64,000 bases of DNA. It comes from Candidatus Nitrososphaera gargensis Ga9.2. Its GTDB lineage: Archaea > Thermoproteota > Nitrososphaeria > Nitrososphaerales > Nitrososphaeraceae. The stretch covers positions 744,001-808,000 of the forward strand of contig NC_018719.1 in assembly GCF_000303155.1 (NCBI RefSeq). The letters run 5' to 3'. Each line of letters opens with the position of its first letter. The stretch's first letter is position 1. Shown one piece after another: positions 1 through 64,000 of the stretch. A model generated the notes under the pieces. That model made no database searches and was not told where the DNA came from. It saw only the letters and a list, made by a program, of their open reading frames with translations. The position numbers and the translations under genes are program-made.

Positions 1-2
1 CC

Positions 3-776
3 TACAACTCGGCACTCTTGTCGTCCGGACAATCACCATCGATATTTAAATGGACTGGCAGTGCATGGGAACAAGGAACAAATGTAAGCTCTAACTCGAC
101 GCACGTAACAGGCACGTTCACAAGTCTATCGCCAGTTGTAGCAGGCGCGCTCACTCCTGCATCGAGTGGCGGCGGATCATCAAGTGGTGGAGGTGGCGGA
201 GGACGCGGCCCTGTGATAATAAGTCCAGACGGAACAACCCCGACAACAGAGCCGATACCGCAAGAAGGTGATGGTAGTGGTGGTGGAGGCACCGGTGCTG
301 TGCAGTGGCAGACCTTCTCACTTGATGTGGAAGGCACATCGTACAACATACAGTACAACATAACCAACGGCTCCGTGGAAGATATGATGCTTGACATAGA
401 TAACCGCAGGCTTGTAGTATCAGTCACCTCGACAAATGAAGATGGAAACCTGAAGCTAAGGCTTCCAAGAGAAGTGATTGATTCAAAGTCAGGAGCTGAC
501 GGCAAATCCGGTACAGATCAGCCATTCACTGTGTTCTTGGGCGATGGAACTGCAGCTACCTCAGAAGAAGGAACACCAACAGCAACCATAAGACAAATCT
601 CCATTAACTTCCCAGCAGGAACCGAGGAGATTCAAATTCTGGGTACTTTTGCAGTACCAGAGTTTGGCGGAATAGCTGCAATCATACTGGCTCTGTCGAT
701 CGTTGGAATCATCATAGCCACTGCGAGGTACGCCACTAGAAACAATAGATTCAGCAGCTTTAGAGGACGACTGTAA
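3..776 (+). CDS. Secreted PEFG-CTERM surface protein, 5' end outside window
   Basis: The frame is open to the window edge, so only the C-terminal part (about 257 residues) is present. Visible in order are a Ser/Thr-rich stretch, a Gly/Ser-rich low-complexity linker, a beta-rich domain with acidic DxDN-type motifs, then a short linker and the tail VPEFGG followed by about 17 hydrophobic residues and a basic end (RYATRNNRF...). That tail is the PEFG-CTERM sorting signal known from ammonia-oxidising archaea, where proteins are thought to be processed and anchored at the cell surface. The substrate or partner is unknown. The last 79 codons and the 3' flank lie inside a 322-bp repeat that recurs at 4182-4503. 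Confidence 0.85.
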   Translation, partial: YNSALLSSGQSPSIFKWTGSAWEQGTNVSSNSTHVTGTFTSLSPVVAGALTPASSGGGSSSGGGGGGRGPVIISPDGTTPTTEPIPQEGDGSGGGGTGAVQWQTFSLDVEGTSYNIQYNITNGSVEDMMLDIDNRRLVVSVTSTNEDGNLKLRLPREVIDSKSGADGKSGTDQPFTVFLGDGTAATSEEGTPTATIRQISINFPAGTEEIQILGTFAVPEFGGIAAIILALSIVGIIIATARYATRNNRFSSFRGRL

Positions 777-861
777 GGAAAGAACGGGAAAAAACTCGTG
801 TCCTCTTTTTCTTATTCTTATTCTTCTTCTTTTGGTTATTATTATCTACAGTCTATTATTA
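540..861. repeat. 322-bp direct repeat, copy A
   Basis: Read side by side, bases 540-861 match 4182-4503 without any difference I could find (constant offset 3642). The copy covers the 3' end of the PEFG gene, its stop codon and the T-rich 3' flank. It stops abruptly at 861, where IS66-like sequence begins. Confidence 0.95.
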
Positions 862-894
862 GAAGGCTGTGAATATCTCCATGATTTCTACAAA

Positions 895-2103
895 TGTCGA
901 CTCCTTTTCTTTTCTTTAAGGAATGTAAAGAAGAGCATGCCCTTCTCCCTCTTCAGCCGCTTTACAAGCCGGAGGCAGTTCCTTTCGCGGTAATGTCCCT
1001 CTATCAGGACTTTGATCCTCTTTTCAAGCAAGCCTTGACTTTACCCTCAGCCAGTCTTTTGCCTTGCGTACTTTTTGTCCGACCTTATGGCGTCTCCCAG
1101 TATATCCTCCTGAGCCTTTTGCCGAACGGATGAAACTCCTTTCCGGGGTTCTTGTACCTGACGGTATCTTGTATTATCTCCCTCAGGTAGTGTACTAGGC
1201 ACTTCTGGTGGCTGCCGCTTGCGTGGTTCCACGCAGGCCACGAGTCGCTTGTTACAGTACCTGCATATCCAGATAGGACTCTTGCCGGTACGCCCTTTCA
1301 TCTTGACCGGTCTACCTCGTATACGACACAGTCCATGCCTTCCCACAAACGCCCACAGCCAGTGGTTCTTGCCGTTTACAGGTCAGACGGTCTCGTCCCC
1401 GCGGACGTTCTTTTCCTTGAGCAGGTCATCGACAAGCTCGTTGTACCTCGGATCAAACGCCTCTGCCACCTTCATCACGGCATGGTTTATTGCAGCATCT
1501 GTGACCTGCAGGTTGAACAGCAGCTGGAAATGGCCGGATATCTTTTCATAGGACAGTCCCAGCAGCTTTAGCGACACTATCAGGAGCATCAGCCTGAGCC
1601 CGAACACCTCGTTTGGGAGTACTCCCGGTACAGGTGGAGACACCTGCCTTTTGCAGGAGGAGCAGTACCTCCTTTTGACTGTGTACTCTAACCACGGGCC
1701 TTGCAGGTACGATATCTGTAACGACGCGGCTGTACGAGTCGGTGGGTCTTTCCGAGAGAGCGCTGCCGCATTTGCGGCATGATGTCTGGTCGATGGTGAC
1801 CCTGGCGTCTATGTGTTCAGGCCTCTTCCGGCTCTTGCCGGCGTGGCCTTTCTTTTGACCAGGCTTTTTGTGACGCTTCTTCTTCCTGGCGGCCTGTCTG
1901 GCATCCACGCTTCTGGCAACCACAGCTGACACGGTTGATTTCAGGGCGTGCAGCTCTTCTTTCAACTGTTTGTTCTCGGCTTCAAGCTCTGAGCAGCGAT
2001 TGCGGTAATACTCCAGCTCCCTGAATAGCTGGGAATAATCACGCTGCTCCAGCATCACAGTCTGGGGGATGAATGAGAACCAAGCTGAATATTTTTCGGT
2101 CAA
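895..2103 (-). pseudogene. IS66-family transposase, frameshifted and truncated
   Basis: Reading leftwards from 2103: a coiled-coil N-terminus, a basic PGQKKGHAG segment, a zinc-finger CRKCG then (after a shift near 1680) RYCSSCKRQ, the GLSYEKIS helix region, and the first catalytic Asp in GDETV. An in-frame TGA at 1383-1385 follows, then NGKNHWLWAF. After a second shift near 1315 the next block reads VVYEVDRSR, and further on SDSWPAWNH and KCLVHYLREI, the second catalytic region of IS66 transposases. After another shift comes RDAIRSDKKYA-like and RLVKRLKREKGM sequence. The part with the final catalytic Glu is missing. At least three shifts plus a stop make this inactive. Confidence 0.85.
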
Positions 2104-2250
2104 AAGGCCTTGTCTTGCAGGTGTACGCGCTTCAAAAAGGTTAACTTATACGTAAAAACCTGAACCACCTTTCAGCATCCATCGCACTAACAGAATTTTT
2201 TGTTCTTTGCAGCCTGCTCTAGCCGGCATGCTGTAATTAGCTACTTTTAT

Positions 2251-2270
2251 TAGTAAGAATATTCTTACTA
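2251..2270. promoter_or_regulatory. Perfect 20-bp palindrome, likely operator of the toxin-antitoxin operon
   Basis: TAGTAAGAATATTCTTACTA is a perfect inverted repeat ending 9 bases before the antitoxin ATG. With a leaderless or short-leader archaeal transcript this position overlaps the TATA/start region. AbrB-type antitoxins bind palindromes as dimers and repress their own operon, so autoregulation is the simplest reading. Confidence 0.6.
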
Positions 2271-2278
2271 TTACCAGT

Positions 2279-2599
2279 ATGACATCTTCTTCTCCTCCTC
2301 CTGCTGTTGAAATTAGAACCATAAAGGTATCAGATAAAGGCCAAGTATCTATTCCTAAGGATATTCGTAAGAATATGAGAATCAAGAAAGGTGACAGTCT
2401 AGTTATGATGGTGAAGGATGACAAAATCGTCTTGGAAAAATCTGAAAAGATCGCGCTATTACTAGATGGAGAATTCAAAGACATTGAAGCATTTGCAGAG
2501 CATTCGCTAAAGAGTGTCTGGGATAACCCATATGATGAGGTTTGGAATAAGGATGCGCCTGTTGCTACGCCAAGAGGAAACAAAAGGAAGAACCAATAA
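2279..2599 (+). CDS. AbrB/SpoVT-type antitoxin
   Basis: 106 residues. After a short Ser/Pro leader, residues about 10-55 form a swapped-hairpin SpoVT-AbrB domain (IKVSDKGQVSIPKDIRKNMR, then GDSLVMMVKDDKIVLEK). The C-terminal half is acidic (DEVWNKDAP) and would be the toxin-binding part. Its stop codon overlaps the ATG of the next gene (TAATG), which indicates translational coupling. Known role of the family: neutralise the partner RNase and repress the operon through the palindrome just upstream. The pair sits within a 3.3-kb island bounded by an exact repeat and next to two insertion sequences, which fits mobile origin. Confidence 0.85.
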   Translation: MTSSSPPPAVEIRTIKVSDKGQVSIPKDIRKNMRIKKGDSLVMMVKDDKIVLEKSEKIALLLDGEFKDIEAFAEHSLKSVWDNPYDEVWNKDAPVATPRGNKRKNQ

Positions 2600-2961
2600 T
2601 GTCTAGCTCGTCATCATCATCATATTCAGCCTCGCAAAGAGACATTGTTCTAGTTCCCTATCCATTTTCCGACCTGAGTCAAGCCAAATACCGGCCTGCA
2701 ATTGTCATTTCTAATAATACCTACAACAGGAAATTCAAGGATTTTATCGCCATACCGTTGACATCAAATCCTAATACAAGAGACCATACCATTCCTGTAA
2801 CAAGCAAAGAGATGACATCAGGAAGTCTTACAGTGGCCAGTGTTGCAAAGGTAGACAAGGTTTTCAGCTTGGAGCAAAGATTAGTGGTGAAAAGATATGG
2901 TCAGCTACGTGAAGATGTATTTGATAAAATAAGAGCAGAGTTAATCAAGCTGATTAACTAA
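2599..2961 (+). CDS. MazF/PemK-type toxin endoribonuclease
   Basis: 120 residues, normal for the family. After a poly-Ser start, the core begins QRDIVLVPYPFSDLSQAKYR, the beta-1/loop signature of MazF/PemK proteins, followed by RPAIVISN, a FIAIPLTSN strand and a C-terminal basic helix (RYGQLREDVFDKIRAEL). Family members cleave mRNA at short sequences and are held inactive by the antitoxin encoded immediately upstream. The sequence looks intact, so activity is plausible. An alternative start a few codons downstream (around QRDIVL) is possible because the Ser tract is low complexity. Confidence 0.88.
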   Translation: MSSSSSSSYSASQRDIVLVPYPFSDLSQAKYRPAIVISNNTYNRKFKDFIAIPLTSNPNTRDHTIPVTSKEMTSGSLTVASVAKVDKVFSLEQRLVVKRYGQLREDVFDKIRAELIKLIN

Positions 2962-3003
2962 CTATATATCTATCTCTCTCTACTGACGTACTCCCAAACC
3001 TAA

Positions 3004-4143
3004 ACAGTAGTTGCGAATCAAGCATACTCAAGCATGTAATTGTCATTTAGGACAAACCAGAGCAGAGATAGTTTCATCTGCACCACTATCACAGGGATAT
3101 TCTGCTCATTGTAAGTGACCCATGCGTTGTAAATCAGACACGCAAAAAGGTAGTAGAACAACCTGACGATGTACTTTTTTGACGTGGTCCTTATCAGAAA
3201 CTGGTTGCACATCCTGTAGCTTGTCTCTATTCCCCAGCGCCTGTTGTACAGTTTCAAAAGTGTACTGGATTTGTACAAAGATGGCATGTTTGTTGCCATA
3301 AGGTAATAGTAATCCTTGGTTCTGTCGTATGCCACTACCACATCAAACGATACCTGTTCTAACTCTCTTCTCTGGTGGTGGTGGTGGTTTGTTCTGTACT
3401 TGAACCTCATGCCGTCACTCAGTCTCATCTTCTTTACCTTGCGCGTCGAAGGCATGTGCAGTATGTACTTCTTTAATCCTGATTCTTTCAGGAACCTCAT
3501 TGTGTCTATGCTAAAGAACCCGCCATCAAGCGTCAGGTACCTGATCCTTATGCCCAACGTTCTGACTTTTTCGACCATCTTTTTGACAAACCTGTATGCG
3601 TCACTCCTAGATTCTAGTGGGATTACCGCTACGATCAGCCTTTGACCGTCGACCAGAACAGATGCTGTGAGGTACTCGAAGGCATAGTTGCTCCCATTCT
3701 TGTGCTACGTTCCAATGACCATCGGAGTCTCTTTGGGATCACCATAGTACATTATGTCATGCCAGTCTACGGCTACGGGAACAGGCGTAGTCAGTTTCCT
3801 GCGTCGCCTTAGCATTCTTACATTCTTGTGCACCGTCCTGTCAAATTCTTGCAGCAGCTTCTCTCTGTCCTGAGTCTTGATGTAGGAAAGCAGGGTCTCA
3901 CCGGTAGGCGACCTGTTCAGGGATCTTGATACACCTTCTGCAAATCCGTTTACCAGACAGGCTGACAGAAGGAGCTTCAGGTGGTCTTCCTTTGAGTATC
4001 TTACCCTGCCATTTACATCGTATGTTAGAATATCTTTGACTTGGCGTCTGGTAAACTGGTAGAATTTCTTGTCTGTTCTTGTCAAGGGCAGAAAAGTGAT
4101 ACTAGCACAAACAAGCTATAAGGATTTCATTCGCAACTACTGT
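3004..4143. mobile_element. Insertion sequence, 1140 bp, with 15-bp perfect terminal inverted repeats
   Basis: ACAGTAGTTGCGAAT at 3004-3018 and its exact complement ATTCGCAACTACTGT at 4129-4143 bracket a single leftward transposase frame. No convincing target duplication is visible: the bases outside the ends differ. The unchanged ends suggest recent arrival, although the transposase is interrupted. Confidence 0.85.
3018..4085 (-). pseudogene. DDE transposase (IS4/ISH3-like) interrupted by one TAG codon
   Basis: The frame runs from 4085 to 3018 with a single in-frame TAG at 3705-3707. The text before it is PVAVDWHDIMYYGDP...MVIGT and after it HKNGSNYAFEYLTAS, so one residue is replaced by a stop. 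Catalytic landmarks are present: first Asp in AVDWHD, second in RYLTLDGGFFS, and the YNRRWGIETSYR (Y-x2-R-x3-E) region. Overall plan resembles the ISH3-type transposase at 22952-24169 but the sequences are distant. A point change in an otherwise complete gene is the simplest explanation. I saw no pyrrolysine machinery, so readthrough is not assumed. Confidence 0.8.
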
Positions 4144-4181
4144 AAAGGGTCCGGGGTTCTAGAGGGTCGCTATCACTCCTA

Positions 4182-4503
4182 GGCGATGGAACTGCAGCTA
4201 CCTCAGAAGAAGGAACACCAACAGCAACCATAAGACAAATCTCCATTAACTTCCCAGCAGGAACCGAGGAGATTCAAATTCTGGGTACTTTTGCAGTACC
4301 AGAGTTTGGCGGAATAGCTGCAATCATACTGGCTCTGTCGATCGTTGGAATCATCATAGCCACTGCGAGGTACGCCACTAGAAACAATAGATTCAGCAGC
4401 TTTAGAGGACGACTGTAAGGAAAGAACGGGAAAAAACTCGTGTCCTCTTTTTCTTATTCTTATTCTTCTTCTTTTGGTTATTATTATCTACAGTCTATTA
4501 TTA
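4182..4503. repeat. 322-bp direct repeat, copy B (promoterless 3' fragment of the PEFG gene)
   Basis: Identical to 540-861. Bases 4182-4416 would encode the last 77 or so residues of the PEFG protein including the sorting tail, but there is no start or upstream part here, so this is a gene fragment. The 38 bases between the IS end at 4143 and this copy match nothing else in the window. Confidence 0.95.
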
Positions 4504-4652
4504 TATTATCACCAAAAGGTATGTTGCCATATGTGTTCTACTAATTCCGCCAGTCTTTAGTTCAGTGTCGCGATAATAATTTCAGAATCCATATGATGAC
4601 AGTATATACATACGCAATATTTGTTGTTCCTCTCTCTCTCCCCCCACTGCTT

Positions 4653-5375
4653 TTAGCAGTCGAACCTTGCGATTATTTGGTAATAGTAGGCTGATCTCAT
4701 GTAATTATTATCATTATCCTCATCATCTTTTGCCACCTTCTTGAGACTAGGTTTAAAATGGTTCTCATGCACCTTATCGATATAGCAACCCTTTGGATAT
4801 CCTTCTTCTTCAAGAACAAGATGCAAAATCTCATGGCTCAGGCTTTTGGTAGTATAAAAAAGGTCGCTTCTCACAAAGGCGATGTTCTCACTAGGATAGG
4901 ACACACCAGCTGCATTCTCTATTTGAAATACTGCTTTTGAATATTGGGTAATGAACACCACCTGTTGTTGTTTTTGCCGTTCCTTTTGCTGTTCCTCAGA
5001 GTCGTCATTGTCATTTGTGCTATGGTTCGAGAGAAACAACAACAACTTGTCAAAGTAAGTCGTAAAATCAACTGGGTGATGAACAATAGTAATAATATCT
5101 GAAGACATCATATTATTATCGGTGTCATCCACATCATCATTATTATTATTATTTTCTTGAGCAGCCGCAACTGCTGCCGCTATTATTGCCTCTTCCTTAA
5201 GATCTCTATAATCCGAGAAATCAGATGGGAACTCATCCAACTGATAGCAGCTTGTAGTTGTCATGATGATGTTCCATTCATCTATCATTGCACTATCAAA
5301 GCCCTCCCAGTAGTTTGACTCAAAATCTTCAGTACAATTCAAAGAAAGCATGAATACAAGAACTTCTAAAACCAC
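4653..5375 (-). CDS. Putative secreted HExxH protein (zincin-like), paralogue of 56457-56990
   Basis: 240 residues. The N-terminus has a hydrophobic stretch (VLEVLVFMLSLN) that could be a signal peptide. Then come a conserved FWxxxDSAMxxEW-like segment, long Asn/Asp/Gln low-complexity insertions built from trinucleotide runs, and the C-terminal core SHEILHLVLEEEGYPKGCY with an HExxH zinc motif followed by VHENH. The same core occurs in the protein at 56457-56990 (SHETLHLMLEERGYPKSCY, VHEH). The HExxH plus a downstream His suggests a metal-dependent hydrolase. Substrate unknown; the family name is not recognised. Monocistronic, leftward. Confidence 0.7.
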   Translation of the reverse strand: MVLEVLVFMLSLNCTEDFESNYWEGFDSAMIDEWNIIMTTTSCYQLDEFPSDFSDYRDLKEEAIIAAAVAAAQENNNNNDDVDDTDNNMMSSDIITIVHHPVDFTTYFDKLLLFLSNHSTNDNDDSEEQQKERQKQQQVVFITQYSKAVFQIENAAGVSYPSENIAFVRSDLFYTTKSLSHEILHLVLEEEGYPKGCYIDKVHENHFKPSLKKVAKDDEDNDNNYMRSAYYYQIIARFDC

Positions 5376-5756
5376 ATAAATGACAAAATATCACATAATA
5401 TCTAACGAGATCATCATTCAAGTTCTAAAATTATGCTTTCGATGAATTTAGCGTCATAGAGTACTAAATGACTGGCTCAGGGCAATCTACATTTTTAAAT
5501 ACTCTTCTGACCAAACAAAAGACTCGTTCTCTCTCTCGCTGAAATAAAGAAGGTTTTACTTTACAGTTCTGGTAACTTAAAGGGAGATCAGAACCAAAAA
5601 TCCCACAGTAAAAATAAGCTCGTCTCCTGCCAAGTTACCAGCATCGAAAAAACGTACGACGTGGAAAGGGGCGAATAACACTCTGGTATACATATACATA
5701 TATATATTATAACTTAAATGCACATGGCGTGGCGTTATTGTTGTTGAAATTGCATA
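5376..5756. other. Intergenic region with a spaced inverted repeat
   Basis: No gene is seen. CTGGTAACTT at 5569-5578 and its complement AAGTTACCAG at 5632-5641 are separated by 53 bases and could form a stem or a protein-binding pair. Part of the right arm region (GTCTCCTGCCAAGTTACCAG) resembles sequence near 12556-12575 upstream of the Dps-like gene. Confidence 0.45.
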
Positions 5757-7724
5757 TCATGAAAAAATCCTCATGCTGCTTATGTCCGGCCAAGTTTTTG
5801 CTCGAACCTGCTCCTCTTCCTTCTCTCTAAAACGTAGGTATTCTTCTTCTCCTTCTTTCTTGCCGCCGCCATCATCATCACCATCACCATTATTATTATA
5901 ATACATAGGAAGAGAAATTGAAAAGGATGCTCCAGGTCCGTCTTCGTTATTCTGTCCAGAGATTTTTCCGCCATGCGCCTCTACGATCTTTTTAGAAATA
6001 TACAGACCAATTCCTGTGCCCTTTTCAGACATGGTGGCGAATCTTGTAAATAATCTGGGAAGGATTTTAGAATTAATGCCGCTGCCAGTATCCTTAACAG
6101 TTATCACAATGTAGTCATTTTCTTTCTTTGCGATAATTGAGATAGATCCTTTATCGGTAAACTTTAGAGCATTATCTAGCAGGTTCCACAGAGCTTGCGT
6201 AATCCTGTTCACATCTCCTTTCACTGGCATCTTCTTGCCGCCTTGAATAGAAAGGTTAATCTTCAAATCCTTGCCGTTCATAGAATTCTGAAGATCTTTT
6301 ACTAGTGGCATTATTACATCATTATTCAGATCAAATTCTTGGAGGTTCAGACGCAAGTTGCCACTTTCTATTCTTGCTATTTCAAGAATATCCGATGAAA
6401 GTTTTTCCAAACGCTTTGCATTACGAATGATTATGTTCATTTCGTCTTTCGTTATCTTGATTTCTTCTCCTCCTCCTTTTCTGTCATCTTGCAGTTGCAA
6501 CTCCTTGATATCTGCCAAGCCAAGTATTGGTTGTATTGGAGTTCGCAACTCATGAGCTGCTATATTGATAAATTCCTTTTGCAAATCCTCTCGGATCTTG
6601 AGTTGTTCGTTTGCCTCTCTCAGTTCAGCGGTTCTTTTACTGACGACTTCTCTTAGTTTCTTGTTCCACATCAAAACCACAATTGCGATTCCAATTGCTA
6701 TTATCCCAATTCCTGTGACTATAACTGTGCTGTATATCCTCTGCTGGTCTATCAACAACACCACATCTTCTGCCAATATGTGCGGAATAGAAATGATTAC
6801 TGTGAAAAGATGATGATGATCATCACGATCCTGCTGGTTATAGAGAAAGACGGGCTGGTATGCAATAGTAGTCATGATCTGAGTGGAGGTTGCCACTGCG
6901 TCAACAGAACCAGATTTGCCCTGCAGTATTTCATTATAAATTTTGGATATCTGGGTAGAGTCGAGAGAAAGACTTCTCTCAATTTCTGTCCGTACTTCCT
7001 CACCGTAGATAGTCCTGCCGATCCAAGAGGTATTTGCGTTGTACATAAAGACTCCATTCCTGTCGATTAGACTGACCCTACTTTCGATCCCAGGAAATAA
7101 TTCCTGCTTCACCTGCTCTGCAAGAGTTGTAGATTTGATGGCCGCAACTAACACACCTTTGAATGACTTGTCTTCGTCGCTTAATACTGGCATGGAGAAA
7201 TAGATCCTTGGTATGCCGTCTAGAGATTCTACCACGCTACTATAGTATGGCTGGCCCGTCTCCTTTGGCTCAATAAAATACGCTCTGAAATTAAGATTTA
7301 GCTTTCCGTACTCTTCCTGAAGAGTTTGATTTGTCGCAAATATGCTGTTCCACACGGTTGTGCCATCTTTATCGAGCCAGAAATAGCCCTCTGTTATATC
7401 GGCGGTGGATTGCTGGCTTTGGTTGATGAGGTCTTTTCCACCTTCAACATCGAGGCTTTGTATATTCTTTGAGGCGGTCAGCGTGTTCAAAACAGCAACA
7501 ACCTTGGCTAATTTGTTTTCAACTATTCCAGAAAGGTCGTGAGCTTCAATTTTGGCATTTAGCCTAATGTCATCTGCAGCCATTTTCGCAATTCGATCTG
7601 CATTGGATGAATAGTATTGGAATGATGAAGCCGATAATATCACTGCCACTGCCACTACAATGCCAAGCAGTGCAATGTTATTCCTAGATAATAGTCCACT
7701 ATAGGACCGTAATTGAGAATTCAA
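5757..7724 (-). CDS. Membrane sensor histidine kinase with extracellular Cache-type domain
   Basis: 655 residues. TM1 at about 17-38, an extracytoplasmic region of about 290 residues with dCache-like features (GYFWLDKDGTTVW, IYFSMPVLSDED, SLIDRNGVFMYN), TM2 at about 332-353, a short coiled linker, then HisKA with the phospho-accepting His391 in FINIAAHELRTP. HATPase follows, with N-box Asn514/Asn518 (WNLLDNALKF), G1 DTGSG 545-549 and G2 GTGIG 569-573. The tail is a Gly/Asp/Glu/Lys-rich extension. No receiver gene is adjacent, so its partner is unknown. Likely senses a small extracellular molecule. The kinase core closely resembles that of the protein at 27239-29437. Confidence 0.93.
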   Translation of the reverse strand: MNSQLRSYSGLLSRNNIALLGIVVAVAVILSASSFQYYSSNADRIAKMAADDIRLNAKIEAHDLSGIVENKLAKVVAVLNTLTASKNIQSLDVEGGKDLINQSQQSTADITEGYFWLDKDGTTVWNSIFATNQTLQEEYGKLNLNFRAYFIEPKETGQPYYSSVVESLDGIPRIYFSMPVLSDEDKSFKGVLVAAIKSTTLAEQVKQELFPGIESRVSLIDRNGVFMYNANTSWIGRTIYGEEVRTEIERSLSLDSTQISKIYNEILQGKSGSVDAVATSTQIMTTIAYQPVFLYNQQDRDDHHHLFTVIISIPHILAEDVVLLIDQQRIYSTVIVTGIGIIAIGIAIVVLMWNKKLREVVSKRTAELREANEQLKIREDLQKEFINIAAHELRTPIQPILGLADIKELQLQDDRKGGGEEIKITKDEMNIIIRNAKRLEKLSSDILEIARIESGNLRLNLQEFDLNNDVIMPLVKDLQNSMNGKDLKINLSIQGGKKMPVKGDVNRITQALWNLLDNALKFTDKGSISIIAKKENDYIVITVKDTGSGINSKILPRLFTRFATMSEKGTGIGLYISKKIVEAHGGKISGQNNEDGPGASFSISLPMYYNNNGDGDDDGGGKKEGEEEYLRFREKEEEQVRAKTWPDISSMRIFS

Positions 7725-7800
7725 AACGTTCTAGATTTCACAAGACTATCCTATAAATCAGGTAGCAAGAATCTTCTAATAAATTCTTAAGGAATGAGTA

Positions 7801-7962
7801 TTGATTTCGGACGAATGCTTGCACTTCACCTTTGCAGTTACTCCAGCTGAGGTGCAGGTAACTTGGCAGGAGATGGGCCATAATTTCACCAAGGAAATTG
7901 ATGTAGATCTCCTCCATCTAATTACTAGGACTTTAAATCGGACACCTATGAGAAATCGATGA
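7801..7962 (+). CDS. Possible 53-residue protein, TTG start
   Basis: The frame from TTG 7801 reads ISDECLHFTFAVTP, then EVQVTWQEMGHNF and LLHLITRTLNRTP. Composition is protein-like and the frame is bounded by stops on both sides. No family recognised and no strong start signal, so this could be chance. Confidence 0.3.
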   Translation: MISDECLHFTFAVTPAEVQVTWQEMGHNFTKEIDVDLLHLITRTLNRTPMRNR

Positions 7963-8285
7963 AACAAAATTTTGCTGTTAAAAGAGATAGAGAGATAGAG
8001 TATTGAATTAGGGTGATGCTAAAAAAGACACACGACCATTTGCGCAAGATTACCGTGATTTACAAACAAAATATTTTTTTTCAATGCTGCATTTATGGCA
8101 TGCATGTATACACACACATACACCATCCGCCAACCATATTCTGTACTGGCAGCCATGAGACTGAGCTCTAGCCAATATCTGTTTTAGCGGGTTCGCCATA
8201 AAAGAAGCATGTGCCTTGATCCAGCTTTTCTTCAACGATCTACTACCTATGTTATATGCAGAAAAACCTCTATTGATGATGGTTT
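7963..8285. other. Intergenic, no gene recognised
   Basis: AT-rich sequence with short alternating CA/TG runs near 8100-8125. Nothing convincing on either strand. The right end grades into the transposase remnant that follows. Confidence 0.5.
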
Positions 8286-8687
8286 TTGTTTAACGATAGC
8301 TTTCAAAACAGATCGATTGAAAGGTACCGCAATAAGATAAGGTTGGTAATTAAGAGTTAAAGCGCGGTCTTGGCAACGATAAATCAGCTTCGATTTTTCA
8401 TTGATGGCTATCACATATACAACAACTATGTCAGGCCTCATACATGTCTTCTATCAGAGCAGCAAACACCTGCAGAAGCTACAAAAAGATTAAGATCTGT
8501 TGCGCTGAATCTGCAGAACAGGCTAAAGGATTTGATCGTAAAAAGCGCTGAGCAAAAAGAAATTATTTTGATGACTATTACAAGAAGAAATAGAGAACCG
8601 GGGCTTTCAATCTACGTGTGCGTGTATATGGTGGCGGTAGTGGTTATGTCGCAACCATCAATAAAAAAGTGCAGAGTAATAAACTGA
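8286..8687 (+). pseudogene. C-terminal remnant of a DDE (IS6/IS481-like) transposase
   Basis: The frame reads FNDSFQNRSIERYRNKIR, meets an in-frame TAA at 8358-8360, and continues FFIDGYHIYNNYVRPH, then QQTPAEA. This is the end of the integrase core in IS6/IS240/IS481-type transposases, where the catalytic Glu lies in an N-x-x-E/IER segment and is followed by GYxIYxNxxRPH and TPAE. The first two catalytic regions are missing. Sequence after about 8560 no longer resembles the family. Confidence 0.7.
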
Positions 8688-8892
8688 AGAAGAAGACATG
8701 CGCGGCACGGAGGGCGAGATAAATATAATATTATACATCGCTATAAAATGGCGCAGATTCTAAAAATAGTGACATAGTAACAGCAGAGGCGGAGCACCGT
8801 GGTTTTTGTGCCGATAATGGTTCTAAAAGTGGATCCAAGAGTGGAGACTGACTGCTCAAACAACAAGCTCGGAAAGATTTTTTTCTTTTATA

Positions 8893-9262
8893 TTTCTAGA
8901 ACGATTGAAAGTATTGAACTTGACTAAAAACCACAGGCTTGCAAGGAAGATACTGGATGCTAGCTGGTCTCTACATTCAAGCAGATGCTGCAGTACAAAG
9001 CTAACAGGGTAGTAGTAGAGGTAGAGCCATCATACACATCGATTAACTGCTCAAGGTGCGGACACCCAGTACCAAAGTCACTTGCAGTACGTATTCATGT
9101 TTGTACAAAGTGTGGTGCAATACTTGACAGGGACTACAATGCTTCTCTTATAACATCCTCAAGCGAGGATTGAAATCACTGTTGTTGCTACTAATACCGG
9201 TGGAACGCCGGGAAGTTACACGCCTGTGGAGATTCCAAAGGAGTCGTTGAAGCAGGAAGAAG
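8893..9262 (+). pseudogene. tnpB: TnpB 3' remnant, frameshifted
   Basis: Reads IFLERLKVLNLTKNHRLARK, shifts frame near 8973, then MLQYKANRVVVEVEPSYTS, the zinc site CSRCG...CTKCG and LDRDYNASL, then shifts again. It closely matches residues about 250 to the end of the intact TnpB at 59337-60467. Everything upstream of the RuvC-II Glu is gone. Confidence 0.85.
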
Positions 9263-9290
9263 CCCACGTCTAAAGACGTGGGTAGTTCAC
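9263..9290. repeat. IS200/IS605-type right-end hairpin
   Basis: CCCACGTC-TAAA-GACGTGGG followed by GTAGTTCAC. The same arrangement (hairpin then GTAGTTCAC) ends the element at 60445-60470. It marks the right end of the TnpB remnant just upstream and would correspond to the 3' part of a guide RNA in an intact element. Confidence 0.75.
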
Positions 9291-9558
9291 GATTGGATGC
9301 TCTCTGGATTGGGCGTGGTTGTACACGCTGGTGGGTCGTTCATTTCCCACAGCCTTGTAGTTTTGGCAATTGTATTTTTTTTGAGACTTTGGCTACTTCG
9401 ATAAATTCCTACCCCATATCTGCATAGATGGATAGGTTGTGACCTTGCATGCTTTGCTTAGCTTTTATTGCCGCTAAATCAATTGACTAAAAATTTCCTA
9501 ACATAACACTTTTACATTTGTAAGTGGGATCCTTCTAAGGAGGAAGACAGCAATAATA

Positions 9559-9882
9559 ATGAACCCTGACACAAAAAGATTCCTTTCTGTGCAGATGATG
9601 TGGATAGGCATTTCTATTGCCATAAGTCTCACATTATCTTTCCTTCTACCATTTCCCATATCACTGGTAGCTATAATTGGAGTTTTCATTGCAATGAACT
9701 ATTATATGCGCAGGCGCCAGATGCGGCGAATGGGTATGGGTATGGCAGGAGGTTTTGGTGGTATATTTGGCGCTGGTAGTGGTGGAGGCGGCGTTAATTA
9801 TGTCTGCATGGCCTGTGGACAGAGGTTCAAAGGTGGATCATGTCCTAGGTGCGGCTCCAAGATGAGAAGGGCAGACTTTTGA
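9559..9882 (+). CDS. Small membrane protein with C-terminal zinc ribbon
   Basis: 107 residues. A basic N-terminus leads to two close membrane segments (about 11-32 and 34-49), then a Met/Arg stretch, a Gly-rich linker (GGFGGIFGAGSGGGG) and a C-terminal zinc ribbon CMACGQRFKGGSCPRCGSKM. The ribbon is expected in the cytoplasm. A purine-rich AAGGAGG lies about 20 bases before the ATG, rather far for a ribosome site. Function unknown; similar TM-plus-ribbon proteins occur widely in Nitrososphaerota (from general knowledge). Stands alone. Confidence 0.75.
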   Translation: MNPDTKRFLSVQMMWIGISIAISLTLSFLLPFPISLVAIIGVFIAMNYYMRRRQMRRMGMGMAGGFGGIFGAGSGGGGVNYVCMACGQRFKGGSCPRCGSKMRRADF

Positions 9883-9921
9883 GTATTGTTGCAGCAAAAA
9901 CTGATATTGGAGACGTGACCG

Positions 9922-9970
9922 CTGGAAGTAACAAGGAACCTCAAGCCCTTCAGGGCGGAGAGGATGTCAG
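9922..9970. repeat. Solitary copy of a TnpB-element right end
   Basis: 49 bases match 56237-56285 at 46 positions. At the latter site the sequence directly follows a tnpB frame; here no tnpB is present. It includes the small stem GCCC-TTCA-GGGC. Confidence 0.7.
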
Positions 9971-10068
9971 GAACTGCAACTGGTCAAAGCATTAAAGAAA
10001 ATTGGGATACAGAGCTTTGGCAGATTGAAGAAGGAAAATTCTATACTTCTAGAAAAATTGAATTCAAG

Positions 10069-10690
10069 CCTACTGGCGATTCAGAGCCATCATTGTATAT
10101 ATGGCAGCGATAGAAGAAGCGGCCAATTGAGAATAAACAGCAAGACAGCTATTCCTCTTCTTCCTGAAAAGATTATTGTTCTTAAGAGAATGAGGATAAG
10201 GAGGAGGGGAAGAAAGAAGAAGGAAGACAACAACAACGACTGATAATAATATCCAAGACGAAGAGTAAAAATATTTCACTCTTCAAGTTAGCTGCTAGCT
10301 ATAACTGTCACTTCCTCTTGGACATGCCTCTTTTCTTTCTCTTGGTAGTGGCAGAAGATGCTCTTTTCATGCCTCCTCCTCCTACTGCTACTCTTTTTTG
10401 CTTGGCAATCTTTTGGAAGCCTTTTGCCTGTGCTTTTTCAAGCGCCGCAACTTGATGCTGAATTTGTGTAATTTGTCTTTGAGAGTCTCTGATGGCGGAT
10501 TGCAACAGTCTTACCTGCTCTGTTGCTTTACCTATGCTCTTTTCAATGCTTGCCAGTGTTTTTAAGCTCTTTTGAATTTGGGTGATCAGATCCTGCTGAC
10601 GCTTTGCCCGCCTAAGCACCTGAAGGAGTAAAGTGTGCTCAGGCGACATCGTTGTAGTAGTAGTTGCTGCTGCGGCCGCTTCTTGCTGCT
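10069..10690. repeat. About 620-bp duplicated segment, copy A
   Basis: Near-identical to 31667 to about 32295. It covers the C-terminal two thirds of the leftward coiled-coil gene and about 240 bases beyond its stop. Differences are mostly 3-base length changes in AAC/GAC, AGG and ATA runs. The N-terminal coding parts diverge beyond about 10690. Confidence 0.9.
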
Positions 10691-10844
10691 GTTCTCCTTC
10701 CTCTGTAACACCTGCTTGTATAGATTCTTGCCCTTCTTCATTCGCTTCAGCAACTGCACCATCTTTTTCTAGATGTTCTTCTTCTTCTTTTTCATTTATG
10801 TCGCTATCTGCTTGGGTTAAACGCCGTTCATCCTCTTCAGACAC
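10308..10844 (-). CDS. Coiled-coil protein with acidic N-terminus and Lys/Arg-rich tail, duplicated gene
   Basis: 178 residues. Residues 1-65 are Glu/Ala/Gln-rich and low complexity. About 70-145 form a continuous heptad coiled coil (LLLQVLRRAKRQQDLITQIQ through HQVAALEKAQAK). The tail is Lys/Arg/Gly-rich (KRVAVGGGGMKRAS, TTKRKKRGMSKRK), as in histone-H1-like or other nucleic-acid-binding tails. The paralogue at 31914-32462 has the same coil and tail but a different N-terminus. Function unknown; a DNA- or RNA-binding structural role is a guess from the tail only. Leftward, no obvious operon partner. Confidence 0.8.
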   Translation of the reverse strand: MSEEDERRLTQADSDINEKEEEEHLEKDGAVAEANEEGQESIQAGVTEEGEQQQEAAAAATTTTTMSPEHTLLLQVLRRAKRQQDLITQIQKSLKTLASIEKSIGKATEQVRLLQSAIRDSQRQITQIQHQVAALEKAQAKGFQKIAKQKRVAVGGGGMKRASSATTKRKKRGMSKRK

Positions 10845-11966
10845 GATCAGAACTATCCAAAAGGCATCTAAAAAACATTTTTTGCTGCTTTTGCACTATC
10901 AAGTTACGATCGAACAGCCCTCATTCTCTCATGATCATTATTATTGTTGTATGTCCGGGGTTGCATAAAGAAGCTATATGCACGACAACCTCTACTACGT
11001 TGAGAAAGCTGCACCGCGAGTTTTGGATATCATTGGAATAAGCCAAATATCGAACTTTAATATGGCATGTATCTATCCTCCATACCATGCGAGTGGCACA
11101 CATAGCTAGGCCAGATACGGATGATATGTTCAAAACTTCAAATATAGACTCTATCGCTCTCCTAAAGTGAAGAGGGACTACTCAGTGGTGGGATCTTGGT
11201 TATTTCTCTATTGGAAAGGGTGTTTTACAGAAGCGACATTCTTTTAGTGATATATGTGTCAGTCCAATACACTTTCTGCATGATGCGCATATATTGTTGT
11301 TATTAGAAGGTAATTCAACCATATGTGGCTGCTTTTGGTAAGGGCACAACTCCTATTCTTGAACCTTTGCTATCTTCTTCTGTCTGCGTCCTTCTTAAAA
11401 TCAAGAAAACAGATGGTGGGATAGATCAATAAGAAAAAAATGTATGTTCAGTCTATCGTCGTAACAGATTTCTCTCACTAGAATAAATAATAATAATCAT
11501 CTGCCATTGCTATTTGTATGTACAAAAAGAATTGCTATCCTAACCAAAGCGCAGCACGGCTGCCATGGGCATCATAATGCACTCACTGTGCATTCATTTA
11601 TAGTCGCAATTTCAGCTCTAACAACAACAAAAGGTGGTTGTTTTCCATTTTTTGTTATGGAAAATGTCACCATTGCGGATTTTACCATGTATGCTAGCCG
11701 ATCTTTTGATTCCTTACAACCATTCTCGTTTTATACATTCTCACTTCTGAAAGATAAGTTGCCAAGAGCAGCAATGTCCAGTCGTCACCTTCTAGCTTTT
11801 AATGATGATTGCCTGGTTGCCCTTGATCTTTTTTCTTCCGCTCTTTGCATACAGTGATTATTGATTTTTGGCGTGCTATTAGGTGAAAAAAGAATTGACG
11901 AGCTAGAATTTCGTACCATTCCGGTTTTTAATTATGATATGCAGCAATGCATTCACATCAATCACC
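10845..11966. other. 1.1-kb region without a convincing gene
   Basis: Open frames exist on both strands (for example 11507-11857 on +) but their translations are Cys/His/Ser-rich with no recognisable pattern. The region is AT-rich with several TATA-like stretches. I see no repeat or RNA gene. Confidence 0.5.
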
Positions 11967-12110
11967 ATGCTTAGCTGCCCTCAATGCCAAAGCCTCCTGG
12001 AGAAACATCGTAGGAAGGTAACATTTGCAGAGGTTGAAGGATGGCGATGTACAGTTTGCCGAGCTTTTTACAAGACCAAGGAGCTTTTAGAATCGATTTT
12101 TACCGTCTGA
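11967..12110 (+). CDS. 47-residue zinc-ribbon protein
   Basis: Reads MLSCPQCQSLLEKHRRK, then EGWRCTVCRAFYKTKELLES. Two CxxC knuckles about 29 residues apart fit a small zinc ribbon. Such proteins act as nucleic-acid or protein adaptors, but nothing specific can be said here. It lies alone between two gene-poor stretches. Confidence 0.55.
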   Translation: MLSCPQCQSLLEKHRRKVTFAEVEGWRCTVCRAFYKTKELLESIFTV

Positions 12111-12319
12111 CTCTATGTGTATATGATGTTATTACTATAAAATAATACAGCAAGAGAGAGAGCCTTTGGAGCTTGAATTACGCAACAAAAACAATCTGCT
12201 AAATATATCATAACGTAAAAGAATTAATTGATGGAATACATTGTGGTTTTTTGCTCTTCTTGAAATTGCAGTGAGATCGTGTTCTTGATGGGCATATAAT
12301 GTGGTATTATTTATCAATC

Positions 12320-12460
12320 ATGGCGTGGAGTCAGAAGCTGAAGAAACAGATAGCGCAGATTCAAAGTGGCCCCAGAGTGAGTCTAACTAAGGAAGAGACT
12401 TGCGCGATATCGATTGAGCTATACCTTTTACAGCCCTTAATTTGGGGCGGAAGGACATAA
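12320..12460 (+). CDS. Possible 46-residue protein
   Basis: ATG at 12320; reads MAWSQKLKKQIAQIQ then LTKEETCAISIELYLLQPL. Basic N-terminal helix, no known motif. Composition is protein-like, but there is no independent support. Confidence 0.35.
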   Translation: MAWSQKLKKQIAQIQSGPRVSLTKEETCAISIELYLLQPLIWGGRT

Positions 12461-12775
12461 AATACGCATATATATACAAAAAGAGTTCTTTTTGTGCTAG
12501 TGATTTTAAGAGAGATGATGACAACCATTTCTATCTCTTAGTAAAATCAAGCCGATCTCCAGCCAAGTTATCAGAACTATGAGATCTTCAGGGAGACTCC
12601 GTGGAAGAAGCAAAATGGCGAAATTCGTTTGAAAAGACGAGACGCGACAGCCGCAGCAGTAATAATACTTAGCCGCTCGCATGCACACACATGTGCGCAC
12701 ATACACACATACATACATATTCACAAACAGCTAGTCAGCAAAAGCCTTTAATATTTACCGGGAATTATTGCTTGC
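12461..12775. other. Upstream region of the Dps-like gene
   Basis: No gene seen. GATCTCCAGCCAAGTTATCAG near 12555-12575 resembles the right arm of the inverted repeat at 5632-5641. CA/TG alternating sequence lies at about 12680-12720. The TATA box for the next gene is at the right end. Confidence 0.45.
12748..12758 (+). promoter_or_regulatory. TATA box of the Dps-like gene
   Basis: TTTAATATTTA is centred about 23 bases before the ATG at 12776. That spacing fits an archaeal TATA element driving a leaderless or very short-leader transcript. Confidence 0.55.
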
Positions 12776-13384
12776 ATGACTGATGACATAGATTATGCAA
12801 AAACATCAAAACCACATCCAAACATCGTTGCAATCGAAGTTTTGAAAAAGAACGGTGTTGACGTTGACAAGCTGATAAAACTTATCACCGCCGGAGTTGG
12901 TGCAGAGTTCACGACCTATTACTACTATACTATCTTGAGGATGCACTGCACTGGGCTTGAAGGTGAGGGCATAAAAGAAATAGTGGAAGATGCCAGGATA
13001 GAGGACAGGAACCACTTTGAAGCTATGGTCCCACGCCTGTACGAGCTTGGAGGCGCACTTCCACGCGATATAAGGAAGTTTGCTGACCAGGCAGGGTGCC
13101 CAGATGCATACCTGCCAGAAAACTGGGAGGACATCAATTCAATATTAAAAGTGCTCTTGGCAGCAGAGCAGTGTGCCATCCGCTCGTGGGGCGAAGTATG
13201 TGACATGACAGCAGGCAAGGACCCAAGGACATACGATATTGCCCAGAGGATAATGCAAGAAGAGGTCGAGCATGAAGCATGGTTTATAGAACTTTTGTCA
13301 AAGAGGCCATCTGGGCACTTTAGGAGAAAGTTTGCTGGCCAGTCGCCGCACACAGGCGCACAGGGGAGCCTAATTCACCTTTAG
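12776..13384 (+). CDS. Dps-like ferritin (DpsL-type) iron-oxidising protein
   Basis: 202 residues forming a four-helix ferritin-like fold. Metal ligands are visible in the classic places: [10 protein letters not shown] (helix 1), [12 protein letters not shown] (helix 2), [10 protein letters not shown] (helix 3) and EEVEHEAWF (helix 4). The family oxidises Fe(II) with peroxide, stores iron and protects DNA, which suits an ammonia oxidiser facing oxidative stress. Three Cys (HCTG, EQCAI, EVCDM) are present. A clear TATA box sits close to the start and a T-rich tract follows the stop. Monocistronic. Confidence 0.9.
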
Positions 13385-13392
13385 TGCGCCAT

Positions 13393-13420
13393 TTCTTTTT
13401 TTACGACCCACTCTTTTTTT
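13393..13420 (+). terminator. T-rich transcription terminator after the Dps-like gene
   Basis: Two T runs of seven or more within 40 bases after the stop codon, typical of archaeal intrinsic termination. Confidence 0.5.
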
Positions 13421-13658
13421 CCTTCTGGCAAAACAAAAAAAAAAACAAAAGCAACATCTTTTTCCAGTCATAGAAAAAACGGGTGTGGTTGTTATTGTGA
13501 AAGAAAGAAAAAGAGTGAGGCCCTCGTGGAGGGAGGTGAGATCTCCTTTCTTTTTCTCTATTGAAGATCTTTTTGGGGCGAGCTAGATGCCGCGACGATA
13601 ATACTGTCTTCACAAAGGAATCTTCCTATGTATGTGTACGTGCGCACACATGTTCTTC
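13421..13658. other. Intergenic, no gene recognised
   Basis: Purine/pyrimidine-biased sequence; open frames here give Lys/Phe/Arg-rich translations without pattern. Confidence 0.5.
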
Positions 13659-14132
13659 TTATGACGTCATTACTGTTGTTATCGGAATGATTGGCAGTGT
13701 GTCTTTTCCTTCTTCTTCTGGTTGAATGACGAGCTCCTTTCTCTTCTGCTTCTGCTGCTGTCGCCTCCTCCTATTCTTCTTGGTATTGTCAAGAAGATGA
13801 TGATAATGGCATTTGTTCCAATGCAGGGTGAAGAGCTCGATATTTCTATGCATCCTCTCGGCTGAACGCGTGAAATAGCTGCTGACAAGCTCGAAGCCTA
13901 TCTGCCTGCACTCACTGCATTCCTGTACGTATTCTCCTGAAAAACCGTGTGCCTCTCCAACGACGCACGTGTCTGCAAATGCTATCTGTAGTCCCCATGA
14001 TATGTTGTTTGCAGAAAACAACGGGGGAGGAAAGTGCTGAAGTCTCTTCGACCATCGTGGGGCTATCTGCTCAAAAGAGATCATACTATTGCTACTAATA
14101 TTATTCTGCTCAAGCATGGTAGTAGTACACAT
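13659..14132 (-). CDS. Conserved-looking hypothetical protein
   Basis: 157 residues. The central part looks like a folded domain (ISWGLQIAFADTCVVGEAHG, YVQECSECRQIGFELVSSYF, MHRNIELFTLHWNKCHYHH) with a CSEC pair and later Cys/His residues that could bind metal. The last 50 residues are Arg/Lys/Gln then Glu-rich and of low complexity. No family recognised. The next gene in the same direction begins 350 bases away, so it is probably transcribed alone. An ATG a little downstream (MLEQNN) is an alternative start. Confidence 0.6.
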   Translation of the reverse strand: MCTTTMLEQNNISSNSMISFEQIAPRWSKRLQHFPPPLFSANNISWGLQIAFADTCVVGEAHGFSGEYVQECSECRQIGFELVSSYFTRSAERMHRNIELFTLHWNKCHYHHLLDNTKKNRRRRQQQKQKRKELVIQPEEEGKDTLPIIPITTVMTS

Positions 14133-14200
14133 CTTGTTGTAGCGTCGATCTCGTATTTATGTGGTTTTTGACCCTCTCTCCCATCCATCCCTTCTTCCTA

Positions 14201-14479
14201 CTACCAGTAGGCGCTTTCACTTGGCTTTTCATAATCGTGCTTTTCAGAGAGATATTGCCTTACACCTTCCATTCCTTTGAAAACTCCGTCTGGTGCAAAG
14301 ACAGATGGCGCCTTTGTCGTAGGAAGCTCGCCGCAGCAGCTCTCCTCAAATTTTTTGATGTGGTATTTGACATATTCGATCCCTGATTTATCAAACAGCA
14401 ATATTGCCTCCTGCGACTCAGAACTGTCGTCAACGAATAGCACAGGTTTGCGCTTTGCCAATCTTGCTATACACCCCAC
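14201..14479 (-). CDS. Thioredoxin/glutaredoxin-fold protein lacking the redox CxxC
   Basis: 92 residues with a beta-alpha-beta start (PVLFVDDSSESQEAILLFD), a basic middle (YVKYHIKKFEESCCGELP), then TTKAPSVFAPDGVFKGMEGV, which matches the cis-Pro loop and following strands of glutaredoxin-like domains. The usual N-terminal CxxC is absent (DDSSES in its place), so a binding or regulatory role is more likely than disulfide reduction. The GTG start at 14479 follows GGAGGAAG, a strong ribosome-binding sequence. Reads away from the pst cluster. Confidence 0.65.
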   Translation of the reverse strand: MGCIARLAKRKPVLFVDDSSESQEAILLFDKSGIEYVKYHIKKFEESCCGELPTTKAPSVFAPDGVFKGMEGVRQYLSEKHDYEKPSESAYW

Positions 14480-14539
14480 CTTCCTCCTTATGATTATTTT
14501 TCCTCTTCTGGTGTGAGTCTGTCTCTTAGATCTGGGTTA

Positions 14540-14577
14540 AGTGAACTACTATCGGACAAGTCCGATAGTAGTTCACT
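14540..14577. repeat. 38-bp perfect palindrome, related to an IS605-type right end
   Basis: AGTGAACTACTATCGGAC, spacer AA, then the exact complement. The right half (hairpin TATCGGAC-AA-GTCCGATA plus GTAGTTCAC) has the layout of the TnpB-element right ends at 9263-9290 and 60445-60470 and is nearly the same as 54873-54899. It lies about 100 bases before pstSC. Confidence 0.8.
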
Positions 14578-14604
14578 GAAATGTCTAGCGACAAGAAATA
14601 GATA

Positions 14605-14620
14605 AACTATATAGACTATG
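14605..14620 (+). promoter_or_regulatory. Possible promoter/operator of the pst operon
   Basis: AACTATATAGACTATG lies 54-69 bases before the pstSC start. The first ten bases recur at 17781-17790, just before pstB. The shared sequence contains a TATA-like core and could be a promoter or a phosphate-response site. Confidence 0.35.
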
Positions 14621-14673
14621 GTAATTATGAGGGCAACCGTTAAGAGAATAACATTCGTTTTAACGTGCGTTAG

Positions 14674-16863
14674 ATGCGCAAGAGAGCGGCATTATTAGCA
14701 ATAACCGCGATCGTCCTGCTTGTCCCTCCTGTTTTGACCGTTTTTGCACAAAATCCTGTAACAATAAATGGTGCTGGCGCTACATTTCCATATCCGCTAA
14801 TAGATACGTGGCGTACACAGTACCAATCAGTTGAGCCCAGTGTAAATATCAATTACCAATCAATTGGTAGCGGCGGAGGAGTAAAACAATTTTTGGAAAA
14901 GACGGTCGATTTTGGGGCGTCGGATGCTCCACTCTCTTCATCTGAGCTGGAAAGAGCTCAAAATGCAGTCCACATACCTGAAACAATAGGATCCATTGTT
15001 GTGTCTTATAATTTACCTAGTGTTCCGGAGAAGGGTTTGAAGCTTACAGGGCCTGTAATTGCAGATATTTTTCTGGGCAATATACGCAAATGGAACGACC
15101 CGCAGATTCAATCTCTAAATTCAGATATTTCGTTGCCTGACAGGGAAATAATTGTGGTGCATAGGTCAGACGGCTCCGGCACCACATTTGTATGGACAGA
15201 TTATCTCTCAAAAGTAAGTCGGGAGTGGCACGACAAAATCGGCACAGGCAAATCTATTCAATGGCCGAGGGGGATAGGTGCTCCCGGAAATGAAGGCGTG
15301 GCCAATGCGATCAAAGGTAATCTGTTCACAATTGGTTACATCGAGCTTTCTTATGCACTATCAACTGGTATGCCATACGCCTTTTTGCAGAATAGAGAAG
15401 GTGTCTTTGTAGAACCGTCCTTTGAAACAATACAGGCCGCAATAGAATCCTCTGCTACCAGCTTACCAAAGGGAGACGAATCATGGGAGGAGGTTTCTAC
15501 TACAGATGCCCCCGGCGCCAATTCATATCCTATTGCAAGCTTTTCCTACATTCTGCTATATAAGGAATTGACAGATAACCCTAGTATAGATCATAGAAAA
15601 GCCGAGACATTGGTTAATTTTCTGTTGTGGGCTATAACAGACGGTCAACAGTATGCAGATGATCTGGGATATGTACCCCTACCAGAGTCTGTAGTAAAGC
15701 TCAACCAAGAAACTATTTCTTCCCTCACTTTTAATGGGCAGCCAATAGTAGTAGCAGCCGGTGGACAAGCAGGAGCAGGTCAGATTGATCAGCGTCTGGA
15801 ACTTGCTGCTCTTGCCGGTGTTACTACTGCTGTAGTAACTTCTGCTGTATATATCACATATCGAAGAAGAAAAAGTCGCTTTGGATCGATAACAAGTAGA
15901 AAAGATATTTCATCTTTTCTTGTAAAGGGATCACCGCGCGGCGATCGGGTCTTTCGCTTTATTGCCGTAGCTACAGCAGGATATACGCTCTTCTTGATTG
16001 TGCTTGTTGCGATCGCCACGTTTGCAGGGTCATCCGAAGCATTCGTCAGAGAAGGTTTTAACTTCATAGTAGGCACTGATTGGAATGCTGTCGAGGGAAG
16101 AGAATCATATGGCGCATTACCCTATATCATAGGCACGCTTGCTAGCTCTGCAATCGCCATGGCAATTGGTGTTCCGATAAGCCTTGGGATAGCAATGTTT
16201 ATCTCTGATATGGCCCCTCGCAAATTAACCGCGCCACTTTCTTTTGTAATAGAACTGCTGGCTGCTGTGCCAAGCATCATCTACGGGTTATGGGCGTTAT
16301 TCGTTTTTAGGTTCTGGGTCAGAGATTTGATTGAGTTGCCATTATACAACGCATTCGGTGGATCAATCCCCTTATTCGCAAGGACGCCATTTGGTCTTGA
16401 TATTTTTACAGCAGGAATTGTTCTTGCGGTAATGATCATCCCTACAGTCTCTTCAATATCCAGAGAAGTAATGAGAGCGGTGCCAAATAGCCAGCGGGAG
16501 GCCGCATATAGCCTTGGCGCAACAAGGTGGGAGACTCTAAGGATGGCAGTATTTCCATACGCCAGATCTGGACTCTTTGGCGCTTCGATACTTGGGCTTG
16601 GGAGAGCTGTGGGCGAGACCATGCTAGTAACAATGGTTATTGGAAACGCAATTGGATTGGCCGCCATTCCTAATACGCTATTCTCTCCAAGTCAGACGCT
16701 GGCTAGCCTTATTGCAAATGAGTTTAATGAAGCTGTTACATCTTTCCATACTTCAGCTCTAATAGGTCTTGGAGCAGTACTATTCCTGCTTACGATTGTG
16801 ATAAACATAGGAGCACGGCTAATGGTCAGTCGCATTCAGAAGATTGAAAGGGTGCATGAATAA
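14674..16863 (+). CDS. pstSC: PstS-PstC fusion: phosphate-binding protein joined to ABC permease
   Basis: 729 residues in one frame. Residues 1-25 are a signal/anchor. About 28-355 are a PstS domain with phosphate-loop motifs GAGATFPYPL (33-42), SIGSGGG (63-69) and RSDGSGTT (164-171). A membrane segment at about 376-396 is followed by an Arg/Lys-rich stretch, and about 425-729 are a PstC permease with multiple TM helices and the EAA loop (REAAYSLGATRWE) that docks on PstB. The binding protein is thus tethered outside the cell to its own channel. pstA follows after two bases, then pstB. Known role: high-affinity phosphate import. Confidence 0.93.
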   Translation: MRKRAALLAITAIVLLVPPVLTVFAQNPVTINGAGATFPYPLIDTWRTQYQSVEPSVNINYQSIGSGGGVKQFLEKTVDFGASDAPLSSSELERAQNAVHIPETIGSIVVSYNLPSVPEKGLKLTGPVIADIFLGNIRKWNDPQIQSLNSDISLPDREIIVVHRSDGSGTTFVWTDYLSKVSREWHDKIGTGKSIQWPRGIGAPGNEGVANAIKGNLFTIGYIELSYALSTGMPYAFLQNREGVFVEPSFETIQAAIESSATSLPKGDESWEEVSTTDAPGANSYPIASFSYILLYKELTDNPSIDHRKAETLVNFLLWAITDGQQYADDLGYVPLPESVVKLNQETISSLTFNGQPIVVAAGGQAGAGQIDQRLELAALAGVTTAVVTSAVYITYRRRKSRFGSITSRKDISSFLVKGSPRGDRVFRFIAVATAGYTLFLIVLVAIATFAGSSEAFVREGFNFIVGTDWNAVEGRESYGALPYIIGTLASSAIAMAIGVPISLGIAMFISDMAPRKLTAPLSFVIELLAAVPSIIYGLWALFVFRFWVRDLIELPLYNAFGGSIPLFARTPFGLDIFTAGIVLAVMIIPTVSSISREVMRAVPNSQREAAYSLGATRWETLRMAVFPYARSGLFGASILGLGRAVGETMLVTMVIGNAIGLAAIPNTLFSPSQTLASLIANEFNEAVTSFHTSALIGLGAVLFLLTIVINIGARLMVSRIQKIERVHE

Positions 16864-16865
16864 TA

Positions 16866-17768
16866 ATGGAGAAGACAAACAAAAAGGAACTTCGGGAATT
16901 GATGGTTCGCCAGTCGCTCAAGCGAAAGATTACAGACAAGGTCGTATCTGCTCTTGCAATTGCTTGCGTCGTTGCCGCCATCATTCCGCTCGGAAGCATC
17001 TTGATAGAAGTCGTGAAAAACGGAGTTTCCTCTCTCAATGTGGAATTTCTCACACAAACTCCGGGCTCCCTTGGCTCTGGAGAAGGAGGAATCGGACCGG
17101 CGATACAAGGTACACTAATCGTCGTCGGTCTCGCCTCGCTTATTGGCGGCCCGATAGGTGTTCTTGCAGGGATATATCTTTCTGAATACGCCGGCACCAG
17201 CAGGTTTGCTTACTCTGTAAGGTTCTTGAATGATGTGCTTACAGGATTGCCATCGATAGTAATTGGAATTGTGGGCTATGTGGCCATAGTCTTGACAATA
17301 GGATCGTTCTCGGTTTGGGCAGGCGCTTTTGCATTATCAATTATAATGATACCGATAGTCGTTCGTGTAACTGAAGAGACTTTGAAGATAGTGCCAAACT
17401 CTATCAGGGAAGCTGGTCACTCCCTTGGAATACCCAAGTGGAAAGTTACAATGTTCATAGTATTGAGCTCGGCTAAAAGTGGAGTATTGACTGGTGTTGT
17501 GCTTGCCATTTCTAGGATAGCAGGAGAGACCGCGCCGCTGATAATGACAATCTTGGGAACAAGCTTGTTTTTTACAGGATTTACTTCTCCTGTAGACGCT
17601 CTGCCTCTACGCATATGGAGGCTTGCGTCTCAACCATATGAATCAGCCCACTCATTTGGATGGGGCGCTGCGCTGATTCTGATATTGATTGTACTTGGTT
17701 TGAGTATAAGCCTAAGGCTGCTTGCTCAAAAGAGAGGCTTCCGGGCTCATTCAACAACAGTGACATAG
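16866..17768 (+). CDS. pstA: Phosphate ABC transporter permease PstA
   Basis: 300 residues, standard length. About six TM helices; the cytoplasmic EAA loop reads NSIREAGHSLGIPKWKV. A short Lys-rich N-terminus precedes TM1 (VVSALAIACVVAAIIPLGSI). ATG at 16866 is separated from the pstSC stop by two bases (TAATAATGG), which argues for translational coupling. It forms the second half of the membrane channel with the PstC part of the fusion and is energised by PstB. Confidence 0.95.
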   Translation: MEKTNKKELRELMVRQSLKRKITDKVVSALAIACVVAAIIPLGSILIEVVKNGVSSLNVEFLTQTPGSLGSGEGGIGPAIQGTLIVVGLASLIGGPIGVLAGIYLSEYAGTSRFAYSVRFLNDVLTGLPSIVIGIVGYVAIVLTIGSFSVWAGAFALSIIMIPIVVRVTEETLKIVPNSIREAGHSLGIPKWKVTMFIVLSSAKSGVLTGVVLAISRIAGETAPLIMTILGTSLFFTGFTSPVDALPLRIWRLASQPYESAHSFGWGAALILILIVLGLSISLRLLAQKRGFRAHSTTVT

Positions 17769-17822
17769 CAGCACACAGTGAACTATATAGTCAATATAGG
17801 CAATACATAACTAGCCCCTATA

Positions 17823-18650
17823 TTGAAAATAAGGTTAGTGTCTGAGGAAGAAACACTAGCGGAAAGAGAACCTCTTCAAACTGAGAATTTGATCACGCCC
17901 AAAGTTTCTATCAAGAACCTAAATGCTTGGTTTGGCACAAAACAGGCTCTCAAAAATATCAATATGGATATTCGGGAAAATACTGCCACTGCGATAATCG
18001 GACCGTCTGGCTGTGGCAAGACCACTCTCATCCGTTGCCTGAATAGAATGCACGAGATGACTCCTGGAGCAGCCGCCAAGGGGCATGTTATTCTAGACGA
18101 TACTGACGTTTATGACAAGTCGGTCGATCCTGTAGTGATAAAACGCCGAATTGGAATGGTATTTCAGCGGCCCAATCCATTCCCAACAATGAGCATTTAT
18201 GATAATGTCGCTGCAGGGCTTCGCCTAAATGGCATCAGAGACAGGAGATTGCTCGACAACATTGTACAGGAAAGCTTGGAGCATGCAGCCTTGTGGGAAG
18301 AGGTAAAGAATGACTTGTCAAAGCCCGGCTCTAGTCTATCCGGCGGGCAGCAACAGCGTTTGTGCATTGCACGGGCTCTTGCGATGCAGCCAGAAGTTCT
18401 TCTTATGGATGAGCCTACCTCTGCGCTAGACCCAATCGCATCTTCAAAGATCGAGGAATTGATACATGGTCTGAAGAAGGATTTGACAATCGTCATGGTG
18501 ACTCACAACATGCAGCAGGCAGCGAGGGTGGCAGACTTTACTGCATTTATGTATTTGGGAGAGTTGATAGAGTATGGAAGAACTAAGCAGATATTTGAGA
18601 ACCCGCAAAAGGAACTTACTGAACGCTACATTTCTGGCAAGTTCGGCTAA
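17823..18650 (+). CDS. pstB: Phosphate ABC transporter ATPase PstB
   Basis: 275 residues. Walker [10 protein letters not shown] (about 60-68), Q-loop VFQRPNPFP, signature LSGGQQQRL, Walker B VLLMDEP, D-loop SALD and H-loop VTHNMQQ are all present. TTG at 17823 is the first possible start; GTG at 17838 is an alternative that would shorten the acidic N-terminal extension by five residues. Gap of 54 bases after pstA contains AACTATATAG, shared with the region before pstSC, so a secondary promoter is possible. Confidence 0.95.
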
Positions 18651-18678
18651 AGTTTACACAAAGAGGTAGGCGAGAAAG

Positions 18679-18699
18679 CCCACGTTCTTTAGACGTGGG
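18679..18699. repeat. Left-end hairpin of a TnpB element
   Basis: CCCACGT-loop-ACGTGGG followed by ATGAATCGCC. The words after the hairpin recur at 54472-54481 and 59301-59310, marking them as left ends of IS200/IS605-family elements. Confidence 0.7.
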
Positions 18700-19890
18700 A
18701 TGAATCGCCATCTGCTGTATTTATTAGGAACCTCTGAAAAAGATAACACAAAGGAGTCGAGGACTCACCAATTGCCAAGACTGACCATAAAAGCAAAGGT
18801 GACAGACGACAGCAAGACAAAGCTAGAGCTACTTAACAGGGAATACGGTGCATTTCAGGCATACGTGCAGGGGAACACAACAGTTCAACTCTATTCTGCA
18901 ACAAAGCAGCAGGCAGACAGGCTGAGAAACAGGATACTACGAAAACAGAAGGGCAAGATAAACCCAAAGAAGCAGTATCCGCTCATTCTGAGAAGAGATT
19001 TGATTGATGTTCAGAAAGACACCAAATTCCCATGTGTATACTGGATGAAGGTACCTGTCTATCCAAAGAGCATCCATCTTAGAATACAGACTGATTGTAG
19101 GTACGACCTGATTGAATACAATCTGAGAGAAGCAAAGGTCATACAGCAAGCGGGTAGCTGGTACATATTCCTGTGCATAGAAAAGGAAGCTGAACAACCA
19201 TCAAGACCACCGCCGACCAATGTTCTTGCAATCGACCTCGGAGTACACAACATTGCTGTCACTGTAAACACGGCAAACACAAGACCTAACTTTTATGGAC
19301 AAAAGTTGAGAGCAATCAGAGGCAAGTACTTTAATCTTAGAAGAAAACTAGGTCAGAAGAAAAAGGCGTTCTACAAGATAAAAGCACTGAAGAATAGAGA
19401 GTTTTTGCAGGTCAACCATGAACTGCACAAGATAAGCAAGGAGATAGTAGAAGAAGCTAGGAGGACAAATGCTATCATCGTTGTAGGTAAGTTGAAAGGA
19501 ATAAGAAAGAGAATCAAAGAAGGCGGCAGCAGTAGGCGAATCAGACGCCTTGTAAACAACTTTCCGTACTACAGGCTGGTGCAGTACATCAAGTACAAGG
19601 CGGCGTGGCTTGGCATAAGAGTGATGGAGATAAGCGAGGCTTGGACATCACAGACATGCCATCACTGCCATGAAAAAGGGGAAAGAAAGACTCAGGGATT
19701 CTTCAGATGCAAGCACTGCGGGCTGGAGACAAACGCCGACTATAACGGCAGCATGAACATCATGCAACGAGCTCTTGGAATACTTTCAAGAGCAGGGGGC
19801 ATCTTGACTATCCCCATTGAACCTCTGGTGATTGCAGACAGGAGCAAGGTGATCACAGGGGAATCCCACATGCTTCAGCGGTGGGAGTAG
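18700..19890 (+). CDS. tnpB: TnpB RNA-guided nuclease, inserted between pstB and phoU
   Basis: Up to 396 residues. RuvC-I VLAIDLGVHN, RuvC-II region IIVVGKLKGIR, zinc finger CHHCHEKG...CKHCG and RuvC-III TNADYNGSMNI are visible. At the usual RuvC-II Glu position the sequence is Gly-Lys; a Glu in MEISEAWTSQTC nearby might serve instead. ATG 18700 lies in the left-end motif; TTG 18772 (LPRLTIKAKV) is the more natural start. TnpB proteins cut DNA guided by an RNA made from the element's right end. No tnpA is present, so movement needs help from elsewhere. Transcribed with the pst genes. Confidence 0.88.
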   Translation: MNRHLLYLLGTSEKDNTKESRTHQLPRLTIKAKVTDDSKTKLELLNREYGAFQAYVQGNTTVQLYSATKQQADRLRNRILRKQKGKINPKKQYPLILRRDLIDVQKDTKFPCVYWMKVPVYPKSIHLRIQTDCRYDLIEYNLREAKVIQQAGSWYIFLCIEKEAEQPSRPPPTNVLAIDLGVHNIAVTVNTANTRPNFYGQKLRAIRGKYFNLRRKLGQKKKAFYKIKALKNREFLQVNHELHKISKEIVEEARRTNAIIVVGKLKGIRKRIKEGGSSRRIRRLVNNFPYYRLVQYIKYKAAWLGIRVMEISEAWTSQTCHHCHEKGERKTQGFFRCKHCGLETNADYNGSMNIMQRALGILSRAGGILTIPIEPLVIADRSKVITGESHMLQRWE

Positions 19891-19935
19891 TCAAACAAAG
19901 AGAAATATTCAAGCATGTAGGATGGAAACTAGTAT

Positions 19936-20598
19936 TTGACAAGGCTACTTGACCTAGGAATTGACCGAATAAGGAATCTGATAATGGACATGTCAGAAAT
20001 CTCTGAGCGGTCAGTTATCACTGCTATAGAGTCGTATGAGAAGGGGAGCAGTGTAAAGAAGACGATATTTAACTGGTCCGAGCAATTGCGAGTCCTGCAA
20101 GATGAAGTTTCTGACCTAGCTATAGAGCTTATAGCAAGATACCAGCCTGTCGCAACCGACCTTCGATTCATACGGTCATGCATGGAGATTGCATATGGCT
20201 TCTCTAGATTTGGTAGGTATGCCTATGATATTGTAGATGTTCTTGAGACTATGGGATCCGTGGGTGAATGTGACAAGAGTGCCGTTCTGGAAATGTCATC
20301 AACAGCAAGGGAAATGATAAGGATGAGTGTGCTGGCGCTTCGCTCTAAAGATAAAGATGCTGCCCAGCAGCTTTACAAAATGGATGACACGGTTGATGCG
20401 CTTTATCGGAAGTATCTACGAGAGGCGCTTACCCCACCACACTCTACCGCTAATAAGGATAAGAGATTTGTAGATCCCCGCTGCTACATCTCAGCATTGC
20501 TTATTCTAAGATACCTTGAGCGCATTGCGGATCATGCGTGCTATATTGCTGACTCGGTTCATTACATAGTTACTGGTGAATCAAGCCCAAGGCGTTAG
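19936..20598 (+). CDS. phoU: PhoU-type phosphate regulator
   Basis: 220 residues, two PhoU three-helix repeats (about 5-95 and 110-210). Typical features are RLLDLGIDRIRNLIMDMSEI at the start and AIELIARYQPVATDLRFIRS in repeat one (the E/DxxxD metal-site helix); repeat two ends RYLERIADHACYIADSV. TTG 19936 is the first start after an in-frame stop and matches the usual N-terminus, so the TnpB element upstream appears not to have cut into the protein. Known role: represses Pst uptake when phosphate is plentiful. Probably once co-transcribed with pstB. Confidence 0.92.
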   Translation: MTRLLDLGIDRIRNLIMDMSEISERSVITAIESYEKGSSVKKTIFNWSEQLRVLQDEVSDLAIELIARYQPVATDLRFIRSCMEIAYGFSRFGRYAYDIVDVLETMGSVGECDKSAVLEMSSTAREMIRMSVLALRSKDKDAAQQLYKMDDTVDALYRKYLREALTPPHSTANKDKRFVDPRCYISALLILRYLERIADHACYIADSVHYIVTGESSPRR

Positions 20599-20668
20599 CA
20601 CATATGGTCAAGATTAAAAACCATCATCCTACAACCTGAAATGGTTGGGTAAAATCAGGCTCAATTTT

Positions 20669-20860
20669 TTAATGTAAAAATTCTCTACTTAAATTTTGAT
20701 ATAGCTCATCACCGCATATCCATGGAAAATCAGGAACTCCTGCCACTACTACTCCCTTGATATTATTGCCATCAATGATTGTTTGTAGTTGGTACACACA
20801 CAGACGTGTATTATTACCCACAAAATCTCTCATTTTTCTCTTGAGCTCATCATCTGCCAT
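20669..20860 (-). CDS. 63-residue hypothetical protein
   Basis: Reads MADDELKRKMRDFVGNNTRL, then VYQLQTIIDGNNIKGVVVAG and ICGDELYQNLSREFLH. Charged, folded-looking composition with a beta-turn-beta middle; no family recognised. ATG start. It converges with phoU at about 70 bases distance. Confidence 0.5.
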   Translation of the reverse strand: MADDELKRKMRDFVGNNTRLCVYQLQTIIDGNNIKGVVVAGVPDFPWICGDELYQNLSREFLH

Positions 20861-21212
20861 ATTATTTACGTTGTAGATCGTTTACGAGCAGCAGCCCTTA
20901 CATTTGCCAATTCCAATCCTGTCTGTGTTACCTGCATGCACAGAGGACACAACCGACAGAGAATAATATTTCGCGATAGCATCTGCGCTCGTTTCATTGT
21001 ATTATTGTTGATAATTTTTGGGCATATACGCAAAAGAGTCAGAGGCTCTGTTGACTTATTGTCAGCTATGCTTCTATCTCTCCCTCCAGTGTATTATTGA
21101 GCAGACGAAAAGTTAACAGCATAGTTTTAAGGCAGTCCAAGAATTCTCCAAGCAACCCTTAAAACAAAATTCTCCTACTATTATAGCAGAGAGAGCAGTA
21201 GAGAGATATAAA
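20861..21212. other. Intergenic, no gene recognised
   Basis: A frame on + contains VCVTCMHRGHNRQ but has no convincing start or flanking domain. AT-rich stretch before 21213 includes GAGATATAAAATG, a TATA-like sequence adjoining the next start. Confidence 0.45.
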
Positions 21213-21554
21213 ATGCGGAAAAAATCCACAGCCGGCGACTCGCCACCATCATCATTTGAGCGAACAACAATCTTCTTTACTGACGAGCAGGATATGGCCT
21301 TTCTCAAAGACGATGCAATATTTTCTGATACATTCAATTCAAGAAGAAAGGCGGTAGACGAGCTAGCAAAGCGCTACAAACAAAGAGCCATTCCAGTCAT
21401 CAGAGAAATCATTGATGCTTGCAGCACGCTCAAAGGGCAGGAGGACAACGATGTGTTTATCCGGTACTGTCAGATGTTTATAGAGGAGCTGCTAGAATCA
21501 TCAAAAACTGCCAGTCGCCGTAATAATAATAGCAACAGCAAGTCCACTGACTGA
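21213..21554 (+). CDS. Hypothetical helical protein
   Basis: 113 residues. Charged, mostly helical middle (DTFNSRRKAVDELAKRYKQR, IPVIREIIDACSTLKGQED, FIRYCQMFIEELLESSK) between flexible Ser/Asn-rich ends. The helix pair resembles a single HEAT-like repeat, but no family is recognised. A TATA-like ATATAAA lies only a few bases before the ATG, so transcription may start further upstream or at an internal codon. Stands alone. Confidence 0.6.
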   Translation: MRKKSTAGDSPPSSFERTTIFFTDEQDMAFLKDDAIFSDTFNSRRKAVDELAKRYKQRAIPVIREIIDACSTLKGQEDNDVFIRYCQMFIEELLESSKTASRRNNNSNSKSTD

Positions 21555-21584
21555 TTCAATATTAGGTAGTAAAATAAAGTCCTG

Positions 21585-21737
21585 TTATGCTTCAGCCATC
21601 CGCTCCTCTTTTGGTTTCTTTACTCTCTTACTACTACCTGCAAAAAGGTATTGCCGCAGATGGCCACTCACATGCTCCATCAGAGACAGCTCGTCCCGGT
21701 GTTCCCTGCCGCATATTTTACATTTCCAAGCCGCCAT
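21585..21737 (-). CDS. 50-residue C2H2 zinc-finger protein
   Basis: Reads MAAWKCKICGREHRDELSLM followed by EHVSGHLRQYLF and a Lys/Arg-rich tail (SSKRVKKPKEERMAEA). CxxC, 12 residues, H-x4-H is a classic C2H2 finger. One finger plus a basic tail suggests nucleic-acid binding. It converges with the preceding + gene, about 30 bases apart. Confidence 0.7.
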   Translation of the reverse strand: MAAWKCKICGREHRDELSLMEHVSGHLRQYLFAGSSKRVKKPKEERMAEA

Positions 21738-21884
21738 AGCCAGTCAGTATCTCGCTCTCTTACTCTGTCTTTGTTCTTTTTGCCATTTGTATCTTATCTT
21801 GTGCCATTGTCAGCGCTATGCATATACATTTTTCTTGCATCTACCATATGTATGTGACTGCCAAAATGTGAGTGAGAGACCACA

Positions 21885-22268
21885 TCATCTTTTATTCTGG
21901 TATTGTCTTGTGAGAGGCAGAATCTTTTTTGTTATCCGAGACCAAGGGTCGGGACAATCCTTGTATATAGAGACTATCAGCACCGACCCTTCTTCTATTC
22001 CTTTACTTTTATTTTCATCAATCATTATTGTTGTCCTGAATACTTGTTCATATTCTGCGATAGAAAAGATTGTCATGCCCAGCTTGTTCTCCATAGTTCT
22101 CCTCATGTTCATGCAGATTAAAGATTGCATTGCAGCTAACTAGGACTCTTCTTGCGTTAGGAGCGGATTTGTCAATCCCTTGCGGTATTCTGCTGCCAAC
22201 AAACTGCCATCAGCAGTTACCAATATGCCTGCAAATATAATACTCTCATCCAGCTCTAGTATTCGCAA
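21885..22268 (-). pseudogene. DUF6659-like protein interrupted by a TAG codon
   Basis: From TTG 22268 the frame reads RILELDESIIFAGILVTADG, then AAEYRKGLTNPLLTQEES, meets TAG at 22140-22142, and continues in the same frame LAAMQSLICMNMRRTMENKL, GMTIFSIAEYEQVFRTTI, VLIVSIYKDCP. The layout (LELDxxIxFAGI...AAEYRxGLxxLL...EES...MRxxxExKLG) is that of small thaumarchaeal proteins I know as DUF6659. Glu in place of the stop would restore the expected EESE. The part after ATG 22130 could still be translated alone (81 residues). Confidence 0.6.
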
Positions 22269-22940
22269 GCAAAGTTGCGTACGTTCAATTTGTAACGTTG
22301 AAAATCTGTTTGCAAGCTAGTAGAAAAAACTTTATGTATATTTTAATAGCAGCGCTAAATTCTTCTAGAAAATTAGTGTAGAGCCAATAGAATTAATAAA
22401 TATGACATATTGTGCACAGCTTTGAGTCGTTGGGAGACCATTCCATCTGTATCTTCGATAATAGAGCAAAAAATCATTTCGGTGCCATTTGTCGCAAAAT
22501 CAATGACTCTATATCGGCTGGCCACGCAGTAATCTACATTGCTAAAGGTGAGCCTCTAAAGATATTGGCGAGGATGAAACGACATGGGATAATAGAAGGG
22601 GTGGAAGACAATATCCAAATTGGAGCGCTTAATCTTATGAACATTGCTACCATTTTTCCAGAAGCCACAGAGACAATGAGTGGAGAAGCAACAGATGCCG
22701 AAGTTGCTGCCGCTCACCTGCTGCAAAAATGGAAGAATGTAATCTATAAGACAAAACAACAAGGTGATAATAGAAGAAGAAAAAAGTACAAGGGTATCTT
22801 GATAGTCGCCGACGACATCTCTATTTTTGCCACTACAAAGAATTTTGGAATATTGTTGTTGTTTGAACAGAAAATAAGACAAAATGCAAGAGAGAAAAAC
22901 TGGCTAGAGGTAATCTGCTGCTATAACAAAAAGATAATCA

Positions 22941-24212
22941 GTACCTGGCAATTAGCCACCATCAATTATAACTGACCTGCTGTTTTTGATCTGTACCGAG
23001 TACACCGCGCCGTATTTCTGCTCCAGTCCCAGCCGCAGAAAAAGCAGCATATGAAAGTACGTAAATTCTGCATCGTATCTTCTCCCGTACCTTCCGCGCG
23101 TCGCCTTGCTGAGGTACTGCCACTTGATGTACACCCACTCATTCTGTATAACAAGCGATGCCAGAACATAGAGGAAGCGCAGTGCTGGACTCCTGGATGA
23201 CGTCCTGGCCCTGCTCTTTCCCATCGCCCTGTATGACGATTCTATGCCAAATCTCCTCCGGTACTCGTCAAACATCCGCCCTACCGGGATATTGACAAGG
23301 CCTGCGGCATAGTACATGTACTGGACGCCGCGTTTCTTCCTGTACCTTTTCTTCCGGTATTTGGCAACGGCATACAGCCTGAATGTGCATTTCTCGCCGG
23401 TGGCAGAATCTGTCATTTCGCAGTCCGGTACGACGAAACTATCCCTTCTTTTCCGGGTCAGTCTGGATAACGTGCCGCCTTTCCTGCCTCTTGGAAAAGC
23501 GGCTATGATGTACGGGATACGCATGGAATTGAGGTAGCTCATTACAGCTGCTGTAAAGAACCCCTTGTCAAGGAACAGGCATTTTATCACGATGCTCGCC
23601 TTCTGTACCTCTGCAAGCAGGTACCTGACTACTCCAACCAGTGCTTCCCCCTCCCGGATGTACCTGGTGGCCAAGGTGAACCTCCTTCCATGGAGCATCA
23701 CGTAGGCGCTGGCGTACGTGAAAAAGTGGGTCGTGCCGCTCCTGGCCCTGCCGCGTCTGACATCCCCCTCATTCTCAGGCTCGCCGTGGTAGGGAACGTC
23801 TGTCATGTCGATGGCTATGTCGACAGCTCGATTGTGCAGGGTCTCCGCCACCCTTTTCTGCAGCAGCCTGTTGGCGGCCGACTGAATCCACGAAATGTCA
23901 ATCTTGGACACGTGGTACTGGACATCCCTCCTGGACGGGGTGCTGGCCAGAGTACAGCAGGCTTGTGTTATGGATGTCCCACCGGTACAGGCATAGACCA
24001 CAGAATTTGCTATATCGACTACTGAATACCGCCTTTTTCTGAAATCGGCTGGCCTGAAGACTGGCAGCAGTACGTTTACTGCATTACCAAGTACTCTCTC
24101 ATGTGTCAAAAAATGTTTGTCGGTAGGTTCTTGGGTAAATGTACCGCACTGGATTGGCAGGGTTCTCACAAACCATGCGTCTCTGGTGGCAGCTTTAGCT
24201 GTTGCCAGGGAC
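22941..24212. mobile_element. ISH3-type insertion sequence, about 1.27 kb
   Basis: Imperfect ends GTACCTGGCAA (22941-22951) and, on the other strand, GTCCCTGGCAA (24202-24212) flank one transposase. The first 100 bases (22937-23036) recur without change at 63901-64000. No clear target duplication, so exact ends are uncertain by a few bases. Confidence 0.8.
22952..24169 (-). CDS. ISH3-family DDE transposase
   Basis: 405 residues, apparently intact. Catalytic Asp in AIDMTDVPYHGEP, second Asp in KCLFLDKGFFTAAVM, and Glu in YRRRFGIESSYRAMG (the Y-x2-R-x3-E signature). The N-terminal region FRKRRYSVVDIANSVVYACT is the usual helical domain. GTG start at 24169. G+C is higher than the surrounding genes, which points to outside origin. 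The stop codon lies within 12 bases of the element end. With intact ends and a second identical end in the window, this element is probably active or recently so. Confidence 0.88.
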   Translation of the reverse strand: MRTLPIQCGTFTQEPTDKHFLTHERVLGNAVNVLLPVFRPADFRKRRYSVVDIANSVVYACTGGTSITQACCTLASTPSRRDVQYHVSKIDISWIQSAANRLLQKRVAETLHNRAVDIAIDMTDVPYHGEPENEGDVRRGRARSGTTHFFTYASAYVMLHGRRFTLATRYIREGEALVGVVRYLLAEVQKASIVIKCLFLDKGFFTAAVMSYLNSMRIPYIIAAFPRGRKGGTLSRLTRKRRDSFVVPDCEMTDSATGEKCTFRLYAVAKYRKKRYRKKRGVQYMYYAAGLVNIPVGRMFDEYRRRFGIESSYRAMGKSRARTSSRSPALRFLYVLASLVIQNEWVYIKWQYLSKATRGRYGRRYDAEFTYFHMLLFLRLGLEQKYGAVYSVQIKNSRSVIIDGG

Positions 24213-24531
24213 GCCCTTCAACAATCGACTAAAAAGCTGCTCACAAACTCGTTATTGCCAAGTACTGATAATAGATGAAATGCCAATACGTCATCTTGTT
24301 CCTCTGCTCAAGAGCCATAGCCACAACCTGCTTGGTAGAGATTGGATAGAGAGAAGAATTGATGATTATCGAATATTGTCTATCATGGAGAAAGGGATAG
24401 ATGATATTGTTGGAAAAAACTCTGGCAGACTTTTCTTCCACACACTCAGACTGGTTTATGGAATTGATGAGGACAAAATTATCCAGCAACCAGAATTGCT
24501 AGAAGAAAAACTGCAAAAGCTATTTGGCAAA

Positions 24532-24750
24532 TCAGGCAATGCAGTCTTGCAATCTGTTGGTAATCGACTTAGAAATGAAATCTATGAGGGGTGCTAAAGA
24601 GAGAACTATGTCTCTAGTGTTCTCGTCTTTTTGTATAGGCACAATGAGGGCACACATACCAAAATCATAGCCTCTTATCATTTCAAGTTCGACACACTTG
24701 CCGCAGATGCCGCATTTACCAATGGTCTTGACCCTGTGGGCTTGGCTCAC
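24532..24750 (-). CDS. Small CxxC zinc protein overlapping the MEDS gene 3' end
   Basis: 72 residues from GTG 24750. Reads MSQAHRVKTIGKCGICGKCV, then ELEMIRGYDFGMCALIVP. CGICGKC and later Cys give a possible metal site. The last 22 codons overlap the 3' end of the MEDS gene on the other strand, so one of the two ends may be mis-set; the real protein may be shorter in function than in length. No family recognised. Confidence 0.5.
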   Translation of the reverse strand: MSQAHRVKTIGKCGICGKCVELEMIRGYDFGMCALIVPIQKDENTRDIVLSLAPLIDFISKSITNRLQDCIA

Positions 24751-24832
24751 GTCACATCACCTCTTCTCTATATCGCTCAGACGACGATCAAGTTCGCTTT
24801 ATGACGAATTTTGGTCTGTCTAAACTTGCCGA

Positions 24833-25033
24833 TTGAGAACCTGTTTAACTCCCACCAAGTCCGCACTTGAATTGCTGCGGCGCAACCTTGTGCGACCTAC
24901 TGTCGAATTCTTGGCCAAATGTAAGGCAATGGCTGTGGCTGATCGATTATGGCCAATAAATCCTCAAAAGCAGCGTTTGGATAAAGCGATAAATGCAACT
25001 TTGCGGGCAATAATCATAATAACTATAAGTTGA
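24833..25033 (+). CDS. Possible 66-residue hypothetical protein
   Basis: TTG start. LTPTKSALELLRRNLVRPTV then FLAKCKAMAVADRLWPINPQ suggests helices; the end is Ile-rich. No known family and no clear promoter. Confidence 0.3.
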   Translation: MRTCLTPTKSALELLRRNLVRPTVEFLAKCKAMAVADRLWPINPQKQRLDKAINATLRAIIIITIS

Positions 25034-25072
25034 GCTCTGCCAACGGGTCAAAGCTGTGTCTGCAAATGATGA

Positions 25073-25309
25073 ATGATGGTAGAAGAAAGTTTTGTCAGAA
25101 TACTTACGGTAGTAGCATTATTTTCTGTAGGCACAGTATCAGCAATTACAACCGCCACAAAAGAATCCAGAATAGCAGCAGCGCCTGCAACAGTACACAG
25201 ATATGGCACACTAGCAGAGACAAAATGGCATGAAGTTATGATAGACGATTATTACAGAATTGAAAGCGCTCTTTTACATGTCAAAGAAAATGGTTTTGCT
25301 TTCTCTTAG
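25073..25309 (+). CDS. Small exported or membrane-anchored protein
   Basis: 78 residues. Hydrophobic segment ILTVVALFSVGTVSAIT at about 9-25 looks like a signal peptide with a VSA cleavage-type site. The mature part (YGTLAETKWHEVMIDDYYRI, ALLHVKENGFAF) is charged. No family recognised. ATGATG start. Confidence 0.45.
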   Translation: MMVEESFVRILTVVALFSVGTVSAITTATKESRIAAAPATVHRYGTLAETKWHEVMIDDYYRIESALLHVKENGFAFS

Positions 25310-25630
25310 TTGTTGATGAAGAAAAAACAACACTACACAGGATATATTGCAAATAGCAAAGATGCACAGCCATGCACAACATATTATGATTACTACTATA
25401 TCTTTGGAAAGTAAAAAGCTCGCATTTCTGAAGAGGTCAACAGAGAAACGAAGGCTATGAGCGAGAGAGCTGGATCAACGCAGAGACTGGCGAAGTTTTT
25501 GCTTTCTGAAATAAGTGGCAGCGTGTGATATAATACTGAATGATATATAATATAGGCAGCGGTCAAAAAGGCTCAGAAGAAGAGGGCACATCTGGGAAAG
25601 CTTTAATGAAATAATGAGAATGTATAACTC
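25310..25630. other. Intergenic, gene remnant possible
   Basis: No complete gene. Near 25450-25510 a short frame reads EGYERESWINAETGEVFAF, ending much like the small exported protein just upstream (ENGFAFS), so a decayed relative is possible. TATA-like sequence at about 25540-25552 precedes the next gene. Confidence 0.35.
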
Positions 25631-26362
25631 ATGGTTCTCCTCGATGCCCTACATTTGAAAACCATATTCTCCAATGTAGGCAGGATGATTAGGGGAGCAA
25701 CAGATGAGAATACGTCAAGAGCAATTGATGTACTTTCAAGCACTCCGGATTACTACAAGAAAATTGCCCTTTCTGATATCGAAATTGTACTGAAAGCTAA
25801 ATCTATAATCTCCGAAGACTTGGATAGTATAGCACAGAAAATAAACCTAGCATTCAAGACTTCAGATGTCAAGCTTCTAAATGAAGTCATGAATAAACAT
25901 GGAAAAACTATCGCCATTGTACTAGCTTTATCTACGGCAAGATGGGAAAATCAAAAACTGCTCTGGCAGCATATAAATCAAAATAACAGCGAGCAGATGC
26001 CCGTAGACATACTAGACAAAGAAATAGCAAGAATTGACGAGCTTGCCATGAATTTGGAATTGACACTGCCATCACTCAAAGGGAATATTTTCCAAACAGA
26101 AAAGAAACACAAAGAAGAGGACTATCACTATACTTTGAGAGGTGGATACAACGTCCCTATCGACAAGATGTACAACCTTGTAGTGTACAACATCAAGAGA
26201 ACCGGTTTTCTGAAGATAGTTGAAGCAAACGAGGGTGCCAGAGTAATACGATTTACAAGCGACAAAATAGAAGACCCAAGGGGAATTATTGAGTTTACGA
26301 TAACTCTAGTGGATAAAATTGATGGTGGCTCTTATTTCAGGCTGCACATCGAAGACGAGTAG
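25631..26362 (+). CDS. Hypothetical two-part protein
   Basis: 243 residues from ATG. Residues 1-150 are helical and charged (IDVLSSTPDYYKKIALSDIE, ISEDLDSIAQKINLAF, KTIAIVLALSTARWENQ). Residues about 160-243 form a beta-rich unit (YTLRGGYNVPIDKMYNLVVY, ARVIRFTSDKIEDPRGIIEF, SYFRLHIEDE). The second part resembles a START/SRPBCC-like or DUF domain only in its strand pattern; I do not recognise it. Stands alone, rightward. Confidence 0.7.
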   Translation: MVLLDALHLKTIFSNVGRMIRGATDENTSRAIDVLSSTPDYYKKIALSDIEIVLKAKSIISEDLDSIAQKINLAFKTSDVKLLNEVMNKHGKTIAIVLALSTARWENQKLLWQHINQNNSEQMPVDILDKEIARIDELAMNLELTLPSLKGNIFQTEKKHKEEDYHYTLRGGYNVPIDKMYNLVVYNIKRTGFLKIVEANEGARVIRFTSDKIEDPRGIIEFTITLVDKIDGGSYFRLHIEDE

Positions 26363-26442
26363 ATTCTGGCTGCAGTGCGTGCAGACGGCCTTCAGACGCG
26401 CATGGCAAAGAACTCAAATATGAAAACACCACAGGAGGGCTG

Positions 26443-26897
26443 TTGCTAAGGGAGCCGCCAGGGGCAAAAGATAGGGCAAACATCGAAACTGCATTGAAAA
26501 CCTATAGTGGAATGATATCCTCCACACCGCAGATGCGGCAGGGGCTGTCTGGAATAATGATGCCAGGCGGAAAGGAAATGGCAGAAATGGTCGAGTTTGC
26601 TGAAAAGTACAAGGCCATTTACACACCGGAGAGAGCAAAGTCACCAAAGAAATTCAAGACCTTAGATATTCAGTCGATGCTCAAGAGCGAACGGCAATCA
26701 TTGTGCAGGCAGAAAAGAGCTTGATTACCGTCAGCCTTGTCGCATACAAGAAATATCTGCAATGGAGCCTTGTTATGCAAAGGCAATTTCCATCGAACAG
26801 GATGATGCCGGGTCTTGTACAACATCTAGAAGATGTTCTAAAGATAGTTGATGAAACTGCGTACAATTACAATCTTGATTTATCGACTCTTCTATGA
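26443..26897 (+). pseudogene. Frameshifted hypothetical helical protein
   Basis: First frame: NIETALKTYSGMISSTPQMR, GGKEMAEMVEFAEKYKAIYT. A shift near 26630 moves the good reading to the next frame: TKEIQDLRYSVDAQERTAII, SLITVSLVAYKKYLQWSLVM and HLEDVLKIVDETAYNYNLDL. The two halves join well, which argues for one gene of about 150 codons with a 1-base change. The start is uncertain; an ATG at 26402 lies in yet another frame. No family recognised. Confidence 0.5.
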
Positions 26898-26956
26898 GCA
26901 AATGCTCAAAAGTGATGATACCTAACTATACTATGATGAGTGAGTAGTAGCAGTGA

Positions 26957-27203
26957 TTGATTGCCATCAATGATGCAATTACTGACATAGACACTAAGAT
27001 TGCATATCACCAAAAGAGATGGAACACGTTACAATACAAGCACAGGCGATTTTACAAAGGAAGATTGAACACCACAGGAGATGGAGGAACTTTATGTGAA
27101 GATGAAAGAAGAGAAGCAGCGGAATAGTAGTAGCTCTGCACAAGCTGCTGCCAAAAAAGACAGAAGGGATTTAGAGCTAGCCAGGAAGAATAACAAGCAG
27201 TAG
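26957..27203 (+). other. Two overlapping short frames, possibly one frameshifted small gene
   Basis: 26957-27127 (TTG) reads INDAITDIDTKIAYHQKRWN and LQYKHRRFYKGRL; 27081-27203 (ATG) reads MEELYVKMKEEKQRNSSSS then KKDRRDLELARKN. Both are charged and coil-like. Which, if either, is translated cannot be told here. Confidence 0.3.
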
Positions 27204-27238
27204 AGAATCTTTATCTCGTCTACACAATCTGGGTGCTT

Positions 27239-29437
27239 CTAGAACAACTTTTCATTCATCATTTTTATAGGCAAAACAAAGCTAAATGTCGCCCCTTTTC
27301 CTCCTTCATTATTCTTTGCACTTATCCTACCGCCATGGGCTTCAACAATGTTTTTGCATATATACAAACCCAAACCTGTGCCTTTTTCAGATTTGGAAGT
27401 AAATTTGGTGAACAACTTTGGCAGAATCTCCGGGTCGATGCCACTGCCACTATCTTTGACAGATACAGTCAGCAGCTGGCTACTATCATCATTCCTATCT
27501 GCAGTTATTGAAATAGTGCCCTTCTCTGTAAATTTGATAGCATTGTCTAGCAGATTCCAGATTACTTCTGCAATCCTGTCTTTATCTGCCCTAAGCATGA
27601 TATTATTATTGGATGGTCTGTACTCTATCTTTACCTCTTTGCCTTCCGTCTGCCTTTTAGCATCCTGTACGAGAGGCAGTATCGCATCATTCAAGTTAAA
27701 CTCACGTATGTTCAGGCGCAGCTGGCCAGTTTCGATCCTTGCAATTTCAAGTATGTCTGAAGATAGCCTCTCAAGCCTTCTGGCGTTGCGTATAAGCAAG
27801 GCAAGCTCATCCTTTGTAATTTCGCCTCTTTCCTTTGTCTCGTCAGAGAACTGGGATTCAAGTAAATCTGCTATCCCTAAAATAGGTTGAATTGGTGTCC
27901 TAAGTTCATGTGCTGCGATATTGATAAACTCACTTTGCGCCCTCTCCTGCATCCTCATCATCTCATACAGCTCTGCCTGCCTCCATAGGTTTTGAATAAT
28001 TGCCGCATAGGAAAGCACAATTGATTTGCTGCTAGAATATGCTGTAACACCTACTGCATCAAAAGAGTTGTCGGCAGTATCATCTTTGAGTTCAAATAGC
28101 ATGCAGTGCTTCCTGTCAACTACAAGGATGGTAATCTTGGTTTCTAGACTCTTGTCAGTACTTCTAAATTCGGCCTGCGGCACAGCCCTCTTTACTTGCT
28201 TTATCGTTTCTTCAACCTGTTCGTCTTCTGGAAGTAGAACTTTCACTTTTGCACCGCCCTTTAGTGCCCTCATTACAACCTGCAGCGCTCCTGTCGCCGC
28301 TTGCCTTCTGAATGCATTTGTGGTTGAAAAGAGCAGCAACACTTCTTCCTTTGCAGATGCTACAAGACTCCAAGCCTTGTCGAGCGCCTGCTCAGAATTA
28401 TTGATTATATCAATATGTGCCTCTATATGACCCTGTTCCATCTGCCTTATCCTGTTTGCAGCATCAACACCGTTTCTCCAAAGCTCCTCAAAAATGAGCC
28501 TAAAATGGTTGACATAGAGCGGCTCCGTGCTGGTCAGAAGGCTCTGCGCAGGTAAGCCGGCGGGCATTTGCTCTATCGTTGCGTTGAGCATTTTGTCACT
28601 AACTGCAAAATTTACAGGAATCAGGTTCTGGACGTGTCTTATCTGGATGCCTGCGTCTGCAAATATTTTCACAATTTCAAGATCTTCTTTTTGTATAGTT
28701 GTCACCAATCTTATCCCCCTGTGCTTTCCATCTGCGTGTCTCTTCAACACCTGAAGGATATCTGCGAAGAATTCAGAGTGAAATAGCCTCATACCATTGG
28801 GCACTGTGCAAATCAATAGTTCATTTGATATTTCCATGCTCTTGATTATTCTATTGTGTATCTCGTCTGGCTGGTCTAGTACTTTAGTTTCTATTGGCAA
28901 TATGCCTTCTTCAATCTCCTTTACCTTCTGCTCAGCCGGCATTGCTTTCTTCCAAAGTGTTTCAAAGAAGTATTGATTTTGCTCTACAATCTCAGGCACG
29001 TTGCTGTAAATGACTTTTGGAATTGGCTTTTCTTTTTGCATGATGGTAGTAGCCATATAGCTTGTTTCGCTCACTGCAAAGTTGCCCTTGATGCCATCCA
29101 GATGGCGAAGCTCAACCACGTTCATCAGCTGCTTGCAGTATGGCAGGTTCTCCTTCGTTATCTCTGTAAGATAGCGTAGTTTGATGCCCCTTTTTACTAC
29201 TGTGTTATTGAGGATGTCTCGGTATTCCTTTATTTCAAGCGTCAAGGATGGAGCATTAGATTCAAGACAGAGACATGCAGTTTTTCTGACGTTAGAAAAG
29301 AAATTCTGTATGATGCGGACAGAGTTCTCGATGCCGTATTGCACTTCTACCTTTTCGGTCTGTCGCGGATTATTATTGTAGGTGTTCTGTTCCTCCCTTC
29401 TGAAGCCATTATCTGCATAACCCAAGAAAATTTTCAA
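27239..29437 (-). CDS. Cytoplasmic histidine kinase with three tandem sensor repeats
   Basis: 732 residues, no membrane segment. Three related modules of about 145 residues (roughly 32-175, 190-335, 345-487) precede the kinase. The first has LRYLTEITKENLPYCKQLMN and ELRHLDGIKGNFAVS; the second IRLVTTIQKEDLEIVKIFAD, IRHVQNLIPVNFAVS and FEELWRNG. HisKA carries His510 in FINIAAHELRTP, followed by HATPase with WNLLDNAIKF, DSGSGID and GTGLGLY. Modules resemble the sensor part of TrmB-like proteins and many Nitrososphaera kinases. A stand-alone module is encoded next door (29934-30647). Ligand unknown; no adjacent receiver. Confidence 0.92.
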   Translation of the reverse strand: MKIFLGYADNGFRREEQNTYNNNPRQTEKVEVQYGIENSVRIIQNFFSNVRKTACLCLESNAPSLTLEIKEYRDILNNTVVKRGIKLRYLTEITKENLPYCKQLMNVVELRHLDGIKGNFAVSETSYMATTIMQKEKPIPKVIYSNVPEIVEQNQYFFETLWKKAMPAEQKVKEIEEGILPIETKVLDQPDEIHNRIIKSMEISNELLICTVPNGMRLFHSEFFADILQVLKRHADGKHRGIRLVTTIQKEDLEIVKIFADAGIQIRHVQNLIPVNFAVSDKMLNATIEQMPAGLPAQSLLTSTEPLYVNHFRLIFEELWRNGVDAANRIRQMEQGHIEAHIDIINNSEQALDKAWSLVASAKEEVLLLFSTTNAFRRQAATGALQVVMRALKGGAKVKVLLPEDEQVEETIKQVKRAVPQAEFRSTDKSLETKITILVVDRKHCMLFELKDDTADNSFDAVGVTAYSSSKSIVLSYAAIIQNLWRQAELYEMMRMQERAQSEFINIAAHELRTPIQPILGIADLLESQFSDETKERGEITKDELALLIRNARRLERLSSDILEIARIETGQLRLNIREFNLNDAILPLVQDAKRQTEGKEVKIEYRPSNNNIMLRADKDRIAEVIWNLLDNAIKFTEKGTISITADRNDDSSQLLTVSVKDSGSGIDPEILPKLFTKFTSKSEKGTGLGLYICKNIVEAHGGRISAKNNEGGKGATFSFVLPIKMMNEKLF

Positions 29438-29933
29438 AAAATAGCGGCTATACTCACATTTAAAATCATGCGAAAGAATGTTCTAGAACACATCATTTCA
29501 ATTGTCGGCCGGCCGGAAGCACTGCATTATAAACAACGCCGCATGAAAACTCTTTTCTTCTTGTTCATAACCTGTCAACAGACCAGAACACTCGTCGGGA
29601 CTGTGCATCCCAAGTCCGTCTAGCCCAACAACAATTTTATCTGATCTGTTATTCAGATGTATAATATAATACAATACTGGTTGCAGAATTATTTTTTAGC
29701 ATTTGGCTACGTTAGTAGCTCCGTGCCGAGGTTTCCGTGCTTAAAGCGCTTCCAAAAGTGAACCAAAGCAAAACAATAAGGAGGTCAAGAAGATTTCTTC
29801 TGCTCAAATGGTGGTGGGCCTAATATAGGGGGCTTGATGTTGTGTCATAGTGCAGACCCGAGCCTCAAAAGGAACTGTGTAATTTATGATATACACGCAT
29901 AAATACAAATACATTAGATTACATTCCCAATTG
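29438..29933. other. Intergenic, weak coding signals only
   Basis: On the minus strand about 29505-29665 reads KIVVGLDGLGMHSPDECSGL, LTGYEQEEKSFHAALF with no ATG upstream (TTG possible), and around 29790-29840 a short IKPPILGPPPFEQKK. Neither can be called a gene from sequence alone. TATA-like AT runs lie at 29655-29675 and 29885-29905. Confidence 0.35.
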
Positions 29934-30647
29934 CTAAATCGGGAACTCTTTCATCTCCTTGTGACCTGTACTTACTTTGTGCTCTTCTGAATCTTCCATA
30001 TAGACAAATACCGATCCGCAGCGGGCGCAAACATAGAATCTATCAATTACTTTACTCCTTCTTTTTCTGCCGTGCTCCGAAATCTGATCAGGATCAAGTT
30101 CAGGTTCATGTCTGATGCCGTAATCAATATCCTCTGATTCTAACTCTAATTCCCTAATTCTCGCTTCTGCAGGTACTGAATGATGCCAGAGTGTTTCAAA
30201 CATGCACCGCAGCTGATTTAGCATCTTCTCATCGCTACTGTGGATACCCTCTGTTAGTGGCTTTGCTTGTGAAATATCAGGAGCGGCCATGAATTCCTTA
30301 TCACTGAGGATAAAGTTTCCCCTGATACCATCCAAATGACGCAGCTCGTCTACCATATTCATCTGCCTTTTGCAATATGCAAGGTTATCTTTTGTAATGT
30401 CTGTAATGTATCGTAATTTCACCCCTCTTGCTCTAGCAGCTCGCTTTGGAGCCTGCAGTTGCTCCTCATCTGTTGTTAACGTAAGCACATATGAATTCAG
30501 GCATGCAAGCACTTGAAACCTTGCATTGTCAAAAAACCTAGCCAAGCTACCATACACTTGTTCTTGATCGCATAGTTGCTTTACATACTGCTGCCGTCCT
30601 GCCGTCCTCTTACGTTTCAACTTCAGATCAACCCTTGCAAAAATCAC
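29934..30647 (-). CDS. Stand-alone sensor module joined to a C-terminal zinc finger
   Basis: 237 residues. Residues about 25-170 match the first module of the kinase at 27239-29437: VKLRYITDITKDNLAYCKRQ, then ELRHLDGIRGNFILSDKEFM and FETLWHHSVPAEARI. A charged linker leads to a C2H2-like finger FYVCARCGSVFVYMEDSEEH...STGH. Reading: a soluble sensor or decoy module coupled to a nucleic-acid or protein-binding finger instead of a kinase. It reads in the same direction as the kinase about 500 bases away. Function unproven. Confidence 0.75.
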   Translation of the reverse strand: MIFARVDLKLKRKRTAGRQQYVKQLCDQEQVYGSLARFFDNARFQVLACLNSYVLTLTTDEEQLQAPKRAARARGVKLRYITDITKDNLAYCKRQMNMVDELRHLDGIRGNFILSDKEFMAAPDISQAKPLTEGIHSSDEKMLNQLRCMFETLWHHSVPAEARIRELELESEDIDYGIRHEPELDPDQISEHGRKRRSKVIDRFYVCARCGSVFVYMEDSEEHKVSTGHKEMKEFPI

Positions 30648-30878
30648 TTATAATCTTAGATCATTTTTTGCTATTGGTACCCGTTTGGTTCCGTCGCTTA
30701 TATGCCATCTTCTGTCTAAATTATTTAGAATCGATCCGGGCTCCATTGCATTATCTATGAGATACTGTATACTCAACAACTTTTGGAGGAATTTCCCTAT
30801 AGGCTTTTATTGGTGCTGGTGTTCTAGATGGGAATAAAAAATGTCTTAATTAGCGACAAGCGGCTCGGCGGGTTTGAC

Positions 30879-31130
30879 TTATTCTTTTTCTATAGCCAAT
30901 GGTATTTTCGCCAGCAGAGACTTGCCATGTATCATTTTTTCCCGCAGTTTGGCTTTGTATTTCAAATTGCGGGGTTTTGTTCTCAGCCTATATCCACAAC
31001 ACGGGCACCAAAGACCGTCCCATTTGATGAATATCTCGCATACCTGACAGCGTTTCTGTCCTGTCGAATATCTGCCCGCATTAGTTGGTTTTGGTGCTCT
31101 ATGACGAACACAGATGCCTTTGCATGTCAA
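30879..31130 (-). CDS. Small zinc-ribbon protein
   Basis: 83 residues. MTCKGICVRHRAPKPTNAGR, KRCQVCEIFIKWDGLWCPCC and YRLRTKPRNLKYKAKLR show a four-Cys site (CQVC, CPCC) plus an N-terminal Cys pair and a basic tail. Closely similar proteins are, from memory, common and multi-copy in Nitrososphaera genomes; role unknown, probably nucleic-acid or protein binding. ATG start, monocistronic. Confidence 0.8.
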   Translation of the reverse strand: MTCKGICVRHRAPKPTNAGRYSTGQKRCQVCEIFIKWDGLWCPCCGYRLRTKPRNLKYKAKLREKMIHGKSLLAKIPLAIEKE

Positions 31131-31308
31131 TTCTAGATCGCCTCCTTAGAGGAACTATGCATTAGCTAAGCCGGTTTTACTAATTATTATATTAACTTTT
31201 ATAAAATTTTCCTTTCAAGTTCCACCTTCGAATATTGTGGCGATAAAGCAAAAAGCTCGCAAATAGCGGCTTTGTAATAAGGGATATTGTGCATGTACGA
31301 ATTATCAT

Positions 31309-31443
31309 ATGCCTGTGGAAAAAGTTTATCATAAAGCCAAAGGGGAAATAATCAAATACACGTGCGACTTTTGCAATGCAGAATACGACAACCAAAAGGA
31401 CCTGTTTGAACACGCCAACTTCGTTCATAAAATGAAGCAATAG
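31309..31443 (+). CDS. 44-residue C2H2 zinc-finger protein
   Basis: Reads MPVEKVYHKAKGEIIKYTCD, then FCNAEYDNQKDLFEHANFVH and KMKQ. CxxC, 12 residues, H-x4-H is a complete single finger with basic flanks. Diverges from the gene at 30879-31130. Role unknown. Confidence 0.7.
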   Translation: MPVEKVYHKAKGEIIKYTCDFCNAEYDNQKDLFEHANFVHKMKQ

Positions 31444-31666
31444 GATTTTGCATAGAGCCATCGCTAAGAAGGCAGTCGTCTTATTCACGCCAGTACCTGC
31501 ATGCCTATTATTGGTGCAAAACCTGAACAAAACATTATAATTCATTCTCATGAACCTAAAATGAAGGTCCCATCATGAACCCCTGAGGCTGGGATGGTGA
31601 AATGCCGTAGCAAAAATCATCATCATTTCGATTGCACAAAGAGAAAGGGTTACAATGACATCATAC
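31444..31666. other. Intergenic, no gene recognised
   Basis: A leftward frame (31192-31551) overlaps the zinc-finger gene but is Phe/Leu/Cys-rich and looks like an antisense shadow. Duplicated sequence starts at 31667. Confidence 0.5.
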
Positions 31667-32295
31667 CTACCGGCGATTCAGAGCCATCATTGTATATATG
31701 GCAGCGATAGAAGAAGCGCCCAATTGAGAATAAACAGCAAGACAGCTATTCCTCTTCTTTCTGAAAAGATTATTGTTCTTAAGAGAATGAGGATAAGGAG
31801 GAGGAGGGGAAGAAAGAAGAAGGAAGACAACAACGACGACGACTGATAATAATAATATCCAAGACGAAGAGTAAAAATATTTCACTCTTCAAGTTAGCTG
31901 CTAGCTATAACTGTCACTTCCTCTTGGACATGCCTCTTTTCTTTCTCTTGGTAGTGGCAGAAGATGCTCTTTTCATGCCTCCTCCTCCTGCTACTCTTTT
32001 TTGCTTGGCAATCTTTTGGAAGCCTTTTGCCTGTGCTTTTTCAAGCGCCGCAACTTGATGCTGAATTTGTGTAATTTGTCTTTGAGAGTCTCTGATGGCG
32101 GATTGCAACAGTCTTACCTGCTCTGTTGCTTTACCTATGCTCTTTTCAATGCTTGCCAGTGTTTTTAAGCTCTTTTGAATTTGGGTGATCAGATCCTGCT
32201 GACGCTTTGCCCGCCTAAGTACCTGAAGGAGTAAAGTGTGCTCAGGCGACATCGTTGTAGTAGTAGTAGTTGCTGCTGCGGCCGCTTCTGTTGTT
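31667..32295. repeat. About 620-bp duplicated segment, copy B
   Basis: Near-identical to 10069 to about 10690, including about 240 non-coding bases past the gene's stop. The copies differ by a few substitutions and by whole-triplet length changes (AAC/GAC, AGG, ATA, TAG runs). Confidence 0.9.
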
Positions 32296-32462
32296 GCTTC
32301 TTGCTGCTGTTCTTCTCTTACGCCTAGAACTCCTGCTTGCATAGATCCTTGTTCTACTTCTGTTTTAGTCTCTTCTCCCTTATTCATTTCATCAGCTGTA
32401 GTAGCACTTTCTATACTCTTATCTTCACTTTCACTTATTTCGTTATCTGCTGTTTGAGTCAA
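31914..32462 (-). CDS. Coiled-coil protein with Lys/Arg-rich tail, second copy
   Basis: 182 residues. Residues about 70-182 (TTTTTMSPEHTLLLQVLRRA onward) are almost the same as in the protein at 10308-10844: one long coiled coil and the basic tail ending KRKKRGMSKRK. The first 65 residues differ in sequence but keep the acidic, Glu/Thr/Gln-rich character (ESEDKSIESATTADEMNKGE). This pattern points to a conserved coil and tail with a freely varying acidic arm. Function unknown. Confidence 0.8.
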   Translation of the reverse strand: MTQTADNEISESEDKSIESATTADEMNKGEETKTEVEQGSMQAGVLGVREEQQQEATTEAAAAATTTTTTMSPEHTLLLQVLRRAKRQQDLITQIQKSLKTLASIEKSIGKATEQVRLLQSAIRDSQRQITQIQHQVAALEKAQAKGFQKIAKQKRVAGGGGMKRASSATTKRKKRGMSKRK

Positions 32463-32945
32463 ACGCTATATCTCTTCCTCCGGTACATCAGAACATGTCC
32501 GAAAGGTGGCTAAAAACATTTTTGCTTACTGGTTATTGCACACCAATGCCAAGCTACAGGAAGACAGAGATCGCTATTTGGGCGAACCCATACATACTGA
32601 CAATTTTGAACAATAAAAACTGAGTTCATAAAGTGTCACTGAATAGAAGACTACTGCTAACCAGACCAAGGAAGGTGTCAATAGCGCCTATCCGATACCT
32701 GACGATATGGGGTCAGGTCTGCTATAGCACATATTATACAATATAGGAAGGCGAGAGTGCTTCACAACAAAAGGGATCGGCATTTCCAAGGAGTTATACC
32801 TTCCACAAACTCCATATTCTGATGTTGTTTCTCCTGTCAGCGCACTCCCAGATTACATATGCATGCATGGGTGCATGCCTTGTTAACTAACCTTTGCTTT
32901 TACTGACTGAACTTTCTCTTCCATTGTATTTGGCTTGTCAAGCCT
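32463..32945. other. Intergenic, no gene recognised
   Basis: Contains a short stem ACCTGAC-loop-GTCAGGT near 32697-32718 and a TATA-like ACATATTATACAATATAGG at about 32729-32747. No coding frame with a recognisable pattern. Confidence 0.45.
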
Positions 32946-33211
32946 CTAGTCAATACATATTGTTGATGTTATGCGCTTTGCTCCCGCAGCAGATCTGGTC
33001 GAATTATGGGCAAGGTGGTTGCCTGCACGATGTCATCAATATTATCTGATTCAATCTGAGTGCTCATTGGGGTAAGTGTTACTTTCTTCAAGTTCTGAAT
33101 ATTGCGGATTGCATCATAGGCTGCAGCTGTTTCTTTACCTATGCTAGTATCGGAAGTGCCAATAGGCTCTATGCTGATTTCAGCGTCAACTACAGGCAGG
33201 TTGTTGTTCAT
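32946..33211 (-). pseudogene. MTH1187/YkoF-type thiamine-binding protein, frameshifted
   Basis: From 33211: VVDAEISIEPIGTSDTSIGK, then AAAYDAIRNIQNLKKVTLTP, MSTQIESDNIDDIVQATT. This is the first three quarters of the small (about 100-residue) MTH1187/DUF77 family, including the PIGT and PMSTxIE motifs. Continuing in the same frame gives PIIRPDLLREQSA and a stop at 32969; shifting one base near 33003 instead gives AHNSTRSAAGAKRITSTICI, which fits the family's C-terminus, and stops at 32946. Family members bind thiamine or related pyrimidines in the cytoplasm. Confidence 0.6.
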
Positions 33212-33526
33212 ATGCGAGCTTCTACCTACCTGTCAGTATGGCGAATTTGATAATTAAGAATATCCTGAGTAGTAGTGAGAAAAAGCACTTCCTCTGAATA
33301 TATGCCTAACAAATATGAAGCGAGTTTTTGGTTCATGTTTTTGCTGCATTGTTACGCTCCTGTATTTTTGGGCTGTAAATATCATATTAGGCTTCGAGAG
33401 ATTCAACGATGCACTTCGACTTATGCATGATTGCTCGTGCATCTTGAAAACTATAATTTTAAGAGTTTATCTTAACCAAATAGTAGTGCAGGTGAGCGGC
33501 CTGCAACAGGTTAAGAAGATGTTATT
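33212..33526. other. Intergenic, no gene recognised
   Basis: Frames on both strands are Cys/Phe/Ile-rich without pattern. No repeat or hairpin stands out. Confidence 0.45.
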
Positions 33527-34090
33527 TTATGATTCATACTTTGCTCGCAATTTCCGCATTGACTCGACCAGCTGCTTTAGCTGCCTGTGAGTTGGATTCA
33601 TTTCTTCCCTGATCTTCTTTGCATTGCCGCCTAATCTTTCAATCTCTTCATAAAGTGCCTTGTCTTCTACTACCTCTACTAGTGTACGTGGAGATACAGG
33701 CTTTTGGAATACTTCAATATCTGCTTTGAGCTGCCGCACAGGTTTTTCTACAAACTCTTTGACATAAGCAGAAACAAAAATAATTCTCTGCTCTGGTGCC
33801 AATTTCAATATATCAGCTGCAACCATCAAACCATCTTTCTTTGGCATCCTATAATCCAAGATCACTGCATCGAATGGTGGTCGGTTGATGTCGGTGCCTC
33901 TACAACATATTTCCTCGCTCGCTCTTGTCTCTTCCTTTTGGCGTAAGCATTTCTGCCAATAGGCCATGCGGTATAATTCAATGCACCGTTCTCCGTCAGC
34001 TACGGTAAGAATCTGGTGGCCTTGGCTCTGCAACTGAATGGAATATATCCGTGATATATCGTGCTCATCTTCCGCAAGGAGAACAAGCAT
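33527..34090 (-). CDS. Single-domain response regulator with C-terminal helix
   Basis: 187 residues. Receiver fold: acidic pair in LLAEDEHD, phospho-acceptor Asp in AVILDYRMPKKDG, Ser in IIFVSAYVKEF and Lys in IEVFQKPVSP. A 20-residue insertion (WQKCLRQKEETRASEEICC) lies between alpha-2 and the phosphorylation strand. The last 45 residues are charged and helical (ALYEEIERLGGNAKKIREEM). There is no DNA-binding domain, so output is probably through protein contact. No kinase is adjacent; the two kinases in this window are candidate partners. Confidence 0.9.
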   Translation of the reverse strand: MLVLLAEDEHDISRIYSIQLQSQGHQILTVADGERCIELYRMAYWQKCLRQKEETRASEEICCRGTDINRPPFDAVILDYRMPKKDGLMVAADILKLAPEQRIIFVSAYVKEFVEKPVRQLKADIEVFQKPVSPRTLVEVVEDKALYEEIERLGGNAKKIREEMNPTHRQLKQLVESMRKLRAKYES

Positions 34091-34604
34091 ATGTTAATAA
34101 TGTCTTGGCGGCTTGTTTCTAAAGTAGTTTTCTAGGCAAAGCACATGGGGCCAACAGATTGAAATTGTCTAATAATAATACTTTGTTATAAGCGCGTAAT
34201 AATTGGATAATAATTCTACTAATGGCGAATCCAGAACAACTGGAAAGAAAGAACCATATTTGTAATTGTGCTGATAATAATAATGTCGGAGGGTATTGGA
34301 GAAGGATAAGAAAAGTGATGATTTGTTCTACAATCGGTGTAATTCCTTTGCGATGAATCACAGCAGAATAATTCAAGAATATCATCCTGCGAATGAAATA
34401 TCCTTTGCAGTCTTTTATCGTGAATTTTCTTTTTCATAACTATGAGGATGTTTTATAGTTTTGATGATAGTATATTCTAGAAAATAGTTTCTGTTATACT
34501 TTTAAGTAAATTCTGCTGAAACTAAATATCAAAAGAAGGAGTAGAAAGCTCACCTGACGCCAAAAATAGAGAAAAACAGAATTACAAACTTAGATCATGT
34601 TCTA
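34091..34604. other. Intergenic with a doubtful small leftward frame
   Basis: A leftward frame from 34437 begins MKKKIHDKRLQRIFHSQDDI but loses protein-like character after about 25 residues; it may be a decayed gene. AT-rich sequence at 34460-34500 could hold a promoter. Confidence 0.35.
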
Positions 34605-34853
34605 GTGCCGACTGACGTGTGGAGCAGAGTTTTGGAATCAACTTTGAATCTACTTATGCCTAAAATCAAGCAGCAAATAATTGAGGACATGACAAAAGCA
34701 GGATTAAGGTTGGACGACAAGACCGCCTATTATTCTCTTGCACAAATTCGAGATTATCTGCATTTGATTTTTGGCGAGGATGTGGCGGAATTGCTTGCAG
34801 ATGTACTGAGAAATACTCTTGAGAAGACGCGCCAGTTTGAAAAACATGACTGA
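34605..34853 (+). CDS. Small helical protein, possibly NitrOD5-like
   Basis: 82 residues from GTG 34605. VLESTLNLLMPKIKQQIIED, LAQIRDYLHLIFGEDVAELL, VLRNTLEKTRQ. The plan (helices, then a FGEDVAELL segment and a final helix) resembles the small NitrOD5-type output domains known from Nitrososphaerota signalling proteins and the protein at 54076-54345. Assignment is tentative. Upstream AT-rich sequence may hold a promoter. Confidence 0.5.
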   Translation: MPTDVWSRVLESTLNLLMPKIKQQIIEDMTKAGLRLDDKTAYYSLAQIRDYLHLIFGEDVAELLADVLRNTLEKTRQFEKHD

Positions 34854-35197
34854 AGTGCTTCAATCAATCCTAAATAACAAATGTGGATATAGACATTGGC
34901 TTAATAATTGAAAAACAAGAATCTCTAGATATCTGACAATAATCATTACACGTCCTTTACTAATCTACGAATTATTCGACCAAGGCAGGAAGGACAGCAC
35001 GGACTACCATTGAATTCAGACATCCTCTGCTTGGGTCTCTTTGTACTGCAGAAGCTGCAGACAGTAACAGTAAGTGACATTGTATATAGTATTTACTTAC
35101 TGATTTTGCTATGAGGTAAACTAGCACATGTATGAAAAAGTGACACACCCATAGTATATACAATAGTCTCACAGTTGATCAATGTTACCATGGACTG
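34854..35197. other. Intergenic, no gene recognised
   Basis: No convincing frame on either strand; a GAAGCTGC/GCAGAAGC imperfect repeat near 35046-35060 is the only local structure seen. Confidence 0.4.
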
Positions 35198-35410
35198 TCA
35201 AAGTTTGGCATCTCTCAAGTAGCGTGTGGCCTTTGGCAGTGAGCCAGTACGACCATCATATGTGAGCAAACCATCTCCTATTAGGATAGCGAGGTATTCC
35301 TTCACTTGAGTAAATGAGAGATATGTAAGGTACGTTTACTGTAATCTGTTGTATTGTTTCGCGATGGTAAGAATGCTATATACCATCTCCGTTCCTATTC
35401 GGTGTCCCAT
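35198..35410 (-). pseudogene. Winged-helix regulator with an internal stop
   Basis: From ATG 35410: MGHRIGTEMVYSILTIAKQY NRLQ, then TAA at 35336-35338, and in the same frame TYLTYLSFTQVKEYLAILIG, DGLLTYDGRTGSLPKATRYL. The SFTQVKEYLxxLxxxGLLxYD order is that of the archaeal single winged-helix family common in Nitrososphaerota. A short segment around the stop also seems missing. The gene is dead or makes only the second half. Confidence 0.65.
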
Positions 35411-35500
35411 ATTGTGCTGGCATTTAAAATACCCTATTGATTTAAGGTTGAATGATGAAACATTTTTTATTCTGCTGTATAAGTAAATTGGCAAAATCGC

Positions 35501-35672
35501 GAATATTCTGCACAACAGGAAATTGATCGCTGCCTTGGCAAAAGTTCCATTAATGAGACATGTGAAGACGCCTTGGCACTGTTAATTAATCGATATGTGT
35601 GCCGACAGCTCCGCATATGTGACGGCTTGTGATGATCCAATGCCCTGCAGAGCGATCAATCTGAAGAATTAG
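35501..35672 (+). pseudogene. C-terminal remnant of a Cys-rich secreted protein (relative of 53581-53991)
   Basis: Reads EYSAQQEIDRCLGKSSINET CEDALALLIN, shifts one frame, then DMCADSSAYVTACDDPMPCR and INLKN. The intact relative has SAQVEVNRCLGDSQNKEMC, CTDSSMYVAACDDPRLANY and TNLKN. The N-terminal half with the signal peptide is missing. Confidence 0.8.
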
Positions 35673-35686
35673 GGACCATTTCATAT

Positions 35687-36538
35687 CTATCCATCCTGAA
35701 CCTTCACAGTTTCATCCATTTTTGACTTCTCTTGAGCAATTTCCCTGATCATATTCATGAGCTCATCTTGAGTAGTAGTATTATTCTCAGATCCTCGGTC
35801 ATTACTGATTTCTTCGTTAGCGAAGAATTCTGTATGTGGTATCAGAGCGCCCCTCATCTTTCTCGATAACAATTGGGCATAGCCCGCAACTTTTTTGGCT
35901 TCAGCCTTGTGCAGCCGTTCTTGAAGCTGCTGAATTTCGGCCTCGCGGTCATCCAAGGCCTCCCTTAGCTTCTTTATCTTCAAATCTGCAGCCATCTTTA
36001 CTTGCTCTAGGTTAGAATTCTCGATGTTTTGTTTCTTCTCAATCAATTGAGCGATAAGCTCATCTTGCAGCCACTTTTGCAACTTTTCGAGTTGACCTTG
36101 GTTAGCTGCAACCATACTTTCAAAACTATCCTGATTAACTCTAGCTTGTCTGTCATATGTATTGACCAGCTCTTGACGCAGCAGGGATGTTTGGTTATCG
36201 TAAATGTGCCGGATATGTTCTAACTGCCACTGGTAGCTCTTTTTGAGTCTTGCAAACTCTTGTTCAAACCGCTTCCTGTCCGCCTTGATTTGGACTACAA
36301 ACTTCTTTTGCCACATCTGTTTCTCTATATGATGTTTAGAATTCATAGCTAATATTTTTCTCTGATGAGCCGTCTTAAGCAGGTTCGCCTTCTTCTCAAA
36401 TTCATTTCTTTGCCTACGTGATTCAGTAGTAAGTTTCTTTAACCTCGTCATAGCCAGACGATATTTCCTTTCCTGTTTAGTAGCACGATCGATACAAAGC
36501 CGTTTCGAAACATCCTGTGCCTTGTTCCATCTAGCCAA
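35687..36538 (-). CDS. Long coiled-coil protein
   Basis: 283 residues, almost entirely predicted coiled coil (TRLKKLTTESRRQRNEFEKK through EALDDREAEIQQLQERLHKA) and rich in Lys, Gln, Glu and Arg. The C-terminal 60 residues are less regular (SRKMRGALIPHTEFF, then an acidic helix). No signal peptide or membrane segment. It lies between degraded genes and the TrmB/archaellum region, but nothing links it to motility beyond position. No family recognised. Confidence 0.7.
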   Translation of the reverse strand: MARWNKAQDVSKRLCIDRATKQERKYRLAMTRLKKLTTESRRQRNEFEKKANLLKTAHQRKILAMNSKHHIEKQMWQKKFVVQIKADRKRFEQEFARLKKSYQWQLEHIRHIYDNQTSLLRQELVNTYDRQARVNQDSFESMVAANQGQLEKLQKWLQDELIAQLIEKKQNIENSNLEQVKMAADLKIKKLREALDDREAEIQQLQERLHKAEAKKVAGYAQLLSRKMRGALIPHTEFFANEEISNDRGSENNTTTQDELMNMIREIAQEKSKMDETVKVQDG

Positions 36539-36743
36539 TTTAGAAATTCTAAAAATAGTTATCCTAATAAGAAATTGTGTGTAGAAATTTATTGAACATC
36601 CTAGATTTATCCAATGTTGTCAAGTAGGAGAAAGAGTCTCACCATGTCATTATCTGTTGGCCTGTGCGACTTAGTTGCTCTTTAGCTATGTGATGTTGTC
36701 AAAGTATCTGCTATTATGTTGCCACTTTCTCCAAGCAACTCAC

Positions 36744-37589
36744 TTATGTCATTCTGCCAAAGAGGTAATCAAACGTTGATATGAGGGCACTTTTGTTTGT
36801 ATAGAATCCTGTAAGGTCATGGATCCCTTCCTTATCTTCTTCGCTTATTATTATCATCCTGTTGTCATCGAATATGATAAAGTTTACTGGCAGAGGGCTG
36901 AAGACGTTAAATGAGAATGCCTCATTATCAAGACCTTCATACCCTTCGACAGTTTTTTTCGACTCTGTTCTGATCCTCACGTTCACACCACGTTTTGACA
37001 GTGCAATCAGCATGTCTGCTATCTCTGCGTGATAAAATTTCACCAACATCTTTTGCGAGAGATATACAGTCACCTTGGTGCTAACTTCTCCAAGCATGCT
37101 CTTGATCCTTGAGTATAGACTTTCCTCATTAAGCACCTGATAGCTGTTTTCCTGTCTAGTGGGTTTGGTAACTTTGATTATCTTGTCGAGCTTTTCCTGA
37201 CAACGTTTCTTTGCATTGAGAACTGTCTTGAGCGTGTCGTACTTGCTCTGAACCAAGCAATCGATGACTTCGTCAAAAGACAATGCATAGTACTTTTGGG
37301 GTTTGCTAAAGCTTGAAAGAACAACTCCTTTTGCCAGTAGCGACGAGAGATAGTGGTACGTATCTGTCCTTTGAATACCTGTATGCCTGGAAATATCACT
37401 TGCAGTCGTACTGCCGTTTGACATGAGAAAGATCAGGATCTTGGCCTCGTTTGCACCTATGTCCAGCTTTTTCAGCTCGTTGATCAATTCCTGTTTTATT
37501 TGAGATTCTATATAGTCCTGCGAGGTTGTCAGCGCTTCAACTTCTTGCGAGGTAAATGTATCCAAGATGTTTTCATGCTTTGCAGTCAT
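36744..37589 (-). CDS. TrmB-family transcriptional regulator, divergent from the archaellum operon
   Basis: 281 residues from ATG 37589 (MTAKHENILDTF); a longer frame to 37706 is open but its N-terminus is hydrophobic and less likely. The winged helix at about 35-100 reads LDIGANEAKILIFLMSNGST, ASDISRHTGIQRTDTYHYLS. A linker helix and a C-terminal PLD-like effector domain follow (KVTVYLSQKMLVKFYHAEIA, GVNVRIRTESKKTVEGYEG, NFIIFDDNRMIIISEED). TrmB proteins sense ligands and control nearby operons. About 200 bases separate it from arlB on the other strand, so it is a fair candidate regulator of motility. Confidence 0.85.
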   Translation of the reverse strand: MTAKHENILDTFTSQEVEALTTSQDYIESQIKQELINELKKLDIGANEAKILIFLMSNGSTTASDISRHTGIQRTDTYHYLSSLLAKGVVLSSFSKPQKYYALSFDEVIDCLVQSKYDTLKTVLNAKKRCQEKLDKIIKVTKPTRQENSYQVLNEESLYSRIKSMLGEVSTKVTVYLSQKMLVKFYHAEIADMLIALSKRGVNVRIRTESKKTVEGYEGLDNEAFSFNVFSPLPVNFIIFDDNRMIIISEEDKEGIHDLTGFYTNKSALISTFDYLFGRMT

Positions 37590-37785
37590 ATGGTGTAAAG
37601 CGGATTTAGCTTGGCATAAGATAAGATATTGCATGTAATCTGGTACTCTAACAATGTTCTGAAATTCTCCTATAATGGAGATCGAGACAATTGCTAAGGT
37701 TATCATATTATGTCAAGTCCTCCGGACACTGGTAGGACCTTCTACACGCTCCTCCCTTTATCGTCGCCCCTTATAGCAACCAATA

Positions 37786-38472
37786 ATGAACCATAAAGGC
37801 AAGTTCAGAAGGTCCCGTAGGGGAGTCATCGGCATCGAATCGGCCATAGTCCTGATCGCTTTTGTGATCGTGGCAGCGGCCTTATCGTTTGTCGTCCTCA
37901 ACATGGGATTCTCAACAACACAGAAAGCAAAGCAAACAATCGGGCAGGGCCTTGATACGTCTAGCAGCGTGCTAGAAGTAGGCGGTTCAGTTTCGGGCCA
38001 CCTCAACTCTACTGCAGGGGCACTTGACATTGTCACCATCCCGCTGAAGGTTGCCTCTGGCAGCAAGAGCGTGGATCTGCAAGAAAGTCTCACAGCGGTG
38101 AGGTACTTTACAAGGACCCTCAACTACGACAACATCTACAATGGAACACTGAGCTCGACAACATATGGTAGCGTTTCAGACGCACTGGCAGCAGCAAAAA
38201 CGGCAGGCATCTTGGATAAGAACCCACTTGCATCTTCCGGTGCAGCCAATCCAACTAAGACAGTAGCCATCATCTACTGGACTGTCAACGAAAACAACAA
38301 CGATGTGCTAGACAAGTCTGAATCAGCTACGCTGGCCATCGTCTTCCGCAACGCAGACATGCCAAAACAACTCGACAGAATCAACGCAGAAGTCATACCG
38401 AGCATAGGTGCGCCAATGACTGTCGCAAGAGACGTTCCAACACTGACAGATACGTACCAAGACCTGACTTAA
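37786..38472 (+). CDS. arlB: Archaellin
   Basis: 228 residues. Class III signal peptide MNHKGKFRRSRRG with cleavage expected after Gly13, then the hydrophobic assembly helix VIGIESAIVLIAFVIVAAAL. The rest is a beta-rich, Ser/Thr/Asn-rich filament domain with possible N-glycosylation sites (NGT, NST). It is processed by a prepilin peptidase, not found in this window, and polymerises into the archaellum filament. Only one archaellin gene is present. First gene of the arl operon, 20 bases before the next. Confidence 0.96.
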   Translation: MNHKGKFRRSRRGVIGIESAIVLIAFVIVAAALSFVVLNMGFSTTQKAKQTIGQGLDTSSSVLEVGGSVSGHLNSTAGALDIVTIPLKVASGSKSVDLQESLTAVRYFTRTLNYDNIYNGTLSSTTYGSVSDALAAAKTAGILDKNPLASSGAANPTKTVAIIYWTVNENNNDVLDKSESATLAIVFRNADMPKQLDRINAEVIPSIGAPMTVARDVPTLTDTYQDLT

Positions 38473-38492
38473 TTGGAGCGAGTTCATCAAAA

Positions 38493-40067
38493 ATGAACCT
38501 CCACCTTCCTTTTTTTAATCTCGATTCCATGAAAACCCGCGCGATATTTGCAGGTGCAGGTGCAGCCTCATTCTACGGATGGCTTCAGTATACCTCGCCT
38601 GATGCTTTACTGGGCCTGCTTGATACAAACAGCATCATGGCAGACCCTCTTAATCCTATGATAATCATTCCTCCGCTGGCCGCAGCTGGAGTCCTCCTTC
38701 CAAAGTTCATAAAAATGCCTGGAAGAATCGGTTTGCCAAAATTCAAGCAGAATGGAGTAAGCAATAACCAGTATGTCGAAAGCGGGGCTACATTGCTTGA
38801 GTTCGGCAAGAATCAGGATATCAAGGGGCCTAATACAAACAGCATCCCTTTCCAGATGGTCAGCGCTAGTTCAACATCATCATCGTCGGCAGCCACTACT
38901 GCTACTGGCTCTCCAGGACAATCAAAAGATGCATCCCCACCATCACAACAACCGGCAGTTGCTGCAAACCAGACCGGCACAACTACTCCCGTCCAAGTTG
39001 ACGAATCAAAGTTGTCGGCCATTGTAGAAAGCAAGACGAGCAAGATGGTTGAAGAAGTTGAAACTATCAAGAAGGAAATGGGCTCGATAGTACAGGATGT
39101 GCAATCTCTAAAGACCGACATAAAAGAGCTCACCTCAACATTTGAATCATCGCTAGTAGAATTGAAGGCATTTCAGTCAGAAATGGTAAACCCGGTCAAC
39201 TTTATGAGGAAATACTTTGAGTTGCTCGACATAAAGAATGTCTCTGATCCTGTAAATGTAATGATGCCAATTGAGCAGCTGGTAAACAATATTGGTGGTG
39301 CTTCCGATACCAAGCATGGCGGTAATGCAGCTACTGCTGCCACAACAACAGAGCCGGGCGTTAGAACAAAAGGAAACAATATCAAAAATCAACAACAAGA
39401 TGGCGATGTAAAGATTATTGAAAGCCAAAACACAGGAAGTGATAAAACTACCAGTAGTAAAACAAGGGCGCAGACAGATGAGGCATTTTCGATCGAAGAG
39501 ATATACAACATACTAAGACAACACCGAGCTGAGGGATTTGAAGAAGATGATGATGGAGCAGAAGAGGACAATGACGATGAGCAATATAGCAATAGGAAAT
39601 ATCGAAGAACTCAGGCTCATCGATCCCATTTCTCTTCACTAGCGCGATCCAAGATCAAGAACAGAAATTTAATGAGTAAAAGATCTATGATTGGATCAGA
39701 AAATGAAGAGTTCCTAGGAAGTTCGCTTGAATCCAGTCTGACACCTGGCAGGATAATGTCGATTGTCTCCATTGTAGACGAAATACTGGCTAGCATGGGG
39801 CCAGATGGTATAGAGCTTGTTTTGGAACAGTACCGGGCGATTGGACTAAGGCCTGAGGAAGAACGATTGATCTATGGCGTAGTCAAAATGCTCAACGAAT
39901 CAAAATTATTGACAGATGACATAATCGCAATGCTGTATCGGTTTGGACAGGTTCTTGGCATTAACGATCAGGATGCCGAGCTCCAGTACATGAAGATTGT
40001 AGCTAACAAGCGCAACAAGAAGAAGCGCATAGCCCGTGGCATGATGCCTAGGGAGGATGAAGAATAG
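38493..40067 (+). CDS. Large archaellum accessory protein, ArlC/D/E- or ArlX-like
   Basis: 524 residues. N-terminal hydrophobic segments (AIFAGAGAASFYGWLQY; PMIIIPPLAAAGVLLPKF), a Ser/Thr/Gln linker, coiled coil (MVEEVETIKKEMGSIVQDVQ SLK), a FMRKYFELLDIKN region, low-complexity acidic and basic stretches, and a C-terminal helical domain (IMSIVSIVDEILASMGPDGI, GLRPEEERLIYGVVKML, FGQVLGI). Its place between arlB and arlG is that of arlC/D/E in Euryarchaeota and arlX in Crenarchaeota. A membrane part plus coil recalls the ArlX ring; the C-terminal domain recalls ArlD/E. Probably the stator or switch scaffold; assignment by position and layout. Confidence 0.6.
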   Translation: MNLHLPFFNLDSMKTRAIFAGAGAASFYGWLQYTSPDALLGLLDTNSIMADPLNPMIIIPPLAAAGVLLPKFIKMPGRIGLPKFKQNGVSNNQYVESGATLLEFGKNQDIKGPNTNSIPFQMVSASSTSSSSAATTATGSPGQSKDASPPSQQPAVAANQTGTTTPVQVDESKLSAIVESKTSKMVEEVETIKKEMGSIVQDVQSLKTDIKELTSTFESSLVELKAFQSEMVNPVNFMRKYFELLDIKNVSDPVNVMMPIEQLVNNIGGASDTKHGGNAATAATTTEPGVRTKGNNIKNQQQDGDVKIIESQNTGSDKTTSSKTRAQTDEAFSIEEIYNILRQHRAEGFEEDDDGAEEDNDDEQYSNRKYRRTQAHRSHFSSLARSKIKNRNLMSKRSMIGSENEEFLGSSLESSLTPGRIMSIVSIVDEILASMGPDGIELVLEQYRAIGLRPEEERLIYGVVKMLNESKLLTDDIIAMLYRFGQVLGINDQDAELQYMKIVANKRNKKKRIARGMMPREDEE

Positions 40068-40551
40068 TCAGATGGGAAGCCTCATAATAAGCGAGGGGAT
40101 AATCTTGATAGCATCGATCATAATTGCAGCTGGATTTTCAGTCACAGTCCTAAACCAGATGGGAGTATTCAAGTCGACGCTTGCAACAGCTGGAGCAGCT
40201 GAAAAAGAGATCGCATTAACCAGAATAAAGATCCTTTATGCCACTAACTCATCAAGCACCCAAATAGATGTGTGGGTAAAGAACATTGGAACAAATCAGA
40301 TCGTATCATTGGACAAGATGGATGTCTATCTTGGCAAACTAAATAATGTTCAAGGAATTCCGTACAATGCGGCGTCACCTCCAAAGTGGACATATACCAA
40401 TTCAAATGGTAATGTTTGGCAGCAAAAGGATAGCATCAAAATAACTGTAACACTCGATTATTCTCTGGAAACCAATGTCAATTACTTAGTAAGGATCGCC
40501 ACTCCAAATGGAGTGAGTGACGATTACATCTTTTCCTTGACTACAACATAG
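40057..40551 (+). CDS. arlG: Archaellum stator protein ArlG
   Basis: 164 residues. N-terminal pilin-like helix GSLIISEGIILIASIIIAAG followed by a beta-sandwich-like domain (IDVWVKNIGTNQIVSLDKMD, ITVTLDYSLETNVNYLVRI). ArlG and ArlF form a complex outside the membrane that binds the S-layer and anchors the motor. The ATG overlaps the end of the upstream gene by 11 bases. The first Met may be followed by a better one at codon 6 (MGSLIIS). Confidence 0.85.
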   Translation: MKNSQMGSLIISEGIILIASIIIAAGFSVTVLNQMGVFKSTLATAGAAEKEIALTRIKILYATNSSSTQIDVWVKNIGTNQIVSLDKMDVYLGKLNNVQGIPYNAASPPKWTYTNSNGNVWQQKDSIKITVTLDYSLETNVNYLVRIATPNGVSDDYIFSLTTT

Positions 40552-40568
40552 GAGTGTGAAAATGGAGA

Positions 40569-41108
40569 ATGGGTTTTAGCGCTGCAATCAGTGGTGGAAT
40601 AATGATGACAATGATCATAGTTGTATTAATTATGGCAATACCTGCTGTCATAAATGCGAACATTACTACTAGTCGGGCGTATTCTGAACGCGCACAGCTT
40701 GATAGCGAGTACATAAAGACCTCAATTCAGATCACAGATCTCCAAGCTTTGCCAGACACTGATATTGTAAATGTAACACTCAGCAATGATGGATCAAGTA
40801 AATTATGGAATTACCAAAAGTTCAATGTACTTGTAACATATGATTACATACCAGATCCCTTAGCATCTCCTCAACGAATAACTGAAAACTTGGATTATGC
40901 TGGAATTACGCAGATCGTATCTGCTGCTGGATCATGGTCCATAACAGGATTTATCGATGATAATATTGATCCGCAGATTCTGAACCCTGAAGAATCTCTT
41001 ACAATAAGAGGTAGACTGAATCATGATATTGCTATATCCGCTGAACTTGTTGCAGTAACTATATCGACAGACAATGGCGTAATAGTCAGCAAAGCGGTGA
41101 TACTCTGA
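40569..41108 (+). CDS. arlF: Archaellum stator protein ArlF
   Basis: 179 residues. MGFSAAISGGIMMTMIIVVL is the typical ArlF start (MGFS, then a hydrophobic helix), followed by an extracytoplasmic beta-rich domain (DIVNVTLSNDGSSKLWNYQK FNVLVTYDY, LTIRGRLNHDI). It works with ArlG as stator contacting the S-layer. The stop overlaps the ATG of arlH (CTGATGG), consistent with coupled translation. Confidence 0.87.
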   Translation: MGFSAAISGGIMMTMIIVVLIMAIPAVINANITTSRAYSERAQLDSEYIKTSIQITDLQALPDTDIVNVTLSNDGSSKLWNYQKFNVLVTYDYIPDPLASPQRITENLDYAGITQIVSAAGSWSITGFIDDNIDPQILNPEESLTIRGRLNHDIAISAELVAVTISTDNGVIVSKAVIL

Positions 41109-41815
41109 TGGCCATTATAACAGTGTCAACTGGCAATGAAGAGGTTGACAGACAGATAGGAGGAGGTCTGCCGCTTCCGTCGCTCATGCTGATCGAAGGA
41201 GATCATGGGACAGGGAAGAGCTCTATGGCTGCCCAGTTCATGAACGGTCTGCTAAAATCACAAAGAAAAGTGTTGTTCATCACCACGGAGAGCGCCACCA
41301 AAGACTACATTGAAAAGATGAAAATGATAACCTATGATTTCAGAAGGGATTTTCTGAAGAACATGCTGTCAATACTTCCTGTGAATATCGATGGAGTTTC
41401 CTGGTCAGCAGCCAGGTCAAAGCAGCTTTTGCCGGTAGTAGGCAAGTACATCAGCATCAATTCAAAAAAGTTTGATGCGGTCGTAATTGATTCTCTATCC
41501 GCCCTTACCATGCATGCGGATACTAGCACAACGCTTGATTTCTTTACAAAATGCAAGAACTTTGTATCAAAAGGCATGACTGTCATCATCACTATTCATC
41601 CAAAGGCAGTGCCCGAGGAGGTGGCAATGAGAGTAAGATCAACCTGTGACGGATACATGAAGATAACTCCCGCTACGATCGCGGGAAAAAGCGTCAAGGT
41701 TATGGAAATTGTCAAACTGATCGGCTCGTCTTCGCAAGTGAGCTCGCAATTCAGCTTTGACGTTGACACATCCTTTGGGATAAAGATAGTGCCGTTATCG
41801 ATGGCAAACGCATAA
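41108..41815 (+). CDS. arlH: Archaellum ATP-binding regulator ArlH
   Basis: 235 residues, RecA/KaiC-like. Walker A EGDHGTGKSSMAAQF, Walker B FDAVVIDSLSALT, with the motor-partner region MRVRSTCDGYMKITPATIAG downstream. ArlH binds ATP and associates with the ArlI ATPase at the motor base. The 91 bases before arlJ are the largest gap in the operon and hold only a doubtful 37-residue frame. Confidence 0.94.
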   Translation: MAIITVSTGNEEVDRQIGGGLPLPSLMLIEGDHGTGKSSMAAQFMNGLLKSQRKVLFITTESATKDYIEKMKMITYDFRRDFLKNMLSILPVNIDGVSWSAARSKQLLPVVGKYISINSKKFDAVVIDSLSALTMHADTSTTLDFFTKCKNFVSKGMTVIITIHPKAVPEEVAMRVRSTCDGYMKITPATIAGKSVKVMEIVKLIGSSSQVSSQFSFDVDTSFGIKIVPLSMANA

Positions 41816-41906
41816 GAGGAGAGAGACAAAGAGATGGGCAAAAAAACACCACAAATACCAAAATCTGGAAGGCGGATAGTAACACCATCTTCCTGCTATT
41901 TATGCA

Positions 41907-43487
41907 ATGATAAAGTATATGGAGGCTTTGCAATTGCTAGGACTTAGGAAAACTACCACCGCTGTAACTGAGGATCCCAGTCAGCCGGGGGTCAAGACAA
42001 AAGGATCTTTTGTCCCAAAGCGCGTAGACGAGACTATAGTATACTTTTCGCTTCTCCTATTTGGCATATCTACAGGTCAGATCCAGCCTTCAGACTTGAT
42101 AAAGACATCAGGCAACACCAAGCAGTATGGGTACTATTCGCAAATCTTTGCCAAGATCCATCTGCTTGGTGTCAAGTGGCAGTATGGGCTTGCCAAGGCG
42201 TGCGAACTAGTAGCTGCAGAGATAAAGGCAGAAGAGTTCAAGCTACTTCTGATGAAGCTTGCGCAGGTACTTAGACTAGGCGAAGACCTGAGTACATTCC
42301 TCAGTCAGGAATTGCAGGCTGTCATGCATGGATACATTACGACGTACGAGAGGGCCATGAGGTCGCTTGATATGCTGCTGGAAATGTACTCGACAATGAT
42401 GTCTACTTCGTCTTTTCTGGTGGCATCAATGGCGCTCTTGACAATGATCTCCGGCGGAGGAGACTCTTCACAGCTGGTAGTGATAGTTACTCTAACCATC
42501 CTTATGGGCCTTGCATCATTTGTATTCATGGCCTATTACCTCTTCCCAAAGGATCGCATCATGATAAAGGAAGGGCACTCGGATATGGTCAAGATAAAAA
42601 AGATGCTTATGATGGCTCTTGGCACTGCAGCCTCAATTGGAATCAGCCTATCATTTTTGAACATTCTGCCAATTCCACTGGTCATAGCAATTGCCGGTGT
42701 ACCGCTCATCCTTCCAGGTCTTCTTGCCCGCAAGCTTGATGCAAAGATCAGAAAGCTGGACGATTCCTATCCGTCGTTTGCCAGACACTTGGGGGACGTT
42801 TACTCGACCGTAGGTTCACTTGGCCAGTCACTCAAGTCCGTTCTCAGGAGCGACTTTGGCATCCTGAACACACATATCGAGTCCATGACCAACAGAGTCA
42901 TGAGCAGGATAAAGATAGAGGATGCATTTGACTTGTTTTCAAAGGATACCGGTAGTGTGCTAATCTCTGCAGGTAACGACGTAATGTCCAATGCCTTGGT
43001 AAAGGGAGCAAACATGCTTCAAGTAGGCTCAAGGCTTTCGGAGATCACTACCAAGTTCCTCGAGATAAGGAAGAAAAGGCTGCAGTCTGCCAAGGCGTTT
43101 GAATCCACCATCATAATAATGCATGTGCTGACACTGGCAGTCTTTAGCCTCATAAACCGCCTACTGAATTTCCTTGCACAGTATTTTGCACTGCAGCAGT
43201 CAGTAGGCAGCGAAGGCGCTGCCATTCTGTCAATAGCGGCAGGCGACACAACACTCATGAGCATGATCTTATCTTTGCTCATAGTCGCACTGTCTGGGGT
43301 GAACGCAATGGCTCTCAAGGTATCACAGGGCGGTCTATTCCACACGATTTGGTTCAACATGGGGGTACTCCTTGGAATAGGTGGCGTCGTAGTTTACGGT
43401 GTGGACATTTTCCTAGACAGCATGATAGGGGACATACTGGACATCACAGAATCGCTTGAAGCCAGCGCAGGCTTGGGAGATGCTTAG
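41907..43487 (+). CDS. arlJ: Archaellum membrane platform protein ArlJ
   Basis: 526 residues. Soluble N-terminal helical part (QIFAKIHLLGVKWQYGLAKA), T2SF-type domains and about seven to nine TM helices in groups (VASMALLTMISGGG, VIVTLTILMGLASFVFMAYY, ISLSFLNILPIPLVIAIAGV, a last set near the C-terminus). A positively charged loop between the groups would contact ArlI. ArlJ is the membrane core around which the filament is assembled and turned. The end overlaps the start of arlI. Confidence 0.93.
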   Translation: MIKYMEALQLLGLRKTTTAVTEDPSQPGVKTKGSFVPKRVDETIVYFSLLLFGISTGQIQPSDLIKTSGNTKQYGYYSQIFAKIHLLGVKWQYGLAKACELVAAEIKAEEFKLLLMKLAQVLRLGEDLSTFLSQELQAVMHGYITTYERAMRSLDMLLEMYSTMMSTSSFLVASMALLTMISGGGDSSQLVVIVTLTILMGLASFVFMAYYLFPKDRIMIKEGHSDMVKIKKMLMMALGTAASIGISLSFLNILPIPLVIAIAGVPLILPGLLARKLDAKIRKLDDSYPSFARHLGDVYSTVGSLGQSLKSVLRSDFGILNTHIESMTNRVMSRIKIEDAFDLFSKDTGSVLISAGNDVMSNALVKGANMLQVGSRLSEITTKFLEIRKKRLQSAKAFESTIIIMHVLTLAVFSLINRLLNFLAQYFALQQSVGSEGAAILSIAAGDTTLMSMILSLLIVALSGVNAMALKVSQGGLFHTIWFNMGVLLGIGGVVVYGVDIFLDSMIGDILDITESLEASAGLGDA

Positions 43488-45186
43488 AGATATGCAGAGC
43501 ACCAAGCAGGCAGCCGATCAGAACCAGCCACAATCTCAGATGGATCCCAAGCTTATGGAGCAGATGCAGAAGGTTCCATACCTTATGGAGTACGTGTCGG
43601 CCTTTATACAAAAGGGTAATCCTTCTCCCGCGTTCTATGAAAAGATCGACGGAAGTTTCAAGAGCCTCAAGATGCCCAATCTGATCTACCCGATCAGCGA
43701 GAACAATTTGATACATATCAACGCCTACGCATCTGGCGGGGACGGTTATTTTGAGTATGTGGTGATAGGTCCTCCAGAGCCGGATGCCCGCCTGCTGGGT
43801 GCAGTCGACAGGATGTTCGCAACATATGCAGGGTCTTGGAAACCTCCAGACCAATTGCAGGAGCGTTTCATGGCGGTGGGCAACTTTCTGGACAAGATAT
43901 GTGTCAAGTCGCCCACACCTGTGCAGTACGACAAGATAGACGCAAAGAAAACCAAGACGATCCCAGTGTATGAAAAAGAATACGAGTATCTGAAGTATCA
44001 TTTCCTGACCAAGAGAGTAGGTCTTGGAATCCTTGACCCCTTCCTCACTGACCCTCACCTTGAGGATATCTCTATCGTCGGTGCTGGTAACGTATACGTA
44101 GTCCACAAGATCTTTGGGCCTCTCAGGTGTACCGTATGGCTCACAATGGATGACATTGATGACATGGTCATAGGCATGTCTGAACAGTTTGGCAAGACTA
44201 TATCGCATGCCAGGCCGCTGGTTGATGCGACGCTGCCTGAAGGTTCCAGAATCAATATTGTCTTTGGCAAGGACGTAAGCAGGAGGGGAACGAACGCGAC
44301 CATCAGAAGGTTTGCAAGCGTGCCACTATCGATAACCCAGATCATTAACTCAAAGAGCATTGACGCGCGTGAAGCGGCCTATATGTGGATGATGGTCGGC
44401 GAGGGTATGAGTTGTTTCATCAACGGGGAAACCGCGTCTGGCAAGACAACTACCATGATGGGGATTACTCAATTCATTCCTCCGACATGGAAAATAGTCA
44501 GCATAGAGGACACGCCAGAAATAACGCTGCCACACAAGAACTGGATCAGCGAAGTTACAAGAGATACTGGAAGCCCATCGTCCAGCGTGGTAATGTTCGA
44601 CCTGCTCAAGGCAGCTCTCAGACAGAGGCCAAACTACATACTTGTAGGTGAAATCAGGGGCGCAGAGGCCAATATAGCATTTCAGGCCATGCAGACAGGG
44701 CATCCTGTCATGAGCACCTTCCACGCAGCACAGATGTCATCACTTATCCAGAGGTTGACAGGCGAGCCTATGAAGATACCCAAGCCGAATGTAGAAAACT
44801 TAAACATTGCTCTGTTTCAAGCTGCAGTGCAGGGCAAGGATGGCAAGCCGGTTAGGCGAGTCTTATCCATAAACGAAATAGTAGGGTATAACGGCGGCGC
44901 AGACTCGGTCATGTTCGTTCCAGTCTTTACATGGGACCCTGCTTCTGATACGGTGACGTACAGAGGAAAGGGAAGCAGCAACCTGTTCATCACAAAGATA
45001 CTTCTCAAGAGGGGTCTCTCAAGGAAAGATGAAGGCAGTCTTTACGATGAACTTGAGCTACGCACAAAGATCCTAGAGACCATGATAAAGAAAAAGATAT
45101 TCAACTATTATGACGTCTATGACCGTATTGTGCAGGCAAAGGAAATTGGACTTGAAAAGTTCAAGAAAGAGCTTGATATGCTCTAA
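43480..45186 (+). CDS. arlI: Archaellum motor ATPase ArlI
   Basis: 568 residues from ATG 43480, which lies over the arlJ stop (GATGCTTAG); TTG 43456 would add eight residues. Type II/IV secretion ATPase: N-terminal region binds the membrane platform, then Walker A INGETASGKTTTM, Asp box (IEDTPEITLPHKNWI), Walker B LVGEIRGAEA and His box GHPVMSTFHAA. Drives both export/assembly and rotation. Last gene of the arl operon; its TAA overlaps the stop codon of cheR on the opposite strand. Confidence 0.95.
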   Translation: MLRDMQSTKQAADQNQPQSQMDPKLMEQMQKVPYLMEYVSAFIQKGNPSPAFYEKIDGSFKSLKMPNLIYPISENNLIHINAYASGGDGYFEYVVIGPPEPDARLLGAVDRMFATYAGSWKPPDQLQERFMAVGNFLDKICVKSPTPVQYDKIDAKKTKTIPVYEKEYEYLKYHFLTKRVGLGILDPFLTDPHLEDISIVGAGNVYVVHKIFGPLRCTVWLTMDDIDDMVIGMSEQFGKTISHARPLVDATLPEGSRINIVFGKDVSRRGTNATIRRFASVPLSITQIINSKSIDAREAAYMWMMVGEGMSCFINGETASGKTTTMMGITQFIPPTWKIVSIEDTPEITLPHKNWISEVTRDTGSPSSSVVMFDLLKAALRQRPNYILVGEIRGAEANIAFQAMQTGHPVMSTFHAAQMSSLIQRLTGEPMKIPKPNVENLNIALFQAAVQGKDGKPVRRVLSINEIVGYNGGADSVMFVPVFTWDPASDTVTYRGKGSSNLFITKILLKRGLSRKDEGSLYDELELRTKILETMIKKKIFNYYDVYDRIVQAKEIGLEKFKKELDML

Positions 45187-45998
45187 CTCTTCTGGTAGAC
45201 CCTCTCTCTGGTATAAATGGTCTTGAAAAGGGAAGATGTCCTTCCAATCATTATCTCTGACTGGCCCATTATTAAATATCCCTTTGGCTTTAGCGCATCG
45301 TAGAATTTCTTGAGTAGTCTCTCCCTGCTTTCCTTGTCAAAGTATATCATTACGTTCCTACATAGGATCATATCTAGATCCGACGCAGGAGGAGCGACCT
45401 TAGCAAGATCGCCAACATTAAAGATGATCGCTTCTCTGATCTGAGGGCTGATTTGCCAAGACTTTTTCCCTGTGACTTGCTGAAAATACTTTGACTTTAT
45501 TTCATCCGATATGTTCTTTAGATTCCTTTCCTCGTATATCCCTGACCGTGCAAATCTGATGGAATTGGGGTTGATGTCTGTCGCAAAGACGGAAAGCCTG
45601 TGCGATCCGGGCATAGTTTGCAGCAACTCGCTGGCTACAAGAGCAACACTGTACGGTTCTTCCCCGGTTGCACAGCCTGCACACCATATCTTTGTTATTC
45701 TATTTGAATGAACCATTGAGGGTAGCAACGTTGTTCTCAACAGATGGAATAGCTGGATATCCCTGAAGAACTCTGTCACCGTAACGGAAAAAAGTGAAGT
45801 TAGAGTCGCGTGCTCGACAGGATCGTTTGATAGCAGCTTTGCATACTCTTGGTAGGTCCTTATCCCTTTTGCTCTCATTCGATGATCTATTCTTCTTATC
45901 AAAAACGATTTCCTGTACTTTTGCGCGTCTCCGCTGTCTGCCAGCCTGTTGAGGATGAGATCTAGATTTGGATCGGCAGATTTTTCTATACTTGACAT
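45183..45998 (-). CDS. cheR: Chemotaxis protein methyltransferase CheR
   Basis: 271 residues. N-terminal four-helix domain (YRKSFLIRRIDHRMRAKG, YQEYAKLLSNDPVE) followed by a Rossmann SAM domain with WCAGCATGEEPYSVAL, FATDINPNSIRFARSG and DLDMILCRNVMIYFD. It methylates Glu residues on the receptors encoded upstream in the same operon. ATG overlaps the cheD stop (TGATG). Last gene of the chemotaxis operon, converging with arlI and sharing its stop-codon bases. Confidence 0.96.
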   Translation of the reverse strand: MSSIEKSADPNLDLILNRLADSGDAQKYRKSFLIRRIDHRMRAKGIRTYQEYAKLLSNDPVEHATLTSLFSVTVTEFFRDIQLFHLLRTTLLPSMVHSNRITKIWCAGCATGEEPYSVALVASELLQTMPGSHRLSVFATDINPNSIRFARSGIYEERNLKNISDEIKSKYFQQVTGKKSWQISPQIREAIIFNVGDLAKVAPPASDLDMILCRNVMIYFDKESRERLLKKFYDALKPKGYLIMGQSEIMIGRTSSLFKTIYTRERVYQKS

Positions 45999-46513
45999 CA
46001 GAGGATCACTTCAGATGTCTTGTTCCTTACTGTAACTTGACCTGTGCTTACGTCAAGCTTAACCCATCTGCCCTGTGTCGATCCTATATCCTCTGCTAAC
46101 ACGGGTATGTTGTATTGTGTGAGAAGAGATTTGATACTCAAATAGTTACGTTCACCGATGTTGAACAAGTCTGCCGCGCTGTTTTCATTTGTGAACGTCT
46201 TGGCCCCTCCAATAAGCTTAGAGATCAATAGATCGACTCTGGCACCTTTTTGTTTCATTCCTTCCACTACTACCTTAAGAGCGTGGTCGGCATACTTTGC
46301 TTCATGGCCATCTGCTGGCATATATCTGCCTTCGCTGCTTGGTAGCATTATGTGAGCAAGGCCACCTACCTTTGCGGCCGGCTCATACATGCATAGCGCG
46401 ATGCAAGAGCCGACAAATGTGGTAAGCGCAGAATTTTGATGATTGCTGATCGAATATGATCCCATTTTAACATCAATTTCGGCTACTCTACGCCAACTGC
46501 TCGCTTCTTCCAA
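45998..46513 (-). CDS. cheD: Chemoreceptor glutamine deamidase CheD
   Basis: 171 residues. Catalytic Cys in FVGSCIALCMYEP, His in GGLAHIMLP and Thr in ISKLIGGAKTFTNE; the INxGERNY-like segment FNIGERNYLSIKSLL also fits. CheD deamidates receptor Gln to Glu and binds CheC, boosting its phosphatase activity. The two genes are adjacent here, two bases apart. Archaea and many Gram-positive bacteria share this CheC/CheD adaptation system. Confidence 0.95.
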   Translation of the reverse strand: MEEASSWRRVAEIDVKMGSYSISNHQNSALTTFVGSCIALCMYEPAAKVGGLAHIMLPSSEGRYMPADGHEAKYADHALKVVVEGMKQKGARVDLLISKLIGGAKTFTNENSAADLFNIGERNYLSIKSLLTQYNIPVLAEDIGSTQGRWVKLDVSTGQVTVRNKTSEVIL

Positions 46514-46515
46514 TG

Positions 46516-47151
46516 CTATTCGCTCTTCCTTTTCGGAGTGCCAGTCGACGCTGCCAGCTTCCTTGCGTCTGTAATGCCCATTATGATCAAGACCTTTATC
46601 CGCGTTCCCGTGATCTTGCCGACTAGCTCTGACTCGGCTATCACCAGAATATTGTCTGTGGCAGCAATGTCGCTTATTGGAAATTCAATGATGCCATGAA
46701 TTGTGTCTGTGGCAAAGCCGGGGACCGAGCACTTCATCTTGAATCCCGTATATTTGGCCATGTCATTTAGGAATGAACCGGCGAACAGGATGTTGCCCAC
46801 TTCAGAAATTGAAGATCTGCCTAGAATGTCCAGCTCCTTTAGGTCATTGTTGCCAAGTAGACGTCGGGCAAGCTGTCGTGCCTGCTCATGTGTTAGAAAC
46901 AGCATCATGCCAACTGTGACATCTCCGTCCGCTCTCAGATATACTGCGCACAACTCTTCGTTGAAGAGCTGCACCAACTGGTCAACGTACTGCGGTTTTA
47001 CTTCATTAATCCTGCCAAATGAATACGTATATTCTTCTCCTGTCATCATAGCCAATGATTTGGATGTTCCAGACGCAAGCATGGATATTGTTGTGCCCAA
47101 ATCTGTTATTTCTGCTTCAGATATTGATACGTGGTTATTCTTGACTATCAT
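46516..47151 (-). CDS. cheC: CheY-P phosphatase CheC
   Basis: 211 residues. One clear phosphatase motif SSISEVGNILFAGSFLNDMA (E-x2/3-N) and a second related half earlier around EEYTYSFGRINEVKPQYVDQ, where the E/N pair is less clear, so one active site is the safer reading. CheC removes phosphate from CheY-P and is stimulated by CheD. The ATG overlaps the cheA stop (ATGA), indicating coupled translation. Confidence 0.93.
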   Translation of the reverse strand: MIVKNNHVSISEAEITDLGTTISMLASGTSKSLAMMTGEEYTYSFGRINEVKPQYVDQLVQLFNEELCAVYLRADGDVTVGMMLFLTHEQARQLARRLLGNNDLKELDILGRSSISEVGNILFAGSFLNDMAKYTGFKMKCSVPGFATDTIHGIIEFPISDIAATDNILVIAESELVGKITGTRIKVLIIMGITDARKLAASTGTPKRKSE

Positions 47152-48827
47152 GTCTTCTTTTCCTCCAGCTGCGTTAGATCAAGTATCAGTGCCACTCTTC
47201 CATCTGAAAGGATGGTTGCGTCTGTTGGGACATTTGAAGAATTGTAACCGATTCTGTCAATATGCTTTAGCACGATATCTTGTTTACTCTCAAACGAGTC
47301 CACCACCAAACCTAAGGGTTTGCCACCTTTTTCGACTATTATGACCGTCATCTTGCAATGCGAGTCCTGTGCCGGCGTTTGCGGCACGTTGAGCACTTCT
47401 GCGCCATATACCAGCGGAACTACCTGTTCTCTGAACATAACGACTGGCTTGCCATGGATCCTCCTTAGCTCATCTTGGTCAATTTGAATGGTTGACAACA
47501 CGTTTGAAATCTGAATGACATATTTTTCATTTCCTATCTTTACCAGCAGGCCTCCGATGATTGCCAAGCTCAGAGGTATTGTCATAGTAAAGGTCGTTCC
47601 ATGGTTCTTTTCAGTTTTGATCCTTACCGTCCCCCCAACAGACTCGATCTTGTTAATTACAACATTGAGGCCTACTCCTCTTCCGGAAACGTCTGTGACT
47701 TTCTGCGCAGTTGAAAGACCGGGTGAACCTAGGAGATCAACAATGTCCTCTGTTGTCATAGCCTCGGCCTCCTGCCGGTTTATGATGTGTTTCTCAATGG
47801 CCTTTTCCTTCACTTTTTCAAGATCTATGCCCCTTCCGTCGTCAGACACCTCTATCAATACTTTGTCTCCAAGCCTTGATGCCTTTAGCTTGATTGTTCC
47901 ATGCCGCGGCTTGCCCATCTTTTCTCTCTCCTCTGGCAGTTCTATCCCATGGTCCACAGAATTTCTCAACATGTGCAAAAGCGGATCCCTGATAGCGTCG
48001 AGCACAGTGCGGTCGAGTTCTATGCCAGTCCCTTCCATTTCCAGCCTAACTTCCTTTCCTTGGCTATTCGAAAGGTCGCGGACCATTCTTGGAAAACGGT
48101 CAAAGATCTGCTCAATTGGGACTAGCCTAATCTTCATCGTATGGTTCTGGAGATTGTTGATCAGGCGATCAAGGTTTCTGAGGACCTGCCGCGGCTTGCC
48201 TGCCTGCTGAGAATCAGAGAGTACCTGTTCAAGCCTCATTTTGGCTATCATGATCTCGCCTACAAGGTCAACAAGAGAATCCAGATCGTCCATCTTCACC
48301 CTTATGGTCTGCGTCTTAGTATGGGATTGGTTGTTGCCTGTTTCCTCAGAAATCCCTGACTGCTCTGCGGCCGGTATAATCATTCCATTTGCTGCCGCAG
48401 CCGAAGCATTAGGCGAAGACAGATCATATCCTTGTTGCCCGCTGGCATTCTCTGATCCTGAAGTTACCTTTTGGAATTCTTGCATGAATTCTTCCATATT
48501 GATGATCTTGTTCTCATCGTTTACCATCTTGTCTAGCACATCGAACGACTTGAAGAGAAAGTCTGCAACACCTGTTGTCAGGCGAACTTCTCTCTTTCTT
48601 AATCTGTCAAAGAGCTCTTCTATGGTCTTGCATACTTGCCTGATTTGCTCATAGCCCATGGTGGCGGCCATGCCCTTTAATGTGTGAGCCGCTCGGAAGG
48701 CCGAATCTAGATGTTCTTTGCTATGCGGGTCTTGCTCAAGCTGGAGCATAGCATTGTTTAGACTCTGGATATGCTCTATGGCCTCCTGTACAAACATTTC
48801 GCGATACTTGGAAAAGTCATCGGACAT
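47148..48827 (-). CDS. cheA: Chemotaxis histidine kinase CheA
   Basis: 559 residues from ATG 48827 (MSDDFSKYREMF); an upstream start at 48872 is open but lies inside cheB. HPt domain with phospho-accepting His48 (RAAHTLKGMAATMG). A Ser/Gln/Ala linker follows where P2 would be, and it is short. Then come P3 dimerisation (LDSLVDLVGEIMIAKMRLEQ), P4 ATP-binding (NSVDHGIELPEE, DDGRGID, DVSGRGVGLNVV) and P5 CheW-like domain to the end. Phosphorylates CheY and CheB. Overlaps cheB by 11 bases. Confidence 0.96.
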   Translation of the reverse strand: MSDDFSKYREMFVQEAIEHIQSLNNAMLQLEQDPHSKEHLDSAFRAAHTLKGMAATMGYEQIRQVCKTIEELFDRLRKREVRLTTGVADFLFKSFDVLDKMVNDENKIINMEEFMQEFQKVTSGSENASGQQGYDLSSPNASAAAANGMIIPAAEQSGISEETGNNQSHTKTQTIRVKMDDLDSLVDLVGEIMIAKMRLEQVLSDSQQAGKPRQVLRNLDRLINNLQNHTMKIRLVPIEQIFDRFPRMVRDLSNSQGKEVRLEMEGTGIELDRTVLDAIRDPLLHMLRNSVDHGIELPEEREKMGKPRHGTIKLKASRLGDKVLIEVSDDGRGIDLEKVKEKAIEKHIINRQEAEAMTTEDIVDLLGSPGLSTAQKVTDVSGRGVGLNVVINKIESVGGTVRIKTEKNHGTTFTMTIPLSLAIIGGLLVKIGNEKYVIQISNVLSTIQIDQDELRRIHGKPVVMFREQVVPLVYGAEVLNVPQTPAQDSHCKMTVIIVEKGGKPLGLVVDSFESKQDIVLKHIDRIGYNSSNVPTDATILSDGRVALILDLTQLEEKKT

Positions 48828-49929
48828 ACTGCTGCATTCCTTCCCTCTTTCTTTCACTTTCCATCTCGCCAAGGATCCTGACTATCGCTTCTGCCATCCT
48901 GTTGGCAGGCACCATTTCGTCTACTGCTCCTAGGTCATAGGCGGCCTTGGGCATTCCAAAGACAACCGAAGTCGTGCTGTCTTGTGCGATTGTCCTGCCG
49001 CCTCTTCTTTTGATCATTTTCATGCCAAACGCGCCGTCCTGACCCATGCCAGACAAGAGCACACCAAGGGTGTTTGGTCCGAATACATCTGACGCACTCA
49101 CCATGGAAATGTTGACAGAAGGTCTGACTCCTTGTCTCTTGGGAGACTTGTCGAGATGTATGGTTCCTGATTGTGTTACTGTCGTGTGGTAATCTCCTGG
49201 TGCAACATATGCAGACCCTTGCTCAAGCAGATCTCCTTCCTTCGCTTCTCTAACATCGATTCTAGAAGCACTGCCGATGTGTCGCGCAAAGGCGCTGGTG
49301 AAGGAAGGAGGCATGTGCTGGACAATCAGTATGCTTGCAGGCAGATTTGCAGGAAGTTTCGAGAAAATATCTGTAACTACTCGAGGCCCGCCTGTCGAAG
49401 ATCCGATTACTATCATTTTTCTATTGCCTGAATGGTATAATGGCGCACAAGTCACGGGACTTTCCTTCTTCCTCTCTTTTAGAGGTACGAGCGCATCCGG
49501 GTAGGCACTTGATACAGCCTGGATCCTTGCGATCAGATCCTGACTTGTTTTTTTTCGATCGGTAATTCCGCTATCTGAGGGAAGTGAAATGAAATCCACT
49601 GCGCCGCTGTCAAGGCATTCAAAGATGATGTTGTTGTTCTTATCGTCGCCGCTATCACCATAGCTGCTTACCACGATAATTGGGATTGGCCTGTCTCTAG
49701 TCATCACCTTGTCGATAAACGTGACTCCGTCAAGGTTTGGCATTTCAAGATCAAGAAGAATCAGATCAGGATCTGCTTGGTCCAGCTTTCTTAACGCGTC
49801 CTCGCCGTCACGCGCGGTTTCACACAGGTCGAATCCATTGTGCGACCGGATGACATTGCAGAGATATTCTCTGATCATGCGGGAATCATTGACAACCATG
49901 ACCCTAGTTTTGCGGCTGTTTTGGATCAA
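48817..49929 (-). CDS. cheB: Chemoreceptor methylesterase CheB
   Basis: 370 residues. N-terminal receiver with phospho-acceptor Asp in LILLDLEMPNLDG and an early VVNDSR acidic site. The C-terminal esterase has catalytic Ser in MIVIGSSTGGPRVV, His in ILIVQHMPPSFTSAFA and Asp in GMGQDGAFGMKMIKRR. Removes methyl groups added by CheR, giving adaptation. Eight bases separate it from cheY. Confidence 0.96.
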   Translation of the reverse strand: MIQNSRKTRVMVVNDSRMIREYLCNVIRSHNGFDLCETARDGEDALRKLDQADPDLILLDLEMPNLDGVTFIDKVMTRDRPIPIIVVSSYGDSGDDKNNNIIFECLDSGAVDFISLPSDSGITDRKKTSQDLIARIQAVSSAYPDALVPLKERKKESPVTCAPLYHSGNRKMIVIGSSTGGPRVVTDIFSKLPANLPASILIVQHMPPSFTSAFARHIGSASRIDVREAKEGDLLEQGSAYVAPGDYHTTVTQSGTIHLDKSPKRQGVRPSVNISMVSASDVFGPNTLGVLLSGMGQDGAFGMKMIKRRGGRTIAQDSTTSVVFGMPKAAYDLGAVDEMVPANRMAEAIVRILGEMESERKREGMQQYVR

Positions 49930-49937
49930 ATGCAGTT

Positions 49938-50318
49938 CTACCTACTCCTTAATACTCTGTTCACGACCGTGGCCACTATACCACGGTCGAAGGGTTTGAC
50001 TACATAGTCCTTTGCACCCAGCTTGATCGCCTCTTGAACAACATGCTTTTGATCCACCGAGGTGACCATCACGACTTTGGCAGCAGGGTTTATCTGCAAA
50101 ATCATACGAAGCGCCTGAATTCCGTCTGTGCCAGGCATATTGATATCCATTGTAACAAGGTCTGGCCTATGCTGCTGGTACGCGCTTACAGCCGTAGCGC
50201 CGTCGCCAGCCTCCACGATATTCTGAAAGCCACTTGCCGTTAGGATGTCCTTGAGCACAACGCGCATAAAGGAGGCGTCGTCTACGACCAGTACCTTTGC
50301 AGATCCTCTATACGACAT
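49938..50318 (-). CDS. cheY: Chemotaxis response regulator CheY
   Basis: 126 residues. Asp13/Asp14 (VLVVDDASFMR), phospho-acceptor Asp58 (LVTMDINMPGTDG), Thr in VVMVTSVDQK and Lys in KDYVVKPFDRG. In archaea CheY-P acts on the archaellum motor through an adaptor (CheF in Euryarchaeota); no CheF-like gene is visible here, so the link to the large arl accessory protein or another adaptor is open. Confidence 0.96.
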   Translation of the reverse strand: MSYRGSAKVLVVDDASFMRVVLKDILTASGFQNIVEAGDGATAVSAYQQHRPDLVTMDINMPGTDGIQALRMILQINPAAKVVMVTSVDQKHVVQEAIKLGAKDYVVKPFDRGIVATVVNRVLRSR

Positions 50319-50320
50319 CT

Positions 50321-50899
50321 CTACTGGTTCGCCTCCACTATCTTCTTTTGACCAGAAAGCGTAGGTATGTCGTCCAAAGATTTGCCATTGCCGCTAGTCG
50401 GGACATGATCTTCCAGGGGGCCTTCATTTGCGAACAGAAGCCGCAGATCCAAAAGAACGTACAGGTCTCCCTTTAGCTTCGCTATTCCTTTGATATACGG
50501 TGCAGTTTCAGACAACACAGACGGCACAGGCTCGATATCGCCTGCCGAGATCTCTATCACCTGGTCGACTTCATCGACCAAAAGGCCAATTATGCTCTGC
50601 CCTATTTGAGCAACTATTATGCGGTCGCTTGTTCCAGAGGTGCCAGAAGCGGCATCGGAGCTAATTCCAAGCATCTTCCTCATGTCGATAATTGTTATTA
50701 TCTTACCCCTCAGGTTCATCACACCTTTCACATGAGTTGGTGCACCTGGAACTCGGGTGACATCTTCTAAGGTACCTATCTCTTGGACCTGCTCAACGCT
50801 GACTCCATAGTCAGTCTTTTTCTTTGTATTGGCGTCGCTAAGGCTAAACACGACTATCTTTGAATGCGGATTTATGCCTGCCTGATCTTTTGCCGACAA
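50321..50899 (-). CDS. cheW: Chemotaxis coupling protein CheW
   Basis: 192 residues. Typical two-barrel SH3-like domain: SVEQVQEIGTLEDVTRVPGA, then VKGVMNLRGKIITIIDMRKM, IIGLLVDEVDQVIEI and YIKGIAKLKGDLYVLLDLRL. A polar C-terminal tail of about 25 residues extends beyond the usual end. Bridges receptors and CheA. The stop and start of neighbours are within 2 to 5 bases. Confidence 0.95.
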   Translation of the reverse strand: MSAKDQAGINPHSKIVVFSLSDANTKKKTDYGVSVEQVQEIGTLEDVTRVPGAPTHVKGVMNLRGKIITIIDMRKMLGISSDAASGTSGTSDRIIVAQIGQSIIGLLVDEVDQVIEISAGDIEPVPSVLSETAPYIKGIAKLKGDLYVLLDLRLLFANEGPLEDHVPTSGNGKSLDDIPTLSGQKKIVEANQ

Positions 50900-50904
50900 G
50901 AGCC

Positions 50905-52092
50905 CTATTCCCCCCTATTTTCCGCCTCTGCGGACTGCTGTATTTTTTCTACGATATGGTTTGGCACTTTGAACCGTGAAAGCATTTCTTGCAGGGATCT
51001 GCCGAGGCTGTTAAGGTCATGTATGGCATTGCTTATTTCCTGCATGCCGGCGGCTTCTTCTTCTGTTGCGGCCGCGCACTCTTCAGTCGCTGCAGCATTT
51101 TCTTCAGCCACCGATGCAATGTCAGCGGCTCTCTTGCTAACCTCGCTGACAGCGCTGACTTGGCTCTGCAGGAGAATTGACAGCTCTTTTATGGTGCCGT
51201 CAACCATCTGGGCTCTTTTGGCAATATCTTCAAGAGCTTGCAGCGCCTTGTTGATTACGATCCTGCCTTCGGCGATCTCTTTCATCCCTACTTCTATGGT
51301 CTCAACCGTATGACGGGCGTCCTGCTGCACCTTGCTTATGATTGCCTCTATTTCTTCGGACGACTTGGCCGTCCCTTCAGCAAGATCCTTTACTTCGTTT
51401 GCCACTACTGCAAAGCCCTTGCCGGCTTCGCCTGCCCTGGCGGCCTCTATCGCTGCATTCAGTGCAAGCAAATTCGTTTTGCCAGCAATTTTCCTGATAA
51501 CATCAAGAACCGATGAAATCTTGTCACAGCGATCAGCCAGATTGCGTATATTCTCCGCAGAATCATGGGAGATATTGATTATTCTGGCAATTTTTTCTTC
51601 GGCGGCCGTTGCAGATCGGGAGCCTATCGATGAAGCCTTGCCTACGGATGCCGACATATCTGCAGCCTTTGCCATCTTGACGGCAAGCTTTTTCATGCCA
51701 CCGTCCAAGTCCTCGGTAAGTTTGTTAATAGCATCGATTTCCTCTGCCTGCTGCTGCGAGCCTTTTGCGATCTGCTGGATCGTAGTAGATATCTGCTGTA
51801 CCGAAGTGTTCACTTGGTCTGTGGCATTGGCCAGTTCAGTTGAAGTAGAAATGATGTTGTTTGAAGCAGCCGTTGCCTGTGACACTACGTTTCGGAAGCC
51901 GGCTACCGCGTTGCCGATATTTTTTTGCAGTTCCCCGATAATTCCATCACCATCCCTAGCAACATCTTTCATGAGGTTGCCTCCTGCAATTTCTTTTAGA
52001 AATTCATTGAGATCCGCTATTCTTTCCTCGTCGCTTGATGATTGTACTGTGGCTATCATTTTCTGGTGTCCCTCTTTTTCTCTTTTTGCCAA
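50905..52092 (-). CDS. Soluble methyl-accepting chemotaxis protein
   Basis: 395 residues with no membrane segment. N-terminal short region, a HAMP-like unit ([40 protein letters not shown]), then the long antiparallel coiled-coil signalling domain with the conserved tip [33 protein letters not shown]. Gln/Glu pairs in the flanking helices would be CheD/CheR/CheB targets. There is no recognisable sensor domain, so it may signal for another partner, for example the protein encoded just upstream. Confidence 0.93.
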
Positions 52093-52098
52093 AGTCGC

Positions 52099-53205
52099 TC
52101 ACCTTTGTTTGCTATCGCTTTTCTTTGGCAGTTTTTGTATTATCAGAGAGTGCCAGCCTGATGCATAGGTCTCGTAGCCTGGAGAAAACGCATGTGCTAT
52201 GCAGCACTCACCATTCTCATATGTAGTGATGACAAAGCCTTTCTTTTCTGCAAGGAGCGTCTCCATACCGGAGAACTGGATGCGGCTTTCGAGCATTTTC
52301 CTACGTGAGTCTGCGAGGATAAGCCCGTCGCTGTCAATAATGCAGATTCGTGAGTTGGCTCTTTCCTCCTCATTGAGCGGTGTGTCTTCGATTATCTTTT
52401 GTGCCAGTGCTTCCCAGTTAAAGATCACACCAAGAACTCCTATTACTCTGTCCTCTTCGGTCTGGTCATGCACTGAGCATGAGAATATTACAGTGAGCTG
52501 ATTGTTGACTAGTGGACACCGATGTACCGTCTGAAAGCCAAAGCCGTCCTTTGTCGCTTCAAGCGCCGACTTGAACCATGCGGTTTCGCTCTGGTTCTTG
52601 CCAAGGGAAGCATACTGATTTGGTCTGCCGTTTGCTATCACGTTGCCTGCTGAGTCGCATAATACGAGATCAAAGTAGACCGTATATGAATCAAGTATCA
52701 CGCCGAGCCTTTTTGATGCAAAGGCTATCGCATCCTTGTTGTTCTTGTCAGCAAGCGCGCTTGTAAGGCTGCTATCCTTTGCCCACCACCTAACATCACA
52801 TGAGCGCTCATACAGGCTTCTGTCTATGAGGTCGATATTGACAAGAGCCAGATCTGAAAGCCTGATGCCTCTGATGCTGGTAATCTGCTTCTTGATTATC
52901 TCGCCCATCTCTGCCATTGTACTCATGCTTTCGCGGCGAAGGTGCTCAGTTGTGTCTTCAATTTTCTTTGAGAGCTTGCTCATTTCTTCTGCCACTACGC
53001 TGAAGGTTTTGCCGACTTCGCCAGCCCTACTTGCTTCTATCAGAGCATTTATAGAAAGAACTTGGGTCTCGCCATTTATACGATCAATCTGATTGATTGC
53101 TGCTTCTGTCTTTTGAGCCAATATTTCGGTCAGTTCTGCGACTTTTTCTAGCGAAAATGAGGACTTGATCTCTTCTTGTTCGTTTGTATTCTGTTGCAGC
53201 GTCAT
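52099..53205 (-). CDS. Receptor with N-terminal signalling tip and C-terminal Cache-like domain
   Basis: 368 residues from ATG 53205; starts at 53262 (ATG) or 53289 (GTG) are also open. Residues about 20-110 form a short version of the MCP hairpin with the tip VLSINALIEASRAGEVGKTF SVVAEEMSKLSKKIEDT. The rest (about 150-350) resembles a dCache ligand domain (YFDLVLCDSAGNVIANGRPN, LTVIFSCSVHDQ, GVLGVIFNWEALAQKII, ICIIDSDGLILADSR). No membrane segment, so the Cache domain would be inside the cell. The order is the reverse of ordinary receptors. First gene of the che operon. Confidence 0.8.
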   Translation of the reverse strand: MTLQQNTNEQEEIKSSFSLEKVAELTEILAQKTEAAINQIDRINGETQVLSINALIEASRAGEVGKTFSVVAEEMSKLSKKIEDTTEHLRRESMSTMAEMGEIIKKQITSIRGIRLSDLALVNIDLIDRSLYERSCDVRWWAKDSSLTSALADKNNKDAIAFASKRLGVILDSYTVYFDLVLCDSAGNVIANGRPNQYASLGKNQSETAWFKSALEATKDGFGFQTVHRCPLVNNQLTVIFSCSVHDQTEEDRVIGVLGVIFNWEALAQKIIEDTPLNEEERANSRICIIDSDGLILADSRRKMLESRIQFSGMETLLAEKKGFVITTYENGECCIAHAFSPGYETYASGWHSLIIQKLPKKSDSKQR

Positions 53206-53289
53206 CGCTTTTGAACCTTCTTTGCAAGCTAATAAGGTGAAGTCTGTACATTGTCCTACCATTATAGTCTGCCTTGCTACTGGAACCAC

Positions 53290-53580
53290 TAAGGCAGACT
53301 GTGCAGATAGGCATTATGGCACTCTTTGTCTCCCTGATAATCTATCGTCGCCCGTATCTCACTATGTCCTTAGAGGGTACTAGCCATACAGGTTGTATAA
53401 TATCGCAAAATAGAGAAAGAATAGTACAGTTCCCAAAAGAAGGGTATCCATTTTGGTGAGAGGTTGCCCCAAGCCTAAAAAGTCTCCCTCAATATATAAA
53501 AGCGTACTATTGAGACGAACGTTTAGGACAATTCATGTTTAAAAGTATATGTATGTATGCTGTTACTACACTCAACTAAG
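53290..53580. promoter_or_regulatory. Divergent promoter region between the che operon and the small secreted protein
   Basis: AATATATAAA at 53491-53500 and TTTAAAAGTATAT near 53537-53549 are TATA-like. The second is the better placed for the rightward gene. For the leftward operon no equally clear element is visible close to its start. Confidence 0.35.
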
Positions 53581-53991
53581 ATGGTTGATGAGTTCAATGC
53601 CGGAATAGCTCTAGCCATCGCGACAATGGCTTCGCCTGTGCTGGTTTACTTTGTATTGGCAGGTTTGCCCTCTACTGCAACTGCGAGCCAAATTTCTGGT
53701 AGACTCGAATCGCAGATAGAGGGGTTAGGTGTGCAAATCCAAGATGGCGATCTAGACTATCTGAATGACATCAACTTTAAGAACAGCAACCCCGAGGAAA
53801 GGCTCCGCATTGCCTATGAACGCTCTGCCCAGGTGGAAGTTAATCGCTGCCTTGGCGATAGTCAGAACAAAGAGATGTGCAAAGACACCATGGCGTTGCT
53901 AGTTGACAGCTGTACCGATAGCTCTATGTACGTAGCAGCTTGTGATGATCCAAGACTTGCAAACTATAGAACGACCAATCTGAAGAATTAG
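53581..53991 (+). CDS. Small secreted Cys-rich protein
   Basis: 136 residues from ATG 53581 (MVDEFNAGIALAIATMASPV). A signal peptide or anchor at about 8-32 (IALAIATMASPVLVYFVLAG) ends near STATAS. The mature part has four Cys in the order NRCLGDSQNKEMC...SCTDSSMYVAACDD, likely two disulfides, and ends TTNLKN. A remnant of a relative lies at 35501-35672. No function known. An earlier start at 53557 would add eight residues before the hydrophobic segment. Confidence 0.65.
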   Translation: MVDEFNAGIALAIATMASPVLVYFVLAGLPSTATASQISGRLESQIEGLGVQIQDGDLDYLNDINFKNSNPEERLRIAYERSAQVEVNRCLGDSQNKEMCKDTMALLVDSCTDSSMYVAACDDPRLANYRTTNLKN

Positions 53992-54075
53992 TACATACAC
54001 TTGATAGAACCGGTGTGAACATCTACATACAATAGCTTATTAGAATTTGAATATGTTAATCGTATTGCATATGCA

Positions 54076-54345
54076 TTGGAGAGAGATTGCAATTTGATCG
54101 CAAACAAAGTTCTCGCATCAGATCTAAGAGAAGCAATTCGTGGTATGGATAACCTGTTTGGAAATTCCTTCATAAAATTGCTCTTGGAGCATCTTCAAGC
54201 ACATAGAATTCTGTTTGATGATGATAATAATTCTTGTATGTACACCTTTGATGAAATAAATAGTGTACTTACGCCTGTTTTTGGAGAGGCAACACCCCTT
54301 TTAATGTCCCAGCTTGAAAAGTATCTCCATGTTGAGAAAAATTGA
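54076..54345 (+). CDS. Small helical protein, possibly NitrOD5-like
   Basis: 89 residues from TTG 54076; the frame is open about 40 bases further up without a standard start. VLASDLREAIRGMDNLFGNS, FIKLLLEHLQAHRILFDDDN, FDEINSVLTPVFGEATPLLM. Layout (helix, LLEHL, FDD, FGE, final helix) fits NitrOD5-type domains known in Nitrososphaerota signalling proteins. Related in plan to 34605-34853. Tentative. Confidence 0.5.
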   Translation: MERDCNLIANKVLASDLREAIRGMDNLFGNSFIKLLLEHLQAHRILFDDDNNSCMYTFDEINSVLTPVFGEATPLLMSQLEKYLHVEKN

Positions 54346-54439
54346 ATGAGTAGCGAGAGCCGGAAGCTGCGGTCTTTACTTCTGAAAATGCTTTAGAAAG
54401 CTATTATTATCTTGCTCCTCAAAGAGGATCATAGAAATG

Positions 54440-54900
54440 CTAGCGAGAAGACCACTGGACTTGTCCAGTGGAGGAATCGCCCTACCATAGGCTTTGTGTA
54501 AAAAGTAATAACTCATAAAAACAAAGTCATGCAATCAAACAACAGCTATCCAAGCATGGATTGTTGACTTTTTAAACAAAGCCCATACCATAATAAACCT
54601 TAAGTAATTGTTGTACAATTTGCCAGCTTGATGAGGACGGCAGAGCCGTCTGATATGGGAGTATGGGGTTGCCTGATCAGAGCGTAAAACTCCAAGGCAA
54701 TTGTGATGAAGCTGCTGAATTGACAGCAAAATACGCTGACAGAGCGATGATAGTATATATATCAGATTTCTGTCAGGGATGCCGCATCATCAGTCAACCG
54801 GCATGACTTGAAAGATGATTGCAGTGCATGACAAACGAGCAGAGCTCTATATTGGCCGCATGAGTTTCAGGCTATCGGACAAGTTCGATAGTAGTTGACA
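54440..54900. mobile_element. IS605-type element ends without tnpB (about 460 bp)
   Basis: Left-end hairpin CCACTGGAC-TT-GTCCAGTGG (54452-54471) is followed by AGGAATCGCC, as at the left ends at 18679 and 59227. The right-end hairpin at 54873-54890 is followed by GTAGTTGAC, close to the GTAGTTCAC of other right ends. Between them there is no tnpB, only a possible 47-codon gene. Confidence 0.55.
54663..54806 (+). CDS. Possible 47-residue CxxC protein inside the tnpB-less element
   Basis: ATG start after an in-frame stop. Reads MGLPDQSVKLQGNCDEAAEL TAKYADRAM, then YISDFCQGCRIISQPA. Composition is protein-like with one CxxC. No family recognised. Confidence 0.35.
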   Translation: MGLPDQSVKLQGNCDEAAELTAKYADRAMIVYISDFCQGCRIISQPA

Positions 54901-54904
54901 GACA

Positions 54905-54945
54905 TTGCCGAGCGCAAGCCCCCATCCTTCAGGAGGGGGTTAGCG
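54905..54945. repeat. Left-end hairpin of the TnpB element at 54.9-56.3 kb
   Basis: GCCCCCATCCTTCAGGAGGGGG can fold with a five-base GC stem and lies 45 bases before the tnpB start. The matching right end is 56237-56285. Confidence 0.5.
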
Positions 54946-54988
54946 AGGCCGTTAAGCCTTAAGTACTTCCAGCGGTCATACAGACTCG

Positions 54989-56246
54989 TTGAGGGCAGAC
55001 ACCGTTCTACTCAAGCCTACGAAAGAGCAGGAGCAAGAGCTAGAGCGCATTGCCCTCCACACTTCTCTACTCTGGAACGAAGCCAACTACCAGCGCAGGC
55101 AGGCTTTTCTGAACAAGAAAAAGATCCCCCAACTATTCACGCCAGTGCAGCCACCTCAAACACTCGGAAAACTTCAAGGCGATAGGCACAGGCAAAGGTC
55201 AAGCTGTACTGAAAAAGCTTGATGAAGCGTGGAGCTCTTTCTGGGCGCTCAAGCGACTGCAATCGCAGGGCAGGCTGCCTTCTAACATCAAGAAGGTTAG
55301 GATGCCGGGCTACTTGAAAGACAGAGATACAAAACAAACCGTTGTCAGAGGGTTTTATGTCCGAAACGACTGCTACAGGCTCGACAGGAAACACTCGACG
55401 ATAACAATAATAGGCAAGAACATGAAACTGAGATACGCCACAGACAGGGTGAGAGAAGGCAAGACTGGACGGCTGGACGTTATCTACGACAGGCTGAAGG
55501 ACGCTTGGTACGCATTCATACCAGTCGATGTTGTTGTTGCGCCTGCAAAACAGGCTGTTGTATCTGGCAAACCCGAAAAGGTGGGTTCTGTCGACCTAAG
55601 GATATGCAACCTAGTGGCCTTCTATGCAGAAGGAGAACGGCCAGTGGTGTACTCTGGGCGAGCGGTCCTGAGCGACTATGTGTACAGGACGAAAAAGATA
55701 GCAGAGATGCAGTCAAGGCTATCAGAAAAACAGCATACATCGAGGAAGATGGGTCTGTTCTACCGAACAAGAACTCGACGCTTCAAACATGCTACAAGAG
55801 CGATGCTCAAAGACCTGTTTGAAAGGATGAAGCAAATAGGAATCACAAAGGTGGCGGTAGGAGACCTTAGCGGAATAAGGGATGGCAACAACCTTGGAGC
55901 ACACACCAACCAAAAACTGCACAACTTCTGGTCTCATGCACAGACAATACAATGGATACAACATCTCTGCGAGGACTATGGAATGGACTTCGCTCAGGTG
56001 TCAGAGAGAGGAACTTCCAAGACCTGTTGTGTGTGCGGTCAAGGACATAATGGCAGGGTACATAGAGGCTTGCACGTCTGCGAGGAAAACAGGGTGATGA
56101 TGAATGCAGACGTATGCGGCGCTGCAAACATCTGGAACGTAGCTGTAAAGGGAGAATTGCTGCCCTCAACAACAAGACTCCCTAGCAGTAGCAGGGTTAT
56201 GGCAAACCCTCTTGTACTGAGGTGGGATTATGCCCACTGGAAGTAA
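54989..56246 (+). pseudogene. tnpB: TnpB with one frameshift in a C run
   Basis: First frame: DTVLLKPTKEQEQELERIAL, LLWNEANYQRRQAFLNKKKI. The good reading moves to another frame at CCCCC (55126-55130): removing one C gives NYSRQCSHLKHSENFKAIGT and continues unbroken through LDEAWSSFWALKRLQSQGRL to the end (frame with ATG 55302). RuvC-I reads GSVDLRICNL, RuvC-II VAVGDLSGIR without the usual Glu, zinc CCVCG...CEEN, RuvC-III MNADVCGAANI. Either a real one-base insertion or a sequencing error in the run; without it the protein would be about 415 residues. Confidence 0.85.
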
Positions 56247-56285
56247 CAAGGAACCTCCAGTCTTTCAGGGCGGAGAGGATGTCAG
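56237..56285. repeat. Right end of the TnpB element (guide-RNA region)
   Basis: Directly follows and overlaps the tnpB stop. 46 of 49 bases match the solitary copy at 9922-9970. In TnpB systems this end supplies the guide RNA scaffold. Confidence 0.7.
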
Positions 56286-56456
56286 CACTAGCTATACATC
56301 TTAGCTTGTTGTCATTTTTCATACGGACAGCCCGTCTATATACCAGAGCACCTAAGGCACTTGATATTATTATCTTGCATGTAATTGATACCTTCGTTCA
56401 GTGGACTTCACCTACATCCATCTCCTTAACGACTGGTCATGCAATCTCATTAATGC

Positions 56457-56990
56457 ATGAGATATTATCACAGTGTTGCCATAGCCGCCCTAGTAATCGC
56501 AATCGTTTTCATCCAGCCGGCCTATTCAGACGATGAACCAGGAGTGGTGATTCTTCTCTATCCTCCAACTGATTGCAAGACTGATTTTGATCAGGATTTC
56601 TGGGCAAAGTACGATTCTGCGATGGCCCAAGAGTGGGGCATCTCCTCCCAGACGATCTGCCTTGATCAGTTGAACGAGCAAGAAAAAGCTGATTTGCAGA
56701 CAGCCCTCCATCGTGTTGGCCTCAACGTAATTGTTATGCAGGATAATAACCAGATTATACATGGTATCAACGACAGGGCACAGGGAGTGGCGCAACCTAC
56801 CGTTAATTTTGGTGCAGTCGAATTCAATTATGAATACTCCGCCAAAGTCGTGTCACATGAAACGCTGCACCTTATGTTGGAAGAAAGAGGGTATCCAAAG
56901 AGCTGTTATGTGGATGCAGTCCATGAGCATGCATACACCCTCGCTAGGTATTATGACAACATCATGATAATACAACACTTTGAATGCTAG
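56457..56990 (+). CDS. Secreted HExxH protein (zincin-like)
   Basis: 177 residues. Signal peptide at 1-24 (YYHSVAIAALVIAIVFIQPA YS). Mature part: VVILLYPPTDCKTDFDQDFW, AKYDSAMAQEWGISSQTICL, then VVSHETLHLMLEERGYPKSC and VDAVHEHAYTLARYYDN. HETLH is a complete HExxH zinc motif and a further His pair lies in VHEH. It shares this core with the larger, Asn/Asp-rich protein at 4653-5375. Likely an extracellular metal-dependent enzyme or a metal binder; substrate unknown. Confidence 0.75.
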   Translation: MRYYHSVAIAALVIAIVFIQPAYSDDEPGVVILLYPPTDCKTDFDQDFWAKYDSAMAQEWGISSQTICLDQLNEQEKADLQTALHRVGLNVIVMQDNNQIIHGINDRAQGVAQPTVNFGAVEFNYEYSAKVVSHETLHLMLEERGYPKSCYVDAVHEHAYTLARYYDNIMIIQHFEC

Positions 56991-57052
56991 TTCTTTTTAT
57001 CCAACTGGATAAAGTTAAAGAAGAGCCAGACCATTTACAAAGATCATATAAA

Positions 57053-57196
57053 ATGAAAAGGCGACACTCTGGCCGACAGACAAAGGTAGTATTGGTTTGT
57101 CCAAGATGTGGACACAAGAGATCTGTAGCAGCCATTCAAACTGAACATATGATTGTCTGTCCCAGATGCGGAGCTGCGATGAGAGAAAAAGTATAG
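57053..57196 (+). CDS. 47-residue zinc-ribbon protein
   Basis: MKRRHSGRQTKVVLVCPRCG, then HKRSVAAIQTEHMIVCPRCG and AAMREKV. Two identical CPRCG knuckles make a full zinc ribbon with a basic start. ATG 57053 is chosen over an upstream start because CATATAAAATG places a TATA-like sequence just before it and the longer form has no pattern. Converges with sat, 20 bases apart. Confidence 0.75.
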   Translation: MKRRHSGRQTKVVLVCPRCGHKRSVAAIQTEHMIVCPRCGAAMREKV

Positions 57197-57216
57197 ACAG
57201 AGAGAACTCTTTCGCC

Positions 57217-58362
57217 TTACTGTACAAATGGCTCGTTGAACGAGATGATTGTTTTCGCTACTTCTGGCCTCATCAGATGTTCTGCCGGGATCTCGCCCGA
57301 GCTTACCATGTTCCTCATCTTTGTGCCGCTCAGCTCTTCCCTGAACTCTTGGCCGTGGGGGCAGTTCCTTTCGTTAGCATAGCTCAGACATTTCTTGCAG
57401 TAATAGAACGCTGGAAAGAACACCGGCTCTATCCCAAGATCCATGTAATTCTTGAATATCTCATGTGCGGCAAATGGGTGGTAATAGTTGCTCACTCCAG
57501 CATGATCGCGTCCGACTATAAAGTTCGAGCAACCAAAGTTCTTTCTCATTATGGCATGGTGGATGGCCTCCTTGGGGCCGGCATAGCGCATCTCTGTGTG
57601 CAGTGTCACAAACATCGTCCTGTCTTTTGGATAGTACTCATCGATCAGGGCCACATAGGCAGCAAGGATCACTTCGTCCTTAAAGTCTCCCTGCTTCTTC
57701 TTGCCTATCAAAGGGTTGACAAACAACCCATCGTAGAGGTTGAGCGCGGCCTTTTGCAGCATCTCATGAGCGACATGGGGGACGTTCCTTGTCTGGAACC
57801 CTACTACTGATTTCCACCCTTTTCGCGAGATTTCCGCACGGGTTTCAGCTGGCGTCATCCTGTACTTGCGCAGCGGAGACTGTTCTATCCTTTTGACAAC
57901 GTCAATCTTGCCTCCGACAAGCCTGTCTTTCATCCTGATCATCTTGTCCACGCCGGGATGCTTGGTATCGTCAGTCTGGTAGATCGCCTTTGCGCATGCC
58001 AGCTTGTCAAATGCGTATGTCTCTTCAACATGTAAAATAGCGAACCTGTCGCTGCCAGTTGCCAGCGCGACCTGTCCCGCATCCTTCATCTTCACAGCCG
58101 TCTGCTCGTCAACATCAAGGACAATTGGCACCGTCCATGCGAGGCCATTTTTCAGCCTGCCGGCCTTTACAATGCTCTGAAAGTCCTGTTCGCCAACGAA
58201 CCCTTCAAGTGGGCTAAAGATGCCGTCTGCAATATTTTCAATGTCGTTCCGCAAGTCGTCGCTCACGGAAACGGTGAACATGCCGTCAGTCTTTTTGTCA
58301 GAAGCGACAAATCTGTTTACAAGCCTGCCTCCATGAGGCAGCGGGATTGATCCAGCCAACAT
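57217..58362 (-). CDS. sat: Sulfate adenylyltransferase (ATP sulfurylase)
   Basis: 381 residues, the usual length of the bacterial/archaeal single-domain form. N-terminal PUA-like part (DGIFSPLEGFVGEQDFQSIV), active-site motifs VVGFQTRNVPHVAHEML, FVTLHTEMRYAGPKEA and FIVGRDHAGVSNYY, and a C-terminal Cys site (YYCKKCLSYANERNCPHG). Makes APS from sulfate and ATP. Lies three bases after cysH and forms an operon with it, so the direction is sulfate assimilation. Confidence 0.95.
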   Translation of the reverse strand: MLAGSIPLPHGGRLVNRFVASDKKTDGMFTVSVSDDLRNDIENIADGIFSPLEGFVGEQDFQSIVKAGRLKNGLAWTVPIVLDVDEQTAVKMKDAGQVALATGSDRFAILHVEETYAFDKLACAKAIYQTDDTKHPGVDKMIRMKDRLVGGKIDVVKRIEQSPLRKYRMTPAETRAEISRKGWKSVVGFQTRNVPHVAHEMLQKAALNLYDGLFVNPLIGKKKQGDFKDEVILAAYVALIDEYYPKDRTMFVTLHTEMRYAGPKEAIHHAIMRKNFGCSNFIVGRDHAGVSNYYHPFAAHEIFKNYMDLGIEPVFFPAFYYCKKCLSYANERNCPHGQEFREELSGTKMRNMVSSGEIPAEHLMRPEVAKTIISFNEPFVQ

Positions 58363-58365
58363 ACA

Positions 58366-59115
58366 TCACTGGTGTTGTTGTTTCTTTTTCGTCGGGTCAA
58401 AGTGGAGGCCGCACTCTTTGGCAGCTGCGTTCTCCCACCACCATCTTCCAGCTCTCGGGTCCTCGCCTGGCTGCACTGCACGTGTGCATGGCTCGCAACC
58501 GATGCTTGGAAAACCCTTGTCGTGCAGCGCGTTATATGGAATGTTGTTCTTGCGGATATAATCCCAGACCCTGTCTGAACTCCAGTCAGCTATCGGGTTT
58601 AACTTTATGATGCCGCCATGCACTGCATCAAGCTCGATCTTTTTTGTAGTAGCTCTTGTGGCAACTTGGTCCCTGCGCAGGCCGGTTATCCAACCATCAA
58701 GGGTGGCAAGTGCGCGGTTGAGCGGATGCACCTTTCTTATTTCGCAGCACAGCTTGCGGTTTTCCACACTTTCGTACATCAGGTTCATGCCCTTTGATCT
58801 GATCATTTCCTCTACTTCTTTCTGGTCGGGAAAGTATGCTTCGATCTGGATGCCATACCTTGCACGGATAGCATCCATTACATCATAAGTTTCTTGGTTG
58901 AGCCGCCCTGTTTCAAGTGTAAAGACCTTTGTCTTTTCTTTGTTGATCTTGGTCATCATGTCAATGATAGCAACATCCTCTGCACCAAAGCTAGACGCAA
59001 GGCCGATCTTGGTGCCAAAATTATCAAGAGCCCATTTCAATACCTCTTCGGCGGATTTTGCTTCAAATTCATCAGCAAGTTTTTCGATTTGGGTTGGAGT
59101 GAATTTCGGCCCCAT
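58366..59115 (-). CDS. cysH: APS/PAPS reductase CysH
   Basis: 249 residues. Adenylyl-binding SSFGAEDVAIIDMM, then TLETGRLNQETYDVMD. The Cys pairs ENRKLCCEIRKVHPL and IGCEPCTRAVQPGEDPRAGR are the [4Fe-4S] ligands typical of APS-using enzymes. GLRRDQ and DWSSDRVWDYI are conserved sulfonucleotide-reductase motifs. The usual C-terminal catalytic Cys (ECGLH) is present at KECGLHFDP. Converts APS from Sat to sulfite. First gene of the cysH-sat pair. Confidence 0.95.
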   Translation of the reverse strand: MGPKFTPTQIEKLADEFEAKSAEEVLKWALDNFGTKIGLASSFGAEDVAIIDMMTKINKEKTKVFTLETGRLNQETYDVMDAIRARYGIQIEAYFPDQKEVEEMIRSKGMNLMYESVENRKLCCEIRKVHPLNRALATLDGWITGLRRDQVATRATTKKIELDAVHGGIIKLNPIADWSSDRVWDYIRKNNIPYNALHDKGFPSIGCEPCTRAVQPGEDPRAGRWWWENAAAKECGLHFDPTKKKQQHQ

Positions 59116-59216
59116 ATATGGAAAATTGAGAGCTAGACTCCTTATAATACTTGTTCTCTCGATCTGCTAGGACTTGAGTTAGACATGAGGCAGATAAAAG
59201 AAGTTGTTTATCATAA

Positions 59217-60473
59217 TGGAGGGTATGGGAACCAAAGAAAACCCACACCTTTTCAAGGGTGGTGGGATGAATTTGGTTCCCGTTGATTTGATGAATCGCC
59301 ATCATATTTTTTAAGTAGTACTATACTATCATCACCATGACGCTCAACTACAAGTTCCGCCTCTACCCAACGAAAGAACAGGAGCTTGTGTTAGAGCAGA
59401 CGCTGGATGGTTGCAGGTGGGTGTACAACTACTTCCTTGACAAAAACATGTCATCAGAGTACGACATGAACTACGCATTAACAGAATTAAAGGAGCAGCA
59501 CCCGTGGCTACGGAACTACCATTCCAAGATGCTTCAGATGATAGCAAAGCAGGTTGCAGCTGCAAGAAAGACCGCTGCCAAAGGCATATTGTCGTACAGG
59601 AAACATAATGATTTCAACGCATTTACATACAACCAGTCTGGCTTTCGGCTCGAGAATAACAAGCTATCACTTTCCAAGATAGGCAGCATAAGGATTGTAC
59701 TGCATAGAAAGCTGCCAGTCAACGTCAAGCAGGTGACTGTATGCCGCAGCAAGACGGGAAAGTGGTATGCTGTTGTAGCCTGTGATGTACTGCGCAGGCT
59801 GTATTCAACGATAATTTACAGAAAGCCGGTAGGGATAGACGTTGGCATTGCCAAGTTCTGCCACGACTCTGACGACCACACTGAAGACAACCCACAGTTT
59901 CTGACCAAGATGCTCAGGCCACTAAGGAGGGCTCACAGGAGGGTATCTAGAAGGCAGACAGGCAGCAGCAACTACAAAAAGGCAAAGCACATGCTTGCCA
60001 GATTGTACGAACGCATAAACAACAAGAGAAGGGACTTTTTACACAAGACATCAACGTACTACAGCAACCGGTACGACCTGATATTTCTTGAGAGGTTGCG
60101 TGTGATGAACATGGCAAAGAACCACAGGCTTGCACGCAAAATCCTAGATGCAAGCTGGTCTACTTTTAAAAATATGCTGCAGTACAAGGCCAACCGTGTT
60201 GTTGAAGTAGAGCCAGCATACACATCGATTGACTGCTCAAGATGTGGACACCCTGTTCCAAAGTCACTTGCAGTACGTACCCATGCATGTCAAAAATGTG
60301 GAGCAGTACTTGACAGGGACTACAACGCTTCTATTAACATCCTCCAGCGAGGGTTGGAATCGCTGATGTTGCTGCTGCTACCGGTGGAACGCCGGGAAGT
60401 CACGCCTGTAGAGATTGCAATGCAGTCGAGGAAGCAGGAAGAAGCCTACGAATTTATTCGTAGGTAGTTCACT
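59217..60473. mobile_element. Complete TnpB element (IS1341-like, no tnpA)
   Basis: Left end: long inverted repeat GGGAACCAAA (59227-59236)/TTTGGTTCCC (59272-59281) enclosing a smaller stem, then ATGAATCGCC. Right end: CCTACGAA-TTTA-TTCGTAGG hairpin followed by GTAGTTCAC. One tnpB lies between. Confidence 0.8.
59337..60467 (+). CDS. tnpB: TnpB RNA-guided nuclease, intact
   Basis: 376 residues. N-terminus MTLNYKFRLYPTKEQELVLE is typical. RuvC-I VGIDVGIAKFCHDSDD, RuvC-II DLIFLERLRVMNMAKNHRLA with the canonical Glu, zinc finger CSRCGHPVPKSL...CQKCG and RuvC-III LDRDYNASINILQRG are all present. ATG lies just inside the left-end motif. The C-terminal third matches the remnants at 8893-9262 and 63425-63715. 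The frame runs into the right-end hairpin, as expected if the guide RNA overlaps the gene's end. Confidence 0.93.
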   Translation: MTLNYKFRLYPTKEQELVLEQTLDGCRWVYNYFLDKNMSSEYDMNYALTELKEQHPWLRNYHSKMLQMIAKQVAAARKTAAKGILSYRKHNDFNAFTYNQSGFRLENNKLSLSKIGSIRIVLHRKLPVNVKQVTVCRSKTGKWYAVVACDVLRRLYSTIIYRKPVGIDVGIAKFCHDSDDHTEDNPQFLTKMLRPLRRAHRRVSRRQTGSSNYKKAKHMLARLYERINNKRRDFLHKTSTYYSNRYDLIFLERLRVMNMAKNHRLARKILDASWSTFKNMLQYKANRVVEVEPAYTSIDCSRCGHPVPKSLAVRTHACQKCGAVLDRDYNASINILQRGLESLMLLLLPVERREVTPVEIAMQSRKQEEAYEFIRR

Positions 60474-60535
60474 AAGCAGTATTTTCTATATATTGTATAA
60501 ATTCATCTATTAACTATAGTGATTGCTAGGAGAGA

Positions 60536-61945
60536 TTGTGGTTGTCTGATAATTTTTGGGAACATGTTAATCAATACAGGAAACTCGGATTTGACCCGCT
60601 CCGGTGGATCCCGACCTGCTCGAACGAAGTCGACAACCATATCATGAAAAGTGCGCTTGCAGACACCAAGCGGAGCAGCATAAAGATCTCCCCTTCATGG
60701 TTTGATTCGTTCTACCATATAGACGGCAAGATGCCAGAGCTGACAAGGCGCGTCTACAGCTTGACAAATCCTGTCGTTGACAAGGAAGTCGAAGTCAAGC
60801 GTGCGTTGGCGATCTTTCGCGTGCATACTGGTGCCGGCGAATATGCGCCGCTGCTGTCAGAATCGCTACAGAATTTCCTCAAAGTATTCAGCACCAAAGT
60901 GTCGGTGTCCTGCGTATCTGCAGTGCTGACAGAGCACCCTGAGGCGCAGTTTGGGATGCTTGACTATATAGAACTCCATAGGGGAGACAAAGTGGGGTAT
61001 ATGCCCTGTGTCACTTCAGCTACACAGGTTACAGACGTGACAAGGGCACCAGACGCAGACGTGCACAGCAACATCGCAATGACGTCTGCAATTGAACTGC
61101 TTAACCTCCTTGGGTGCGGTATGCCGTCATCGTTCAGACTGTTCCCTGTCTATGATGCGCCGTCAGAGGAGATCCTCGACAGGATAAGGTCAAATCTTGA
61201 CGTGTTCACTTCACGCTACAACCTTGCGATGGAGGATTACAGCTCGCTCAAGATAGGCAAGCTGTTCTATGGAACGACTGCAATGGCAAGCACCACAAAG
61301 GAGATGCCTACGCGATACGACCAGATCGAGCAGGGAATGGAGATAATAGTAACAAACAAGTTCGGCGGCCTGCTGGCCTTGAACCTCTATACGCTCGGTC
61401 GCATGGACTCGGAAAACATCATCAAGTACGAGCAGAACGAGGTATCATTTGCCAGCATCAGCGAGGCAAGAGACGAGGCAATAAAGAATCTAAGCGAGCC
61501 CCACTTCGCATTGGGCAAGATAATAACAAAATACTGCCCGGACTTTGGCGCTCCATTTGACAAGAACGCCCATATCATGGCTGTACATCCGGTCGGGTCG
61601 CAAGGCGTGTTTGCTCTAGGGTCGCTTGCAGAACTTGCAAATTCGCACCTGCTGGTAAACGAGCTTCCTGTTAGAAATGAAGAGATCGCGAGATTCGCCA
61701 CCAAGGAATTTCTGGTTGAAAATGCGACGGCATCAGTGAATGGGTGCCACCTGATAGTCGCCGCGAGAGATGTCGCCAGCTTAGTAATCGAAGACTTGAA
61801 AAAGCATAACTTTGCACCCGAGAGAATAGGTGTTGTCGCGAAAAAAGGTGCAGCCTCGGTAGCATTTGCCAAAGATATCAGCCAGTTTGTTGCTTCAAAG
61901 GCAAAGCTTGCGCGCCTCACAACAAGTCCTGCTACACTGCAATGA
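60536..61945 (+). CDS. AIR-synthase/SelD-like (PurM-superfamily) protein
   Basis: 469 residues from TTG 60536; a TATA-like TATTGTATAAATTC lies about 35-45 bases upstream. Motifs include FDPLRWIPTCSNEVDNHIMK near the start, DYIELHRGDKVGYMPCVTSA TQ, VTNKFGGLLALNLYTLGR and PDFGAPFDKNAHIMAVHPVG SQG. I place it with the ATP-binding PurM/SelD superfamily as known in thaumarchaea from overall pattern (a long two-domain protein with Gly/Asp-rich loops). The reaction is unknown; no selenocysteine gene is nearby. Runs in line with the HIT gene 30 bases downstream. Confidence 0.5.
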   Translation: MWLSDNFWEHVNQYRKLGFDPLRWIPTCSNEVDNHIMKSALADTKRSSIKISPSWFDSFYHIDGKMPELTRRVYSLTNPVVDKEVEVKRALAIFRVHTGAGEYAPLLSESLQNFLKVFSTKVSVSCVSAVLTEHPEAQFGMLDYIELHRGDKVGYMPCVTSATQVTDVTRAPDADVHSNIAMTSAIELLNLLGCGMPSSFRLFPVYDAPSEEILDRIRSNLDVFTSRYNLAMEDYSSLKIGKLFYGTTAMASTTKEMPTRYDQIEQGMEIIVTNKFGGLLALNLYTLGRMDSENIIKYEQNEVSFASISEARDEAIKNLSEPHFALGKIITKYCPDFGAPFDKNAHIMAVHPVGSQGVFALGSLAELANSHLLVNELPVRNEEIARFATKEFLVENATASVNGCHLIVAARDVASLVIEDLKKHNFAPERIGVVAKKGAASVAFAKDISQFVASKAKLARLTTSPATLQ

Positions 61946-61973
61946 TAATATATCAAAATAAAGCAGGGCACCT

Positions 61974-62402
61974 ATGCAAGACGAAAATTGCGTATTTTGC
62001 AAGATTGCCGGCGACAAGATACCTGCACGGGTAGTGATGCAAAATGACAAGGCAATTGCGCTGCTCGATGCCTTCCCACTTGCCGCAGGCCACACGCTTG
62101 TAATCCCAAAATCGCACTACGCCAAAGTTCAGGACATGAGCAAGGAGGATGCGCTGGCGGTGTTTGAAATCACTTGGAAGGTTGCCGGCGCGGTAGAGGC
62201 AGGATCACAGGTGACCGCTTCTATAATCGCGATTCATAATGGAAGTGAAGCAGGGCAAGAGATACCCCATATGCATGTTCACATTGTCCCGAGGAAAAAA
62301 GGCGACGGCGCAGGTGCCATCCACTCAATGTTCAAGAACCGGCCCAAGCCAAGCCCGCAGGAGATGGACGCGCTGCGCGACAAGATTGCAAACAACCTTT
62401 GA
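61974..62402 (+). CDS. HIT-family nucleotide hydrolase
   Basis: 142 residues. N-terminal ENCVFCKIAGDKIPARVVM with the CxxC often seen in zinc-binding HIT proteins, then LDAFPLAAGHTLVIPKSHY and the catalytic triad IPHMHVHIVPRKKGD (HxHxHxx). Members split nucleoside phosphoramidates or dinucleoside polyphosphates. Probably co-transcribed with the gene upstream. The last 26 codons overlap a leftward gene. Confidence 0.95.
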   Translation: MQDENCVFCKIAGDKIPARVVMQNDKAIALLDAFPLAAGHTLVIPKSHYAKVQDMSKEDALAVFEITWKVAGAVEAGSQVTASIIAIHNGSEAGQEIPHMHVHIVPRKKGDGAGAIHSMFKNRPKPSPQEMDALRDKIANNL

Positions 62403-62657
62403 CAGCAGCCTGAAGAGAAGAACAGGGGTAGTTGATCCAAGATTGCTCTCTATCTTGTGGCCGGCCACAAACATGGCAATAGCTGAGAGCCACATTGCAG
62501 CTCCCATAACAGGGTTAGTTTGCATCCCTGCAAAATGCCCAAATATCATTGCAAGGCCGATAATATAGAAAGGCGCGCCTATACAATGGAGCGCCTGATT
62601 GGCAGGGTGCCTGTGGGTGTTTTTTACCATTTTAACAACCGAATACATGGAATGCAT
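62325..62657 (-). CDS. Small membrane protein, Mpo1/DUF962-like
   Basis: 110 residues (ATG 62657; MVKNTH at 62630 is an alternative). THRHPANQALHCIGAPFYII GLAMIFGHF begins with the His/Pro/Asn-His pattern of the Mpo1/YGL010w (DUF962) family, followed by a second hydrophobic segment VMGAAMWLSAIAMFVAGHKI ES. The C-terminal 35 residues overlap the HIT gene on the other strand and look less protein-like, so the true end of function may be near residue 80. Known yeast members are fatty-acid dioxygenases; here only a membrane protein is certain. Confidence 0.55.
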   Translation of the reverse strand: MHSMYSVVKMVKNTHRHPANQALHCIGAPFYIIGLAMIFGHFAGMQTNPVMGAAMWLSAIAMFVAGHKIESNLGSTTPVLLFRLLSKVVCNLVAQRVHLLRAWLGPVLEH

Positions 62658-62666
62658 TTTGCAGCA

Positions 62667-63377
62667 TCAACTGATAATAATGCTTTCCACTATCTTGGGG
62701 ATCTCTGACAAATGCGCCACAGTGTATGTGGCATACTCGCACTTTTGCGCAGGCATCTGCAGTGCAAAAAGTGAGTTGGTGACCCTTATCGTAGTCATGC
62801 CTAGTGTATTGGCCGGGCAGATGTCTGTATCGAGCCTGTCGCCCACCATTATGCATTCATGTGCAGGACGCCCCGCCTGCTTTAGTGCAAGCTCGAAAAT
62901 TCGAGGATCAGGTTTTTTCAATTTCACAATAGAGGATATCGTCTGCACTTTGAAGAACCGGCCAAGCCCAGATTTCTCTAGCAATTCTTGAATGTCTTCT
63001 GACTGGTTGGCTATTAATCCCATTTCGCAGTGTTTTGAGAGCGCCTGCAGAGTGGGCTCGGCATCATCGAAAAGGCGAAACAGGTCGCGCCTGCCCTGCT
63101 TTATCTGGGACTCAAGCCTGGATGCGATAACCTTATCATAGCCCTGAGGCGACAGCATTCTGCAGACCTCTATTACCAACTCTCTGACGCTGCCATGGCC
63201 TATCTTGCGATCGCGGATAATGCTGTCACGAACGGCACGGTAATTGCGCTGGTCTATCCGTGCTCCAAAGCCGTTCAGCAGTTCAAGAAACTTTTGGTCA
63301 AAGTGGGCGATAAAGTCCCACTCGTCAACTAAGGTCTGGCCCAGATCAAAGAACACAAACGGCCTATGCATCCCCAC
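62667..63377 (-). CDS. HAD-superfamily phosphatase-like protein
   Basis: 236 residues. Motif I FVFFDLGQTLVDE has the nucleophile Asp but Gly in place of the second Asp of DxDxT, an exchange seen in some HAD subgroups. Motif II MGLIANQSED (Asn/Ser), motif III KLKKPDPRIF and motif IV IMVGDRLDTDI are normal. The cap is a helical C1-type insert after motif I. Substrate unknown, possibly a phosphoglycolate-like or nucleotide phosphate. Leftward, ending nine bases after the start of the Mpo1-like gene. Confidence 0.88.
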   Translation of the reverse strand: MGMHRPFVFFDLGQTLVDEWDFIAHFDQKFLELLNGFGARIDQRNYRAVRDSIIRDRKIGHGSVRELVIEVCRMLSPQGYDKVIASRLESQIKQGRRDLFRLFDDAEPTLQALSKHCEMGLIANQSEDIQELLEKSGLGRFFKVQTISSIVKLKKPDPRIFELALKQAGRPAHECIMVGDRLDTDICPANTLGMTTIRVTNSLFALQMPAQKCEYATYTVAHLSEIPKIVESIIIS

Positions 63378-63424
63378 AGATCAGAGCATATGCCGCCGTT
63401 ATTCTGCCTTTCTGCCTAGACAGG

Positions 63425-63715
63425 AACACTGCGAACTACCTCCGAATAAGTTTGGGAGTCTAATTCCTGCTTCTGCGATTCACCTAGAATCTCTGCAGAC
63501 GTAACTTCCCGGCATCCCACTGGTAGCAACAATTGCAAGCCTTTCTGTTTGATATTTTGACTTGCATTGTAATCCCTATCGATTAGCCGCCCACATTTGG
63601 CACATCTATGGGTACGCATTGCCAGCATCTTTGGCACTTTATTTTTAGATTTGCTGCAATTAACAGAGGTACTATATGATGGCACTTCAACTACGAGCTT
63701 AGCCTTGTATTATAA
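63425..63715 (-). pseudogene. tnpB: TnpB C-terminal remnant with right end
   Basis: From 63715: ML, TAA, YKAKLVVEVPSYSTSVNC, then SKSKNKVPKMLAMRTHRCAK CG, LIDRDYNASQNIKQKGL. It matches the end of the TnpB at 59337-60467, but the first zinc pair is damaged (CSKS for CSRC). The right end near 63440-63455 reads, on this strand, CTCCCAAACTTATTCGGAG followed by GTAGTTCGC. Confidence 0.8.
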
Positions 63716-63904
63716 CATCTGTTTGAATAATTATTTGGGAAAATCACTTTCTACGAGCGTCTAATGCACCAAAACCGTTGCGTAACTTGTTGCATAGTCG
63801 CCCATCTTCAGATTAGCTCTAAAATTACACAAACACTAAACTTTTTCTTCAGGTTTCATGGAGTATTACTAATAATTTTTCCGACTTTATTATTTGTAAT
63901 ATCA
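63716..63904. other. Intergenic, no gene recognised
   Basis: AT-rich spacer between the TnpB remnant and the second ISH3-type element. No recognisable frame. Confidence 0.5.
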
Positions 63905-64000
63905 GTACCTGGCAATTAGCCACCATCAATTATAACTGACCTGCTGTTTTTGATCTGTACCGAGTACACCGCGCCGTATTTCTGCTCCAGTCCCAGCCGC
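63905..64000. mobile_element. Second copy of the ISH3-type element, cut by the window edge
   Basis: Bases 63905-64000 equal 22941-23036 at every position (the preceding ATCA also agrees). This is the 3' end of the leftward transposase gene; the rest lies beyond the window. Confidence 0.95.

Follow-up and report, generated by a model that had tools for sequence, protein, structure and literature searches.

The 524-aa protein encoded at 38493-40067 very likely corresponds, in Thaumarchaeota, to ArlX and ArlC/D/E, as a membrane-tethered scaffold of the archaellum motor that is needed independently of chemotaxis and may also dock a CheY adaptor. A 2022 review listed the thaumarchaeal counterpart as still 'yet to be identified' (PMC8978795); the protein is now named and characterised. 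The results support one scaffold family, consisting of ArlX, the 524-aa protein and ArlC-D/E, across the archaea, and they set motor scaffolding apart from chemotactic signalling.

Operon position of the 524-aa gene

The window, which is the whole 64-kb stretch of DNA analysed, belongs to a genome of 2,833,868 bp in one contig. The open reading frame runs from ATG at 38493 to TAG at 40067. The gene order is arlB, the 524-aa ORF, arlG, arlF, arlH, arlJ and arlI, followed by a convergent chemotaxis cluster. The genes were assigned as follows.

37786..38472, + strand: arlB archaellin (PF01917, E=9e-23)
38493..40067, + strand: gene for the putative archaellum scaffold, ArlX / ArlC-D/E family, 524 aa (ORF, operon position and conservation)
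40057..40551, + strand: arlG (NF052591 ArlG, E=3e-8, under its cut-off; PF01917 over cut-off)
40569..41108, + strand: arlF (NF052590 ArlF, E=7e-10, under its cut-off)
41108..41815, + strand: arlH (NF004723, E=1.7e-80; solved ArlH 4yds, E=3e-53)
41907..43487, + strand: arlJ (T2SSF, E=3.6e-5, slightly under cut-off; synteny)
43456..45186, + strand: arlI (T2SSE, E=4.5e-31)
45183..53289, - strand: chemotaxis cluster with cheR, cheD, cheC, cheA, cheB, cheY, cheW, MCP and MCP-Cache, without cheF

An orthologue of the 524-aa protein was found at E<=0.01 in 16/101 relatives, the matches near E=0.001 being short or doubtful. The operon position was identical in 10/10 compared loci of chemotactic Nitrososphaeria. 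Across Thermoproteota families the corresponding position is kept by genes encoding the C-terminal domain. The neighbours in the family loci that were opened are archaellum genes, and every such locus with sufficient reach has the order arlB, family gene, arlG, arlF, arlH, with the exception of L156, one short contig.

Domain architecture

An AlphaFold2 model of the 524-aa protein was built with 21 relatives. The full-length model was poor (pTM 0.29) except for the coil and the C-terminal domain. Together with the sequence comparisons it delimits five regions.

38529..38711, + strand: predicted membrane helical hairpin, aa 13-73 (AlphaFold2 helices 13-34 and 55-73; Kyte-Doolittle)
39003..39188, + strand: coiled-coil helix, aa 171-232 (AlphaFold2; sub-threshold Pfam matches to ArlX and FlaC_arch)
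39189..39278, + strand: NPVNFMRKYF...DIKNVSDP motif, aa 233-262 (identity among relatives; segment HMM)
39279..39704, + strand: low-complexity variable linker, aa 263-404 (5-18% identity among relatives; pLDDT mostly <50)
39744..40034, + strand: predicted five-helix ArlD/E-type C-terminal domain, aa 418-514 (AlphaFold2, HMM and profile-profile comparison)

The N-terminus is predicted to form a two-helix membrane hairpin. Within the first 80 residues, Kyte-Doolittle values above 1.5 were obtained for the second segment only in the 524-aa protein and for two segments in most relatives. The coiled coil was modelled as a single 62-residue helix, with pLDDT mostly 78-91 and about 68 at its end. It terminates in a conserved NP(L/V)NFMRKYF motif. 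Residues 233-262 are 50-67% identical in most of the Nitrososphaeria compared and 47% identical in the most distant; their core is common to ArlX (NPFN/SPFN) and resembles the NPF of ArlC. Conservation peaks at the coil end with its NP(L/V)NFMRKYF...SDP motif and at the C-terminal domain, while the linkers are 5-27% identical overall. The five C-terminal helices (about 418-514) have pLDDT of about 90 over most of their length.

Variation in this layout was seen among the relatives. In L051 (3326-4803) and L054 (5730-6960) the gene is broken between the membrane hairpin and the coil, which is due either to a frameshift error or to modules that are naturally encoded apart. Many Thermoproteota proteins at the ArlX position (L114, L137-L142, L145-L147) start with WxCxCxxC(R/K) in place of a clear membrane helix; this motif could be a metal site or an alternative membrane attachment.

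Relationship to crenarchaeal ArlX

The Pfam ArlX model (PF24151) matched the coil region with E=7.8e-4 and 19.4 bits, short of its cut-off of 28.7, and the best orthologue examined scored 27.1 bits. An HMM was then made of a 52-residue coil-NPF segment from Nitrososphaeria and other Thermoproteota, with the Sulfolobales left out. It identified five Sulfolobales ArlX proteins at E values from 6.9e-7 to 0.003, and the first unrelated ORF followed at E=0.12. These matches indicate that the coil-NPF segment is homologous to Sulfolobales ArlX and shares ancestry with it. The earlier note had proposed a membrane-anchored N-terminus joined to a coiled coil as in ArlX; the AlphaFold2 helices and the HMM match bear this out.

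The 524-aa protein resembles ArlX (FlaX, the crenarchaeal scaffold ring) in operon position, in its anchored N-terminus, in the coiled coil with an (N/S)PFN-type motif after it and in having a helical C-terminal domain. It differs in being twice as long (524 aa against open frames of 242-269 aa) and in possessing a long variable linker. Two membrane helices are predicted at its N-terminus, whereas the literature describes a single helix for Sulfolobales ArlX.

The C-terminal domain and euryarchaeal ArlD/E

A profile search detected the C-terminal domain in 69/398 Thermoproteota genomes. The Nitrososphaeria HMM of the domain matched proteins at the ArlX position in other Thermoproteota with E=4.5e-12, and the reverse search gave E values of about 1e-11. 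A profile was made from the domains of Nitrososphaeria and other Thermoproteota, with zero euryarchaeal sequences. Among the ORFs of the retrieved loci, and at E<=0.03, this profile found ArlD/E alone beyond its own family, starting at about 6e-6 when three short-type intermediate sequences were part of the profile. Without the three intermediates the best ArlD/E match was E=0.006, and the first 18 matches past the family were all ArlD/E.

Profile-profile comparison linked the domain of Nitrososphaeria to that of other Thermoproteota (98.9%) and the latter to euryarchaeal ArlD/E (83%, score 35). As controls for the second comparison, the maximum score of 100 column shuffles was 16.5, and the reversed profile scored 10.9. 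Direct comparison of the Nitrososphaeria profile with euryarchaeal ArlD/E was not significant (1%; best E=0.09), so the claim of homology rests on the Thermoproteota intermediates. Transitively, through those intermediates, the profiles argue that the C-terminal domain is homologous to ArlD/E.

The predicted helix patterns agree with this assignment. Both domains are predicted to have five helices, with lengths of 18-13-16-14-22 in the 524-aa protein and 18-13-12-14-22 in the ArlE model, and neither the profiles nor the structure predictions gave a sign of an unrelated fold. The C-terminal helical domain that the earlier note had placed at the position of ArlC/D/E is supported as one of ArlD/E type, on transitive homology and on the agreeing predicted helices. 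Unlike the 524-aa protein, ArlD/E has no membrane anchor (PMC8978795). Pfam Arch_fla_DE (PF04659) did not match the 524-aa protein, and a basal Nitrososphaeria homologue, in L016, reached 20.1 bits against a cut-off of 21. The structure libraries searched contained no solved structure for the fold comparison. Foldseek with both models found nothing in the PDB at E<=0.001; the PDB matches from single-sequence and profile searches were dismissed as chance helical matches.

A short unanchored form, found in some basal Nitrososphaeria, nearly reaches the ArlD/E cut-off and also carries the NPFN motif. Such a short ArlC-D/E-like gene is present in L013, L016 and L014 (genomes G071, G084 and G065, respectively), which are from Nitrososphaeria without detectable CheA. 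Extra genes lie 5' of it: L013 has a V4R-domain protein there and L016 an ORF that resembles it, and L014 has a ParA/MinD-type ATPase. They might give the motor a further control input.

ArlC and a probable single scaffold family

Similarity to ArlC was fainter. Pfam FlaC_arch (PF05377) matched the coil with E=0.02, and the NPF-segment HMM gave a non-significant E=4.7 for euryarchaeal ArlC. A link between the NPF segment and euryarchaeal ArlC was not upheld, the likeness being one of motif. The overall layout is that of ArlC and ArlCDE fusions, with a coiled coil that has an NPF motif at its end, a linker and a D/E domain in one chain. The same four elements occur in one chain in an Aenigmatarchaeota protein (L039).

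A single family appears to unite ArlX, ArlC-D/E and the 524-aa protein, and this is a better reading than a hybrid. The earlier note had described a combination of ArlX and ArlC/D/E features; it was right about the architecture, and the hybrid gives way to a single family. Makarova et al. 2016 report FlaC/D/E components found by sensitive searches in Crenarchaeota and Thaumarchaea (PMC4858521). The single-family idea is already reported there in outline, and the 524-aa gene is very probably the thaumarchaeal FlaC/D/E counterpart that they meant.

A probable membrane-tethered motor scaffold

ArlX forms rings, for which the coiled coil is required, and it binds ArlI and ArlH (PMC4307647, PMC8978795). 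By analogy with this coiled-coil-dependent ring and its partners, the most likely function of the 524-aa protein is that of a membrane-tethered ring around the motor. The scaffold would be tethered in the membrane, and its coiled coil together with its NPF-type motif would let it oligomerise around the motor of ArlJ, ArlI and ArlH. The long, flexible linker would present the five-helix ArlD/E-type domain, which probably contacts ArlH and/or ArlI. In a chemotactic cell or not, the scaffold would be required for building and supporting the motor. In chemotactic species it may double as a docking platform for a CheY adaptor, comparable to ArlCDE and CheF in Euryarchaeota. We infer the ring formation, the ArlH/ArlI contact and any signalling role of the scaffold; its architecture, operon position, common ancestry with ArlX and transitive homology to ArlD/E, and the lack of CheF, are shown by the analysis.

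No CheF detected in Nitrososphaeria

The earlier note had observed that the window contains no CheF. This is correct. CheF (PF04283) combines PH-like domains with a CheY-binding C-terminus, and an HMM search with it found none in the whole genome and no match in the 524-aa protein itself. CheF was above cut-off in 0/300 Nitrososphaeria genomes, while CheA was present in 49/300 sampled in the same way. A direct search of 19 genomes with CheA, of which 11 are Nitrososphaeria and 8 belong to other Thermoproteota, found no CheF either. The positive control, Methanocaldococcus, was detected at E=2.2e-37. Weak CheF matches in 8 genomes of the class, 12-15 bits against a cut-off of 25, were dismissed because they fell under the cut-off and, in those genomes for which the site of CheA was also determined, lay elsewhere. 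Since CheF was zero in the genome, the class and the CheA-positive sets and the control was detected, the CheF gap is judged to be real at HMM sensitivity; the genome-wide search used an HMM alone, and a strongly diverged CheF could escape it. None of the papers found in our search discusses the missing CheF of Nitrososphaeria. A similar gap was noted for the archaella of bacteria, in Chloroflexota (PMC12488501).

The missing CheF of ammonia-oxidizing archaea that steer thereby becomes a concrete question with few candidates. An adaptor without sequence kinship to CheF, encoded outside the cluster, might bridge CheY-P to the scaffold. We give this close to an even chance, if slightly less. The class-wide counts of CheA and CheF, the same absence in 8 CheA-positive Thermoproteota beyond the class sample and the comparable bacterial gap all point to it; on the other side, no candidate emerged and a strongly diverged CheF could evade the HMM.

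Does the scaffold receive CheY?

The earlier note saw in the 524-aa protein the best candidate link between CheY and the motor, a role that would fall to its C-terminal domain. That domain occupies the same position in archaellum operons of many Thermoproteota that lack CheA. In a test set of 58 archaellated genomes that have the domain and fall outside the main chemotactic set, a CheA match over cut-off was found in 8/58, leaving 50/58 without one. One CheA-less genome, G008, belongs to the same genus and is 99% complete; its operon is open from arlB to arlI, and no CheA was detectable in it. The C-terminal domain of G008 is 73% identical to that of the 524-aa protein, compared with 70% for CheA-positive G020, a comparison to be read with the reservation that a recent loss of CheA would entail little relaxation and that about 1% of the G008 genome may be missing. 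In Euryarchaeota, ArlC/D/E is bound by CheF and not by CheY itself (PMC9126983, PMC8978795). Because the domain occurs in CheA-less genomes, is unrelaxed in G008 and has in Euryarchaeota an intermediary in CheF, its role as CheY receiver is not supported.

Direct binding of CheY-P by the C-terminal domain, as a substitute for CheF, is accordingly improbable in our estimate. It would be consistent with the lack of CheF in this genome and its chemotactic relatives, and with CheF docking on ArlC/D/E in Euryarchaeota (PMC8978795, PMC9126983). The joint che/arl clusters count for it as well: a search there for an overlooked CheF-like gene, or for any conserved gene of unknown kind, came up empty, the recurring families being the standard che genes and the MCP-Cache protein. 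Against it stand the CheA-less genomes with an equally conserved domain, the euryarchaeal precedent and the poor conservation of the linkers, where a private CheY motif might have been seated. A broader form of the idea, in which CheA-bearing Thermoproteota including chemotactic Nitrososphaeria pass CheY-P to the archaellum without CheF and the anchored scaffold is the direct or near-direct receiver, is tentative and on the unlikely side. If true, archaellar switching would have a second solution, independent of the first.

On the preferred reading, the scaffold is at most a docking site for a CheY adaptor. The leading candidates for carrying the CheY signal are CheC and a further adaptor. CheC is encoded in the chemotaxis cluster here and in relatives, in several of them with a second copy. 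The CheC/FliM-type fold binds CheY-P, and the FliM middle domain belongs to the CheC family. In bacteria that domain binds CheY-P (PMC9126983), which counts for CheC as the adaptor between CheY-P and the scaffold. CheC is also present in CheF-bearing Euryarchaeota, where it is a phosphatase, and this counts against it. We consider a CheC adaptor doubtful.

Two CheC paralogues are present in several Nitrososphaeria clusters (e.g. L159, 3960-7604), with one in the 64-kb window. One CheC copy of genome G068 matched Pfam CheC with E=2.8e-11. At 52099-53289 (- strand) lies a chemoreceptor-like gene whose product has an inverted order, with the MCP signalling hairpin at aa 31-118 and then the Cache sensor at 171-370. 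Close relatives of this inverted MCP-Cache protein were found in 8/10 other chemotactic Nitrososphaeria loci.
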